Assembly: GCF_035593345.1 (NCBI RefSeq)
Contig: NZ_CP141606.1
Span: 744,001-808,000, forward strand
Reading direction: 5' to 3'
From: Lelliottia sp. JS-SCA-14
GTDB lineage: Bacteria; Pseudomonadota; Gammaproteobacteria; Enterobacterales; Enterobacteriaceae
DNA length: 64,000 nt
The first letter of the stretch is position 1. Each line of letters opens with the position of its first letter. Below are positions 1 through 64,000 of the stretch, piece after piece. A program made the translations under genes and the position numbers. The notes beneath the pieces are model-generated. The model worked only from the letters and a program-made list of their open reading frames with translations, was not told where the DNA came from and made no database searches.

Positions 1-633
1 GCCCGTGAAACGCCGCAGGCCTTTTTCGACGGCCTGAAGCGGCGCAACATTCCGGCGATTATGGTGGTGCGCCCGCTCAACGATCCGGATTTCGATTTTG
101 TCGGGACGGATAACTTCCTCGGCACGCAAATGGCGACCGAACATCTGCTGCGGATGGGCCATCGCCAGATTGCCTTTATCGGCGGCAGCCAGAATTCCGG
201 CTCGCGGGCGCAGCGTATCGGCGGCTTTACCAGTCAGCTGCTGGAGTACGGCGTTGCGCCGAATCCTGAGTGGATCATCACCTCGCAGGCCAGCCAGAGT
301 GATGGGGCACGCGTGGCGGAAAGCCTGCTGCGGGGCAATCCGCAGATCACGGCGGCCATTTGCTATCAGGATATTGTGGCGCTCGGCGTTATGCAGAGTT
401 TACGCAAACTGGGCCGCGAACCGGGGCGGGATTTCGCGCTGGTGGGCTTCGATGACATCACCGAAGCGGCGCTGGTTCAGCCCGCGCTGACCACGGTATC
501 GGTCGCGGCGAAAGAGATCGGGCGTAAAGCCGGGGAGCTGCTGTTCAGCCGGATTCAGGGCAATGACGAACCGGCAAAACGGATCATCCTGCCACCGGCG
601 CTGGTGGTGCGGGAATCATGCGGTTTTCGCTGA
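1..633 (+). CDS. LacI/GalR-family transcriptional regulator, 3' part only
   Basis: The reading frame is open from base 1, so the gene begins upstream of the window; about 210 C-terminal residues are present. They form the periplasmic-binding-protein-like effector domain of LacI/GalR regulators: a 'DFVGTDNFLGTQMATEHLL' type segment, 'GHRQIAFIGG', 'AAICYQDIVALGVMQSL', 'FALVGFDDI' and a terminal 'ALVVRESCG' are all family landmarks. The N-terminal helix-turn-helix is not in the window. E. coli has a nucleoside hydrolase gene beside dapB, so this neighbour is a lineage difference. I cannot name the effector or the operon controlled. The stop codon TGA is at 631-633. Confidence 0.85.
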   Translation, partial: ARETPQAFFDGLKRRNIPAIMVVRPLNDPDFDFVGTDNFLGTQMATEHLLRMGHRQIAFIGGSQNSGSRAQRIGGFTSQLLEYGVAPNPEWIITSQASQSDGARVAESLLRGNPQITAAICYQDIVALGVMQSLRKLGREPGRDFALVGFDDITEAALVQPALTTVSVAAKEIGRKAGELLFSRIQGNDEPAKRIILPPALVVRESCGFR

Positions 634-1588
<955 letters not shown>

Positions 1589-1642
1589 GTTTTATTACCC
1601 ATCGTGATGTGGTTATTGCAGTCTTAATTGATTGATTGCACA

Positions 1643-1670
1643 GGGCAATATTTTATTGCCCTTTTATTTT
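1643..1670 (+). terminator. Rho-independent terminator of dapB
   Basis: Stem GGGCAATA (1643-1650), loop TTT, stem TATTGCCC (1654-1661), followed by TTTTATTTT. It lies 55 bases after the dapB stop. Confidence 0.85.
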
Positions 1671-1807
1671 GCCATTCTGGCATATTTTCTTTAGCTAAAG
1701 GCGTTAAAAATATCATTTTCTCTCAATTTTGTGTTATCGCACTGTAAATTTTGACCATCTGGTCTGGTTTTTATTGCCCCTCACACTAAGATCCCACTAA
1801 ACTCAGC

Positions 1808-1823
1808 GTACAAACGTTTTCTA
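1808..1823 (+). promoter_or_regulatory. Probable PurR operator of carAB
   Basis: GTACAAACGTTTTCTA keeps the central CAAACGTTTTCT of the PurR consensus. It sits far upstream of carA, as the known E. coli carAB pur site does. Confidence 0.5.
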
Positions 1824-1993
1824 ACGTGATTTTGTTGATCTTTTTATGGCTTAAACTCCGTTAATCGCCAAAGGCGCGTAAAATAATAAACAAAAAAGCC
1901 ATTTTGAGTTGACTTTACCCCTCCAAATCCCCAGAATGCCGCCGTTTGCCGAAAATCCACTGGCAGCAAATTTGCATTGATTCATGACGTCGT

Positions 1994-2032
1994 TGTGAAT
2001 TAATATGCAGATAAAGTGAGTGAATATTCTCT
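1994..2032 (+). promoter_or_regulatory. Two ArgR boxes upstream of carA
   Basis: Two 18-bp boxes, 1994-2011 (TGTGAATTAATATGCAGA) and 2015-2032 (AGTGAGTGAATATTCTCT), are separated by 3 bp, the standard arrangement for binding an ArgR hexamer. The second box runs right up to the ribosome-binding site GGAG at 2033-2036. Confidence 0.8.
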
Positions 2033-2042
2033 GGAGGGTGTT

Positions 2043-3191
2043 TTGATTAAGTCAGCGCTATTGGTTCTGGAAGACGGAACCCAGTTTATCGGTCGGGCCA
2101 TAGGGGCAACAGGTTCGGCGGTTGGGGAAGTCGTTTTCAATACTTCAATGACCGGTTATCAAGAAATCCTCACTGATCCTTCCTATTCCCGCCAAATCGT
2201 CACCCTTACTTATCCTCATATTGGTAATGTCGGCACCAACGAAGCCGATGCCGAATCTTCCCAGGTCCACGCACAAGGTCTGATTATTCGCGACCTGCCG
2301 CTGATTGCCAGCAACTACCGCAACACCGAAGACCTCTCTTCTTACCTGAAGCGTCACAACATCGTGGCGATTGCCGATATCGATACCCGTAAGCTGACCC
2401 GTCTGCTGCGCGAGAAGGGCGCACAGAACGGCTGCATCATCGCGGGCGATAACCTGGATGCGGCCCTGGCGCAGGAAAAAGCGAAAGCCTTCCCTGGCCT
2501 GAACGGGATGGATCTGGCGAAAGAAGTGACCACCGCGGAAGCTTATAGCTGGACGCAGGGGAGCTGGACGCTGGCGGGCGAACTGCCGGAAGCGAAGAAA
2601 GAAGAAGAGCTGCCGTTCCACGTGGTCGCCTACGACTACGGTGCGAAGCGCAACATTCTGCGCATGCTGGTGGACCGCGGCTGCCGCCTGACGGTAGTTC
2701 CGGCGAAAACGCCTGCGGACGAAGTACTGAAGATGAACCCGGACGGGATCTTCCTCTCCAACGGCCCTGGTGACCCGGCGCCGTGCGAGTACGCGATTGA
2801 AGCGATTAAAAGCTTCCTCGAAACCGATATTCCGGTATTTGGCATCTGCCTCGGCCATCAGCTGCTGGCGCTGGCGAGCGGTGCGAAGACCGTCAAGATG
2901 AAGTTCGGCCACCACGGTGGTAACCACCCGGTGAAAGATATCGACAACAACACGGTGATGATTACCGCGCAGAACCACGGTTTTGCGGTGGACGAGGCAT
3001 CAATGCCTGCCAACCTGCGCGTTACCCACAAGTCGCTGTTCGACCATACCCTGCAGGGTATCCATCGCACCGACAAACCGGCGTTCAGCTTCCAGGGTCA
3101 CCCGGAAGCCAGCCCAGGCCCGCACGATGCCGCGCCGCTGTTCGATCACTTCATCGAACTTATCGAGCAATACCGTCAGACCGCTAAATAA
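2043..3191 (+). CDS. carA: Carbamoyl-phosphate synthase small (glutamine amidotransferase) subunit
   Basis: Hydrolyses glutamine and channels ammonia to CarB for carbamoyl phosphate, the shared precursor of arginine and pyrimidines. The start is placed at TTG 2043, giving [12 protein letters not shown], 382 residues, as in E. coli, with GGAGG 6-8 bases upstream. The upstream in-frame GTG (2016) would lie inside the ArgR box and lacks a ribosome-binding site. The C-terminal half is a class I amidotransferase: [12 protein letters not shown] carries the nucleophile Cys near residue 269, and [10 protein letters not shown] carries the His/Glu pair near 353-355. The 18-base gap to carB indicates an operon. 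Confidence 0.97.
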
Positions 3192-3209
3192 TCAGGAGCC
3201 GAGAAAAAA

Positions 3210-6434
<3,225 letters not shown>

Positions 6435-6450
6435 GCCGCACCGCGTGTAT

Positions 6451-6533
6451 CCGGCGGGTGGCGCTGCGCTTACCCGCCCTACAAAAACCACATTTCCACC
6501 TGTAGGCCGGGTAAGGCGCAGCCGCCACCCGGC
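6451..6533. repeat. REP pair (BIME) downstream of carB
   Basis: Two REP units in opposite orientation, 6451-6482 (CCGGCGGGTGGCGCTGCGC... ) and 6502-6533 (GTAGGCCGGGTAAGGCGCAG...), are separated by a short spacer, the usual BIME layout. The transcript could fold into a long stem that protects the carAB 3' end. Confidence 0.9.
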
Positions 6534-6647
6534 AACAAGCCTCTCCGTACTTCTTCAGAGTGTTCTGGTTTTCCATCTCCCGTCAGTCAGTTAGCCTAAA
6601 ATGGTTAGGTCGATAATTAAATTCAACTGAAAAGCAGGGAGAACACC

Positions 6648-6881
6648 ATGCGAAATAAACTTCTGGCTACCTCAATTTTTGCTGCAGCAGCCCTCTTTAC
6701 CGTTGCCGGTTGTTCATCCAACCAGGCGGTGAAAACTACCGACGGCAGAACCATCGTCACCGACGGTAAACCGCAGGTCGATGACGATACCGGTCTGGTC
6801 TCTTATAAAAACGCGGAAACCGGTAAAACCGAGCAAATTAACCGCGACCAGGTGAAGAACATGAGTGAATTAGATAACTGA
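6648..6881 (+). CDS. Small YgdI/YgdR-family (DUF903) lipoprotein
   Basis: A 77-residue predicted lipoprotein. The N-terminus MRNKLLATSIFAAAALFTVAGCSS has a charged start, a hydrophobic core and a lipobox VAG-C with Cys22 as lipidation site. The mature part (VKTTDGRTIVTDGKPQVDDDTGLVSYKNAETGKTEQINRDQVKNMSEL) resembles the small SH3-like YgdI/YgdR domain. The 'TDGR...TDGKPQVDDDTG...Y' pattern is typical of that family. Position 2 of the mature protein is Ser, so outer-membrane sorting is expected. The ATG at 6648 follows GGGAGAACACC. The molecular role of the family is unknown. It is monocistronic, with a hairpin just downstream. Confidence 0.85.
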   Translation: MRNKLLATSIFAAAALFTVAGCSSNQAVKTTDGRTIVTDGKPQVDDDTGLVSYKNAETGKTEQINRDQVKNMSELDN

Positions 6882-6901
6882 TTCTCATTCATTTTCTTTA
6901 T

Positions 6902-6931
6902 GACAGCGGCACCGTGCCGCTGTCTCTAATC
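6902..6931 (+). terminator. Hairpin terminator after the lipoprotein gene
   Basis: A perfect 10-bp stem GACAGCGGCA (6902-6911) / TGCCGCTGTC (6915-6924) with loop CCG, followed by the T-poor tail TCTAATCCTT. The position is right, but the U-tract is weak. Confidence 0.6.
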
Positions 6932-6932
6932 C

Positions 6933-6946
6933 TTGACGAATATCAA
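6933..6946 (+). promoter_or_regulatory. FNR-type box upstream of the DMSO-reductase-like operon
   Basis: TTGACgaatATCAA matches the FNR consensus TTGAT-N4-ATCAA at nine of ten defined positions. Its centre is about 61 bases before the ATG at 7001. A class II arrangement (centre near -41.5) would place the transcript start near 6981 with an AAAAT-type -10 around 6970. This suggests anaerobic induction, as for dmsABC in E. coli. Confidence 0.65.
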
Positions 6947-7000
6947 TCGTAACCCCAACGAGGTAGGTGAAAATCACGCTCTGAATACTGGAGAGTGATT

Positions 7001-9394
7001 ATGGAAGACCAAAATAAGACTGAAGATGAGCAAGGCTTTCGCCTTTCGCGGCGAAGTGTCCTGAAGTCAGGCTCTTTACTCCTGACCCTACCCTTTGTTT
7101 CGCTTAAATCCCATTCTGCTTAGGCTGCCGAAACCATCCCGGATCCTGCGCCTGCATCCGCTGAAAAAGTCGTACCCACCTGCAGCACCTTTGACTGTGG
7201 CGGGAAATGCGATATTCGGGCGCATGTCTCGGACGGTGTCGTCACCCGCATTACTACCCGTCCTGATAACGAGCTGGATGCCGACATGCCCATCATGCGC
7301 GCCTGCGTTCGTGGCCGCGGATACCGTAAATTTGTCTATCATCCCGACCGGCTTAAATATCCGATGAAGCGCGTGGGTAAACGTGGTGAAGGGAAGTTTG
7401 AGCGCATCTCCTGGGATGAAGCCACGACCCTGATTGCGGATAACCTCAAGCGCATCACGGCGAAATACGGCCCGGAATCGCGGTTTATGCATAACAACAC
7501 CGCCACCAGCGGCGGGGCGTTTTCTGGCGACGGCATGATGAAGCGTCTGCTGAATCTGACCGGGGGTTATCTCTCTTACTACCACTCGGTCAGCCTCGGC
7601 AATACCGTGGCGGCCACGCCTTACACCTATGGCATCGCGGCCAGCGGAAACTCGCTTGATACGCTCAAGGACACCCCGCTGGTGATCCTCTGGGGGCACA
7701 ACCCTACCGAGACGATTTTCGGCCATACCAACCACTATTTTCAGCAGATGAAGCAAAACGGCACCCGCTTTATCGTCGTTGATCCGCGCTATTCCGATAC
7801 CGTCTCTTCCCTGGCTGACCAGTGGATCCCGCTGCTGCCAACCACCGACAATGCCCTGATGGACGCGATGATGTACGTCATCATCAGCGAGAATCTGCAC
7901 GATAAAAACTTTATCGCTCGCCATACGCTGGGCTTTGATGAACAGTCGATGCCAGAAGGCGTTCCGGCCAATGAGTCGCTGATCTCCTATCTTATGGGCA
8001 CGAAAGACGGGGTCGTGAAAACGCCGGAATGGGCAGAAAAAATTACCCACGTTCCGGCGCAGACGATTCGCCAACTGGCGCGCGACTACGCCACCACCAA
8101 ACCGGCCGCTCTGATCCAGGGCTGGGGTCCGCAGCGACATAACTGCGGTGAAAGAACCGCGCGCGGATCGACACTGCTTGCCACACTCACCGGTAACGTC
8201 GGCGTGCCGGGCGGCTGGGCCGCGGGTTACGGCGGATGCGCCAACCGCAAATTCACCACCGGGATCGAAACCCTGGATAACCCGGTGAAGGAGAGCATCT
8301 CCATCATGAACTGGGTTCAGGCCGGTGATGATGCGAGCCAGGTGAAACCCGAGGATGGACTCAAGGGCGCGGAAAAACTGAAAAGTAACATTCGCATCCT
8401 GTTCTCGCTGGCGGGGAACTATCTGGCGAACCAAAATCCGGATGTGAATCAGACGGTGAAAGTGCTCGAGGACGAATCGAAAATCGAGTTTATCGTCGTG
8501 AGCGATCTCTACATGAGCCCGAGCGCGAAGTATGCCGACCTGCTGCTGCCCGAAACCAGCTTTATGGAGCGCTGGAACATTGGCGAAACCTGGGGGACAG
8601 CAAACTATTTGATCCTCTCCGAAAAACTAATTGAGCCTGAATTTGAGCGCCGCAGCGATTATGCCTGGCAGCGTGAAGTGGCGGCGAAACTTGGCGTTGA
8701 AGCTGAATTCAGCCAGGGGCGCGATGAGAAAGGGTGGATCGAACACATCTGGGAGAACACGCGCCAGTCGATGCCGGACGAAAAACTCCCGACCTTTGCC
8801 GAGCTGCAAGTGACCCGCCGCCATCTTTTCAAAAGCGCGCCGTGGGTGGCCTTTGAAGAGAATATCCGCGATCCCGACAATCATCCTTTCCCGACGCCGT
8901 CCGGCAAAATCGAGATCTTTTCGAAGCGCCTCTACGACATGAACCATCCGGAAATCCCGGCGCTGTCCCACTATGTGCCCGCCCACGAAGGACCGGAAGA
9001 TCCGCTGGCGAAGCAGTATCCGTTACAGCTGATCACCTGGAAAGGCAAAAACCGCGCGAACTCCACTCAGTACGCCAACCCGTGGCTGCAGGAAGTGCAG
9101 ATGCAAAAACTGTGGATTAACCCGCTGGATGCTGAGCAACGCGGAGTCCAGCAAGGTGACAAGGTGCGGATTCATAACGATCGCGGCGTGAGCCTGGTCG
9201 AGGCGAACGTTACGCCACGGATTATTCCGGGCGTGGTGGCGATGCAGGCGGGGGCCTGGTGGCAGCCCGATGCGCAAGGTGTCGACCACGGCGGATGCGC
9301 CAACGTACTCAGCTCAACGCGGATCACCGCGCTGGCGAAAGGGAATTCACATCAAACCATGCTGGTGGAGGTAGCGAAGCATGAGTCAGTTTAA
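7001..9394 (+). pseudogene. Tat-exported DMSO-reductase-family molybdopterin oxidoreductase, interrupted by an amber codon
   Basis: The frame from ATG 7001 (GGAGAGTGATT upstream) to TAA 9392-9394 would encode a 797-codon DmsA-like catalytic subunit but contains TAG at 7121-7123 (codon 41). Before it lies a Tat signal (SRRSVLKSG, residues 16-24, then a hydrophobic stretch to about residue 35). After it come the [4Fe-4S] cysteines C61, C66, C70 and C102, then PDRLKYPMKRVGKRGEG, molybdopterin-binding regions and the C-terminal dinucleotide-binding domain, all intact. A CAG-to-TAG change would explain it, because Gln41 would restore an A-Q-A cleavage motif. Translation restarting at ATG 7286 would lose the Tat signal and three cluster cysteines. 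Either the gene is inactive or the base is an error or suppressed. The gene overlaps the next by 14 bases. Confidence 0.8.
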
Positions 9395-10010
9395 GGAATA
9401 CGCACCCGTAAGCGATAAACAGCTGGGGTTCTTTATCGATTCCTCCCGCTGTTCAGGCTGCAAAGCCTGCCAGGTGGCGTGCAAAGATAAAAATAATCTC
9501 GACGTCGGGCGCCGTTTTCGTCGGGTTTACGAAGTGACGGGCGGCGGGTTCATGCCGACCGGTCAGGGCGGCGTGCAGAACAACGTCTTCGCCTACACCC
9601 TCTCCATCTCCTGCAATCATTGCGCCGATCCTATCTGTACGAAGAACTGCCCCACCACCGCCATGCACAAAAGGCCTGGCGACGGCATAGTGCGCGTCAA
9701 CACTGACAAGTGCGTGGGCTGCGGCTATTGCGCCTGGTCTTGCCCTTACGGCGCGCCGCAGCTCAACGAGCAAACCGGGCAAATGTCGAAGTGCGATTTT
9801 TGCGTGGATCTCCAGGCGCAGGGCGAACAGCCGATCTGCGTCGCAACCTGTCCGCTGGGAGCCATCCAGTTTGGCCCGATCGACGAGTTACGCAAAAAGT
9901 TCGGTCATCTTTGCGATGTGAACGGATTGCCCGATTCGGCGATCACCCAGCCTAGCCTGGTGATCAAAGCGCATCAGGGTGCGGAGAAAAAGGAGAAACC
10001 TCATGCATGA
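9381..10010 (+). CDS. DmsB-type four-cluster iron-sulfur electron-transfer subunit
   Basis: A 209-residue ferredoxin-like subunit expected to pass electrons from the membrane anchor to the molybdoenzyme. Four cysteine groups are present: C24xxC27xxC30xxxC34, then CNHCADPICTKNCP, CVGCGYCAWSCP and CDFCVDLQAQGEQPICVATCP, the classical four [4Fe-4S] pattern of DmsB/YnfG. It starts 14 bases before the end of the catalytic gene and overlaps the anchor gene by 8 bases, so the three are translationally coupled. No export signal is seen. In this family the subunit is carried across by the Tat signal of its partner, which here is cut off by the amber codon. Confidence 0.93.
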   Translation: MSQFKEYAPVSDKQLGFFIDSSRCSGCKACQVACKDKNNLDVGRRFRRVYEVTGGGFMPTGQGGVQNNVFAYTLSISCNHCADPICTKNCPTTAMHKRPGDGIVRVNTDKCVGCGYCAWSCPYGAPQLNEQTGQMSKCDFCVDLQAQGEQPICVATCPLGAIQFGPIDELRKKFGHLCDVNGLPDSAITQPSLVIKAHQGAEKKEKPHA

Positions 10011-10827
10011 GTGGCCGCTGTTAATCTTTACCCTGCTACTGCAGGGGGCCGTCGGGCTGACGCTCTTTCTGACCCTGAACCTGTGGTCGGGCAGCACGCC
10101 GCATTATTCCACTCGGCTGTCGACGGAACGGCCGCAACTGCCGATCTTTATCGTCTGCGTCATGGCCGGACTGGGCCTGCTGGCATCGGTATTCCATCTG
10201 GGATATCCGCTTAACGCCTTCAACGCCCTGCGCCATTTCAACAGTTCGTGGCTGAGTCGTGAGATCGTGTTTGCCAGCCTGTTCCTGGCCTTCGCCGGGT
10301 TGGGCTTTTTGGCCTCGCTAATGAAAGGATCGCTCTGGAAGGGGTTGATGCCGCTGGCGCTGCTGCTGGGGCTGATCGACGTGTATTGCATGAGCCAGAT
10401 CTACATGCATACCTCGGTGATCACCTGGATGCATGCCAATACCCTGGTGATGTTTTATGGGTCGGTAGCCATTGTCGGCGCGGTGGTGGCCAGTGTGCTG
10501 CTGCCCCTGCGTAATAGCTCACTTGCCCGCGGGATGATGGCGCTGGTAGTGGTAGCCGTTCTGGTTCGGCTGCTGACGCAAATTCCTTATATGTCGTGGC
10601 TGTCCGGGGCCGGACTGAGTGACGCGCCGACGTTCCCGCATCAGCCGCTGGAGGCGTTCAAAACCACCGCTGAGCTGCGTTTGTGGGGCTGGTCGCTCTC
10701 CGTCGTCGGTGCGCTGGCCTTTGCCTGCGGCGCACTTCGCTCTCGCCAGGTGTGGCTGTACGCCGGTGGCGCATTATTGCTGATAGCCGAAGTTCTGCTG
10801 CGCTTTGCGTTCTTTAGCATTCACTGA
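10003..10827 (+). CDS. DmsC-type membrane anchor subunit
   Basis: A 274-residue integral membrane protein with about eight hydrophobic segments, beginning MHEWPLLIFTLLLQGAVGLTLFL as DmsC/YnfH proteins do. By family it oxidises menaquinol and anchors the DmsAB dimer on the periplasmic face. The start is set at ATG 10003, with AAGGAGAAACC just upstream and an N-terminus fitting the family. An in-frame ATG at 9979 would add eight charged residues inside the previous gene. It overlaps the upstream gene by 8 bases and the downstream gene by 1 base (TGATG). Confidence 0.9.
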   Translation: MHEWPLLIFTLLLQGAVGLTLFLTLNLWSGSTPHYSTRLSTERPQLPIFIVCVMAGLGLLASVFHLGYPLNAFNALRHFNSSWLSREIVFASLFLAFAGLGFLASLMKGSLWKGLMPLALLLGLIDVYCMSQIYMHTSVITWMHANTLVMFYGSVAIVGAVVASVLLPLRNSSLARGMMALVVVAVLVRLLTQIPYMSWLSGAGLSDAPTFPHQPLEAFKTTAELRLWGWSLSVVGALAFACGALRSRQVWLYAGGALLLIAEVLLRFAFFSIH

Positions 10828-11678
10828 TGCTGCGTTTCGCTTTAGCTGACTCCCCACCGCCACCCGCGGTGGGCGAGTCATGTTTACGCCGCTCGCTTCG
10901 ACGTGCAACCTGCCGCGCCTGCGTGGACAATTGCCCGGCAGATGCGCTGACGGTAACAGGCGAGGGCGCAGCGCTTAACGACGAACTGTGCCTGCGCTGT
11001 GGCCGTTGTCTGTTTGTCTGCCCCGTGGGAGCCATTGCGCACCTTGAACCTCCCCGAAGGCACACTCTCGCTCAACGGCTGATCGCGCCCTTCACGGCCA
11101 TTGCGCCTGACATCAACGAACTCCTGCTGTGGCATGTTCAACATCATATTCGCGGTGTGGATATCGATCTGGATGAACATCCTCACTGGGGCCTCGCTAT
11201 CGCGGCGCTCAATCTTAAGCTGCGCGAACTGGACGAACCCGCGTGGCAGATTTTTCCGCCGCAGCTAGCATCTCTCGATCGCGGACGCCGCCGTTTGTCA
11301 GGCGTGGAGAAAGGCGTTTCTGTGGAGGTGGAGCCGCTCTCGAAGGCTTTTCCGCAGTATCAACAGTTTACGCTGCAGCTCGATCCTGAACGGTGTGTCG
11401 CCTGCGCGGCGTGCAGCCGGGTCTGTTCCCCGAAGGCGTTAGTGCTAGAGGCGGGAGCCTTTGCCCTCGACGCCCGGCAGTGCACCGGCTGCAAAGCGTG
11501 CGAGGCGGTCTGTCCGGTTGATGCCATACGCATTGTGCCTGAAACGCGCAAAGCCGGGGCGATCGTTCACCCCTTGTTTGAGACCTCCTGCCTGGCGTGC
11601 TCCCGCCCGTTTTATGCCTGGCATCCGCAGACCTCCCTGTGTCCGATTTGCCGCCAGCATCATCACGGGATGCGGTGA
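10827..11678 (+). CDS. Ferredoxin-like protein with two pairs of 4Fe-4S motifs and a C-terminal zinc-ribbon-like segment
   Basis: A 283-residue soluble protein. Near the N-terminus are C29xxC32xxxC36P (with C19 as possible fourth ligand) and C55xxC58xxC61xxxC65P. A cysteine-free region of about 125 residues follows. Around residues 192-235 are CVACAACSRVCSPKAL and CTGCKACEAVCPVDAI. The C-terminus carries CLAC...CPIC, a rubredoxin/zinc-ribbon-like double CxxC, then a His-rich tail. It is coupled to the anchor gene by a 1-base overlap, so it belongs to the oxidoreductase operon. It might be a cytoplasmic electron carrier or a maturation factor, since the operon has no TorD/DmsD-type chaperone. 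I do not recognise an experimentally studied homologue. Confidence 0.85.
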   Translation: MLRFALADSPPPPAVGESCLRRSLRRATCRACVDNCPADALTVTGEGAALNDELCLRCGRCLFVCPVGAIAHLEPPRRHTLAQRLIAPFTAIAPDINELLLWHVQHHIRGVDIDLDEHPHWGLAIAALNLKLRELDEPAWQIFPPQLASLDRGRRRLSGVEKGVSVEVEPLSKAFPQYQQFTLQLDPERCVACAACSRVCSPKALVLEAGAFALDARQCTGCKACEAVCPVDAIRIVPETRKAGAIVHPLFETSCLACSRPFYAWHPQTSLCPICRQHHHGMR

Positions 11679-11774
11679 CAACTCCGATACATTTGCTGTG
11701 CTTATGTATCTCGTTTTTGTTTTACCGCCAATGGGATATGCTTGATCAGATGTTCCTTCCGTAAAGAGCTCCGA

Positions 11775-12305
11775 ATGATTCTGATAATTTATGCGCATCC
11801 TTATCCGCAACACTCGCATGCGAATAAGCGAATGCTCGATCAAGTCAGGGAAATTGACGGCGTAGAAATACGCTCCCTCTATCAACTCTATCCCGATTTC
11901 AACATCGATATTGCCGCCGAACAGGAGGCGATTGCCCGCGCGGATCTGATCGTCTGGCAGCACCCGATGCAGTGGTACAGCACGCCGCCGCTGCTCAAAC
12001 TGTGGATCGACAAAGTCTTCTCCCACGGCTGGGCCTACGGGCATAACGGTCACGCGCTGAAAGGCAAAAGCCTGATGTGGGCCGTTACCACTGGCGGCGG
12101 GGAAAGTCATTTCGATATTGGCGAACATCCGGGATTTGAGGTGCTGTCTCAGCCATTGCAGGCGACGGCGGTGTACTGCGGATTGCAGTGGCTGCCGCCT
12201 TTCGCCATGCACTGCACCTTTGTCTGCGATGACGAAACCTTGCAGGCGCAGGCCCGTCACTACAAACAACGTCTACTCGACTGGCAGGAGCACCACCATG
12301 GATAG
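11775..12305 (+). CDS. kefF: KefF, quinone oxidoreductase and ancillary protein of the KefC potassium channel
   Basis: A flavodoxin-fold NAD(P)H:quinone reductase (176 residues) that binds KefC and is needed for full activity of the glutathione-gated K+ efflux system against electrophiles. Seen: [50 protein letters not shown] and [12 protein letters not shown], all characteristic. The start ATG 11775 gives the E. coli length and N-terminus; an in-frame ATG 33 bases upstream (11742) would add unrelated residues. The upstream AAAGAGCTCCG is the ribosome-binding region. It overlaps kefC by 8 bases. Confidence 0.95.
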
Positions 12306-14163
12306 CCATACGCTGATACAGGCATTGATCTACCTGGGTGCGGCCGCGCTGATCGTTCCGGTGGCGGTGCGTCTGGGCCTGGGCTCGGTGCTCGGGTATT
12401 TGATCGCCGGTTGCGCCATCGGCCCGTGGGGGCTTGGGCTGGTCACGGACGCCGAGTCTATTCTGCATTTCGCCGAAATCGGCGTGGTGCTGATGCTGTT
12501 TGTCATTGGTCTGGAGCTCGACCCGCAGCGTCTGTGGAAACTACGCGCCTCGGTGTTTGGCGGCGGGGCGTTGCAGATGATCGCCTGCGGCGCGCTGCTG
12601 GGCGGATTCTGTATTCTGCTCGGGATGGACTGGAAGGTCGCCGAGCTTATCGGCATGACTCTTGCGCTCTCCTCGACGGCGATTGCCATGCAGGCGATGA
12701 ATGAGCGCAACCTGACGGTGTCCCAGATGGGGCGCAGCACGTTCTCCGTTTTGCTGTTCCAGGATATCGCCGCGATTCCGCTGGTGGCGATGATCCCGCT
12801 GCTGGCGGCGAGCGGTTCGTCCACTACGCTGGGGGCCTTCGCCCTGTCGGCACTGAAAGTGGCGGGGGCGCTGGCGCTGGTGATCCTGTTGGGCCGGTAT
12901 GTGACGCGCCCGCTGCTGCGTTTTGTCGCGCGCTCCGGGCTGCGGGAAGTGTTCAGCGCCGTGGCCCTGTTCCTGGTCTTCGGTTTTGGTCTGCTCCTCG
13001 AAGAGGCCGGTCTGTCGATGGCGATGGGGGCATTCCTCGCGGGCGTTCTGCTCGCCAGCTCCGAATACCGTCATGCACTGGAAAGCGATATCGAACCCTT
13101 TAAGGGCCTGCTGCTGGGGCTGTTCTTTATCGGCGTCGGGATGTCCATCGACTTTGGCACGCTGGTGACGCACCCGCTGCGCATTCTGATCCTGCTGGTC
13201 GGTTTCCTGGTCATTAAAATGGGCATGCTGTGGCTGATCGCCCGCCCGCTGAATGTGCCGAATAAACAGCGCCGCTGGTTTGCGGTTTTGCTGGGGCAGG
13301 GGAGTGAATTTGCCTTCGTGGTGTTTGGTGCGGCGCAGATGGCGAACGTACTCGACGCCGAGTGGGCGAAGGCGCTGACCCTGGCGGTGGCGCTGTCGAT
13401 GGCGGCCACGCCGATTTTACTGGTGCTGCTTACGCGTCTGGAGCAATCCGGCAGCGGGCAGGAGCGCGAAGCGGATGAGATTGACGAAGAGCAGCCGCGG
13501 GTAATCATCGCCGGGTTTGGCCGCTTCGGGCAGATCACCGGCCGCTTGCTGCTCTCCAGCGGGGTGAAAATGGTCATTCTGGATCACGATCCTGACCACA
13601 TTGAAACTCTGCGTAAATTTGGCATGAAGGTCTTTTACGGCGATGCGACGCGCGTCGATCTGCTGGAATCCGCCGGGGCGGCGAAAGCCGAGGTGCTGAT
13701 TAACGCGATTGACGATCCGCAGGCCAGCCTCCAGCTGGCTGAGCTGGCGATGGAGCATTTCCCGAACCTGAAAATCATCTCCCGTGCGCGCGATGTGGAC
13801 CATTACATCAAGCTGCGTCAGGCCGGGGTGGAAGCGCCGGAGCGTGAAACCTTCGAAGGGGCGCTGAAATCCGGGCGTATGGCACTGGAAGGGTTAGGGC
13901 TGGGTGCCTATGAAGCGCGCGAGCGCGCCGATCTGTTCCGCCGATTTAACACCGGGATGGTCGAAGAGATGGTGGAGATGGCCGAAGAGGATGCGACGTC
14001 CCGCGCGGCGGTAGTGAAACGCACCAGCGCGATGCTGACGGAGATCATCAACGAGGATCGAAATCATCTGTCGTTGACTCAGCGTCACGGCTGGCAGGGA
14101 ACGGAAGAGGGCAAACATACCGGCGATCCGAAGGATGAACCGGAGAGTAAACCTCTGGCGTGA
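12298..14163 (+). CDS. kefC: KefC, glutathione-gated potassium/proton antiporter
   Basis: Inner-membrane CPA2-family exchanger of 621 residues. The N-terminal ~380 residues hold about a dozen hydrophobic segments ([40 protein letters not shown]...). They are followed by a cytoplasmic RCK/TrkA-N domain starting [22 protein letters not shown] near residue 400 with the Rossmann GxGxxG pattern. That domain binds glutathione adducts and KefF. The start ATG 12298 overlaps the kefF end. An upstream in-frame ATG (12118) lies deep in kefF and is not credible. It acidifies the cytoplasm on electrophile attack. Confidence 0.96.
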
Positions 14164-14207
14164 AGTGGAGTTGCCAGCAATATTGAAATATTTCCCGTTC
14201 TTTACTC

Positions 14208-14755
<548 letters not shown>

Positions 14756-14757
<2 letters not shown>

Positions 14758-14949
14758 GGCGAAGCCGCCATTCGGCATTCGTGCGGTGAGTTTGCCTGAT
14801 GGCGCTTCGCTTATCAGGCCTACGAAAGACCATCTAAGAATGTAGGCCGGATAAGGCGAAGCCGCCATCCGGCACTTGTGCGGTGAGTTTGCCTGATGGC
14901 GCTTCGCTTATCAGGCCTACGAAAGACCATCTAAGAACGTAGGCCGCCA
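14756..14949. repeat. Tandem duplication of a 97-bp REP/BIME unit between folA and apaH
   Basis: Two direct copies, 14756-14852 and 14853-14949, repeat with a period of exactly 97 bp. Each contains two inverted REP cores (AAGGCGAAGCCGCCAT and GATGGCGCTTCGCTTATC) and the linker ACGAAAGACCATCTAAGAA. The copies differ at only a few positions. Copy one begins inside the folA stop codon. A third, truncated core (TAGGCCGCCATCC) follows at 14940-14953. Confidence 0.9.
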
Positions 14950-14962
14950 TCCTGCAATGACA

Positions 14963-15811
14963 TCAGGAGGCAACCGCCTCGCCATCCCCTAACTCAAGAT
15001 GCCGGTTCGACGGCTGAACAAAATACGTCTTATCTTCCCAGCGCAGACAGGTTAAATCCCCGCCCCAGCAGCATCCCGTATCCAGCCCGTAAATATTGTC
15101 TGGTGTGCCTTTGCCTTCCAGCGACGCCCAGTGGCCAAACACCACGCTGTACTCATCCGTTACCGGGCCAGGAATGGCAAACCACGGCTTCAGCGGCGCA
15201 GGAGCGTTTTCCGGAGTGTCTTTGCAGTACATATCCAGCTGACCGTACGGGAAGCAGTAGCGCATGCGGGTAAAGGCATTGGTCACGAAGCGCAGGCGCG
15301 CCAGACCGCTTAGCTCCGGGCTCCAGTTGTTCGGCATATCGCCGTACATCGCATCGAGGAAGAACGGATAGGAGTCGCTCGCCAGCACCGCCTCGACATC
15401 GCGCGCGCACTCTTTGGCGGTCTGCAGATCCCACTGCGGCGTGATCCCGGCGTGGGCCATCACCAGCTTCTTCTCTTCGTCGACCTGCAGCAGCGGTTGA
15501 CGACGCAGCCAGTTCAGCAGCTCATCGGCGTCTGGTGCTTCCAGCAGCGGCGTGATCCTGTCTTTCGGCTTATTGCGACTGATCCCGGCAAATACCGCCA
15601 GCAGATGCAGATCGTGATTACCCAGCACCACGCGCACGCTGTCGCCCAGCGATTTAACGAAGCGCAAGACGTCCAGCGAGCCCGGCCCGCGCGCCACTAA
15701 ATCGCCCGTCAGCCAGAGGGTGTCTTGTCCAGGCGTAAAATCGACCTGTTTTAGCAATGCGATCAGTTCATCGTAGCAACCGTGAACGTCGCCAATGAGA
15801 TATGTAGACAT
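14963..15811 (-). CDS. apaH: Bis(5'-nucleosyl)-tetraphosphatase (symmetrical)
   Basis: Cleaves Ap4A to two ADP and also removes Np4 caps from RNA in E. coli. It is a metallophosphoesterase of 282 residues: [15 protein letters not shown] (GDxHG), [12 protein letters not shown] (GDxxxRG) and [14 protein letters not shown] (GNHD) supply the metal ligands. The start is placed at 15811. A longer in-frame ATG upstream (to 15862) would run into apaG and adds residues not found in the family. It is the last gene of the lptD-surA-pdxA-rsmA-apaG-apaH operon and converges on folA across the REP array. Confidence 0.96.
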
Positions 15812-15815
15812 ATTT

Positions 15816-16193
15816 TTAATGAATGAAAGTAGGAACGGCGAGACGGAAAACAGGAACATCAATACGGAAGGTATTGCCGTCTGGATCGACCATTTCGTAA
15901 TGGCCCTGCATGGTGCCCATCGGTGTCTCTATGACGGCACCGCTGGTGTACTGAAACTCTTCGCCGGGGGCGATGTGGGGCTGTTCGCCGACCACACCTT
16001 CACCCTGAACTTCAATTTCACGGCCATTGCCGTTGGTGATAAGCCAGTAGCGCCCGAGCAGTTGCACAGGCATCCGCCCCAGATTGCGAATGGTTACGGT
16101 GTAAGCAAAAACAAAACGTTCTTCGTCCGGCGTGGACTGAGACTCGATATAGACACTTTGCACCTGAACACATACGCGGGGCGAATCAATCAT
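15816..16193 (-). CDS. apaG: ApaG domain protein
   Basis: A 125-residue single-domain protein with a fibronectin-type-III-like beta fold, associated with cobalt/magnesium efflux phenotypes; its biochemical function is unsettled. Characteristic stretches are [70 protein letters not shown] and [11 protein letters not shown]. It is 4 bases from apaH and 3 from rsmA, so firmly within the operon. Confidence 0.95.
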
Positions 16194-16196
16194 GGC

Positions 16197-17018
16197 TTAG
16201 CTCTCCTTTGGCGGTGCGTTGTCGCTGATGTAGTTAGCCAACTTACAGTACTGCTCAACGGAAATGTTTTCCGCACGCATCGCTGGATCGATACCTAATT
16301 CGGTCAGCACTTCGACGGTAAACGAGTTACCCAGGCTGTTACGAATCGTTTTACGACGCTGGTTAAAGGCCTCGGTGGTGATGCGGCTCAGCACGCGCAG
16401 CTCTTTAACCGGATACGGCATCACAGCGTGTGGCACCAGACGCACGACCGCTGAATCCACTTTTGGCGCTGGCGTAAACGCCGTCGGCGGCACTTCCAGC
16501 ACCGGGATAATCTGGCAATAGTATTGCGCCATGACGCTCAATCGACCATACGCTTTACTGTTCGGCCCTGCAACCAGTCGGTTGACGACCTCTTTTTGCA
16601 GCATGAAGTGCATGTCGGCAATGGCATCAGTATAGCTAAACAGATGGAACATCAGCGGCGTGGAGATGTTATACGGCAGGTTGCCGAACACGCGCAGCGG
16701 CTGGCCCAGCTTCTCGGACAGCTCGGCGAAGTTCATGGTCATGGCGTCCTGCTGATAAATCGTCAGCTTAGGGCCAAGGAACGGATGCGTTTGCAGACGA
16801 GCGGCCAGATCGCGGTCCAGCTCGATAACCGTCATTTCGTCGAGGCGTTCACCCACAGGCTCCGTCAGCGCCGCAAGGCCCGGACCGATTTCGACCATCG
16901 CCTGGCCTTTCTGTGGATTAATGGCGGAAACGATGCTTTCGATAACGAACTGATCGTTAAGGAAGTTTTGCCCGAAGCGTTTGCGGGCTAAGTGGCCCTG
17001 ATGGACTCTAGTATTCAT
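16197..17018 (-). CDS. rsmA: 16S rRNA m6(2)A1518/A1519 dimethyltransferase
   Basis: Also called KsgA. It dimethylates two adjacent adenosines in helix 45 of 16S rRNA late in 30S assembly; loss gives kasugamycin resistance. 273 residues, the E. coli length. The SAM-binding motif is [13 protein letters not shown] (about residues 43-55) and the catalytic motif NLPYNIS is near 113-119. The RNA-binding C-terminal domain is present ([17 protein letters not shown]). It overlaps pdxA by 4 bases. Confidence 0.97.
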
Positions 17019-18001
17019 TGAGTATTAACAATCATTTTGATGGCGAGATTAAGCGCCGTAATAAAACTGCCGACATCCGCCTGGCCTTTTCCTGCCAGAT
17101 CCAGCGCAGTACCGTGGTCCACGGACGTTCGAATAAAGGGTAAACCGAGCGTGATGTTCACGGCGCGGCCAAATCCCTGGTATTTTAGCACGGGCAGGCC
17201 CTGATCGTGGTACATCGCGAGCACCGCATCGGCGTTATCGAGATATTTAGCCTGGAAAAGGGTATCAGCAGGCAGCGGCCCGCTAAGATTCATCCCTTTG
17301 CCGCGCATCTCTTCCAGCACCGGAATGATGGTATCGATCTCTTCCGTGCCCATATGCCCGCCTTCGCCCGCATGCGGATTCAGCCCGCAGACCAAAATAT
17401 GCGGTGCGTTAATGCCGAATTTGGTTTGCAGGTCGTGATGCAAAATGGTGATGATTTCGCGCAGCAGGTCTGGCGTGATCGCCTCTGAAATAGCTTTCAG
17501 CGGCAAATGGGTCGTCACCAGCGCGACGCGCAGCTCTTCTGTTGCCAGCATCATCACCACGTTGTCGCTGTGGGAGCGCTCTTCAAAGAACTCCGTGTGA
17601 CCGGTAAAAGGCACACCCGCGTCGTTAATCACGCCTTTATGCACTGGGCCGGTAATCAACGCGGCAAATTCACCGCTCAGGCAACCATCACAGGCGCGCG
17701 CCAGCGTCTCGACAACGTAGTGACCGTTTTCGGTACTGAGCTGACCGGGCGTGACAGGAGCGCGAAGGGGAACCGGAAGAAGGGTTAAAGTGCCCGCCGT
17801 TTGCGGAACAGGTGTTTGGCTGGCGTCGTAGGGCAGGAGCGTTAAAGGCAGACCGAGCCATTCAGCCCGGTCTTTTAACAGTGTTTCATCAGCGCAGACA
17901 ACCAGTTCCACCGGCCAGCTCTGCTGTGCGAGCTGGACGACGAGGTCAGGACCAATCCCGGCGGGCTCGCCGGGAGTGATGACAACACGTTGTGGTTTCA
18001 T
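17015..18001 (-). CDS. pdxA: 4-hydroxythreonine-4-phosphate dehydrogenase
   Basis: Oxidises 4-phosphohydroxy-L-threonine with NAD+ for pyridoxal phosphate synthesis. 328 residues. Family landmarks: [20 protein letters not shown] at the N-terminus, [25 protein letters not shown] and [15 protein letters not shown] supplying metal-binding histidines. The gene lies between surA (1-base overlap) and rsmA (4-base overlap), the usual enteric order. Confidence 0.96.
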
Positions 18002-19287
18002 TAGTTGCTCAGGATTTTCACGTAAGCACTGGCGCGTTGTTCCTGCATCCAGGTCGCCGCTTCTTCAGAGAACTTACGGTTGAACAGCATACGGTAAGCG
18101 CGGTCTTTCTGCGCCGCGTCGGTTTTATCCACGTTGCGGGTATCCATCAGCTCGATCAAGTGCCAGCCGAAGGAGGAGTGAACCGGCGCGCTCATCTGGC
18201 CTTTGTTCAGCTTCATCAGCGCATCGCGGAAGGCTGGATCGTAGATATCCGCTGCCGCCCAGCCCAGATCGCCGCCCTGGTTTGCAGAGCCAGGATCTTG
18301 AGAGAACTCTTTCGCGGCATTGGCGAACGAGGTTTTACCGCTCTTGATATCCGCAGCAATCTGCTCCAGTTTCACGCGCGCCTGATCGTCAGTCATGATC
18401 GGAGACGGCTTCAGCAGGATGTGACGAGCGTGAACTTCAGTCACAGAAATGCTCTGGCTCTGGCCGCGCATATCGTTCACTTTCAGAATGTGGAAGCCCA
18501 CACCGGAACGGATTGGACCGATAATGTCGCCTTTCTTCGCCGTGCTCAGCGCCTGCGCAAAGATAGACGGCAGCTCCTGAATACGACCCCAGCCCATCTG
18601 GCCGCCTTTCAGCGCCTGCTGGTCAGCAGAGTAGCTGATTGCCAGTTTGCCGAAGTCACTGCCGTTACGCGCCTGATCTACGATAGAGCGCGCCTGACTT
18701 TCCGCTTCAGCCGCCTGATCGGAGGTTGGGTTTTCCGGGAGAGGAATCAGGATGTGGCTCAGGTTCAGCTCGGTGCTGGCATCATTCTGACTGCCAACCT
18801 GCTTCGCCAGCTGATCCACTTCCTGAGGCAGGATGGTTACGCGACGACGCACTTCGTTGTTACGCACTTCAGAAATCAGCATCTCTTTGCGGATCTGATT
18901 CCGGTAGGTCGCGTAGCTGATGCCATCGTAAGCCAGACGGCTGCGCATCTGGTCGAGCGTCATGTTGTTCTGCTTGGAAATGTTAGCGATGGCCTCATCG
19001 AGCTGCTGATCGGTCACCTTCACACCCATTTTCTGACCCATCTGCAGCACAATCTGATCCATGATCAGACGTTCGAGGATCTGATGGCGCAGCGTGGCGT
19101 CATCGGGAAGTTGCTGACCTGCCTCGCCCGAATTGAGCTTCACAGATTGCATTAAACCAGTAACGTCGCTCTCAAGTACTACACCGTTGTTCACAACGGC
19201 GGCGACTTTATCAACAACCTGTGGCGCGGCATAGCTGGTGTTCGCAACCATAGCGATACCGAGCAGCAGCGTTTTCCAGTTCTTCAT
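18001..19287 (-). CDS. surA: SurA periplasmic chaperone/peptidyl-prolyl isomerase
   Basis: Escorts outer-membrane proteins, including LptD encoded next door, to the Bam complex. 428 residues: Sec signal peptide ([23 protein letters not shown], cleavage near residue 20), an N-terminal chaperone domain, and two parvulin domains ([26 protein letters not shown] and [22 protein letters not shown]) with 'GGxLGW' type motifs ([16 protein letters not shown]). A C-terminal helix packs on the core. It is in an operon with lptD, 53 bases downstream of it. Confidence 0.97.
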
Positions 19288-19340
19288 ACTTTTTCCATTT
19301 CAATTAACCGCAAAGCGGATGGCGTTGTAAATCAAGCACA

Positions 19341-21689
19341 TTACAAGGAACTACGATATGGCAGAATGTTCGAGCGCAGCATCTGCTGCGTGCCCAGGCC
19401 GTAGTTGGAGCTCAGGCCGCGCAATTCGACATTGAAGCCAATGACGTTATCGTATTTGCTCTGATTATTCGTGGTATCCCAGCCGTTAAGCTTGCGTTCG
19501 TAACCGACGCGAAGCGCGTAACAGCAGGAGTTATATTGCAAACCAACCATCTGATCTGCTGGCTTGCTGGTATTGGTGTCGAAGTAGTAAGCGCCCACAA
19601 TTGACCAGCGATCGGCGATCGGCCAGCTTGCCGCACCACCGACCTGCGCAATACCGTCCTTGTACTGATCGGCGGTGGCGTAGTTTGGCAGCGTCGCCTG
19701 AATATATTCCGGGCTGGCGTAACGGTAGGTCAACTGCACCATCCGGTCCTCATCACGGCGATATTCAATGCTGGCGCTGCTGGTCGCGACATTATCCAGT
19801 CGTGTGTCGTACTGCAGACCACCGCGCAGACCCCAGCGATCGGTCATACGCCAGTAGGTATCGCCCGCCCACACCAGAGCACCCGTTTTGTTGTCTTTCT
19901 CCCAGTTAATGTTGTCATCACCGGTACGTGCTTCGGTGAAGTAGTAGATTTGACCAACAGAAACGTTAAAACGTTCAACCGCAGCATCATCATATACGCG
20001 AGTTGTCACACCGGTGGTGACCTGGTTCGCGGAAGCAATACGGTCAAGGCCGCCATAAGTCCGATCGCGGAACAGGCCGCTATAGTCGGACTGGAGGAAA
20101 GAGGAGTCGTAGTTCTGGATTTTGCTCTGATCGCGATACGGTACATACAGGTACTGCATGCGCGGCTCCAGCGTTTGGGTATACCCGCTCGCCAGGTTCA
20201 TGTCACGTTCGAAAATCAGCTTGCCGTCCATTTTGAACTGCGGCAGCACGCGGTTAACGGACTCTTCGAGATCGGTGCCGTAACGGGCGTTATACGTGTC
20301 CAGATTCTTCTGCTGATAATGGGTCGCCATCATCTTGGCTTCGGTGTTCAGACTCGCCCAGTCGTTAGATAAAGGCAGGTTGATCGTCGGCTCAAGGTGC
20401 ACACGCGTGGCTTCCGGCATGTCGGAGTTGGTGTTCACGAAGTGTACGGCCTGACCATAGACGCGAGTGTCAAACGGACCGACGTCATTCTGATACCAGT
20501 TCACGTCCAGCTGCGGCTCAGCACCGTAGGTGCTACGCGTCTGGTTGCTGAAGACCTGGAACTGCTTGGTCGATACCGTGGCGTTAAAGTTCTGGATGGC
20601 ATAACCGACGCTGAATTTCTGCGTCGCATAGCCGTCAGTACTGGAACCGTACTTAGAATCGAAATCATTAAAATAGTAAGGGTCGCTGACTTTGGTGTAG
20701 TCGACGTTGAAGCGCCACACCTGATCCATCACGCCCGCATGCTGCCAGTAGTATAACCAGCGGTGGCGATCGCCCTCTGTTGGATGCTCGTCCTGGTACA
20801 CCTTGTCAGATGGCAGATAATCCAGTTCCATCAAACCGGAACCCGCCTGGGTCAGATAGCGGAACTCGTTCTGCCACTGAATATTGCCGCGCTTATGGAT
20901 ATAGTGCGGCGTAATGGTGGCGTCCATGTTGGGCGCGATGTTCCAGTAATACGGCAGGTAGAACTCAAAATAGTTCGAGGTGCTGTATTTGGCATTCGGG
21001 ATCAGGAAGCCTGAACGACGCTTATCGCCAACCGGAAGCTGCAAATAGGGGCTGTAGAACACCGGCACCGGGCCGAGTTTGAAGCGCGCATTCCAGATCT
21101 CCGCGACTTCCTCTTCTCGGTCGTGGATCACTTCGCTCCCGACCACGCTCCAGGTATTGGAACCCGGCAGACAGGAGGTAAAGGAGCCGTTCTCCAGAAT
21201 GGTGTAGCGGTTTTCGCCGCGCTGTTTCATCAGGTCCGCTTTACCGCGCCCCTGGCGACCCACCATCTGGTAATCACCTTCCCAGACGTTGGTATCTTTA
21301 GTATTCAGGTTTGCCCAGCCTTTCGGACCTTTCAGGATGACCTGATTGTCGTCATAGTGCACATTGCCCAGAGCATCCACCGTTCGGACGGGCTCAGCCG
21401 CGCCCTCGGGTTGCTTCTGATGCAACTGAACTTCGTCCGCCTGCAGACGGCTGTTACCCTGGTTAATGTCGACATTACCCGTGAAGGTCGCGTTATCAGG
21501 GTAATTCCCCTTCGCGTGGTCGGCATTAATCGTGACAGGCAAGTTATTGGTATCACCCTGCACCAGTGGGCGATCATAGCTTGGAATGCCCAGCATACAT
21601 TGCGAGGCAAGATCGGCAGCCATGCCCTGTTGACTGTACAGAGCGGCGGCGATCATGGTGGCCAGGAGGGTGGGGATACGTTTTTTCAT
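19341..21689 (-). CDS. lptD: LptD, outer-membrane LPS translocon
   Basis: Inserts lipopolysaccharide into the outer leaflet together with LptE; essential. 782 residues. Signal peptide of about 24 residues, then a periplasmic jellyroll ([40 protein letters not shown]) and a large beta-barrel. The disulfide cysteines are visible: Cys31 (ASQCMLG), one in [12 protein letters not shown], and the CC pair in [21 protein letters not shown] near residue 720. All four ligands of the known rearranging disulfides are kept. It is the first gene of the minus-strand operon that continues to apaH. Confidence 0.97.
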
Positions 21690-21929
21690 ACGTTATATTT
21701 AGTGTTCCGTCATCAGTGGCTACGGCTTACAAACGCTCAGAGACTATCTTACTCATCTGCGCAGTGCCAGCGTTAATCCTGCCCGGTTACGAGTCAGAGT
21801 GTTAGGCTCGCTATCGAATGACGAGTATGATAATGCAAATTATAGGCGATGTCCCTCAATTGACCGTGGCTCGACCACTGAGATGATGGAGTTGCGTCGA
21901 GACCTGGAACATGACCATACGGGGAGTCT
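21690..21929. promoter_or_regulatory. Divergent lptD/djlA intergenic region
   Basis: A 240-base gap between divergent starts must hold promoters for both genes. lptD is sigma-E dependent in E. coli. On the minus strand I see a GGAAC-type element near 21699-21703, but no convincing sigma-E -10 at the right distance, so no promoter is assigned. Confidence 0.4.
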
Positions 21930-22751
21930 ATGCAGTATTGGGGTAAAATCATTGGCGTGGCGTTCGCTTTATTGATGGGCGCAGGGTTCTGGGGCATCGT
22001 GCTGGGCCTCATTATCGGGCATATGTTTGATAAGGCGCGCAGCCGCAAAATGGCCTTCTTTGCCAACCAGCGCGAGCGTCAGGCACTCTTTTTCTCCACC
22101 ACCTTTGAGGTGATGGGGCATTTAACCAAGTCGAAAGGGCGCGTTACCGAAGCGGACATTCAGATTGCCAGCGTGTTTATGGATCGCATGAGCCTGCACG
22201 GTGAGTCACGCGTTGCCGCGCAAAATGCGTTTCGTATCGGCAAGGCGGATAACTATCCCCTGCGCGAGAAAATGCGCCAGTTCCGCAGCATCTGTTTCGG
22301 CCGTTTTGACCTCATTCGGATGTTTCTCGAAATTCAGATCCAGGCGGCGTTTGCCGACGGTTCTCTACATCCGAACGAACGCGACGTGTTGTATGTGATT
22401 GCCGAAGAGCTGGGCATTTCCCGCATGCAGTTCGACCAGTTCCTGCGCATGATGCAGGGCGGGGCGCAGTTTGGCGGCGGCTATCAGCACCAGCAGCAGT
22501 CTGCGGGCGGCGGCTGGCAGCAGGCGCAGCGCGGTCCGACGCTCGAAGATGCCTGTAACGTGCTGGGCGTGAAAGCGACCGACGACGCGACCACCATCAA
22601 ACGCGCCTATCGCAAGCTGATGAGCGAACATCACCCGGATAAACTGGTGGCCAAAGGGTTACCGCCGGAGATGATGGAGATGGCGAAGCAGAAAGCGCAG
22701 GAAATTCAGAAAGCGTACGAGCTCATTAAAGAGCAGAAGGGCTTTAAGTAA
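21930..22751 (+). CDS. djlA: DjlA, membrane-anchored J-domain co-chaperone
   Basis: A type III inner-membrane DnaJ-like protein (273 residues) stimulating DnaK and, in E. coli, the Rcs phosphorelay. One N-terminal membrane segment ([27 protein letters not shown]), a central TerB-like helical domain (about 50-190), a Gly/Gln-rich linker, and a C-terminal J domain ([35 protein letters not shown]) with the obligatory HPD. The ATG at 21930 follows GGGGAG. Confidence 0.96.
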
Positions 22752-22758
22752 CACGCGT

Positions 22759-22780
22759 TGGCCCGGCAAGCGCCGGGCCA
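22759..22780. terminator. Hairpin between convergent djlA and rluA
   Basis: TGGCCCGGC (22759-22767) / GCCGGGCCA (22772-22780) with loop AAGC forms a strong GC stem between two converging genes. Neither side has a real T-run, so it may be a Rho-assisted or processing-protected 3' end rather than an intrinsic terminator. Confidence 0.5.
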
Positions 22781-22785
22781 CACGG

Positions 22786-23445
22786 TTAAAAGTCAGCGGG
22801 TGCTTTAAAGGTCATCAGATTGCCAAACTCCGGATGCGTTATTGTCAGCATCTGAGCGTGCAATTGCAGCCGCGGTGCTAACGCCAGCGCTTCAGGTGTG
22901 GCGTAAAAGCGATCCCCCAGAATCGGATGACCTAACGCCAGCATATGCACGCGCAGCTGGTGCGAACGCCCGGTAATAGGTTTAAGCAGAATACGCGCGG
23001 TGTTATCCGGCGCGTACTCCAGCACTTCATACTCCGTCTGCGCCGCCTTGCCGGTTTCAAAACAGACTTTTTGCTTAGGCCGGTTCGGCCAGTCGCAAAT
23101 CAGCGGCAAATCCACCAGACCTTCTGCCTTCTCCGGGTGTCCCCAGATGCGCGCGACGTACTGTTTCTTCGGTTCACGATCGCGGAACTGGCGCTTTAAT
23201 TCGCGCTCAGCCGCTTTGGTCAGAGCCACCACAATCACGCCGCTGGTCGCCATATCCAGGCGATGCACGGACTCCGCCTGCGGATAATCGCGCTGCACGC
23301 GCGTCATCACGCTGTCTTTGTGCTCCTCCAGACGTCCCGGCACGGACAACAGGCCGCTGGGCTTGTTGACCACCATGATGTGCTCATCCTGATACAGAAT
23401 GACCAGCCACGGGTCCATCGGCGGATTGTAGGTCTCCATGATCAT
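22786..23445 (-). CDS. rluA: Dual-specificity 23S rRNA/tRNA pseudouridine synthase
   Basis: Makes pseudouridine 746 of 23S rRNA and 32 of several tRNAs in E. coli. 219 residues, E. coli length. The catalytic motif HRLDMATSG places the nucleophile at Asp64; NKPSGLLSVPG and GRSHQLRVHM are further RluA-family signatures. It lies 12 bases downstream of rapA on the same strand, so probably cotranscribed. Confidence 0.96.
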   Translation of the reverse strand: MIMETYNPPMDPWLVILYQDEHIMVVNKPSGLLSVPGRLEEHKDSVMTRVQRDYPQAESVHRLDMATSGVIVVALTKAAERELKRQFRDREPKKQYVARIWGHPEKAEGLVDLPLICDWPNRPKQKVCFETGKAAQTEYEVLEYAPDNTARILLKPITGRSHQLRVHMLALGHPILGDRFYATPEALALAPRLQLHAQMLTITHPEFGNLMTFKAPADF

Positions 23446-23457
23446 GTCGCGCTCCGG

Positions 23458-26364
23458 TTACTGATGCGTCACAACGATCAGACGCAGCGCGTCCAGTCGC
23501 CAGCTCGCCTGATCCAGGCTTTCCATGACCTGCTCGCGGTTGCTCTCGATCGCAGCCAGCTCGTCGTCACGGATGTTTGGGTTCACCGCTTTTAAGGCTT
23601 CCAGACGCGACAGTTCGGCCGAGAGTTTATCGTCCGCTTCGCTGCGAGCGGCATCAATCAGCGCGCGGGCAGCTTTCTCAATCTGCGCTTCGCCCTGCTG
23701 CAGGATGGCATGCACGTCCTGCTGAACGGCATTCACCAGCTTGCTGCCCGTGTGGCGGTTCACCGCGCTCAGCTGACGGTTAAAGCTCTCAAACTCCACC
23801 TGTGCGGCGAGGTTGGTGCCGTTTTTGTCGAGCATCAGACGCACCGGCGTCGCAGGCAGGAAGCGGTTGAGCTGCAGCTGTTTCGGTGCCTGCGCCTCCA
23901 CCACGTAGATAAGCTCTAACAGCAGCGTCCCGACAGGCAGCGCTTTGTTTTTCAGCAGGGAAATGGTGCTGCTGCCCGTATCGCCTGAGAGGATCAAATC
24001 CAGACCGTTGCGAATCAGCGGGTGTTCCCAGGTGATGAACTGCGCGTCTTCACGGGAAAGCGCGACGTCACGCTCGAAGGTGATGGTGCAGCCATCCTCC
24101 GGCAGACCCGGGAAATCCGGGACCAGCATGTGATCGGACGGCGTCAGGACGATCATGTTTTCGCCGCGATCGTCCTGGTTGATACCCACGATATCAAACA
24201 GGTTCATCGCAAAACTGATCAGGCTGGTGTCGTCGTCCTGCTCTTCAATGCTTTCGGCAAGCTGCTGCGCTTTTTCGCCGCCGTTGGAGTGGATCTCCAG
24301 CAGGCGGTCGCGGCCTTGTTCGAGCTGCAGTTTCAGCGCGTCGTGCTTCTCGCGACAGGATTTGATCAGGTCGTCAAAACCTTCGGTCTCTTCCGGGGCC
24401 GCCAGGTAGCCGATCAGATCGCTGTGCACCTGGTCGTAAATGGTGCGCCCGGTCGGGCAGGTATGTTCAAAGGCGTCCAGCCCTTCGTGGAACCAGCGCA
24501 CCAGTACGGACTGAGCGGTTTTTTCGAGGAACGGGACGTGGATCTGAATATCGTGCGCCTGACCGATACGGTCCAGACGGCCGATACGCTGCTCCAGCAG
24601 ATCCGGGTTAAACGGCAGATCGAACATCACCAGATGGCTGGCGAACTGGAAGTTACGCCCTTCGGAGCCGATTTCGGAGCACAGCAGAACCTGCGCGCCG
24701 CTGTCCTCTTCGCCGAACCAGGCCGCTGCGCGGTCACGCTCTATGATCGACATCCCTTCGTGGAACACGGCGGCGCGGATCCCTTCCCGCTCGCGCAGGA
24801 CCTGCTCCAGCTGCAGCGCGGTGGCCGCTTTGGCGCAAATCACCAGCACTTTCTGTGAGCGGTGAGCCGTCAGATAACCCATCAGCCACTCGACGCGCGG
24901 ATCGAAGTTCCACCAGGTTCCGGTATCGCCTTCGAACTCCTGGTAAATCTGTTCCGGATAGAGCATGTCACGCGCGCGCTCTTCCGCACTTTTACGCGCA
25001 CCCATGATGCCGGAGACTTTAATCGCCGTCTGATACTGGGTCGGCAGCGGCAGCTTGATGGTGTGCAGCTCGCGTTTAGGGAAGCCTTTCACGCCATTAC
25101 GGGTGTTACGGAACAGCACGCGGCTGGTGCCGTGGCGGTCCATCAGCATCGAGACCAGCTCCTGACGCGCGGTTTCGGCGTCATCGCGGTCGCTGTTCGC
25201 GGCGTGCAGCAGCGGCTCAATATCCTGTTCGCCAATCAGCTCGCTCAGGGTGTTGAGTTCATCGTTGGAGAGGTGTTTCCCGGCCAGCAGCAGCGCCACC
25301 GCGTCGGCAACCGGGCGATAGTTTTGCTGTTCTTCGACGAACACCGAGAAATCGTGGAAACGGTTGGGATCAAGCAGACGCAGACGGGCAAAGTGGCTTT
25401 CGAGACCCAGCTGTTCCGGCGTGGCGGTCAGCAGCAGAATACCCGGCACGCGCTCTGCCAGCTGTTCGATAGCCATGTACTCACGGCTTGGCGCGTCTTC
25501 ACTCCACACCAGGTGGTGCGCTTCGTCGACGACCATGATATCCCACTCGGCGTCGCACAGATGCTCAAGGCGCTGCTTGCTGCGGCGCACGAAATCGAGG
25601 GAGCAGATCACCAGCTGCTCTGTTTCAAACGGGTTGTCCGCGTCGTGCTGAGCTTCGGCGTAGCGCTCGTCATCGAACAGGGAGAAACGCAGGTTGAAGC
25701 GGCGCAGCATCTCGACCAGCCACTGGTGTTGCAGAGTTTCTGGCACCACAATCAGTACGCGCTCGGCGGCGCCAGAGAGCAGCTGTTGATGCAGGATCAT
25801 ACCCGCTTCGATGGTTTTGCCGAGGCCCACTTCATCGGCCAGCAGGACGCGCGGCGCATGACGACGACCGACGTCGTGGGCGATGTTCAGCTGGTGCGGG
25901 ATCAGGCTGGTACGCTGACCGCGCAGGCCGCTCCACGGCATACGGTACTGTTCACTCTGGAATTTACGCGCGCGATAGCGCAGGGCAAAACGGTCCATGC
26001 GGTCAATCTGACCGGCAAACAGACGGTCCTGCGGCTTGCTGAAGACCAGGCGGCTGTCGAGCAGCACTTCGCGCAGGATGACATTGGTCTCTTCGGTGTC
26101 CACCCGCGTACCGATGTAGGCGAGGATCCCATTCTCTTCTTTTACGTCTTCAATCTTCAGCTGCCAGCCTTCATGGCTGGTAACGGTGTCACCCGGGTTA
26201 AACATGACGCGGGTAACAGGGGAATCATTGCGTGCATACAGACGGTTTTCACCCGTGGCCGGGAAGAGGATCGTGACCATACGCGCATCCAGCGCTACCA
26301 CAGTTCCTAATCCAAGTTCGCTTTCTGTATCGCTGATCCAGCGTTGACCAAGTGTAAAAGGCAT
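23458..26364 (-). CDS. rapA: RapA (HepA), RNA-polymerase-associated Swi2/Snf2 ATPase
   Basis: Recycles RNA polymerase stalled after transcription. 968 residues, matching E. coli. N-terminal tandem Tudor-like domains ([19 protein letters not shown]...), then the ATPase: Walker A-type [13 protein letters not shown] at residues 176-188, DEAH box [10 protein letters not shown] near 277-286, motif [13 protein letters not shown], and helicase-C motifs [46 protein letters not shown] around 560-605. A long C-terminal region follows. The operon continues to rluA. Confidence 0.97.
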
Positions 26365-26495
26365 AGTTATTGGGCTCTAATCTTTAGTTTTGCAGGCAAT
26401 AGTTCGACCACCGTCGCAGAGTGACGGCCATCGAAAAATGGGTCCGGGAATGGAAAGGGCGCTATGGTACTGGATGGCGGCGTTTTCGTCACGCG

Positions 26496-28853
26496 TCAAA
26501 ATAGCCCCAGTTGCCCTGTCATGAGTGTAGCAAAATCATCGTCGACGAAGGGTAATATTCCATCGGCAACAGGCATTAACTGGCGCGTCAGATAGTGATC
26601 GTAATCCAGCGGCGAGTGCTGATAATCGACCGGCTCCGGGCCGCTGGTGGTCCAGACGTATTTGATGGTTCCCCGGTTTTGATACTGCGGCGCGCGACCG
26701 AGACGCAGGTTCTCTTCATCGGCCAGCCTGGCGGCGCGAACGTGCGGCGGAACGTTGCGCTGATACTCCGCCAGCGGGCGGCGCAGACGCTTACGATAGA
26801 CTAGCTGGCTGTCCAGCTCTCCTGCCAGCAGGCTGGCGATGGTCTCGCGGACATAATCCTGATACGGCTCGTTGCGAAACACGCGCAGATAGAGCGTCTG
26901 CTGGAACTGTTGCGCCAGCGGGGTCCAGTCGGTGCGCACGGTTTCCAGCCCTTTAAACACCATGCGCTGCGAGTCGCCTTCCTGAATCAAACCGGCGTAA
27001 CGCTTCTTGCTGCCCTGCTCGGTGCCGCGAATCGTCGGCATCAAAAAGCGGCTGAAATGGGTTTCAAATTCAATTTCTAAGGCGCTGGTTAAGCGCTCTT
27101 TTTGCAAATGGTTTTGCCACCAGTCGTTAATGAAAGCCACCAGATCGTTGCCAATTTTGGCGGCGGCCTCTTCGCTGTGTGCGCCTTTCAGCCAGACAAA
27201 GGTCGAGTCCGTGTCGCCGTAGATCACGTCATAGCCCTGGGATTCCACCAGGGCTTTGGTCTGGCGCATGATCTCATGCCCGCGCATGGTGATCGACGAG
27301 GCGAGGCGGGGATCGAAAAACCGACAGGCGCTGGTCCCGAGCACGCCGTAGAAGGCGTTCATAATGATCTTCAGCGCCTGAGAGAGGGGTTTATTGTGAT
27401 GGCGCTTGGCCTCGTCGCGCCCGTGCCAGATCTGGCTGACGATCTCCGGCAGGCAGTGTTTCTCCCGCGAGAAACGCGCGCCGAGAAAACCTTCCGTGCT
27501 GTGGGCGTCATCGGGCTGAGCCATGCCCTCGACCAGCCCGACGGGATCGATCAGGAAGGTGCGAATGATCGACGGGTACAGGCTTTTATAGTCCAGCACC
27601 AGCACCGAATCATACAGCCCAGGCCGCGAGTCCATCACATACCCGCCGGGGCTGGCCTGGGGCGGAACTTCGCCGAGATTCGGCGCGACATAACCCGCGC
27701 GGTGCATACGCGGAATATAAAGGTGGCCGAACGCAGCAACAGATCCGCCGTGGCGATCGATCGCCAGGCCGTTGACGGTGGCGCGTTCCAGCAGGAACGG
27801 CATGATTTCGGTCTTATGGAAAATCCGCGTCACCAGTTCGCAGTCTTTCAGGTTGTAGGTGGCCAGCGCTGGTTTGTCTTCGTTGAAGCGCCGGTCGATC
27901 TCGTCCATGCGATCCCAGGGATTGTCGATGGATTTCCCTTCGCCGAGCAGCTCCTGGGAGACTGCTTCCAGCGAGAAAGAGGAGAAACTCCAGAACGCGG
28001 ATTTGAGGGCTTCGATGCCGTCGATAATCACCCGACCGTTGGCCTGGGCAAAGAACACGCCGTTTTTAAAACCGTGCTCGCGCCACTCCAGCTCGCTGTT
28101 GCCGCGCCCGAGCATCAGGGGAATGCGGTAGCGCTCGGCATGTTTTTGCAAAACGCGCAGGTCAAACTGCACCACGTTCCAGCCGATCAGCACATCGGGA
28201 TCGTGGGTGGCAAACCACTGGTTGAGTTTTTCGATCAGCTGCGGGCGACTGTTGACGTACACAAGCTCAAAATCGAGTCCCGACGCATCGCCGTTTTCCG
28301 GGCCCAGCATGTAGACAATCCGCTGGCCGCAGCCTTCCAGCCCGATGCAGTACAGCTCGCCGTGGCGCGTGGTTTCGATATCCAGCGACACCCATTTCAG
28401 CGGCGGGCGGTAGTGGGGATTGGGTTTCAGACGGGCGTTAATGAGTTTGTCGCCTTGCGGCGTGCCGTCGACCCAGACGGGGGCGGTGATAAAGCGCTCC
28501 ATCAGGAAACGTTCCGGCGGACGAATATCCGCTTCGTAGAGCGTCACACCCGCTTCGCGCAGCAACTTTTCATAGCGCATCAGCTGGCGATGCGCGCGGC
28601 AGTACAGCCCAAACACAGGCGTACGGTGGAAATCTTTCAGCTCCAGCGGCGTGATGCGCCAGCCGTTTTCCCCGCGCAATACCTCGCGCGTTTTTTCAAC
28701 GTACTGTTCCGGGATAAAGGCCACAGACTCTTGCGGCGGAAGTGTGACGTTCAGCGGACCCTCGTCCGTTGCCAGCCAGAATTCCACTTCGGTGCCCTGA
28801 GGGGTATCCCGCCAGTGCCGGGTCAGTAAAAAGCCTTCTCGCGCCTGCGCCAC
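26496..28853 (-). CDS. polB: DNA polymerase II (family B)
   Basis: SOS-induced proofreading polymerase for replication restart and lesion bypass. 785 residues. The 3'-5' exonuclease motif [10 protein letters not shown] has Asp158 and Glu160. Polymerase motif A is [14 protein letters not shown], motif C is [10 protein letters not shown] with the two catalytic aspartates, and the KxxxNxxYG helix is [14 protein letters not shown]. The C-terminus GQLGLF fits the QL-x-LF beta-clamp-binding motif. A LexA-controlled promoter lies directly upstream (28885-28926). Confidence 0.97.
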
Positions 28854-28884
28854 GCCGTTATCCCAAAAAACAAAACCAGGCGTG

Positions 28885-28928
28885 AGTATAGCCTGGTTAA
28901 GGGGTCTTTGCTGGGGTTATATACAGGT
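28885..28928 (-). promoter_or_regulatory. polB promoter with LexA box
   Basis: On the minus strand a LexA box CTG-N10-CAG (28911-28926; CTGTATATAACCCCAG) overlaps the -35 region. The -10 TATACT (28885-28890) follows 17 bp further on. The -10 sits inside an inverted repeat, AACCAGGC-TATACTCAC-GCCTGGTT (28875-28899), an arrangement I recall from the E. coli polB promoter. This supports SOS induction of polB. Confidence 0.8.
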
Positions 28929-28936
28929 GTGTTTTT

Positions 28937-28966
28937 GCCGGATGGTGCTGCGCTTATCCAGCCTAC
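28937..28966. repeat. Single REP element between polB and araD
   Basis: GCCGGATGGTGCTGCGCTTA then TCCAGCCTAC: one REP unit immediately downstream of the araD stop, probably forming the 3' end of the ara transcript just before the polB promoter. Confidence 0.8.
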
Positions 28967-28980
28967 AAAACCCTAACCGA

Positions 28981-29676
28981 TCACTGCCCGTAATACGCCT
29001 TCGCCCCGTGCTTGCGCAGATAGTGTTTATCCAGCAGCGTTTGCTGCATGTCCGGGAGCTGCGGTGACAGCTGGCGGCAGAAGATCCCCATGTAGGCGAC
29101 TTCTTCCAGCACGATGGCGTTATGTACCGCGTCTTCGGCGTTTTTACCCCAGGCGAATGGGCCGTGGGAGTGAACCAAGACGCCTGGCATTTGCGCCGCG
29201 TCGATCCCCTGTTTTTCAAAGGTTTCGACGATCACGTTGCCCGTCTCCCACTCGTACTCGCCGTTGATTTCGGCGTCGGTCATTTTACGCGTGCAGGGGA
29301 TGGAGCCGTAGAAATAGTCGGCATGCGTCGTGCCCGTCGCCGGAATCGACTGCCCGGCCTGCGCCCAGATGGTGGCGTGGCGCGAGTGGGTGTGGACGAT
29401 GCCGCCAATCGACGGGAATGACTGATAGAGCAGGCGATGGGTTGGCGTATCGGAGGAGGGCTTTTTGGTCCCTTCGACGACTTCGCCGGTGGCGATGCTC
29501 ACCACCACCATGTCGTCGGCGGTCATTACGCTGTAATCCACGCCGGAGGGTTTAATCACAAAGACGCCTTTCTCCCGATCGACGGCGCTGACGTTGCCCC
29601 AGGTGAGGGTAACGAGATGGTGTTTCGGCAGGGCGAGGTTGGCTTCCAGCACCTGACGTTTGAGATCTTCTAACAT
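28981..29676 (-). CDS. araD: L-ribulose-5-phosphate 4-epimerase
   Basis: Converts L-ribulose 5-phosphate to D-xylulose 5-phosphate, the last step of L-arabinose entry into the pentose phosphate pathway. 231 residues. A class II aldolase-fold zinc enzyme: the [10 protein letters not shown] and [12 protein letters not shown] motifs give the metal ligands. The start at 29676 ([16 protein letters not shown]) equals E. coli. The frame is open about 150 bases further upstream, but only through the REP pair. It is separated from araA by that REP pair. Confidence 0.97.
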
Positions 29677-29687
29677 GTTGTCTCCAT

Positions 29688-29764
29688 GCCGGGTGGCGCT
29701 TCGCTGACCCGGCCTACAGTGTTTGTGCGCTCCCGTAGGCCCGGTAAACGAAGTGCCACCGGGC
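29688..29764. repeat. REP pair (BIME) between araA and araD
   Basis: Inverted REP units at 29688-29717 (GCCGGGTGGCGCTTCGCTGA...) and 29735-29764 (GTAGGCCCGGTAAACGAAGT...). The gap lies inside one transcription unit, so the hairpin can change the relative stability of the araBA and araD messages. Confidence 0.88.
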
Positions 29765-29779
29765 AATCCGTCACCGTAC

Positions 29780-31282
29780 TTAACGTTTTGAACCGTAATA
29801 GACTTCGTTCCAGCGCAGCGCATCTTTAAACGCTGGCAGACGGGTGTCGTTGTCGATGACGGTCAGCTCGATGTCATGCAACTCCGCGAACTGGCGCATA
29901 TCGTTCAGATCCAGCGAGTGGCTGAAGACCGTATGGTGCGCGCCACCGGCGACGATCCAGGCCTCCGATGCGGTTGGCAGATCCGGCTGCGCTTTCCACA
30001 GGGCGTTCGCCACCGGCAGTTTTGGCAGGGAATGCGGGGTTTCGACGGCATCCACGCAGTTCACCAGCAGACGGAAGCGATCGCCGAGATCGATCAGGCT
30101 GGCGTTAATCGCCGGGCCGGTGCGGGTGTTGAAGATCAGACGGGCCGGATCGGCTTTGCCGCCAATGCCCAGGTATTGCACGTCGAGGATCGGTTTCTCT
30201 TCGACGGCGATGGAAGGACACACTTCCAGCATGTGCGAGCCCAGCACCAGATCGTTGCCGTTCTCGAAGTGGTAGGTGTAATCCTCCATAAAGGAGGTGC
30301 CGCCCTGTAGACCGGTCGACATCACCTTCATGATGCGAAGCAGGGCGGCGGTTTTCCAGTCGCCTTCGCCCGCAAAGCCGTAGCCTTGCTGCATCAGACG
30401 TTGTACCGCCAGGCCTGGCAGTTGTTTCAGGCCGTGGAGGTCTTCAAAAGTGGTGGTAAAGGCGTGGAAGCCGCCCTGTTCGAGGAAGCGTTTCATGCCC
30501 AGTTCGATACGCGCCGCATCGATGACGTTCTGGCGCTTGTCGCCGTTGATCTGCGCCGCCGCGGTCAGGCGGTAGCTGCTTTCGTATTCATCCACCAGCG
30601 CGCTGACATCGCCCTCGCTGATGTCGTTCACCACCTGCACCAGATCGCCCACGGCCCAGGTGTTTACCGAGAAACCAAATTTGATCTGCGCGGCGACTTT
30701 ATCGCCGTCGGTCACCGCTACTTCGCGCATGTTGTCGCCAAAACGCACCACTTTCAGATGGCGGGTATCCTGTTTCGATACCGCCTGGCGCATCCAGGAG
30801 CCGATGCGCTGCTGCGCGTGTTGATCCTGCCAGTGACCGGTCACCACGCCGTGCTGCTGGCGCATACGCGCGCCGATGAAGCCGAACTCGCGGCCGCCGT
30901 GTGCGGTCTGGTTCAGGTTCATAAAGTCCATATCGATGCTGTCCCACGGCAGGGAGGCGTTGAACTGGGTATGGAACTGGAGAAGCGGTTTGTTGAGGAT
31001 CGTCAGGCCGTTGATCCACATTTTGGCCGGGGAGAAGGTGTGCAGCCATACCACCATCCCGGCGCATTTGTCGTCGTAGTTCGCATCGCGGCAGATATGG
31101 GTAATTTCGTCCGGCGTGGTGCCGAGCGGTTTCAGCACCAGCTTGCACGGCAGTTTGGCCTCGGCGTTCAGGGCGTTAACCACGTGCTCCGCGTGTTTTG
31201 TCACCTGCTGCAGCGCTTCCGGTCCGTATAAATGCTGGCTGCCAATGACAAACCACACTTCATAATTACTAAAAATGCTCAT
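29780..31282 (-). CDS. araA: L-arabinose isomerase
   Basis: Interconverts L-arabinose and L-ribulose; Mn2+-dependent cytoplasmic enzyme. 500 residues, the E. coli length. N-terminus [27 protein letters not shown], with [43 protein letters not shown], and [31 protein letters not shown] containing catalytic Glu and His residues. The gene is 10 bases after araB, within the araBAD operon. Confidence 0.98.
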
Positions 31283-31292
31283 TATCGTGTCC

Positions 31293-33002
31293 TTAATGTG
31301 TCAGGGTTGCCGGTTTTTCCGCGGTGTTTTTGGCCGGGGCGGCGACTGGGAGATAGTGCTGTTCGGCGCTTTTCGACCACTGCAGGTAGCGCTGATAAAG
31401 CTGTTCGAAGCGTTGGGCCTGCGCTGCGCGCGGCTGAAGCGTGCTCTCAACTTTGCTTGCCATGTGCTGCTGCGCGGTCGGGATATCCGCGTGAACGCCT
31501 GCCGCAACGGCAGCGAAAATGGCGGCACCGAGGGCACAGCACTGATCGGAGGCAACGATCTGCAGCGGACGGTTCAGCACGTCGCAGCAAGCCTGCATGA
31601 TCACCGGGTTTTTACGCGCAATGCCGCCAAGAGCCATCACCTCGTTCACGGCGATCCCCTGTTCGGTGAAGCACTCCATGATGGCGCGTGCGCCAAAGGC
31701 GGTGGCCGCAATCAGGCCGCCAAACAGCGCGGGCGCGTCGGTCGCCAGATTCAGGTCGGTGATCACGCCTTTAAGACGCTGATTGGCAAACGGGGTGCGA
31801 CGACCGTTAAACCAGTCAAGCACCACCGGGAGATGATCCAGCGACGGGTTTTTCGCCCAGGCTTCGGTCAGCTGCGGAAGAAGCTGTTTTTTGCTGGCGG
31901 CGATCTGCGCTTTCAGTTCCGGATGGGTTTCCGCCAGCTGATCAAGCGGCCAGCCGAGCACGCGGCCAAACCAGGCGTAGATATCACCGAAGGCGGATTG
32001 CCCTGCTTCCAGCCCGATAAAATCAGGGACCACGCTGCCGTCCACCTGACCGCAAATCCCTTTCACGGCGCGATCGCCGACGGTGGCTTTATCGGCGGTG
32101 AGAATGTCGCAGGTCGAGGTGCCAATGACTTTCACCAGCGTGTTCGGCTGCGCACCCGCGCCGACGGCACCCATGTGGCAGTCGAACGCCCCGCCGGAAA
32201 TCGCCACGTTCTGCGGCAGACCCAGACGCTGCGCCCACTCGGCGCAGAGGGTTCCGACCGGAATGTCAGCGGTATAGGTATCGGTAAAGAGCGGGTATTT
32301 CAGGCTTTGATTGATGAGCGGATCGAGTTCATCGAAGAATGCCGCCGGAGGCAGTCCGCCCCAGCTTTCATGCCACAGGGATTTATGCCCGGCGCTGCAG
32401 CGTCCACGGCGAATATCCTGCGGGCGGGTGGTGCCTGACAGCAGGGCTGGCACCCAGTCGCAGAGCTCAATCCACGACACCGCAGCCTGCGCCACGTCGC
32501 GGTCGGCGCGGGTGACGTGCAGAATTTTGGCCCAGAACCACTCGCTGGAATAAATCCCGCCAATGAAGCGGGAGTAGTCGGTTTTGCCCGCCTGATGGCA
32601 CAAACGGGTGATGGCTTCGGCCTCTTCAACCGCAGTATGGTCTTTCCACAGCACGAACATGGCGTTCGGGTTGTCGGCAAACTCAGGGCGCAGCGCCAGC
32701 ACGCGGCCTTCGGCATCTACCGGAGCTGGCGTCGAGCCGGTGCTGTCCACGCCGATGCCGACAATCTCGGCGCGCTGGGCTTCGCTCAGCTCAGCAAGCA
32801 CGGTTTTGATCGCCGCTTCCATCGATTCGATGTAATCGCGCGGGTGGTGGCGGAACTGGTTATTTGGCGCATCGCAGTAACGCCCCTCTTGCCAGCGCGG
32901 ATACCACTCCACGCTGGTTGCTATCTCCTGGCCCGTACGACACTCCACCGCCAGGGCGCGTACCGAGTCACTGCCAAAATCGAGGCCAATCGCAATTGCC
33001 AT
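31293..33002 (-). CDS. araB: L-ribulokinase
   Basis: Phosphorylates L-ribulose with ATP. An FGGY-family sugar kinase of 569 residues, three longer than I recall for E. coli, with most of the difference near the C-terminus. The N-terminal ATPase motif is [49 protein letters not shown] and [24 protein letters not shown] are further family motifs. It is the first gene of araBAD, driven by the AraC/CRP promoter at 33038-33134. Confidence 0.97.
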
Positions 33003-33061
33003 TTATGTTGCTCCATCAAAAAACGGGTATGGATCAACATTAGAGATTGGGGGCGAAAATC

Positions 33062-33099
33062 GTCAGGCAGGATCCGCTAATCTTATGGATTAAATTGCT
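33062..33099 (-). promoter_or_regulatory. araI1 and araI2 (AraC half-sites)
   Basis: On the minus strand I1 reads AGCAATTTAATCCATA (33084-33099) and I2 reads AGCGGATCCTGCCTGAC (33062-33078). I2 overlaps the -35 hexamer, which is required for AraC activation. Confidence 0.85.
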
Positions 33100-33110
33100 G
33101 TTGAGGTGGA

Positions 33111-33134
33111 AAGTGTGACGCCGTGCAAATATTC
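33111..33134. promoter_or_regulatory. CRP site of the ara region
   Basis: AAGTGTGACGCCGTGCAAAT sits immediately upstream of araI1 and keeps the TGTGA half of the CRP consensus. The spacing to I1 matches the E. coli ara layout. Confidence 0.75.
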
Positions 33135-33294
33135 AATGTGGACATTTCTGCCGCAGTTATAGACACTTTTGTTACCGCTGATTGACATGATGTCGCGGAA
33201 AAATCTGGGGTAAAGGCTGAGGCAAAGCGGAATTAAAAGAGCGGGCAGGTGATTGGGATCTTTTAACGACCCGTTTTTATACGGCTTTTATCGA

Positions 33295-33310
33295 TATGGA
33301 CAATTTGTTT
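33295..33310 (+). promoter_or_regulatory. araO2, distal AraC looping site
   Basis: TATGGACAATTTGTTT lies in the araC leader, in the same orientation as TATGGATTAAATTGCT of araI1. First base to first base the distance is 211 bp, the separation known for the repression loop in E. coli. Confidence 0.8.
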
Positions 33311-33339
33311 CCTTATTGACCGTCGGGAGTCACCTGTTT

Positions 33340-34182
33340 ATGGCCGAAATACAAAACGATCCCCTGTTGCCGGGCTACTCCTTCAACGCCCATCTGGTGG
33401 CGGGTTTGACTCCCATTGAAGCCGACGGCTACCTCGACTTTTTCGTCGACCGTCCGCTGGGGATGAAAGGCTATATCCTGAATATCACCGTGCGCGGCGA
33501 AGGGATCATCAAAAATCACGATCGGCAGTTTGTCTGTCGTCCGGGCGATATTTTGCTGTTCCCGCCGGGAGAGATTCACCACTACGGACGCCATCCGGAC
33601 GCGAAAGAGTGGTATCACCAGTGGGTCTACTTCCGCCCGCGCGCCTACTGGCAGGAGTGGCTGGCCTGGCCGGCGATTTTTGCCCACACCGGTTTTTATC
33701 GCCCCGACGAAGCGCATCAGGCGCAGTTCCGCGAGCTGTTTGCGCAGATTATTGAAGCCCAGGCGGGCGGGCGCTACGCCGAACTGCTGGCGATCAATCT
33801 GCTGGAACAGCTGCTGCTGCGGCGCATGGAGGCGATTAACGCGTCGCTCAATCCGCCGCTGGATAACCGCGTGCGCGATGCCTGCCAGTACATCAGCGAC
33901 CATCTGGCGGACAGCCAGTTTGATATCGCGGGGGTCGCCCAGCACGTCTGTCTGTCGCCGTCGCGCCTGTCGCATCTCTTCCGCCAGCAGCTGGGCGTGA
34001 GCGTCCTGAGCTGGCGCGAGGATCAGCGCATTAGCCAGGCCAAACTGCTGCTCAGCACCACGCGCATGCCGATTGCCACCGTCGGCCGTAATGTCGGCTT
34101 TGAAGATCAGCTCTATTTCTCCCGCGTCTTTAAGAAATGCACTGGCGCCAGCCCCAGCGAATTCCGCGCGGGGTGTGAATAA
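33340..34182 (+). CDS. araC: AraC, arabinose-responsive regulator
   Basis: Binds L-arabinose, activates araBAD and represses itself. 280 residues. N-terminal cupin sugar-binding and dimerisation domain ([24 protein letters not shown]..., [21 protein letters not shown]), then a C-terminal AraC-type double helix-turn-helix ([26 protein letters not shown] and [34 protein letters not shown]). The start [15 protein letters not shown] is at 33340 with GGGAG upstream. An upstream in-frame ATG (33253) would read through araO2 and is unlikely. It ends FRAGCE, lacking the ~11-residue tail of E. coli AraC, as in Salmonella. Confidence 0.97.
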
Positions 34183-34310
34183 AACGTAAATAAAACTAAA
34201 CAAACAGGTGAAGTCTGGCGGCACCCGGTAAACTATTCAGACAATTGTTGTCTTGACGCGGCAGGAAGCACTTCGCAGAATCCCTGCTCTGTTATCTGAC
34301 CGGAAACGTT

Positions 34311-35078
34311 ATGCAGGCATTGCTGGAACATTTTATTACGCAGTCCGTCGCCTATTCGCTGATTGCCGTCGCGCTGGTCGCCTTTCTTGAATCGCTGGCG
34401 CTGGTCGGGCTGATATTACCCGGAACGGTGATGATGGCGGGCCTCGGGGCGCTGATCGGCAGCGGCGAGGTGAACTTCTGGCAGGCATGGATGGCCGGTA
34501 TCGTGGGCTGTCTGCTGGGGGACTGGATCTCTTTCTGGCTCGGCTGGCGCTTCAAAAAGCCGCTGCATCGCTGGTCGTTCATGAAAAAGAACAAAGCGTT
34601 GCTTGATAAAACCGAGCATGCCCTGCATCAGCACAGCATGTTTACCATTCTGATTGGGCGATTTATTGGGCCAACGCGCCCGATCGTGCCGATGGTTGCC
34701 GGGATGCTTGACCTGCCCGTCGCAAAGTTTCTGCTGCCGAACATCATCGGCTGCCTTCTCTGGCCGCCAGTCTACTTCCTGCCGGGCATTCTGGCCGGTG
34801 CGGCGATTGATATCCCCGCCGATGCGCAAAGCGGTCATTTTAAATGGCTGCTGTTAGGGACCGCGCTGCTGCTGTGGGTCGCGTTTTGGTTGTGCTGGAG
34901 ATTGTGGCGCAGTGCGAAGGCGGGGACGGATCGTCTGACCCACTATCTGCCACGTGGGCGCCTGATGATGCTCGCGCCCTTAACGCTCGGGATCGCCGTG
35001 GTGGCGCTGGTGGCGTTGATTCGTCATCCATTGATGCCGGTGTATGGCGAGATTTTGTTGAAGGTGGTGAGCCGGTAG
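34311..35078 (+). CDS. yabI: YabI, DedA-family membrane protein
   Basis: A 255-residue polytopic inner-membrane protein of the DedA/SNARE-associated family. Members act in membrane homeostasis and undecaprenyl-phosphate or phospholipid translocation; YabI itself is not well defined. Signatures: FLESLALVGLILPGTVMMAGLGALIGSG, GDWISFWLGWRFKKPLHRWSF and the GRFIGPTRPIVPMVAGMLDLP motif carrying the conserved Arg residues. About five to six hydrophobic segments. The conserved position between araC and thiQ supports the symbol. Confidence 0.93.
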   Translation: MQALLEHFITQSVAYSLIAVALVAFLESLALVGLILPGTVMMAGLGALIGSGEVNFWQAWMAGIVGCLLGDWISFWLGWRFKKPLHRWSFMKKNKALLDKTEHALHQHSMFTILIGRFIGPTRPIVPMVAGMLDLPVAKFLLPNIIGCLLWPPVYFLPGILAGAAIDIPADAQSGHFKWLLLGTALLLWVAFWLCWRLWRSAKAGTDRLTHYLPRGRLMMLAPLTLGIAVVALVALIRHPLMPVYGEILLKVVSR

Positions 35079-35108
35079 TTTATTGCGGGCCTACAGCGAC
35101 TACGAACC

Positions 35109-35147
35109 GTAGGCCGGGTAAGGCGCAGCCGCCACCCGGTTTTTTTA
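35109..35147 (+). terminator. REP element acting as terminator after yabI
   Basis: A single REP (GTAGGCCGGGTAAGGCGCAG then CCGCCACCCGG) is followed directly by TTTTTTT at 35140-35146. The CCGGGT/ACCCGG stem plus T-run makes it a plausible intrinsic terminator for yabI, converging on the thiQ stop codon. Confidence 0.75.
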
Positions 35148-35846
35148 CTGCGGCACGATCCCCAACAACGCGGAGGCACTCGCCTTACCGCTCACCAGCT
35201 CCTGCGTCTCCCCATCCCACGCAATTCGCCCGTCGGCGATCACCACTGAACGCGTTGCGATCCGCGCGGCGTCTTCTACGCTGTGCGACACCATCAGCAT
35301 GGTCAGGTTCTTCTGCTGGCACACCTCTTTCACCAGCAGCAACATCTCCTGACGCAGGGCCGGGTCGAGGGCGGAGAAAGGTTCGTCGAGGAGTAAAATC
35401 GGCTGTTCGCGCACCAGACAGCGCGCAAGTGCCACGCGCTGACGCTGCCCGCCGGAAAGCTCACCCGGCAGGCGGTCGAGAAATTCATTCAGCCCCATCT
35501 GCTGCGCGATAGATTCCAGTTTTTCACGCTGAGCCGCCGACAGTTTGAGACCGGGGTCCATCCCCAGCCCGATATTCTGGCGCACCGTCAGATGGGTAAA
35601 CAGGTTGTTTTCCTGAAACAGCATCGACACCGGCCGTTGGGACGGCGGCGTGTGGGTGTGGTTCTGCCCGTCAATCACCATCTCCCCGCGCGCCGGAGGC
35701 AGAAAACCGGCAATCAAATTGAGCAGCGTGCTTTTCCCGGCACCGCTCGGGCCGAGGATCGCAATCATCTCCCCGCGCCCGACGGAGAGCGTAAACCGCA
35801 TCGGCAGGTGCTGATAAAGCCAGGTTACATCAGTCAGTTTTAGCAT
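35145..35846 (-). CDS. thiQ: ThiQ, thiamine ABC transporter ATPase
   Basis: Powers uptake of thiamine and its phosphates. 233 residues. Walker [10 protein letters not shown] (about residues 31-39), signature [14 protein letters not shown], Walker [14 protein letters not shown] and the switch His in MVSHSVEDA. The start ATG 35846 ([16 protein letters not shown]) overlaps thiP by 17 bases. A longer open frame upstream merely runs through thiP in another frame. Confidence 0.96.
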
Positions 35847-37440
35847 CGCGCCCCGGAAGTTTTTCGATAACGGTGAAGAGGGTAAAACAGAGCAGCAGCA
35901 GGAGCAGGGCGGTGACCGCACCATCCTGACTGCGATACGAGCCGATCTGCTGATACAGCCAGAACGGCAGGGTGCGGAAATCGTCGTTGCCAAATAGCGC
36001 CACCACGCCGAAATCGCCAATCGACAGCACGCTGGCAAACGCCAGCGCCTGTGCCAGCGGGCGTTTCAGGGCGCGCAGTTCCACCACTTTCAACCGCTGC
36101 CAGCCGCGCATCCCCAGCGACTGGCAGAGCAGCGTGTAGCGGGCGCTGAGATCGCGCATCGGGTTTTCCAGCACTTTCAGGGCGTAGGGGATCGCCATTA
36201 GCGCGTTGGTGAAAATCACGATCCCGTCGGCGTGTTCGGGTAAGCCGATGGTGCTGTTGAACAGCAAAAAGAAGCCGGTCGCCAGCACGATGCCCGGCAT
36301 CGCCAGAATCAACATTCCGCTCAACTCCAGCGCCTGTCCGGCGATGCGCGACTGGCGGGCGTACAGTTCGCGACTGCTCCACAAGAGCATCATGGTCAGG
36401 AGAACGCACAGCAATCCGGCCCCGAGAGCGATGCGCAGTGACGTCCACAGCGCCTGCCACAGTACCGGCTGTTGCAGCACGGAAAACAGATTCAGATTGA
36501 GCCCATCCACCACCACCGCCAGCAGTGGCGGGAGCAGCAATAACAGCGCGAGGGCAATCAGCAGGAGATCGCCCAGACGACTGCGCAGGCTGTCCTGCGG
36601 GTCGCGCCAGCCGTTCACCTGATGGCTGCCGACGGCAATGGCCTTGCTCAGGCGCTGGCTGAGCAGCACCAGCCCCAGACAGCAGAACATCTGGATAATC
36701 GCCAGCACCGCCGCGCGGCCTGGATCATAGTCAAAGCTCAGCGCCTGATAGATCGCCAGCTCAATAGTGGTGGCCTGCGGCCCGCCGCCAAGCGACAGCA
36801 CGGTGGCAAAGCTGGCGAAGCAGAGCATAAAAATCAGTGCCGCGACGGGCGGGATCTGCCGACGCAGCCACGGCCACTCGACAAAGTGGAAGAAGGCAAA
36901 ACCGCGCATCCCGAGCTGGGCTGCCAGCTGGCGCTGCTCGCCGGGAATGTTTTCCAGCGCTTGCAGGAACAGGCGTGTCGCCATCGGCATATTGAAGAAC
37001 ACATGAGCGAGCAAAATGCCCTGCAGGCCGTAAGGGGAGAAAGTCCACTCCAGCCCAAAGGCATTCAACAGCGTGGCGATCCACCCCTGGCGTCCGTACA
37101 CGCTCAAAATACCGAAGACGGCGACCAGCACGGGCAGAATCAACGTCATTGCGCACAGGCGCAGCAGGGCTTGCCTGCCGGGGAAGCGGCGGCGATAGAG
37201 CGCCCGGGCTAAAAAGATCGCCGGAACCACAGAAAGCAGGGCAGAGAGAAACGCCTGCCAAAAGGAGAAGCGCACCACGTGCCAGAGATAGCTATCGTGC
37301 CACAGCGCGGCGATGTCGCTTTCCGGTGCGTTGAGCCACAGGGCAAGAAAAGCCCCCAGGCTCACCACCACCATCAGCGTGGCGGCAGTCAGCCCGGGGA
37401 TCAGCCAGCCGGGAATTAGCGGCTGACGGCGCGTTGCCAT
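35830..37440 (-). CDS. thiP: ThiP, thiamine ABC transporter permease
   Basis: A 536-residue membrane protein with two fused permease halves, about twelve hydrophobic segments, each half with an EAA-type loop ([32 protein letters not shown] and [35 protein letters not shown]) that docks on ThiQ. It forms the complex ThiB-ThiP-ThiQ. It overlaps thiB by 25 bases and thiQ by 17. Confidence 0.96.
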
Positions 37441-38399
37441 TCACTGATCCAGGCGGCGCGCTGAGTGGAAACCTGCTGCGGGGTAAACTCGAGCGTGGTT
37501 TGCGGTTTTCTCAGCTGGTCAAAGCCGGCGGGCAGCGTCACGTCCGTCACCGGGTACATCCAGTTGCCGGTCGGGATCGCATTCTGGAACCCAGGAGAGA
37601 CCATAAATTTCAGGAACTTTTCTGCCAGTTCCGGCTGTTTGCTGGCGGCGGTACGCGCGGCGACTTCCACCTGCAGATAGTGGCCTTCGGCGAAGTTCGC
37701 GGCGGCGTAATTGTCTTTCTTCTCTTCGATGATGTGATAGGCCGGAGAGGTGGTGTAGCTCAGGACCAGATCGCTTTCACCTTTCAGGAACAGGCCGTAG
37801 GCTTCGCTCCAGCCTTTTGTGACGGTGACGGTTTTGGCCGCCAGTTTTTGCCAGGCTTCCGGCGCTTTATCGCCGTACACTTTTTGCATCCACAGCAGCA
37901 GGCCCAGGCCCGGCGTGCTGGTGCGCGGGTCCTGATAAATCACACGCCATTTCTGGTCGCTTTCGATCAATTCTTTCAGGCTTTTCGGCGGGTTTTTCAG
38001 CTTGTTTTTGTCGTAGACGAAGGCGAAGTAGCCGTAATCGAAGGGCACGAAGGTGTCGTTTTTCCAGCCGCCCGGAACGCTCACCGCATCGGCGGAGACA
38101 CCGCTTTTGGCGAACAGTTTGGTTTGCGAGGCCGCTTCCAGCAGATTGTTGTCGAGACCCAGCACTACGTCGGCTTTGCTGTTTTTGCCTTCCATCCGCA
38201 GACGGTTTAGCAGGGAGACGCCATCTTCCAGCGCCACGAATTTCAGCTCGCAGTTGCAATCGGCTTCAAAGGCTTTTTTGACCACCGGGCCTGGGCCCCA
38301 GTCGGCGGCAAAGGAGTCGTAGGTGTAGACCGTCAAAACGGGTTTGGCAAAAGCAGGCAGCGCGAAGAGCGCCAGCAGGGGGAGAACTTTTTTTAACAC
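37416..38399 (-). CDS. thiB: ThiB, periplasmic thiamine-binding protein
   Basis: Captures thiamine, TMP and TPP for ThiPQ. 327 residues from GTG 38399, with GAGG at the right distance upstream; an in-frame ATG further out (38447) lies inside the riboswitch. Signal peptide (LKKVLPLLALFALPAFAKP) of about 18 residues, then PVLTVYTYDSFAADWGPGPVVKKAFEADCNCELKFVALEDGVSLLNRLRMEG and YTTSPAYHIIEEKKDNYAAANFAEGHYLQVE, typical of the family. It is the first gene of the thiBPQ operon. Confidence 0.97.
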   Translation of the reverse strand: MLKKVLPLLALFALPAFAKPVLTVYTYDSFAADWGPGPVVKKAFEADCNCELKFVALEDGVSLLNRLRMEGKNSKADVVLGLDNNLLEAASQTKLFAKSGVSADAVSVPGGWKNDTFVPFDYGYFAFVYDKNKLKNPPKSLKELIESDQKWRVIYQDPRTSTPGLGLLLWMQKVYGDKAPEAWQKLAAKTVTVTKGWSEAYGLFLKGESDLVLSYTTSPAYHIIEEKKDNYAAANFAEGHYLQVEVAARTAASKQPELAEKFLKFMVSPGFQNAIPTGNWMYPVTDVTLPAGFDQLRKPQTTLEFTPQQVSTQRAAWISEWQRAVSR

Positions 38400-38433
38400 T
38401 TTGCACCTCAAAGTTGAGTGGCAAAGGATTTTG

Positions 38434-38526
38434 AGCGACAGCCTCAAATCCCTTCGCCGGCGTTATCCGGATCAGGTTCGACGGGTATTATCTCAGCGCA
38501 CATCATCGATGCAGCACCCCGTTGAG
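38434..38526 (-). promoter_or_regulatory. TPP riboswitch (THI element) of thiBPQ
   Basis: On the minus strand the thi-box core is present: CTGAGA (38491-38496), ACCCG (38482-38486), GAACCTGATC (38470-38479) and GGATAACGCCGGCGAAGGGA (down to about 38449). These are the conserved J2-4 and J4-5 pieces of TPP aptamers. The same leader gives the small transcript SroA in E. coli. It should turn thiBPQ off when TPP is plentiful. Confidence 0.93.
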
Positions 38527-38567
38527 AACGGCGGTATTGTAATGATTTGGTGAATATTACGAAAGTG

Positions 38568-40223
38568 TTATGGCTCCGGCGGCGCAAACCAGGCCGATTT
38601 AAAGTCAAACCAGCCCAGGGTGTTCATGCGCAGGCCGCGCATACTGCGCTGTCCCTGAATCATCAGCCAGTGGTGGATCAGCGGCACCATCGCCTGCTGG
38701 GAGAGCAGTTGCTGGCACCAGACCGCCAGATTCATATCACCCGCTCGCCACTGGGCGGCGTCCTGCTGCCAGTCGCGGGCGATGCAGTGCTGGATCAGCG
38801 GGATCTCATACAGATGCGAGAATAACGAGAAATCGAGCGGCAGGGTGAAGTTCGCGCTGTTGAGCCAGATATCGCTGACTGCTTCGCCGCGATGCCATTC
38901 ATCGTATTCCACCTCCTGAATCTCCAGCGTCACGCCTTCTGCCGCCAGAAGTTTGCTCATGATGCGGGCAATAAACCGGTGCTCCACATGTTCGCGATAA
39001 TAGGTCAGGGTGATGGATTCCAGCCCGGCGGGCTTTTCGCACCGCCCTGGGCGGGCGTGGTGCCAGCGCGGCAGCAGCCCGTAGGCCGGGAACCAGTAGG
39101 TCTGGTGCTGATCTTCCGCCTGATAAATCAGATTGGCAGGCGCGAGAATCTGACTGACCCACTGGCGCACCTCGCGGCTCGCGCCCCGGTGGGTGCGGGA
39201 GTCAAATAGCAGATAGTAACAGCCCTCTTCGAGGCGACTTTCGACGGCTTTTTCCCCGTCGGTCGGGCCTTCCAGCGTCAGGCCGGGGCTGAACTCTTCG
39301 CTGATCTCCGGCAGCACCCAGACATTCACCTCGTCAATCAACGCGCGATAGCCAAAGTAGTCATCGAAGGCGCGGATTTTGAGCTGATTGCTGTTGTTGC
39401 GCATCACCGCGTAAGGGCCAGTCCCGACCGGCTGGCTGGCGAAATTCGGCATGGTTCCCCATTCGTGGGGCAAAATCATCGACGGGACGTAGCCCATCAG
39501 CCACGGCAGCCACTGGTCGGGTTCGGACAGTTCAATATCCAACGTCCAGGCGGTGGGGGAGTGAATCTGCGTGATGTGGGAGTAGAGCGGCAGCTCGCGG
39601 GCGCGCTGCAGGGAGGCGATGACGTCTTCCATCTCCAGCTCGCGACCATGATGAAAATGGATGCCGGGACGCAAAAAAAAGCGCCAGTGCAAGGGGGATA
39701 ATTGCTGCCAGTGGTGCGCGATGTCCGCTTCCAGTTCCCCGTTTTCCTCATTTATGCGCGTCAGGCCGCTGAAGATCTGGCGCGCCATGTGCGTTTCGGA
39801 GCGGCGTAACGCCGTGCCGGGCAGCAGGTTTTTCATCGGACGATAGTAGAGCACGCGCAGGATGTGTTTCCCCTGGCGGAAGCTGCGGCCCAGATGAGAG
39901 ACCAGCATCTGGCGCACGGCGGCTTTGTCGCCGACCAGTTGCACCAGCTGATCGATGCGATCCTGCTCCAGCAGGTCCTCGGCGCGCTGTTGCTGGAGTG
40001 CCAGGCCGGTGTAGAGGAAGGTTAAGCGCGAACGTTTTCCGCGTCCGGCTTCGGCTTCCCAGTTAAGCCAGCCCTGCTGCTGCATGGTGTTGAGCAGGGT
40101 ACGCATATGGCGACGCGAGCAATTCAGGAGTTCGGCCAGCTCGTTCAGCGTGGTCTCTTTTGACTGGCCTTCGCAGCACTGCCAGAGGCGGATGAATTGT
40201 TGTTGCAGACGACCAGATGGCAT
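38568..40223 (-). CDS. sgrR: SgrR, transcriptional activator of sgrS
   Basis: Senses glucose-phosphate stress and activates the divergent sgrS. 551 residues, E. coli length. N-terminal winged helix ([43 protein letters not shown], about residues 10-52), followed by a solute-binding-protein-like domain ([34 protein letters not shown]...). The start ATG 40223 lies 68 bases from the inferred sgrS start, so both are controlled from one short intergenic region. Confidence 0.96.
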
Positions 40224-40290
40224 AAAAGGGGAACTCCTGACAAAAAATCAGCAATTTATTATTCCTCATAATAAGCCAATAATTCTTCCT

Positions 40291-40535
40291 GTTGAAGTGA
40301 GGAGGTGATTATGAAGAGGTCTACCGCACGTCAGTTTTATCAGCAGTACTTTTCAGCGACAAAAGGAGTGTCCTGGCTGGCCCGCCAGTGCGCAGAACAG
40401 CGCCTGAAAATGCTCGAAGATCTGATGCAGTGGGATGTTACGAATCCGACCTCTTCCCGCTGACTTGCCTCGATCATGTGTGACTGAGTATTGGTGCTTA
40501 TCACCCGCCAGCAAAATGTTTTTGCTGGCTTTTTT
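40291..40535 (+). ncRNA. sgrS: SgrS small RNA (dual function, encodes SgrT)
   Basis: Base-pairs with ptsG and other mRNAs with Hfq to stop sugar import during phosphosugar stress. The start is inferred by alignment with the E. coli 5' end (GTTGAAGTGAGGAGG here) and a possible AATAAT -10 at 40278-40283. The 3' pairing segment (40475-40496, containing GTGTGACTGAGTATTGGTG) is the conserved seed. It ends in a terminator GCCAGCAAAA-TG-TTTTTGCTGGC with TTTTTT (40507-40535). The length of about 245 bases is close to the 227 of E. coli. Confidence 0.9.
40311..40463 (+). CDS. sgrT: SgrT, small inhibitor of PtsG glucose import
   Basis: A 50-residue peptide inside SgrS: MKRSTARQFYQQYFSATKGV, then SWLARQCAEQRLKMLEDLMQWDVTNPTSSR. 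The conserved core (RQFYQ-YF-AT, QRL-ML--LMQWD) matches E. coli SgrT, which blocks PtsG transport. The ATG at 40311 has a near-perfect Shine-Dalgarno (GAGGAGGTGATT). It has about seven extra N-terminal and a few extra C-terminal residues compared with the 43-residue E. coli peptide, and no alternative start codon exists closer to the conserved core. Confidence 0.9.
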   Translation: MKRSTARQFYQQYFSATKGVSWLARQCAEQRLKMLEDLMQWDVTNPTSSR

Positions 40536-40583
40536 CGTTTACACTGCCTCCTGATTTCGCTCCTCTTTGACAAGGAACTGCGC

Positions 40584-41762
40584 ATGCTCTGGTTGATGAC
40601 GATGGGCCGCCGCCTTAACGGCGTGTATGCCGCTTTTATGCTGGTGGCCTTTATGATGGGCGTCGCGGGCGCGCTACAGGCGCCGACGCTGAGCCTGTTC
40701 CTGAGTCGCGAGGTCGGAGCGCAGCCCTTCTGGGTCGGCCTGTTTTATACGGTCAACGCCATTGCCGGGATCCTGGTCAGCCTGTGGCTGGCAAAACGAT
40801 CCGACAGTCAGGGCGATCGCCGCAAATTAATTCTGTTCTGCTGCGCGATGGCGATCGGTAACGCGCTGCTGTTTGCTTTCAACCGCCACTATCTGACGCT
40901 GCTCACCTGCGGAGTGCTGCTGGCGTCACTTGCCAATACCGCCATGCCGCAGCTCTTTGCGCTGGCGCGTGAATACGCGGACAGCTCGGCGCGGGAAGTG
41001 GTGATGTTCAGCTCGGTGATGCGTGCGCAGTTATCGCTGGCGTGGGTGATCGGCCCGCCGCTGGCCTTTATGCTGGCGCTGAATTACGGCTTTACGATGA
41101 TGTTTTCTATCGCGGCGGGGATTTTTGCCATTAGCCTCGCGCTGATCGCCTTCGTCCTGCCGTCCGTCGCGAGGGTGGAGCAGGCGGCGGACAGGCCCGT
41201 CACTCAGGTGAGCGGCTGGCACAACAAAAATGTGCGCATGCTGTTTATCGCCTCGACGCTGATGTGGACCTGCAACACCATGTACATCATCGATATGCCG
41301 CTGTGGATCAGCAGCGATCTGGGGCTGCCGGATAAGCTCGCCGGGATTTTGATGGGCACTGCGGCAGGGCTGGAGATCCCGGCGATGATCCTCGCGGGTT
41401 TTTACGTGAAACGCTTTGGCAAGCGCCGGATGATGGTGATCGCGGTGGCGGCTGGCGTGCTGTTTTACCTCGGGCTGATTCTTTTCCATTCCCGCGAGGC
41501 GCTGCTGGCGCTCCAGCTGTTTAACGCGATATTTATTGGCATTGTCGCCGGGATTGGCATGCTGTGGTTTCAGGATCTGATGCCCGGACGGGCGGGGTCT
41601 GCGACCACGCTGTTTACCAACAGTATTTCGACCGGTGTGATTCTGGCGGGGGTGATTCAGGGGGCGCTGGCGCAAAGCTACGGGCACTTTGCGGTGTACT
41701 GGGTGATGGCGGGGATTTCGCTGGTGACGCTGGGGCTGACGTTGCGCGTCCGAGATGTATAA
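40584..41762 (+). CDS. setA: SetA, sugar efflux transporter
   Basis: Major-facilitator exporter of glucose, lactose and analogues, part of the sgrS-setA stress response. 392 residues, twelve predicted membrane segments; conserved GVYAAFMLVAFMMGVAGALQAPTLSLFLSREVGAQPFWVGLFYTVNAIAGI, WLAKRSDSQGDRRKLI and GMLWFQDLMPGRAGSATTLFTN. The start ATG 40584 follows AAGGAACTGCGC. A longer in-frame start (TTG 40491) would lie within the SgrS terminator. In E. coli setA is read from the sgrS promoter by readthrough. Confidence 0.96.
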   Translation: MLWLMTMGRRLNGVYAAFMLVAFMMGVAGALQAPTLSLFLSREVGAQPFWVGLFYTVNAIAGILVSLWLAKRSDSQGDRRKLILFCCAMAIGNALLFAFNRHYLTLLTCGVLLASLANTAMPQLFALAREYADSSAREVVMFSSVMRAQLSLAWVIGPPLAFMLALNYGFTMMFSIAAGIFAISLALIAFVLPSVARVEQAADRPVTQVSGWHNKNVRMLFIASTLMWTCNTMYIIDMPLWISSDLGLPDKLAGILMGTAAGLEIPAMILAGFYVKRFGKRRMMVIAVAAGVLFYLGLILFHSREALLALQLFNAIFIGIVAGIGMLWFQDLMPGRAGSATTLFTNSISTGVILAGVIQGALAQSYGHFAVYWVMAGISLVTLGLTLRVRDV

Positions 41763-41766
41763 GTTT

Positions 41767-41796
41767 GCCGGATGGCGCTGCGCTTATCCGGCCTAC
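41767..41796. repeat. REP element after setA
   Basis: GCCGGATGGCGCTGCGCTTA then TCCGGCCTAC: one REP unit just downstream of the setA stop. Confidence 0.82.
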
Positions 41797-41813
41797 AAAG
41801 CTACAAACCCAAC

Positions 41814-41842
41814 AAAAAGGCCCGCTTTTCGCGGGCCTTTTT
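41814..41842. terminator. Bidirectional terminator between setA and leuD
   Basis: AAAAAGGCCCGC-TTTTC-GCGGGCCTTTTT has a 7-bp GC stem flanked by an A-run and a T-run, so it can stop both the plus-strand setA and the minus-strand leuABCD transcripts. Confidence 0.92.
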
Positions 41843-41844
41843 CG

Positions 41845-42450
41845 TTAGCGCATAAACGCCGGTTGTTTGTTTTCGTAGGTCGCAATCGACGCTTCGTGTT
41901 GAAGCGTCAAACCGATGCTGTCCAGACCGTTAATCATGCAGTGGCGGCGGAAATCGTCGATTTTAAAGCTGTAAGTTTTATCACCCGCTTTCACCACCTG
42001 GGCTTCCAGATCCACTTCAAACGAAATGCCCGGATTGGCTTTCACCAGCGCGAACAGCTCATCGACCTGTTCGTCGCTCAGCGTCACCGGCAGCAGCTGG
42101 TTGTTGAAGCTGTTGCCGTAAAATATGTCGGCAAAGCTCGGGGCGATCACCACTTTAAAACCGTAGTCGGTCAGGGCCCACGGCGCGTGTTCACGGGAAG
42201 AACCGCAGCCGAAGTTTTCACGCGCTAACAGGATCGATGCGCCCTTAAATTCCGGGAAGTTCAGAACGAACTCGGGATTTGGCTGCTGGCCCTGATCGTC
42301 GAGAAAACGCCAGTCGTTGAACAGGTGCGCGCCGAAGCCGGTGCGGGTCACTTTCTGCAAAAACTGTTTCGGAATGATGGCGTCCGTATCCACGTTCGCC
42401 GCATCCAGCGGGACAACCCGGCCCGTATGTTGGGTAAATTTCTCTGCCAT
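41845..42450 (-). CDS. leuD: 3-isopropylmalate dehydratase small subunit
   Basis: Partner of LeuC in the isomerisation of 2- to 3-isopropylmalate. 201 residues. The swivelling-domain signature is [33 protein letters not shown]-terminus [31 protein letters not shown]. Last gene of leuABCD, 10 bases after leuC. Confidence 0.97.
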
Positions 42451-42460
42451 GATTGTCTCC

Positions 42461-43861
42461 TTATTTCAAACCACGAATATCGGCAAAATGACCGGTGACA
42501 GCGGCAGCCGCTGCCATCGCCGGGCTCACCAGATGGGTGCGTCCGCCGCGGCCCTGACGGCCTTCAAAGTTACGGTTGCTGGTGGAGGCGCAGCGCTCGC
42601 CGGGGTTCAGGCGGTCGTTGTTCATCGCCAGACACATTGAGCAACCCGGTAAGCGCCACTCAAAACCGGCTTCGATAAAGATCTTATCCAGACCTTCGGC
42701 TTCCGCCTGCGCTTTCACCGGGCCGGAGCCTGGCACGACCAGCGCCTGCACGCCAGGAGCCACTTTGCGGCCTTTGGCAATTTCCGCCGCTGCGCGCAAA
42801 TCTTCGATACGGGAGTTGGTGCAGGAGCCGATAAACACTTTATCTATCGCCACGTCGGTCAGCGGCACGCCCGGTTTCAGGCCCATGTAGGCCAGCGCTT
42901 TTTCGGCGCTCGCGCGTTCAACCGGATCGGCAAACGAGGCCGGATCGGGGATGTTGTCGTTGACGGAAATCACCTGGCCTGGGTTGGTGCCCCAGGTGAC
43001 CTGCGGGGCGATCTCTTCGGCCTGCAGCGTCACAACGGTATCGAAGGTCGCGCCGTCGTCGGTTTGCAGGGTTTTCCAGTATTGCACCGCATCGTCATAA
43101 TCTTTGCCTTTCGGCGCGTGCAGACGACCTTTCACGTAGTTGAAGGTGGTTTCGTCTGGCGCGACCAGACCGGCTTTGGCCCCCATCTCGATCGCCATGT
43201 TGCACAGGGTCATGCGGCCTTCCATGCTCAACGCTCGGATCGCATCGCCGCAGAATTCCACGACGTGGCCGGTTCCGCCTGCGCTGCCGGTTTTACCGAT
43301 AATCGCCAGCACGATGTCTTTGGCGGTAATGCCTGGTGCCGCCTGGCCGTTAACTTCAATTTTCATGGTTTTCGCGCGGCCCTGTTTCAGGGTTTGCGTC
43401 GCCAGAACGTGCTCCACTTCGGAGGTGCCGATACCAAAGGCCAGCGCACCGAACGCCCCGTGGGTCGCGGTATGAGAGTCGCCGCAGACGATGGTCATGC
43501 CCGGCAGGGTGATGCCTTGCTCAGGACCCATCACGTGGACGATGCCCTGATACGGGTGGTTCAAATCGTACAGCTCCACGCCGAACGCGTTGCAGTTCTT
43601 AATCAGCTCCTGCATCTGGATACGCGCCATTTCGCCGGACGCGTTGATATCTTTGGTCTGCGTGGAAACGTTGTGATCCATGGTGGCGAAGGTTTTACCC
43701 GGCTGGCGAACCGGACGGTTGTGCGCGCGCAGGCCGTCAAATGCCTGCGGAGACGTCACTTCGTGCACCAGATGACGGTCGATGTACAGCAGCGGGGTTT
43801 CGTTTTGTGCCTCAAAAACCACGTGAGCATCAAACAATTTTTCGTATAACGTCTTCGCCAT
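42461..43861 (-). CDS. leuC: 3-isopropylmalate dehydratase large subunit
   Basis: Aconitase-family [4Fe-4S] enzyme of leucine synthesis. 466 residues. Cluster cysteines are in [17 protein letters not shown] (about residue 347) and [32 protein letters not shown] (about 407 and 410). [32 protein letters not shown] is the conserved N-terminal motif. It lies 2 bases after leuB and 10 before leuD. Confidence 0.98.
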
Positions 43862-43863
43862 GA

Positions 43864-46526
<2,663 letters not shown>

Positions 46527-46569
46527 GGGTTAGGTCCTTGTCTGTCCTGGGGCGCCTTGCTACGAGCAT

Positions 46570-46601
46570 AAAAAAACCCGCGCAGTGGCGCGGGTTTTTT
46601 T
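46570..46601 (-). terminator. leu operon attenuator
   Basis: On the minus strand CCCGCGC (46577-46583 complement) pairs with GCGCGGG (46588-46594) around a 4-base loop and is followed by seven T. It lies between leuL and leuA and fits the transcription attenuator of the operon. Confidence 0.92.
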
Positions 46602-46617
46602 GTTTACTGAAGACGAT

Positions 46618-46704
46618 TCAACGTTGAATTTCGCCCGCCAGCCTACCGCGCACAGTGGATGCGTTTAGTAGTAGTAGGCTGAAGTGGCGAGTGGTACGAA
46701 TCAT
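46618..46704 (-). CDS. leuL: LeuL, leu operon leader peptide
   Basis: A 28-residue leader, MIRTTRHFSLLLLNASTVRG followed by RLAGEIQR, too short for usual gene finders. Residues 10-13 are four consecutive leucines, all encoded by the rare CTA codon, so ribosome stalling under leucine or charged-tRNA shortage would disrupt the attenuator. The ATG at 46704 is preceded by the CTGGAG ribosome-binding site. The core LLLLNA--VRGR matches the E. coli leader. Confidence 0.93.
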   Translation of the reverse strand: MIRTTRHFSLLLLNASTVRGRLAGEIQR

Positions 46705-46738
46705 GAATCGGGCTCCAGATGAATGCGTTATGCTTTTA

Positions 46739-46767
46739 GTGGTACTGGATATGCGGATTCAAGTCAA
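46739..46767 (-). promoter_or_regulatory. leuLABCD promoter
   Basis: On the minus strand -35 TTGACT (46762-46767) and -10 TACCAC (46739-46744) are 17 bp apart. The transcript would start about 25 bases before the leuL ATG. Confidence 0.6.
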
Positions 46768-47318
46768 CCCCCGAAGTGAAAAACACCCTCAAACCGTCAT
46801 GACAATCGGATTTCTGCTTTAGCGTATTGTGCTGGGTTTTGCTACAGAGCTTATTTAAATTGTCTACTTTTGGACTTTAAATAATGATTGAAAATAAATT
46901 TAATATAATTCGTTTCAATTAATCATGACCAAATGTGTTTGCGGTGCTACTGCTAAAGTCATTAAATTCATTGGGTTGTGATTTTTTCAGATACGCAGTG
47001 AGTGAATGAAAGTCCACCAATGATAATGGATTGTTAACCAACAGACGTTGGTCATGTTGAATAGTTTAATAAAACTTAAATATTTGTTTACCGGAAGGCT
47101 TATTGTTTATTCATTGGATTTATGGTTTCATTCAAATCCTAATGTTCTGGTTATTGCTTGGTTCCTTATCGCTTGAACTCGTGTATACCTGCACCTGTTA
47201 TTTGGCATAAGCATTTTATATATTCCGAATTTTAAACTTTTCTCTTTTTCTGGTTTTATCTGCATGATAAATAATATTTTTAAAAGTTATTTCTGCACTA
47301 AGGCAAAGGGAGTTTAGC
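46768..47318. other. AT-rich intergenic region between leuL and leuO
   Basis: About 550 bases without a credible gene. Base composition changes sharply to AT-rich (long runs such as AATAAATTTAATATAATTCG around 46892-46911), contrasting with the GC-rich neighbours. In E. coli the corresponding region is bound by H-NS, silenced, and relieved by LeuO itself in the promoter-relay model. I see no exact operator to name. Confidence 0.7.
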
Positions 47319-48284
47319 GTGACAGTGGAGTTAGATATGTTAGAAAAAAGAAATGATCAGCCTCACACGACAAGTGAAGGGACCAGGCCGCAACTGCGTA
47401 CGGTAGATCTTAACTTATTAACCGTTTTTGATGCTGTTATGCAGGAACAGAATATTACCCGAGCCGCGCAGTCTTTAGGGATGTCTCAGCCTGCCGTCAG
47501 TAATGCCGTTGCCAGACTTAAACTGATGTTTAACGATGAACTCTTCGTCCGCTATGGCCGCGGGATCCAGCCTACCGCCAGAGCCTATCAGCTTTTTGCC
47601 TCCGTGCGTCAGGCGTTGCAGCTGGTCCAGAATGAGTTGCCAGGGTCCGGATTCGAACCTCTAAGCAGTGAACGTGTTTTCCACCTTTGCGTGTGCAGTC
47701 CGCTGGATAATTATCTGACTTCCGTTATCTATAATAAAGTCGAGGCCATCGCGCCTAATATTCATCTGATATTTAAGTCATCCTTAAATCAAAACACTGA
47801 GCATCAGCTTCGTTATCAGGAAACAGAATTTGTTCTTGGCTATGAAGAGTTTCGTCGCCCGGAATTTTCTTGCGTTCCCTTGTTCAAAGATGAAATGGTG
47901 TTAGTCGCCAGCAAAACCCATCCGCGCATTAATGGTCCGCTGCTGGAAAGCGATGTTTATAATGAACAGCATGCGGTGGTGGCGCTTGATCGCTACGCCT
48001 CATTTAGCCAGCCCTGGTACGATACCCCGGATAAACAAGCCAGCGTGGCATACCAGGGAATGGCCATGGTGAGCGTGTTGAATATCGTTTCGCAGACGCA
48101 CCTGGTGGCCATTGCCCCTCGTTGGCTGGCGGAAGAGTTCTCCTCCCAGCTCAATCTGCAAATATTATCGCTGCCGCTGAAACTAAATAGTCGCACCTGT
48201 TATCTTTCCTGGCACGAGGCTGCAGGGCGAGATAAAGGCCATCAGTGGATGGAAGAGTTATTGGTGAGCGTTTGCCGGCGTTAA
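47319..48284 (+). CDS. leuO: LeuO, LysR-type antisilencing regulator
   Basis: A global regulator counteracting H-NS. 321 residues from GTG 47319, which has GGGAG seven bases upstream; an ATG at 47337 is the alternative. N-terminal winged helix ([57 protein letters not shown], about residues 29-86) is nearly identical to E. coli. A LysR effector-binding domain follows, ending [19 protein letters not shown]. The extreme N-terminus (before PQLRTVDLN) is variable between species. Confidence 0.95.
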
Positions 48285-48670
48285 TCGCCATCAGGATAAA
48301 TCGGTGGAAATCATCCGGTTTATCCTGCCTTTATTTCCAGTGGTAGTATTTTATCCTGTCATGAATTTTTCCCTTCGTGTTTTACCGCGCAAAAATAGAT
48401 GAATTACTGATTCAGTCTCTTTTTAAGCGACGAATCATCATCGCCAAAGTGTATTCCAGTGGAATTCACCATATCTTGTCATAATCCCTGTGTATTCTGC
48501 TTTTAGTCCCTTTTTCACGCCTCCGTTTGCTGATTGCCTGCCTCATAGGGAGCGGTTAAGGTGAAGGTCACTCTGCAAAAATGTAAGACAGGGGCAACCC
48601 TGGTCAGCAAGACGGCGAGGAAATGAATTCCTGTGTTCGTCTATAACAACAAGAAGCCTGGAGGCAAACC
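48285..48670 (+). promoter_or_regulatory. ilvIH upstream region, with leuO 3' hairpin
   Basis: The 386-base gap begins with an inverted repeat AGGATAAA (48293-48300) / TTTATCCT (48319-48326) that may end the leuO transcript. The rest is the position of the Lrp-activated ilvIH promoter in E. coli and has AT-rich stretches compatible with Lrp binding. A small hairpin CAGGG-GCAA-CCCTG (48590-48603) lies in the probable leader. I assign no exact promoter. Confidence 0.5.
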
Positions 48671-50395
48671 ATGGAGATGTTGTCTGGCGCCGAAATGGTC
48701 GTCCGGTCGCTTATCGATCAGGGCGTCAAGCAAGTATTCGGCTATCCCGGAGGCGCGGTCCTCGATATTTACGATGCGTTACACACCGTGGGCGGTATTG
48801 ATCATGTACTGGTGCGCCATGAGCAAGCCGCCGTACATATGGCTGACGGTCTGGCGCGTGCCACCGGGGAAGTGGGCGTGGTGCTGGTCACCTCGGGCCC
48901 AGGAGCCACCAACGCCATTACCGGCATTGCGACTGCCTATATGGATTCCATCCCGCTGGTCATTTTATCCGGACAGGTTGCCACCTCGCTGATTGGCTAC
49001 GACGCCTTTCAGGAGTGCGACATGGTCGGGATCTCCCGCCCGGTGGTGAAGCACAGCTTCCTGGTCAAACAAACGGAAGACATTCCGGGCGTGCTGAAAA
49101 AAGCCTTCTGGCTGGCCGCCAGTGGCCGTCCTGGCCCGGTTGTTGTCGATTTACCCAAAGATATTCTCAATCCGGCCAACAAACTGCCGTACGTCTGGCC
49201 TGATTCCGTGAGCATGCGCTCTTATAATCCCACGACGCAGGGACATAAAGGTCAAATCAAACGCGCGCTGCAGACGCTGGTCGCCGCGAAAAAACCGGTG
49301 GTATATGTGGGTGGCGGTGCGGTGAACGCCCATTGCCATGCGCAGCTTCGTGAGCTAATCGAAAAGCTGAACCTACCTGTCGCATCGTCATTGATGGGGC
49401 TGGGCGCATTTCCGGCTACGCACCGTCAGGCGCTGGGTATGCTGGGGATGCATGGCACCTATGAAGCCAACATGACCATGCATAACTCCGATGTGATTTT
49501 TGCCGTCGGGGTGCGCTTTGACGATCGCACCACCAACAATCTGGCGAAGTACTGCCCGAATGCGACGGTGCTGCATATCGATATCGACCCGACCTCTATC
49601 TCTAAAACCGTTCCTGCCGATGTGCCGATCGTGGGCGATGCTTTGCAGGTTCTGGAACAAATGCTGGAGCTATTGGCGCATGACGCTCCTGCACAGCCGC
49701 TGGATGATATTCGCGACTGGTGGCAGCAGATTGAGCAGTGGCGTGGCCGTCAGTGTCTGAAATACGACACTCAGAGCGAACACATCAAGCCGCAGGCGGT
49801 GATCGAAACGATCTGGCGCTTGACCCAGGGCGATGCCTACGTCACCTCTGATGTCGGTCAGCACCAGATGTTTGCTGCCCTCTATTATCCGTTTGATAAA
49901 CCGCGTCGCTGGATAAACTCCGGCGGCCTCGGAACCATGGGCTTCGGTCTGCCCGCTGCCTTAGGCGTGAAGCTGGCGCTGCCAAATGAAACGGTGGTGT
50001 GCGTCACCGGTGATGGCAGTATCCAGATGAACATTCAGGAGCTCTCCACCGCACTGCAATACGATCTGCCGGTACTGGTGCTGAACCTTAACAACGGCTA
50101 TCTGGGGATGGTGAAGCAGTGGCAGGACATGATCTACTCCGGACGCCATTCGCAATCCTATATGAAATCGTTGCCGGACTTTGTACGGGTGGCGGAAGCC
50201 TACGGTCACGTCGGTATTCGCGTCAGCGATCCAAAAGAGCTGGAAGCGAAGCTCGGCGAAGCGCTGGAGCACGTCAGGAACAATCGCCTGGTCTTTGTGG
50301 ATGTCATCGTCGATGGAACGGAGCACGTCTATCCGATGCATATCCGCGGCGGCGGTATGGATGAAATGTGGTTAAGCAAAACGGAGAGAACCTGA
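48671..50395 (+). CDS. ilvI: Acetolactate synthase III large subunit
   Basis: Thiamine-diphosphate enzyme making acetolactate or acetohydroxybutyrate for valine, leucine and isoleucine. 574 residues, E. coli length. [37 protein letters not shown]; catalytic Glu in [13 protein letters not shown] (about residue 47); ThDP motif [35 protein letters not shown] near 440-475. The Gly of NNGYLG is Arg in the E. coli protein as I remember it, a position outside the metal ligands. The start follows GCCTGGAGGC. It overlaps ilvH by 1 base. Confidence 0.97.
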
Positions 50396-50886
50396 TGCGC
50401 AGGATATTATCTGTACTCCTGGAAAACGAATCTGGCGCGCTGTCGCGCGTCATTGGGCTCTTTGCGCAGCGCGGCTACAACATTGAAAGCCTGACCGTGG
50501 CACCGACCGACGATCCGACCCTGTCGCGGATGACTATCCAGACCGTCGGCGATGCGAAAGTGCTTGAGCAAATTGAAAAGCAGCTGCATAAATTAGTGGA
50601 TGTGCTGCGAGTGAGTGAATTAGGGCAGGGGGCGTACGTCGAGCGTGAAGTGATGCTGGTGAAAATTCAGGCCAGCGGATACGGACGCGAAGAGGTTAAG
50701 CGCAATACGGATATCTTCCGTGGGCAAATCATCGACGTGACACCCTCTATCTATACCGTTCAGCTTGCCGGAACCAGCGATAAGCTCGATGCCTTTCTGG
50801 CTTCCGTTCGCGATGTAGCAAAAATTGTCGAGGTCGCGCGCTCAGGCATCGTGGGCTTGTCCCGCGGTGATAAAATCATGCGCTAA
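50395..50886 (+). CDS. ilvH: Acetolactate synthase III regulatory subunit
   Basis: Small subunit conferring valine feedback inhibition and full activity on IlvI. 163 residues from ATG 50395 (overlap TGATG with ilvI). ACT domain at the N-terminus ([48 protein letters not shown]) and a C-terminal ACT-like regulatory domain. The N-terminal Gly/Asn positions linked to valine sensitivity look wild-type. Followed by a strong terminator. Confidence 0.97.
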
Positions 50887-50910
50887 CGACCAAAAAAGTT
50901 CGCCTCTTTC

Positions 50911-50941
50911 AGCCCGGTCTGCAAAGCCGGGCTTTTTTTTG
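50911..50941 (+). terminator. ilvIH terminator
   Basis: AGCCCGG (50911-50917) / CCGGGCT (50927-50933) with a 9-base loop, followed by eight T. Confidence 0.93.
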
Positions 50942-51066
50942 CCTAAACACCGCCTAAGGACAATAAAAGCGGTTGCCGCAAGAACTATTCTGCGTTTAGA
51001 TGTTAAAAGATATAACCATAAACCTGACAAGGCCATGGACTCTTTTATTTCGTTTAAGGGGCAATT

Positions 51067-52071
51067 GTGAAACTGGATGAAATCGCCCGGCTAGCCGGCG
51101 TGTCACGAACTACGGCGAGCTATGTGATTAACGGTAAAGCAAAGCAGTACCGTGTTAGCGACAAAACCGTTGAAAAAGTGATGGCGGTGGTTCGTGAGCA
51201 TAACTACCATCCGAACGCTGTCGCGGCCGGGTTACGTGCCGGGCGCACCCGCTCTATTGGTCTGGTGATCCCGGATCTGGAGAACACCAGCTACACACGC
51301 ATTGCGAACTATCTCGAACGTCAGGCGCGTCAGCGTGGCTATCAGCTGCTGATCGCCTGCTCGGAAGATCAGCCCGATAACGAGATGCGCTGCATTGAAC
51401 ACCTGCTGCAGCGCCAGGTCGACGCGATTATTGTGTCGACCTCTCTGCCGCCTGAGCATCCTTTCTACCAGCGCTGGGCGAATGGTTCGTTCCCGATTGT
51501 GGCGCTCGATCGTGCGCTCGACCGCGAACACTTCACAAGCGTGGTGGGTGCCGATCAAGACGATGCCGAGATGCTGGCCGCTGAGCTAAGAACTTTCCCG
51601 GCGGAAACCGTCCTCTATCTCGGCGCGCTGCCAGAGCTCTCCGTCAGCTTCCTGCGCGAGCAGGGGTTCCGTACCGCCTGGAAAGACGATCCGCGCGAGG
51701 TGCACTACCTCTACGCTAACAGTTACGAGCGCGAAGCCGCTGCTCAGCTATTTGAAAAGTGGCTTGAGACGCACCCGATGCCGCAGGCGTTGTTCACCAC
51801 CTCTTTCGCGCTGTTACAGGGCGTGATGGACGTGACGCTGCGCCGCGAAGGGAAACTCCCTTCCGAACTGGCGATTGCCACCTTTGGTGATAACGAACTG
51901 CTCGACTTTCTGCAATGCCCGGTGCTGGCCGTCGCTCAGCGTCATCGTGATGTGGCCGAACGGGTGCTGGAGATCGTGCTGGCGAGCCTCGATGAACCGC
52001 GTAAGCCAAAGCCGGGACTGACGCGTATCAAACGTAATCTCTACCGTCGCGGCGTGTTAAGCCGTCATTAA
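51067..52071 (+). CDS. cra: Cra (FruR), catabolite repressor/activator
   Basis: LacI-family global regulator of carbon flux; the effectors are fructose 1-phosphate and, by older reports, fructose 1,6-bisphosphate. 334 residues from GTG 51067. Helix-turn-helix and hinge: [68 protein letters not shown], nearly the E. coli sequence. The effector domain ends in [27 protein letters not shown] sequence precedes the GTG. Confidence 0.97.
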
Positions 52072-52078
52072 TCACACA

Positions 52079-52101
52079 TCAGGGCAGGTTAACTGCCCTG
52101 A
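52079..52101 (+). terminator. Hairpin after cra
   Basis: TCAGGGCAG (52079-52087) / CTGCCCTGA (52093-52101) with loop GTTAA. The following CTGTTTCTC is only partly T-rich, so it is a probable rather than certain intrinsic terminator. Confidence 0.7.
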
Positions 52102-52590
52102 CTGTTTCTCATTATCACGTCAAATAATATCCTGACTAAAATTAAGATAATTCTCTAAGAATCATAGCCTGCTATTCGTCTTAATTCTTTTTGCTTTCTT
52201 CGAGTGCTTTTTAAGGTTATTTCGGCAACAGTTATCGCTATTTTTTGTATTGTTTTGTTACAAAGGCCATTCCCGCGCTGAATTATCAGCCGTTTTTTCC
52301 TCTCTGACTCCGGCCTGCGCGCCAGGTCTTGTCTCTTCTGGCTTCTCCGGTGAATCTGGCGCTGTTATCCCCGTGCGTAATGTCTTAAAATGCCGCCCGC
52401 GTCGCAAACTGACACTTTATATTTGCCCGTGGTGGTATGGAGTGAATTTTAACGCCCATGGGTCTATTTGTTTTTTTTCTTACAAATATTCATGACGTTA
52501 ATTTTGCCTCGTTAGTTGTGCAGTTATTAATCAAGTTGGGTTATGTCCGTAAATAGGTGGCATCCATGCCCTTATCGCGGTAGTCCTGGC
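52102..52590. other. Gene-free region between cra and the mraZ promoter
   Basis: About 490 bases of lower-GC DNA. An open frame of 81 codons (52250-52495) is present, but it lacks a ribosome-binding site, has atypical composition and resembles nothing I know. I see no other feature except the mraZ promoter at its right edge. Confidence 0.6.
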
Positions 52591-52620
52591 TTGACAAGCT
52601 TTTCCTTCGCTCCGTAAACT
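52591..52620 (+). promoter_or_regulatory. Pmra, main promoter of the dcw cluster
   Basis: A perfect -35 TTGACA (52591-52596) and -10 TAAACT (52615-52620) with an 18-bp spacer. The surrounding sequence (TTGACAAGCTTTTCC...) recalls the E. coli Pmra that drives mraZ-rsmH-ftsL and onward. Confidence 0.88.
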
Positions 52621-52626
52621 CCTTTA

Positions 52627-52662
52627 TGTGGGAATTTGTGGGTTAAAGTGGTGATAAGGGGT
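52627..52662 (+). promoter_or_regulatory. MraZ operator: four repeats at 10-bp intervals
   Basis: TGTGGG (52627), TGTGGG (52637), AGTGGT (52647) and AGGGGT (52657) occur at an exact 10-bp period just downstream of Pmra. They match the TGGG-based direct repeats to which the ring-shaped MraZ repressor binds. Confidence 0.85.
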
Positions 52663-52671
52663 GAGGCTGGC

Positions 52672-53130
52672 ATGTTCCGTGGGGCGGCGTTAGTCAATCT
52701 CGACAGCAAGGGGCGTTTATCGGTACCAACCCGATATCGCGATCAGCTGATCGAAAACGCTTCGGGTCAAATGGTTTGCACCATTGACATCAACCACCCC
52801 TGCCTGCTGCTTTACACCTTACCCGAGTGGGAAATTATTGAGCAAAAGCTGTCGCGACTGTCGAGCATGAATCCGCAGGAACGCCGCGTACAGCGGTTGT
52901 TATTGGGACATGCCAGTGAATGTCAGATGGATAACGCAGGACGTTTATTGATAGCCCCTGTGTTACGGCAACATGCTGGTCTGACGAAAGAAGTGATGCT
53001 GGTCGGGCAGTTCAATAAGTTTGAACTGTGGGATGAAACGACCTGGTATCAACAGGTCAAGGAAGATATCGACGCTGAGCAGTCTGAATCCGTAGTGCTT
53101 TCGGACAGGCTGCAGGACTTGTCTCTATAA
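52672..53130 (+). CDS. mraZ: MraZ, transcriptional repressor of the dcw operon
   Basis: A 152-residue AbrB/SpoVT-type DNA-binding protein with two tandem domains ([26 protein letters not shown] and [23 protein letters not shown], each with the DxxGRLxxP/A motif) that assembles into rings. It represses its own operon. The start is at ATG 52672 after GTGAGGCTGGC; a longer in-frame start (52636) falls inside the operator. It lies 2 bases before rsmH. Confidence 0.96.
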
Positions 53131-53132
53131 AT

Positions 53133-54074
53133 ATGATGGAAAATTATAAACATACAACGGTGCTACTGGATGAGGCCGTCAACGGCCTGAATATTCGTCC
53201 TGATGGCATCTATATCGATGGAACATTTGGTCGCGGTGGTCACTCGCGTCTGATCCTCTCCCAACTGGGAGCGGAAGGCCGCTTACTGGCAATCGATCGC
53301 GATCCGCAGGCTATTGCCGTGGCGAAGACCATCGATGATCCACGCTTTTCCATCGTCCATGGACCTTTCTCTGCGCTGGCGGATTATGTCGCCGAGCGCG
53401 GCCTGACGGGCAAGATCGACGGAATCCTTCTCGATCTTGGCGTCTCTTCACCCCAGCTTGATGACGCAGAGCGCGGTTTTTCCTTTATGCGCGACGGTCC
53501 GCTGGACATGCGTATGGACCCGACCCGCGGCCAGTCTGCTGCCGAATGGCTGCAAACCGCTGACGAAGCCGACATTGCCTGGGTGATCAAAACCTTCGGC
53601 GAAGAGCGTTTCGGCAAACGTATTGCCCGCGGCATCGTGGAGCGTAATCGCATTGAACCGATGACCCGCACCAAAGAGCTGGCAGAGGTCGTGACCGCGG
53701 CAACGCCGGTCAAAGACAAATTCAAACATCCCGCGACCCGTACCTTCCAGGCGGTGCGCATCTGGGTGAACAGTGAACTGGAGGAGATAGAGCAGGCGCT
53801 AAAAAGCTCGCTCGGCGTGCTGGCCCCAGGTGGGCGGTTATCCATCATCAGCTTCCACTCGCTGGAAGACCGTATTGTGAAGCGCTTTATGCGTGAGCAA
53901 AGCCGCGGTCCTCAAGTGCCAGCTGGGCTGCCGATGACGGAAGAACAACTCAGGAAGCTGGGCGGCCGTCAGTTGCGAGTATTAGGCAAGTTGATGCCGG
54001 GCGAAGAAGAGGTGGCAGAGAATCCACGTGCCCGTAGTTCAGTGCTGCGTATCGCAGAGAGGACGAACGCATGA
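53133..54074 (+). CDS. rsmH: 16S rRNA m4C1402 methyltransferase
   Basis: Also MraW; N4-methylates C1402 in the ribosomal P site. 313 residues, E. coli length. [16 protein letters not shown] motif [16 protein letters not shown] (about residues 30-45), [33 protein letters not shown], and [19 protein letters not shown]. It overlaps ftsL by 4 bases (ATGA). Confidence 0.97.
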
Positions 54075-54436
54075 TCAGCAGAGTGACAGAGACCTTAAGC
54101 AAGGTTAAAGGATCGTTAGGAAGCAACGAGCGCCATGCCTTGCCTGGCGTGATCGGCGACGATCTCTTGCGGTTTGGGAAGCTGCCACTCTGCCTGTTCA
54201 TTTGCATCATTGTGACGGCTGTGACGGTGGTGACCACCGCGCACCATACCCGTTTATTAACCGCGCAGCGCGAGCAGATGGTGCTCGAACGCGATGCGCT
54301 GGATATCGAATGGCGAAACCTGATTCTTGAAGAAAACGCGCTCGGCGATCACAGCCGGGTTGAACGGATCGCAACGGAAAAGCTGCAGCTGCAGCATGTT
54401 GATCCTTCTCAGGAAAATATCGTAGTACAAAAATAA
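54071..54436 (+). CDS. ftsL: FtsL, divisome protein
   Basis: A 121-residue bitopic protein with a short cytoplasmic N-terminus, one membrane segment ([21 protein letters not shown], about residues 38-58) and a periplasmic coiled coil ([49 protein letters not shown]). With FtsB and FtsQ it activates FtsWI. It lies between rsmH and ftsI. Confidence 0.96.
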
Positions 54437-54451
54437 GGGAACACGCGACGC

Positions 54452-56218
54452 ATGAGAGCAGCGGCGAAAACGCAAAAACCGAAACGTCAGGAAGAACAGG
54501 CCAACTTTGTCAGTTGGCGTTTTGCGTTGCTTTGTGGCTGTATTTTACTGGCGCTGGTGTTCCTGCTGGGCCGTGCGGCGTGGTTGCAGATCATCGCTCC
54601 TGACATGCTGGTGCGCCAGGGTGACATGCGTTCCCTGCGCGTGCAGGAAGTGGCAACATCGCGCGGTCTGATCACCGATCGTTCCGGTCGTCCACTGGCG
54701 GTGAGTGTGCCGGTGAAAGCGATCTGGGCCGATCCGAAAGAGCTCCACGATGCTGGCGGCGTGACCCTCGATAACCGCTGGAAGGCGCTGGCCGATGCGC
54801 TGAAAATGCCTCTCGACCAGATGGCGGCGCGCGTGAACGCTAACCCGAAAGGGCGCTTTATCTATCTGGCGCGTCAGGTTAACCCTGACATGGCCGACTA
54901 CATCAAAAAATTGAAACTGCCGGGCATTCATCTGCGTGAAGAGTCACGCCGTTATTACCCGTCGGGAGAAGTGACCGCTCACCTCATTGGCTTCACTAAC
55001 GTCGATAGTCAGGGGATCGAAGGGGTCGAAAAAAGCTTTGATAAATGGCTGACGGGCCAGCCGGGCGAACGTGTGGTGCGTAAAGACCGCTACGGGCGTG
55101 TCATCGAGGATATCTCCTCAACCGACAGCCAGGCCGCGCATAACCTGGCCCTGAGTATCGACGAACGTCTGCAGGCGCTGGTGTATCGCGAGCTGAACAA
55201 TGCCGTAGCGTTCAACAAAGCCGAATCCGGCAGTGCCGTGCTGGTGGATGTCAGCACCGGTGAAGTACTGGCGATGGCGAACAGCCCGTCCTACAACCCG
55301 AACAACCTGACGGGGACGCAGAAAGATGTGATGCGTAACCGTACCATCACCGACGTCTTCGAACCCGGTTCGACCGTCAAACCGATGGTGGTGATGACCG
55401 CCCTGCAGCGCGGCATCGTCAACGAAAATACCGTTCTGAATACGATCCCTTACCGAATTAACGGTCACGAAATCAAAGACGTGGCGCGTTACAGCGAATT
55501 GACCCTCACCGGGGTTTTGCAGAAGTCGAGTAACGTCGGTGTTTCTAAGCTGGCGTTAGCGATGCCGTCCTCAGCGTTAGTAGAGACTTACTCACGTTTT
55601 GGGCTAGGAAAGGCGACCAATTTGGGGTTGGTCGGAGAACGCAGTGGCTTATATCCTCAAAAACAACGGTGGTCTGACATAGAGAGGGCCACCTTCTCTT
55701 TCGGCTACGGGCTAATGGTAACGCCGTTACAGTTAGCGCGAGTCTACGCAACGATTGGCAGCTATGGCGTCTATCGCCCGCTGTCGATTACCAAAGTTGA
55801 TCCACCGGTTCCCGGCGAGCGTATCTTCCCGGAAGCCACCGTACGTACCGTCGTGCACATGATGGAGAGCGTCGCCCTGCCGGGCGGCGGTGGCGTCAAA
55901 GCCGCCATCAAGGGCTATCGCATCGCGATTAAAACCGGTACCGCGAAAAAAGTGGGGCCAGATGGCCGCTACATCAACAAATACATTGCTTATACCGCAG
56001 GCGTCGCGCCTGCCAGTAATCCGCGTTTTGCGCTGGTGGTCGTCATTAACGATCCACAGGCGGGTAAATACTACGGCGGCGCCGTCTCCGCGCCAGTGTT
56101 CGGTGCCATCATGGGCGGTGTTCTGCGTACCATGAACATCGAGCCTGATGCGCTGGACACGGGCGATAAAAATGAATTTGTAACTAATCAAGGCGAGGGA
56201 ACAGGTGGCAGATCGTAA
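54452..56218 (+). CDS. ftsI: FtsI (PBP3), septal peptidoglycan transpeptidase
   Basis: Class B penicillin-binding protein of the divisome, 588 residues. N-terminal membrane anchor ([25 protein letters not shown], about residues 25-49), pedestal, and transpeptidase domain with SxxK ([10 protein letters not shown], Ser near 307), SxN (KSSNVG, about 359-361) and KTGT (about 494-497). No insertion after the residue ~333 region linked to beta-lactam resistance. The C-terminal tail ends [10 protein letters not shown]. Codons 365-430 use quite different synonyms from the rest; see the FtsO entry. It overlaps murE by 14 bases. Confidence 0.97.
55559..55745 (+). ncRNA. ftsO: Probable ORF-internal sRNA FtsO within ftsI
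   Basis: This patch of ftsI uses codons otherwise avoided here (CTA, TTA, TTG, GGA, GGG, ATA, AGG, CGA, CGG, TCA, GTA). As far as I can recall the K-12 sequence, it is almost base-identical to E. coli, although flanking codons have drifted. FtsO has been described as an sRNA within the E. coli ftsI coding region that sponges RybB. Constraint at the nucleotide level fits an RNA function. Exact ends cannot be set from sequence. Confidence 0.5.
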
Positions 56219-57692
56219 TTTGCGCGACCTTCTTGCTCCGTGGGTGCAAACGCTGCCCGCGCGAGCACTGCGAGAGATGGTACTCGACAGCCGTGTGGCT
56301 GCGTCGGGCGATCTTTTTGTAGCAGTAGTCGGTCATCAGGCGGACGGGCGTCGGTATATCCCGCAGGCGATAGCGCAAGGTGTAGCTGCCATTATTGCTG
56401 AGGCAAAAGATGAAGCAACCGATGGCGAAGTGCGTGAAATTCACGGCGTGCCGGTCATCTATCTCAGCCAGTTGAATGAACGCCTTTCCGCTCTGGCGGG
56501 ACGTTTTTACGATGAGCCGTCCGATCAGCTGCGTCTGGTTGGCGTGACGGGCACCAACGGTAAAACCACCACCACGCAGTTGATGGCGCAGTGGGCCGAG
56601 CTGCTGGGTGAAACCAGCGCGGTGATGGGTACCGTCGGCAACGGTTTGCTGGGTAAAGTGAACCCGACGGAAAACACCACCGGCTCTGCAGTCGACGTGC
56701 AGCATGTGCTTGCCGGTCTGGCAGGGCAGGGCGCGACCTTTGCCGCGATGGAAGTCTCTTCTCACGGCCTGGTCCAGCACCGTGTGGCCGCGCTGAAATT
56801 TGCCGCATCGGTGTTTACCAACCTGAGCCGCGATCACCTCGACTATCACGGCGACATGGAAAGCTACGAAGCCGCGAAATGGCTGCTGTACTCCACTCAC
56901 CACTGCGGTCAGGCGATTGTGAACGCCGACGACGAAGTGGGCCGCCGCTGGCTGGCGAAGCTGCCGGATGCGGTTGCCGTGTCGATGGAAGACCATATTA
57001 ATCCGAACTGCCATGGCCGCTGGCTGAAGGCGACGGACGTGAATTATCACGACAGCGGGGCGACGATCCGCTTTGACTCCTCCTGGGGCGAAGGCGAAAT
57101 TGAAAGCCGCCTGATGGGCGCGTTTAACGTCAGCAACCTGCTGCTGGCGCTGGCCACGTTGCTGGCGCTGGGCTATCCGCTGGCCGATCTGCTGAAAACC
57201 GCCGCGCGTCTGCAACCCGTTTGTGGCCGTATGGAAGTGTTTACCGCACCGGGCAAACCGACGGTCGTCGTTGATTATGCCCACACTCCGGACGCGCTGG
57301 AAAAAGCGCTGCAGGCGGCACGTCTGCACTGCACCGGTAAACTGTGGTGCGTCTTCGGCTGCGGCGGCGATCGCGACAAAGGTAAGCGCCCACTTATGGG
57401 AGCGATTGCCGAGGAGTTCGCCGATATCCCGGTTGTCACCGATGACAACCCGCGTACCGAAGAGCCGCGCGCGATCATCAACGATATTCTCGCAGGTATG
57501 CTCGATGCCGGGCATGCGCGTGTGATGGAAGGCCGCGCAGAAGCGGTGACGAACACCATCATGCAGGCCAAAGAGAATGACGTGGTGCTGCTGGCCGGTA
57601 AAGGCCACGAAGATTACCAGATTGTCGGCGCGCGTCGTCTCGACTATTCCGACCGCGTCACCGCGGCACGTCTGCTGGGAGTGGTGGCATGA
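56205..57692 (+). CDS. murE: MurE, UDP-MurNAc-Ala-Glu:meso-DAP ligase
   Basis: Adds meso-diaminopimelate to the peptidoglycan precursor. 495 residues from GTG 56205, overlapping ftsI and preceded by GGGAACAG. ATP-binding [10 protein letters not shown] near residue 113; specificity loop DDNPRTEEP near 412-420, the DNPR motif selecting meso-DAP rather than lysine; carbamylated-lysine region [24 protein letters not shown]. It overlaps murF by 4 bases. Confidence 0.98.
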
Positions 57693-59047
57693 TTAGCTTA
57701 ACGCTAAGCCAGGCTGCCTCTGTGCTCAAGGGCGAGCTGCAGGGTCAGGATCTGACTATTGATGCCGTCACGACTGACACTCGCAAAATCACCGCGGGCT
57801 GTCTGTTTGTGGCGCTGAAAGGCGAGCGCTTTGACGCGCACGATTTTGCCGATCAGGCGAAAGCAAACGGCGCGGGCGCACTGCTGGTGAGCCGTAAGCT
57901 TGATATCGACCTGCCGCAGATTGTGGTGAAAGACACCCGTCTGGCGTTTGGTGAGCTGGCGGCCTGGGTGCGTCAGCAGGTTCCGGCGCGCGTGGTCGCG
58001 CTGACCGGTTCTTCCGGCAAAACCTCCGTGAAAGAGATGACCGCGGCCATTCTGAGCCAGTGCGGGAACACCCTCTACACGGCGGGCAATCTGAATAACG
58101 ATATCGGCGTGCCGATGACGCTCCTGCGTCTGACCAAAGAATACGACTACGCCGTGATTGAATTAGGCGCCAACCACCAGGGCGAAATTGCCTGGACCGT
58201 CGGCCTGACGCGTCCGGAAGCGGCGTTAGTCAATAACCTCGCCGCCGCACATCTTGAAGGTTTTGGCTCGCTGGAAGGCGTGGCAAAAGCCAAAGGTGAG
58301 ATTTACACCGGTCTGTCGACAGACGGCATCGCCATCATGAATGCCGATAACAACGACTGGCTGAACTGGAAAGAGGTGATTGGCGCGCGCAAAACCTGGC
58401 GCTTCTCGCCAAATGCGGCCAACAGCGATTTCACCGCGACCAATATCCACGTGACCTCGCACGGCACCGAATTTACGCTGCAAACCCCGACGGGCGGTGT
58501 GGACGTGTTACTCCCGCTGCCGGGTCGCCACAATATCGCGAACGCCCTGGCGGCGGCCGCGCTGTCGATGGCGGTCGGCGCCACGCACGAGGCGATCAAA
58601 GCGGGTCTGGCGAATCTGAAAGCGGTGCCGGGGCGTCTGTTCCCGGTTCAGCTGGCAGAAAACAAACTGCTGCTGGATGACTCCTACAACGCCAACGTCG
58701 GCTCGATGACTGCCGCCGTGCAGGTGCTGTCTGAGATGCCGGGTTATCGCGTGATGGTCGTGGGCGACATGGCTGAGCTGGGTGTTGAGAGCGAAGCCTG
58801 TCATATCCAGGTCGGCGAAGCGGCGAAAGCTTCAGGAATTGATCGAGTATTGAGCGCCGGAACCTTGAGCCAGGCGATTAGCCAGGCGAGTGGCGTCGGT
58901 GAACATTTCGCTGATAAATCGGCGCTGATTACGCGCCTTAAAACACTGGTAGAAGAACACCAAATTGTGACGGTTTTAGTGAAAGGTTCACGTAGTGCCG
59001 CCATGGAAGAGGTTGTGCACGCATTACAGGAGAACGGAACATGTTAG
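57689..59047 (+). CDS. murF: MurF, D-Ala-D-Ala-adding ligase
   Basis: Completes the UDP-MurNAc-pentapeptide. 452 residues. N-terminal UMP-binding domain ([19 protein letters not shown]...), ATP-binding [17 protein letters not shown] near residue 107, [51 protein letters not shown], and [20 protein letters not shown] in the C-terminal domain. It overlaps mraY by 7 bases. Confidence 0.97.
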
Positions 59048-60123
59048 TTTGGCTGGCTGAACATTTGGTCAAATATTATTCAGGCTTTAACGTCTTTTCC
59101 TATTTGACGTTTCGCGCCATCGTCAGCCTGCTGACCGCGCTGTTCATCTCTCTGTGGATGGGCCCGCGCATGATCGCCCGTCTGCAAAAGCTCTCCTTTG
59201 GTCAGGTTGTGCGTAACGACGGTCCGGAATCGCACTTCAGCAAACGCGGTACGCCAACCATGGGCGGGATCATGATCCTGACCGCCATTGTCGTCTCGGT
59301 TCTGCTGTGGGCGTATCCCTCTAACCCGTACGTCTGGTGCGTACTGACCGTGCTGATCGGCTACGGCATTATCGGTTTTGTCGATGACTATCGCAAAGTC
59401 GTGCGTAAAGACACCAAGGGCCTGATTGCGCGCTGGAAATACTTCTGGATGTCGGTGATTGCCCTCGGCGTGGCCTTTGCGCTCTACCTTGCAGGGAAAG
59501 ACACTCCGGCGACCGAGCTGGTGGTGCCGTTCTTCAAAGACGTGATGCCTCAGCTGGGGCTGTTCTACATCCTGCTGGCCTACTTCGTGATTGTCGGTAC
59601 CGGCAACGCCGTGAACCTGACCGATGGTCTGGATGGCCTGGCGATTATGCCAACCGTCTTTGTGGCCGGTGGTTTTGCGCTGGTGGCGTGGGCGAGCGGT
59701 AACATGAACTTTGCCAGCTATCTGCATATTCCCTATCTGCGCCACGCCGGTGAGCTGGTGATCGTCTGTACGGCGATTGTCGGCGCGGGGCTGGGCTTCC
59801 TGTGGTTCAACACCTATCCGGCGCAGGTCTTTATGGGCGACGTCGGCTCGCTGGCGCTGGGCGGCGCGCTCGGCATTATCGCCGTGCTGCTGCGTCAGGA
59901 GTTCCTGCTGGTGATCATGGGCGGCGTGTTTGTGGTTGAAACCCTTTCCGTGATTTTGCAGGTCGGCTCCTTCAAGCTGCGCGGTCAGCGCATCTTCCGT
60001 ATGGCACCGATTCACCATCACTATGAACTGAAAGGCTGGCCGGAACCGCGCGTGATTGTGCGCTTCTGGATTATTTCGCTGATGCTGGTCCTGATTGGCC
60101 TGGCCACGCTGAAGGTACGTTAA
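59041..60123 (+). CDS. mraY: MraY, phospho-MurNAc-pentapeptide translocase
   Basis: Makes lipid I from the pentapeptide precursor and undecaprenyl phosphate. 360 residues, ten membrane segments. Catalytic motifs: [16 protein letters not shown] (Asp pair near residues 115-116), [18 protein letters not shown] (Asn/Asp near 255-267) and [16 protein letters not shown] (His cluster near 324-326). The murD start lies 2 bases after the stop. Confidence 0.98.
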
Positions 60124-60125
60124 TC

Positions 60126-61442
60126 ATGGCAGATTACCAGGGTAAAAAAGTCGTTGTCATCGGGTTAGGCCTTACGGGCCTGTCCTGCGTGGACTTTTTC
60201 CTCGGGCGCGGCGTCACGCCGCGTGTGATGGATACGCGTGTTTCTCCGCCTGGTCTGGACAAGTTGCCAGAACAGGTTGAACGCCACCTTGGTGGTCTGA
60301 ATGATGCCTGGCTGCTTGCCGCCGATCTGATTGTCGCAAGCCCTGGAATGGCGCTGGCGCATCCGTCCTTAAACGCGGCGGCGGACGCGGGCGTTGAGAT
60401 TGTCGGCGATATCGAACTGTTTTGCCGCGAAGCGCAGGCCCCGATCGTAGCGATTACCGGCTCTAACGGAAAAAGCACCGTCACGACGCTGGTCGGCGAC
60501 ATGGCAAAAGCGGCGGGCGTGAACGTCGGCGTTGGCGGCAATATCGGCCTGCCAGCGTTGATGCTGCTCGATCCGGCTCGCGAGCTGTATGTGCTTGAAC
60601 TCTCCAGCTTCCAGCTGGAAACCACCTCCAGTCTGCAGGCCGTGGCCGCCACGATCCTGAACGTGACGGAAGATCATATGGATCGCTACCCGTTTGGTCT
60701 GCAGCAATATCGCGCGGCCAAACTGCGCGTCTATGAAAACGCAAAAGTGTGTGTGGTGAACGCGGACGATGCGTTGACCATGCCGGTGCGTGGCGCGGAC
60801 GAGCGTTGCATCAGCTTTGGCGTGAATATGGGTGACTATCACCTGAATCATCAGCAGGGCGAAACCTGGCTGCGGGTGAAAGGCGAGAAAGTGCTGAACG
60901 TGAAAGAGATGAAACTTTCCGGCCAACACAACTACACCAATGCCCTGGCGGCGCTGGCGCTGGCGGATGCGGCAGGCTTACCGCGTGCGACCAGCCTGAA
61001 AGCCCTGACCACCTTTACCGGTCTGGCGCACCGCTTCCAGCTGGCGCTGGAACACAACGGTGTGCGCTGGATTAACGACTCAAAAGCCACCAACGTGGGC
61101 AGCACCGAAGCGGCGCTGAACGGCCTGCGCGTGGATGGCACGCTCTACCTGTTGCTCGGTGGCGACGGCAAATCGGCCGATTTCTCCTCCCTGAAACAGT
61201 ATCTGACGGGCGATAACATTCGCCTGTACTGCTTTGGTCGTGACGGCGCTGAGCTGGCAGAACTGCGCCCTGAGATAGCTCAGCAAACCGAAACCATGGA
61301 ACAGGCTATCCGTCAGATCGCGCCTCTGGTTAAAGCGGGCGATATGGTGCTGCTGTCTCCTGCCTGCGCCAGCCTCGACCAGTTTAAGAATTTCGAACAG
61401 CGTGGTGATCTCTTTACCCGCCTCGCGAGGGAGTTAGGCTGA
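60126..61442 (+). CDS. murD: MurD, D-glutamate ligase
   Basis: Adds D-Glu to UDP-MurNAc-L-Ala. 438 residues. N-terminal Rossmann-like domain ([22 protein letters not shown]), ATP-binding [23 protein letters not shown] near residue 110, [14 protein letters not shown], and [38 protein letters not shown] in the C-terminal domain. It ends sharing one base with the ftsW start. Confidence 0.98.
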
Positions 61443-62686
61443 TGCGTTTATCTCTCCCTCGCCTGAGAATGCCGCGTATGCCGGGATCGCGTATCTTCGG
61501 CTGGCTGTTTGCGGCGCTGAAAGGCTGGGTGATGGGCTCGCGGGATAAAGATTCCGATAGCCTCGTGATGTACGACCGTGCGCTGCTGTGGTTCACCCTG
61601 GGCCTGGCGGCGGTCGGTTTCATCATGGTGACTTCGGCTTCGATGCCTGTCGGGCAGCGTCTGGCGAACGATCCTTTCCTGTTCGCCAAGCGTGATGGTT
61701 TGTACATCATCCTCGCGTTCTGTCTGGCGATGATCACGCTGCGTCTGCCGATGGAGTTCTGGCAGCGCCACAGTACCGCGATGCTGATTGCCTCCATCAT
61801 TATGCTGCTGATCGTGCTGGTGGTGGGGAGCTCGGTGAACGGGGCATCGCGCTGGATCGCTTTTGGTCCGCTGCGTATTCAGCCTGCGGAATTTACCAAG
61901 CTGTCGCTGTTCTGCTATCTCGCCAACTACCTGGTGCGCAAGGTCGATGAAGTCCGAAATAACCTGCGCGGCTTCTTAAAACCGATGGGCGTGATTCTGG
62001 TGCTGGCGGTTCTTCTGCTGGCGCAGCCGGACCTCGGTACGGTGGTGGTACTGTTTGTCACCACGCTGGCGATGCTGTTCCTGGCGGGCGCGAAGCTGTG
62101 GCAGTTCATCGCGATTATCGGGATGGGCATCTCGGCCGTGGTTCTGCTGATCCTCGCCGAGCCGTATCGTATTCGCCGTGTGACCTCTTTCTGGAACCCT
62201 TGGGAAGATCCGTTCGGCAGCGGTTATCAGCTGACTCAGTCGCTGATGGCCTTTGGCCGAGGCGAGGTCTGGGGCCAGGGGCTGGGCAATTCAGTGCAAA
62301 AACTGGAGTATCTGCCGGAGGCACACACCGACTTCATCTTCTCCATTATTGGGGAAGAACTGGGTTATATCGGTGTGGTACTGGCACTTTTAATGGTATT
62401 CTTCGTCGCTTTCCGCGCCATGTCGATTGGCCGAAAAGCGCTGGAAATCGATCACCGCTTCTCAGGTTTCCTGGCCTGCTCAATTGGTATCTGGTTTAGC
62501 TTCCAGGCATTGGTGAACGTTGGCGCGGCAGCGGGTATGTTGCCGACGAAGGGCCTGACGTTGCCGCTGATCAGTTACGGTGGTTCGAGTCTGTTGATTA
62601 TGTCGACAGCGATTATGTTCTTGTTACGCATAGATTATGAGACGCGTCTGGAAAAAGCCCAGGCGTTTACACGAGGTTCACGATGA
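61442..62686 (+). CDS. ftsW: FtsW, septal peptidoglycan glycosyltransferase (SEDS)
   Basis: Polymerises lipid II at the septum with FtsI. 414 residues, ten predicted membrane segments after a basic N-terminus ([23 protein letters not shown]). SEDS signatures: [101 protein letters not shown] (containing the catalytic Asp) and [18 protein letters not shown]. It overlaps murD by 1 base and murG by 4. Confidence 0.97.
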
Positions 62687-63747
62687 ATCAACCGAAGCGG
62701 TTAATGGTGATGGCGGGCGGTACCGGCGGACATGTTTTCCCGGGGCTCGCGGTTGCGCACCATTTAATGGATCAAGGCTGGCAAGTGCGCTGGCTGGGAA
62801 CCGCCGATCGCATGGAAGCCGATCTGGTGCCGAAGCACGGTATCGAGATCGACTTTATTCGGATTTCAGGTTTGCGCGGCAAAGGCATCAAAGCGCAGCT
62901 GCTGGCTCCGGTCCGCATCTTCAACGCCTGGCGTCAGGCGCGCGCGATCATGAAGCGCTTTAAACCTGATGCGGTACTGGGTATGGGCGGTTACGTTTCC
63001 GGTCCTGGTGGACTGGCGGCCTGGTCGCTGGGCATTCCGGTTGTGCTGCACGAGCAGAACGGTATCGCCGGGTTGACCAACAAATGGCTGGCAAAAATTG
63101 CCACCAAAGTGATGCAGGCCTTCCCCGGTGCGTTTCCAAAAGCGGACGTGGTGGGCAACCCGGTGCGCGTTGATGTGCTGGCGTTACCGTTGCCGCAGGA
63201 GCGTCTGATCGGGCGCGAAGGCCCGGTTCGGGTGCTGGTCGTTGGTGGCTCGCAGGGCGCACGGATCCTGAACCAGACCCTTCCGCAGGTAGCCGCAAAG
63301 CTCGGCGACAGCGTCACGATCTGGCATCAGAGCGGGAAGGGCGCGCAGCAAACGGTTGAACAGGCTTATGCCGGGGCGGGTCAGCCGCAGCATAAAGTCA
63401 CTGAATTTATTGACGACATGGCGGCAGCCTATGCCTGGGCCGATGTCGTGGTGTGTCGTTCCGGTGCGCTGACGGTCAGTGAAATTGCCGCTGCGGGTTT
63501 GCCAGCGGTATTTGTGCCTTTCCAGCACAAAGACCGACAGCAGTACTGGAATGCGTTACCGCTTGAGAAAGCCGGTGCCGCCAAAATTTTTGAGCAGCCA
63601 CAGTTTACCGCCGACGCCGTCGCTTCCACCCTCGCGGGCTGGAACCGGGCGACGCTGCTGGAGATGGCCGAACGCGCGCGCGCGACGGCGATTCCGGATG
63701 CGACCGAGCGGGTGGCAAATGAAGTGAGCCTGGCAGCAAAGGCTTAA
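62683..63747 (+). CDS. murG: MurG, GlcNAc transferase making lipid II
   Basis: Peripheral GT-B glycosyltransferase on the inner membrane face that transfers GlcNAc to lipid I. 354 residues. G-loops: [21 protein letters not shown] (residues 9-29) and [15 protein letters not shown]-terminal UDP-GlcNAc site [18 protein letters not shown] and [32 protein letters not shown] 58-base gap follows before murC. Confidence 0.97.
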
Positions 63748-63805
63748 CCCTTGTAGCGCGTTTTGCGTTGCACGAATTTTGAGAAGTATCGATGGCGGTT
63801 AGAGA

Positions 63806-64000
63806 ATGAATACACAACAACTGGCGAAACTGCGTTCAATCGTGCCCGAGATGCGTCGCGTCCGGCACATTCACTTCGTTGGCATCGGCGGCGCAGGTAT
63901 GGGCGGTATTGCCGAAGTCTTAGCGAACGAAGGTTACCAGATCAGCGGTTCCGATCTGGCGCCGAACCCTGTCACGCAACAGTTGGCGTCGCTTGGGGCG
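63806..64000 (+). CDS. murC: MurC, UDP-MurNAc:L-alanine ligase, 5' part only
   Basis: The first 65 residues before the window ends: [20 protein letters not shown] then [20 protein letters not shown] and [20 protein letters not shown]. The [14 protein letters not shown] nucleotide-sugar-binding motif (about residues 26-39) and the position after murG identify it. The ATG is at 63806 with GGTTAGAGA as a weak upstream purine stretch. The rest of the gene lies beyond base 64000. Confidence 0.96.

What the first reader, a model, noticed from the sequence alone, without database searches (positions are those of the whole stretch)
7121..7123. In-frame amber codon at the Tat signal cleavage region of the molybdoenzyme gene
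The frame from ATG 7001 reads through a Tat motif (SRRSVLK), stops at TAG codon 41, and continues with all further features of a DMSO-reductase-family catalytic subunit intact to 9394. The codon sits where A-x-A cleavage is expected, and a single C-to-T change from CAG (Gln) explains it. The downstream genes are all intact, so this is either a very recent inactivation, a sequence error, or a tolerated amber in a suppressing strain. Without readthrough the iron-sulfur and anchor subunits would be made with no catalytic partner.
Basis: partly seen in the sequence, partly recalled or inferred. Interest (0 to 1): 0.7.

Follow-up and report, generated by a model that had tools for sequence, protein, structure and literature searches.

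The report
Stop-broken third DMSO reductase gene
One of several respiratory sulfoxide-reductase genes in this Lelliottia bacterium carries an early stop codon that a second strain of the same species shares, so it is most likely an ordinary, recently silenced spare gene and not a sequencing error or a new decoding trick.

Summary
The TAG at 7121-7123 is real: codon 41 of an otherwise open dmsA-type frame, 7001-9394. It is not a lone sequencing error, because a separate assembly of the same species, Lelliottia sp. V86_10 (94 of 8,106 positions different around the gene), has the same TAG. It is not conserved more widely: of 67 related loci readable there, only V86_10 has a stop between Tat motif and cysteine cluster (list possibly capped). 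None of 83 tRNA genes found has an amber-reading anticodon. The next in-frame start, ATG 7286, lies beyond Tat signal and cysteine cluster. The TAG sits in a 1,351-base tract identical in both strains; the surrounding 14.7 kb differ by 1.4%. Neither strain is changed at 366 highly conserved positions. Best reading: recent nonsense inactivation of a redundant dmsA paralogue, shared within the species by recent descent or exchange; dmsA-like and ynfE-like genes without inner stops remain. Ordinary pseudogene; low interest.

The parts
7001..7120 (+). Truncated leader: 40 codons with twin-arginine (Tat) motif SRRSVLK and hydrophobic stretch
   Evidence: compared with relatives
7121..7123 (+). In-frame TAG, codon 41, between Tat motif and Cys cluster
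   Evidence: same codon in L034/G059
7124..9394 (+). Rest of the dmsA-type frame, open; holds the CSTFDCGGKC cysteine cluster, molybdopterin oxidoreductase and dinucleotide-binding domains
7286..9394 (+). ORF from the first start codon after the stop (702 aa); lacks Tat signal and Cys cluster; no clear ribosome site
   Evidence: context printed
6933..6946 (+). TTGACGAATATCAA, FNR-box-like site upstream of the operon (FNR consensus recalled, not from a call); same in V86_10 and L035, and with changes in the middle in L036 and L037
9381..10010 (+). dmsB-type iron-sulfur subunit, open frame, start overlaps the dmsA end
   Evidence: TIGR02951
10003..10827 (+). dmsC-type membrane anchor, open frame
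   Evidence: listed from GTG 9979; ATG 10003 chosen by eye; PF04976
10827..11678 (+). ferredoxin-like protein with several 4Fe-4S motifs, last gene of the cluster, open frame
   Evidence: full or partial relatives beside 56 of 68 dmsA-type loci

Best explanation
This is a nonsense (amber) pseudogene allele of a redundant third DMSO-reductase-type catalytic gene, at the chromosomal spot between carB and kefF. Translation ends after 40 residues, inside the Tat leader (shown by the standard code). The next start codon in frame lies beyond the first cysteine cluster, so no exported, cluster-bearing enzyme is expected (inferred). The stop is recent: the rest of the gene shows little or no decay, and the stop sits in a DNA tract identical in two otherwise diverged strains. 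It is shared within the species by recent common descent or by recombination of that tract (inferred). Loss is probably tolerated because dmsA-like and ynfE-like genes elsewhere in the genome are open (presence shown; compensation inferred).
For: Same TAG in Lelliottia sp. V86_10 / G059, with 94 differences in 8,106 bases around it. Of 68 related loci, one could not be read through this stretch; of the other 67 only V86_10 has a stop between the Tat motif and the Cys cluster. 0 of 83 tRNA genes has a CTA anticodon. No start codon in frame from 7124 to 7285. The tract 6372-7722 (1,351 bases) has no difference, while 1-14740 has 213, a rate that would give 19-20. 0 of 366 columns with at least 97% one residue among 63 orthologues are changed in either strain. 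Paralogues: L103 scores above the DmsA cut-off and L104 is YnfE-like (just below that cut-off), both without inner stops.
Against: The frame after the stop shows strong constraint (dN/dS 0.067 between the two strains, 0.048 and 0.045 against L. nimipressuralis). Readthrough would also predict this, but that divergence may predate the stop, so it does not decide. Weak signs of relaxation are also present: at two of the six replaced codons (422, 442) the window's residue is seen in none of 63 orthologues, and at one (366) V86_10's is; dmsC has 3 replacement to 4 silent codon differences. Only two genomes of the species could be read, so an older, tolerated stop is not strictly excluded. No expression data.
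Confidence: 0.88

Rival explanations
1. Tolerated amber: ordinary near-cognate misreading of UAG gives a little full-length enzyme, enough for selection to keep the frame; the stop acts as an expression dimmer.
For: The position seems to accept many residues: 13 different ones among the 66 loci with a sense codon at that offset. Frame after the stop undecayed. The abstract of PMC7918605 argues that many in-frame stops in bacterial genes keep dN/dS below 1 (abstract only).
Against: No amber-reading tRNA among 83. TAG seen in one species only. The identical tract implies little time for decay, so lack of decay is expected without readthrough too.
Confidence: 0.07
2. Sequencing or assembly error at one base.
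For: None beyond the single-codon nature of the break; reads are not available here.
Against: Identical TAG in a second, separate assembly that differs at 94 other places within 8,106 bases.
Confidence: 0.01
3. Programmed readthrough or recoding conserved for function, for example a switch at the signal-peptide cleavage site.
For: Striking place of the stop, at the end of the signal peptide.
Against: 66 of 67 readable loci, including sister species L. nimipressuralis, have no stop there. No conserved RNA structure was looked for after that result.
Confidence: 0.01
4. Translation restarts at ATG 7286 and gives a cytoplasmic 702-residue protein with some function.
For: An ATG in frame exists.
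Against: Product lacks the Tat leader and the CSTFDCGGKC cluster; no clear ribosome site before ATG 7286.
Confidence: 0.03

Closest known systems
DmsA/YnfE-type catalytic subunit of bacterial DMSO/selenate reductase (TIGR02166), in a dmsABC-type operon
   Same: Domain content, operon order A-B-C, Tat leader, Cys cluster; the piece after the stop scores over the family cut-off.
   Different: Interrupted by TAG at codon 41 here and in V86_10. The piece after the stop is only 44% and 42% identical to the genome's own dmsA-like and ynfE-like proteins, so it is a separate paralogue.
Salmonella STM4305 dmsA of the pheU-tRNA genomic island (PMC1360685, passages read)
   Same: A Salmonella enterica protein cluster with 13,070 members is 85% identical to the part after the stop (P0041). 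That P0041 is STM4305 itself is supposed, not tested.
   Different: The Salmonella island is at pheU; here the operon sits between carB and kefF, an arrangement found in 3 of the 68 loci held (L034, L035, L037; flanks of 3 kb or less).
In-frame stop codons in bacterial genes with retained purifying selection (PMC7918605, abstract read)
   Same: Single inner stop in an otherwise constrained frame.
   Different: Here the constraint cannot be shown to postdate the stop.

Membership tests
DmsA/YnfE-type reductase catalytic subunit (TIGR02166) | Profile score over the curated cut-off | tested here: met
   1040.8 bits against 777.7 for 7286-9391
DmsA/YnfE-type reductase catalytic subunit (TIGR02166) | Unbroken frame from the Tat leader to the catalytic domain | tested here: not met
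   TAG at codon 41; the gene family is clear, but this allele is not an intact member
DmsA/YnfE-type reductase catalytic subunit (TIGR02166) | Operon with iron-sulfur (B) and anchor (C) subunits | tested here: met
   TIGR02951 and PF04976 directly downstream
Nonsense pseudogene | Premature stop in a frame that relatives keep open | tested here: met
   66 of 67 readable loci have no stop in that stretch
Nonsense pseudogene | No full-length product | not testable with these tools
   needs protein or reporter data
Programmed or suppressed amber readthrough | Stop conserved in independent lineages | tested here: not met
   seen only in the one species; one capped list of loci
Programmed or suppressed amber readthrough | Amber-reading tRNA in the genome (needed for suppression, not for misreading) | tested here: not met
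   0 of 83 tRNA genes; the first look scored 150 of 188 candidates, so a very odd tRNA could be missed

The most novel reading that the evidence does not exclude
The amber at the end of the signal peptide is kept in the species as a low-level readthrough dimmer of a respiratory enzyme, without a dedicated suppressor tRNA, and is spreading between strains by recombination.
Probability: 0.04. Interest if true: 0.5.

Novelty: new member of a known kind. Interest (0 to 1): 0.13.

Why it matters
It shows that what looked like a possible sequencing error is a real shared allele, and it places it as a recent silencing of a redundant respiratory reductase. That is a small example of paralogue turnover among S-oxide reductases in enterobacteria. 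It has no wider consequence unless readthrough is shown.

Tried and rejected
Looked for a predicted 40-residue product in public protein sets: no candidate shares enough words. The 90%-identity clustering of the protein database can hide close alleles inside cluster P0001 (94% identical, 93 members), so (best 120 of 6198 hits listed) cannot say whether open alleles exist in other strains of the species. The tRNAs of V86_10 were not examined.

Limits and dropped numbers. The dmsC row was computed in a wrong frame and is not used; one search gives it rightly (3 replacement, 4 silent codon differences between the two strains). The per-500-base counts beyond about 14,745 are meaningless because of an indel. 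The run list covers only 14755-63902, and its simulation mixed that count with 64,000 bases, so the simulation is not used; the list does show a 7,485-base identical run at 43811-51297, so long identical tracts are not unique to the TAG region. Four of the 68 loci (L091, L098, L099, L101) have a shortened or unreadable frame and were left out of the conservation count; L101 alone could not be read.

Literature: 'Lelliottia' with 'dimethyl sulfoxide reductase' gave 0 papers; some searches were the other searches. PMC9933680 was asked for and is not held. PMC12096835, PMC1360685 and PMC11438706 were seen in passages, PMC7918605 in its abstract and outline.

Full report
Observation. From ATG 7001 the frame reads a 40-residue leader with the twin-arginine motif SRRSVLK, a TAG at 7121-7123, and then an open frame to 9394. 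The piece 7286-9391 is a DMSO/selenate-type reductase catalytic subunit (TIGR02166, 1040.8 bits, cut-off 777.7). It is followed by B-type (TIGR02951) and C-type (PF04976) subunits and a ferredoxin-like protein, all open.

Is it an error? Almost certainly not. The window lies in a 5,005,402-base genome of 2 contigs. A same-species genome, G059, matches 501 of 501 bases around the stop. Its locus contains L034, named Lelliottia sp. V86_10. V86_10 is one of ten strains described as Lelliottia wanjuensis (PMC11438706, passages), so the window probably belongs to that species; this naming is inference. The two strains differ at 94 of 8,106 positions around the gene and yet share the TAG.

Is it conserved? 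Not beyond the species, in what was seen. Of 68 loci that encode relatives of the piece after the stop (possibly capped), 67 could be read between Tat motif and cysteine cluster; one of them, V86_10, has a stop there and 66 do not. Sister species L. nimipressuralis keeps the frame open. In the genus, 3 of 61 genomes have a match that covers the leader DNA: the window's, G059 and G036. At the codon 23 places after the twin arginines the residue varies: Ala 28, Ser 12 and eleven other residues in 66 loci, Gln in 2 (fixed offset, not a gapped alignment).

Can it be read through? None of the 83 tRNA genes found in the genome has a CTA anticodon (places, DNA, anticodons; 150 of 188 first-look candidates were scored). 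ARAGORN also called one antisense tRNA inside an arginine tRNA (L143), taken as spurious. Ordinary misreading of UAG cannot be judged from sequence. The next start codon in frame is ATG 7286, beyond the Tat leader and the cysteine cluster, with no clear ribosome site.

How old is it? Between the two strains there are 213 differences in the first 14,740 bases of the window, but none in the 1,351 bases between 6371 and 7723, where the TAG lies; another run of 1,740 identical bases is between 10631 and 12372, and one of 7,485 is at 43811-51297. By the mean rate 19-20 differences would be expected in the TAG tract. This looks like a mosaic left by recombination, and it means the two copies of the TAG share a recent ancestor. 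Beyond the tract the gene differs at 32 codons, 26 silent and 6 replacing (dN/dS 0.067; 0.048 and 0.045 against L. nimipressuralis). Because that divergence may predate the arrival of the TAG in one of the strains, it is not evidence of selection after the stop. Neither strain has a change at any of 366 columns that are at least 97% one residue among 63 orthologues; five intact orthologues treated alike had 0 or 1 such change each. Against full constraint: at codons 422 and 442 the window has residues, and at 366 V86_10 has one, seen in none of the 63 orthologues, and dmsC has 3 replacement to 4 silent codon differences. These are few and do not decide. The gene is essentially undecayed, as a recent stop predicts.

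What does its loss do? The genome has a dmsA-like gene (L103, 1657.8 bits, over the 1600 cut-off for DmsA), a ynfE-like gene (L104, 1624.3 bits, just under the 1675 cut-off for YnfE) and a TorA/BisC-type gene (L105, over the bisC_fam cut-off, under both TorA cut-offs). These were scored on the matched segments only. Redundancy of such enzymes is described for E. coli and Salmonella (PMC12096835, passages). An FNR-box-like site upstream (6933-6946) is present in both strains (consensus recalled), so the operon may still be transcribed. The B and C genes may be expressed less because of polarity; this is inference.

Verdict. A recent amber pseudogene allele of a redundant paralogue, shared by at least two strains of one species. 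Ordinary. Readthrough as a dimmer remains possible at a few per cent. Gene names carB, kefF, kefC, folA and apaH are recalled from the protein sequences and come from no family search.

Noticed in passing
10827-11678: A 283-residue protein with several 4Fe-4S motifs ends the operon; full or partial relatives (33-100% identity) lie beside 56 of 68 dmsA-type loci, yet none of the 25 NCBIfam matches shown (of 81) reaches its cut-off. Possibly an unnamed accessory ferredoxin of this reductase type.
   Followed up: partly
43811-51297: 7,485 bases without a difference between the window and V86_10, against about 1.2% over the 64 kb: a recently exchanged or strongly conserved tract.
   Followed up: no
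14757-14962: Between the folA-like and apaH-like genes the two strains differ by an indel of about 99 bases, in repeats that look like REP elements (the REP label is recalled).
   Followed up: no
L091, L098, L099, L101: Four of 68 relatives have a frame shortened or shifted elsewhere in the same gene: real breaks or assembly errors, not told apart.
   Followed up: no
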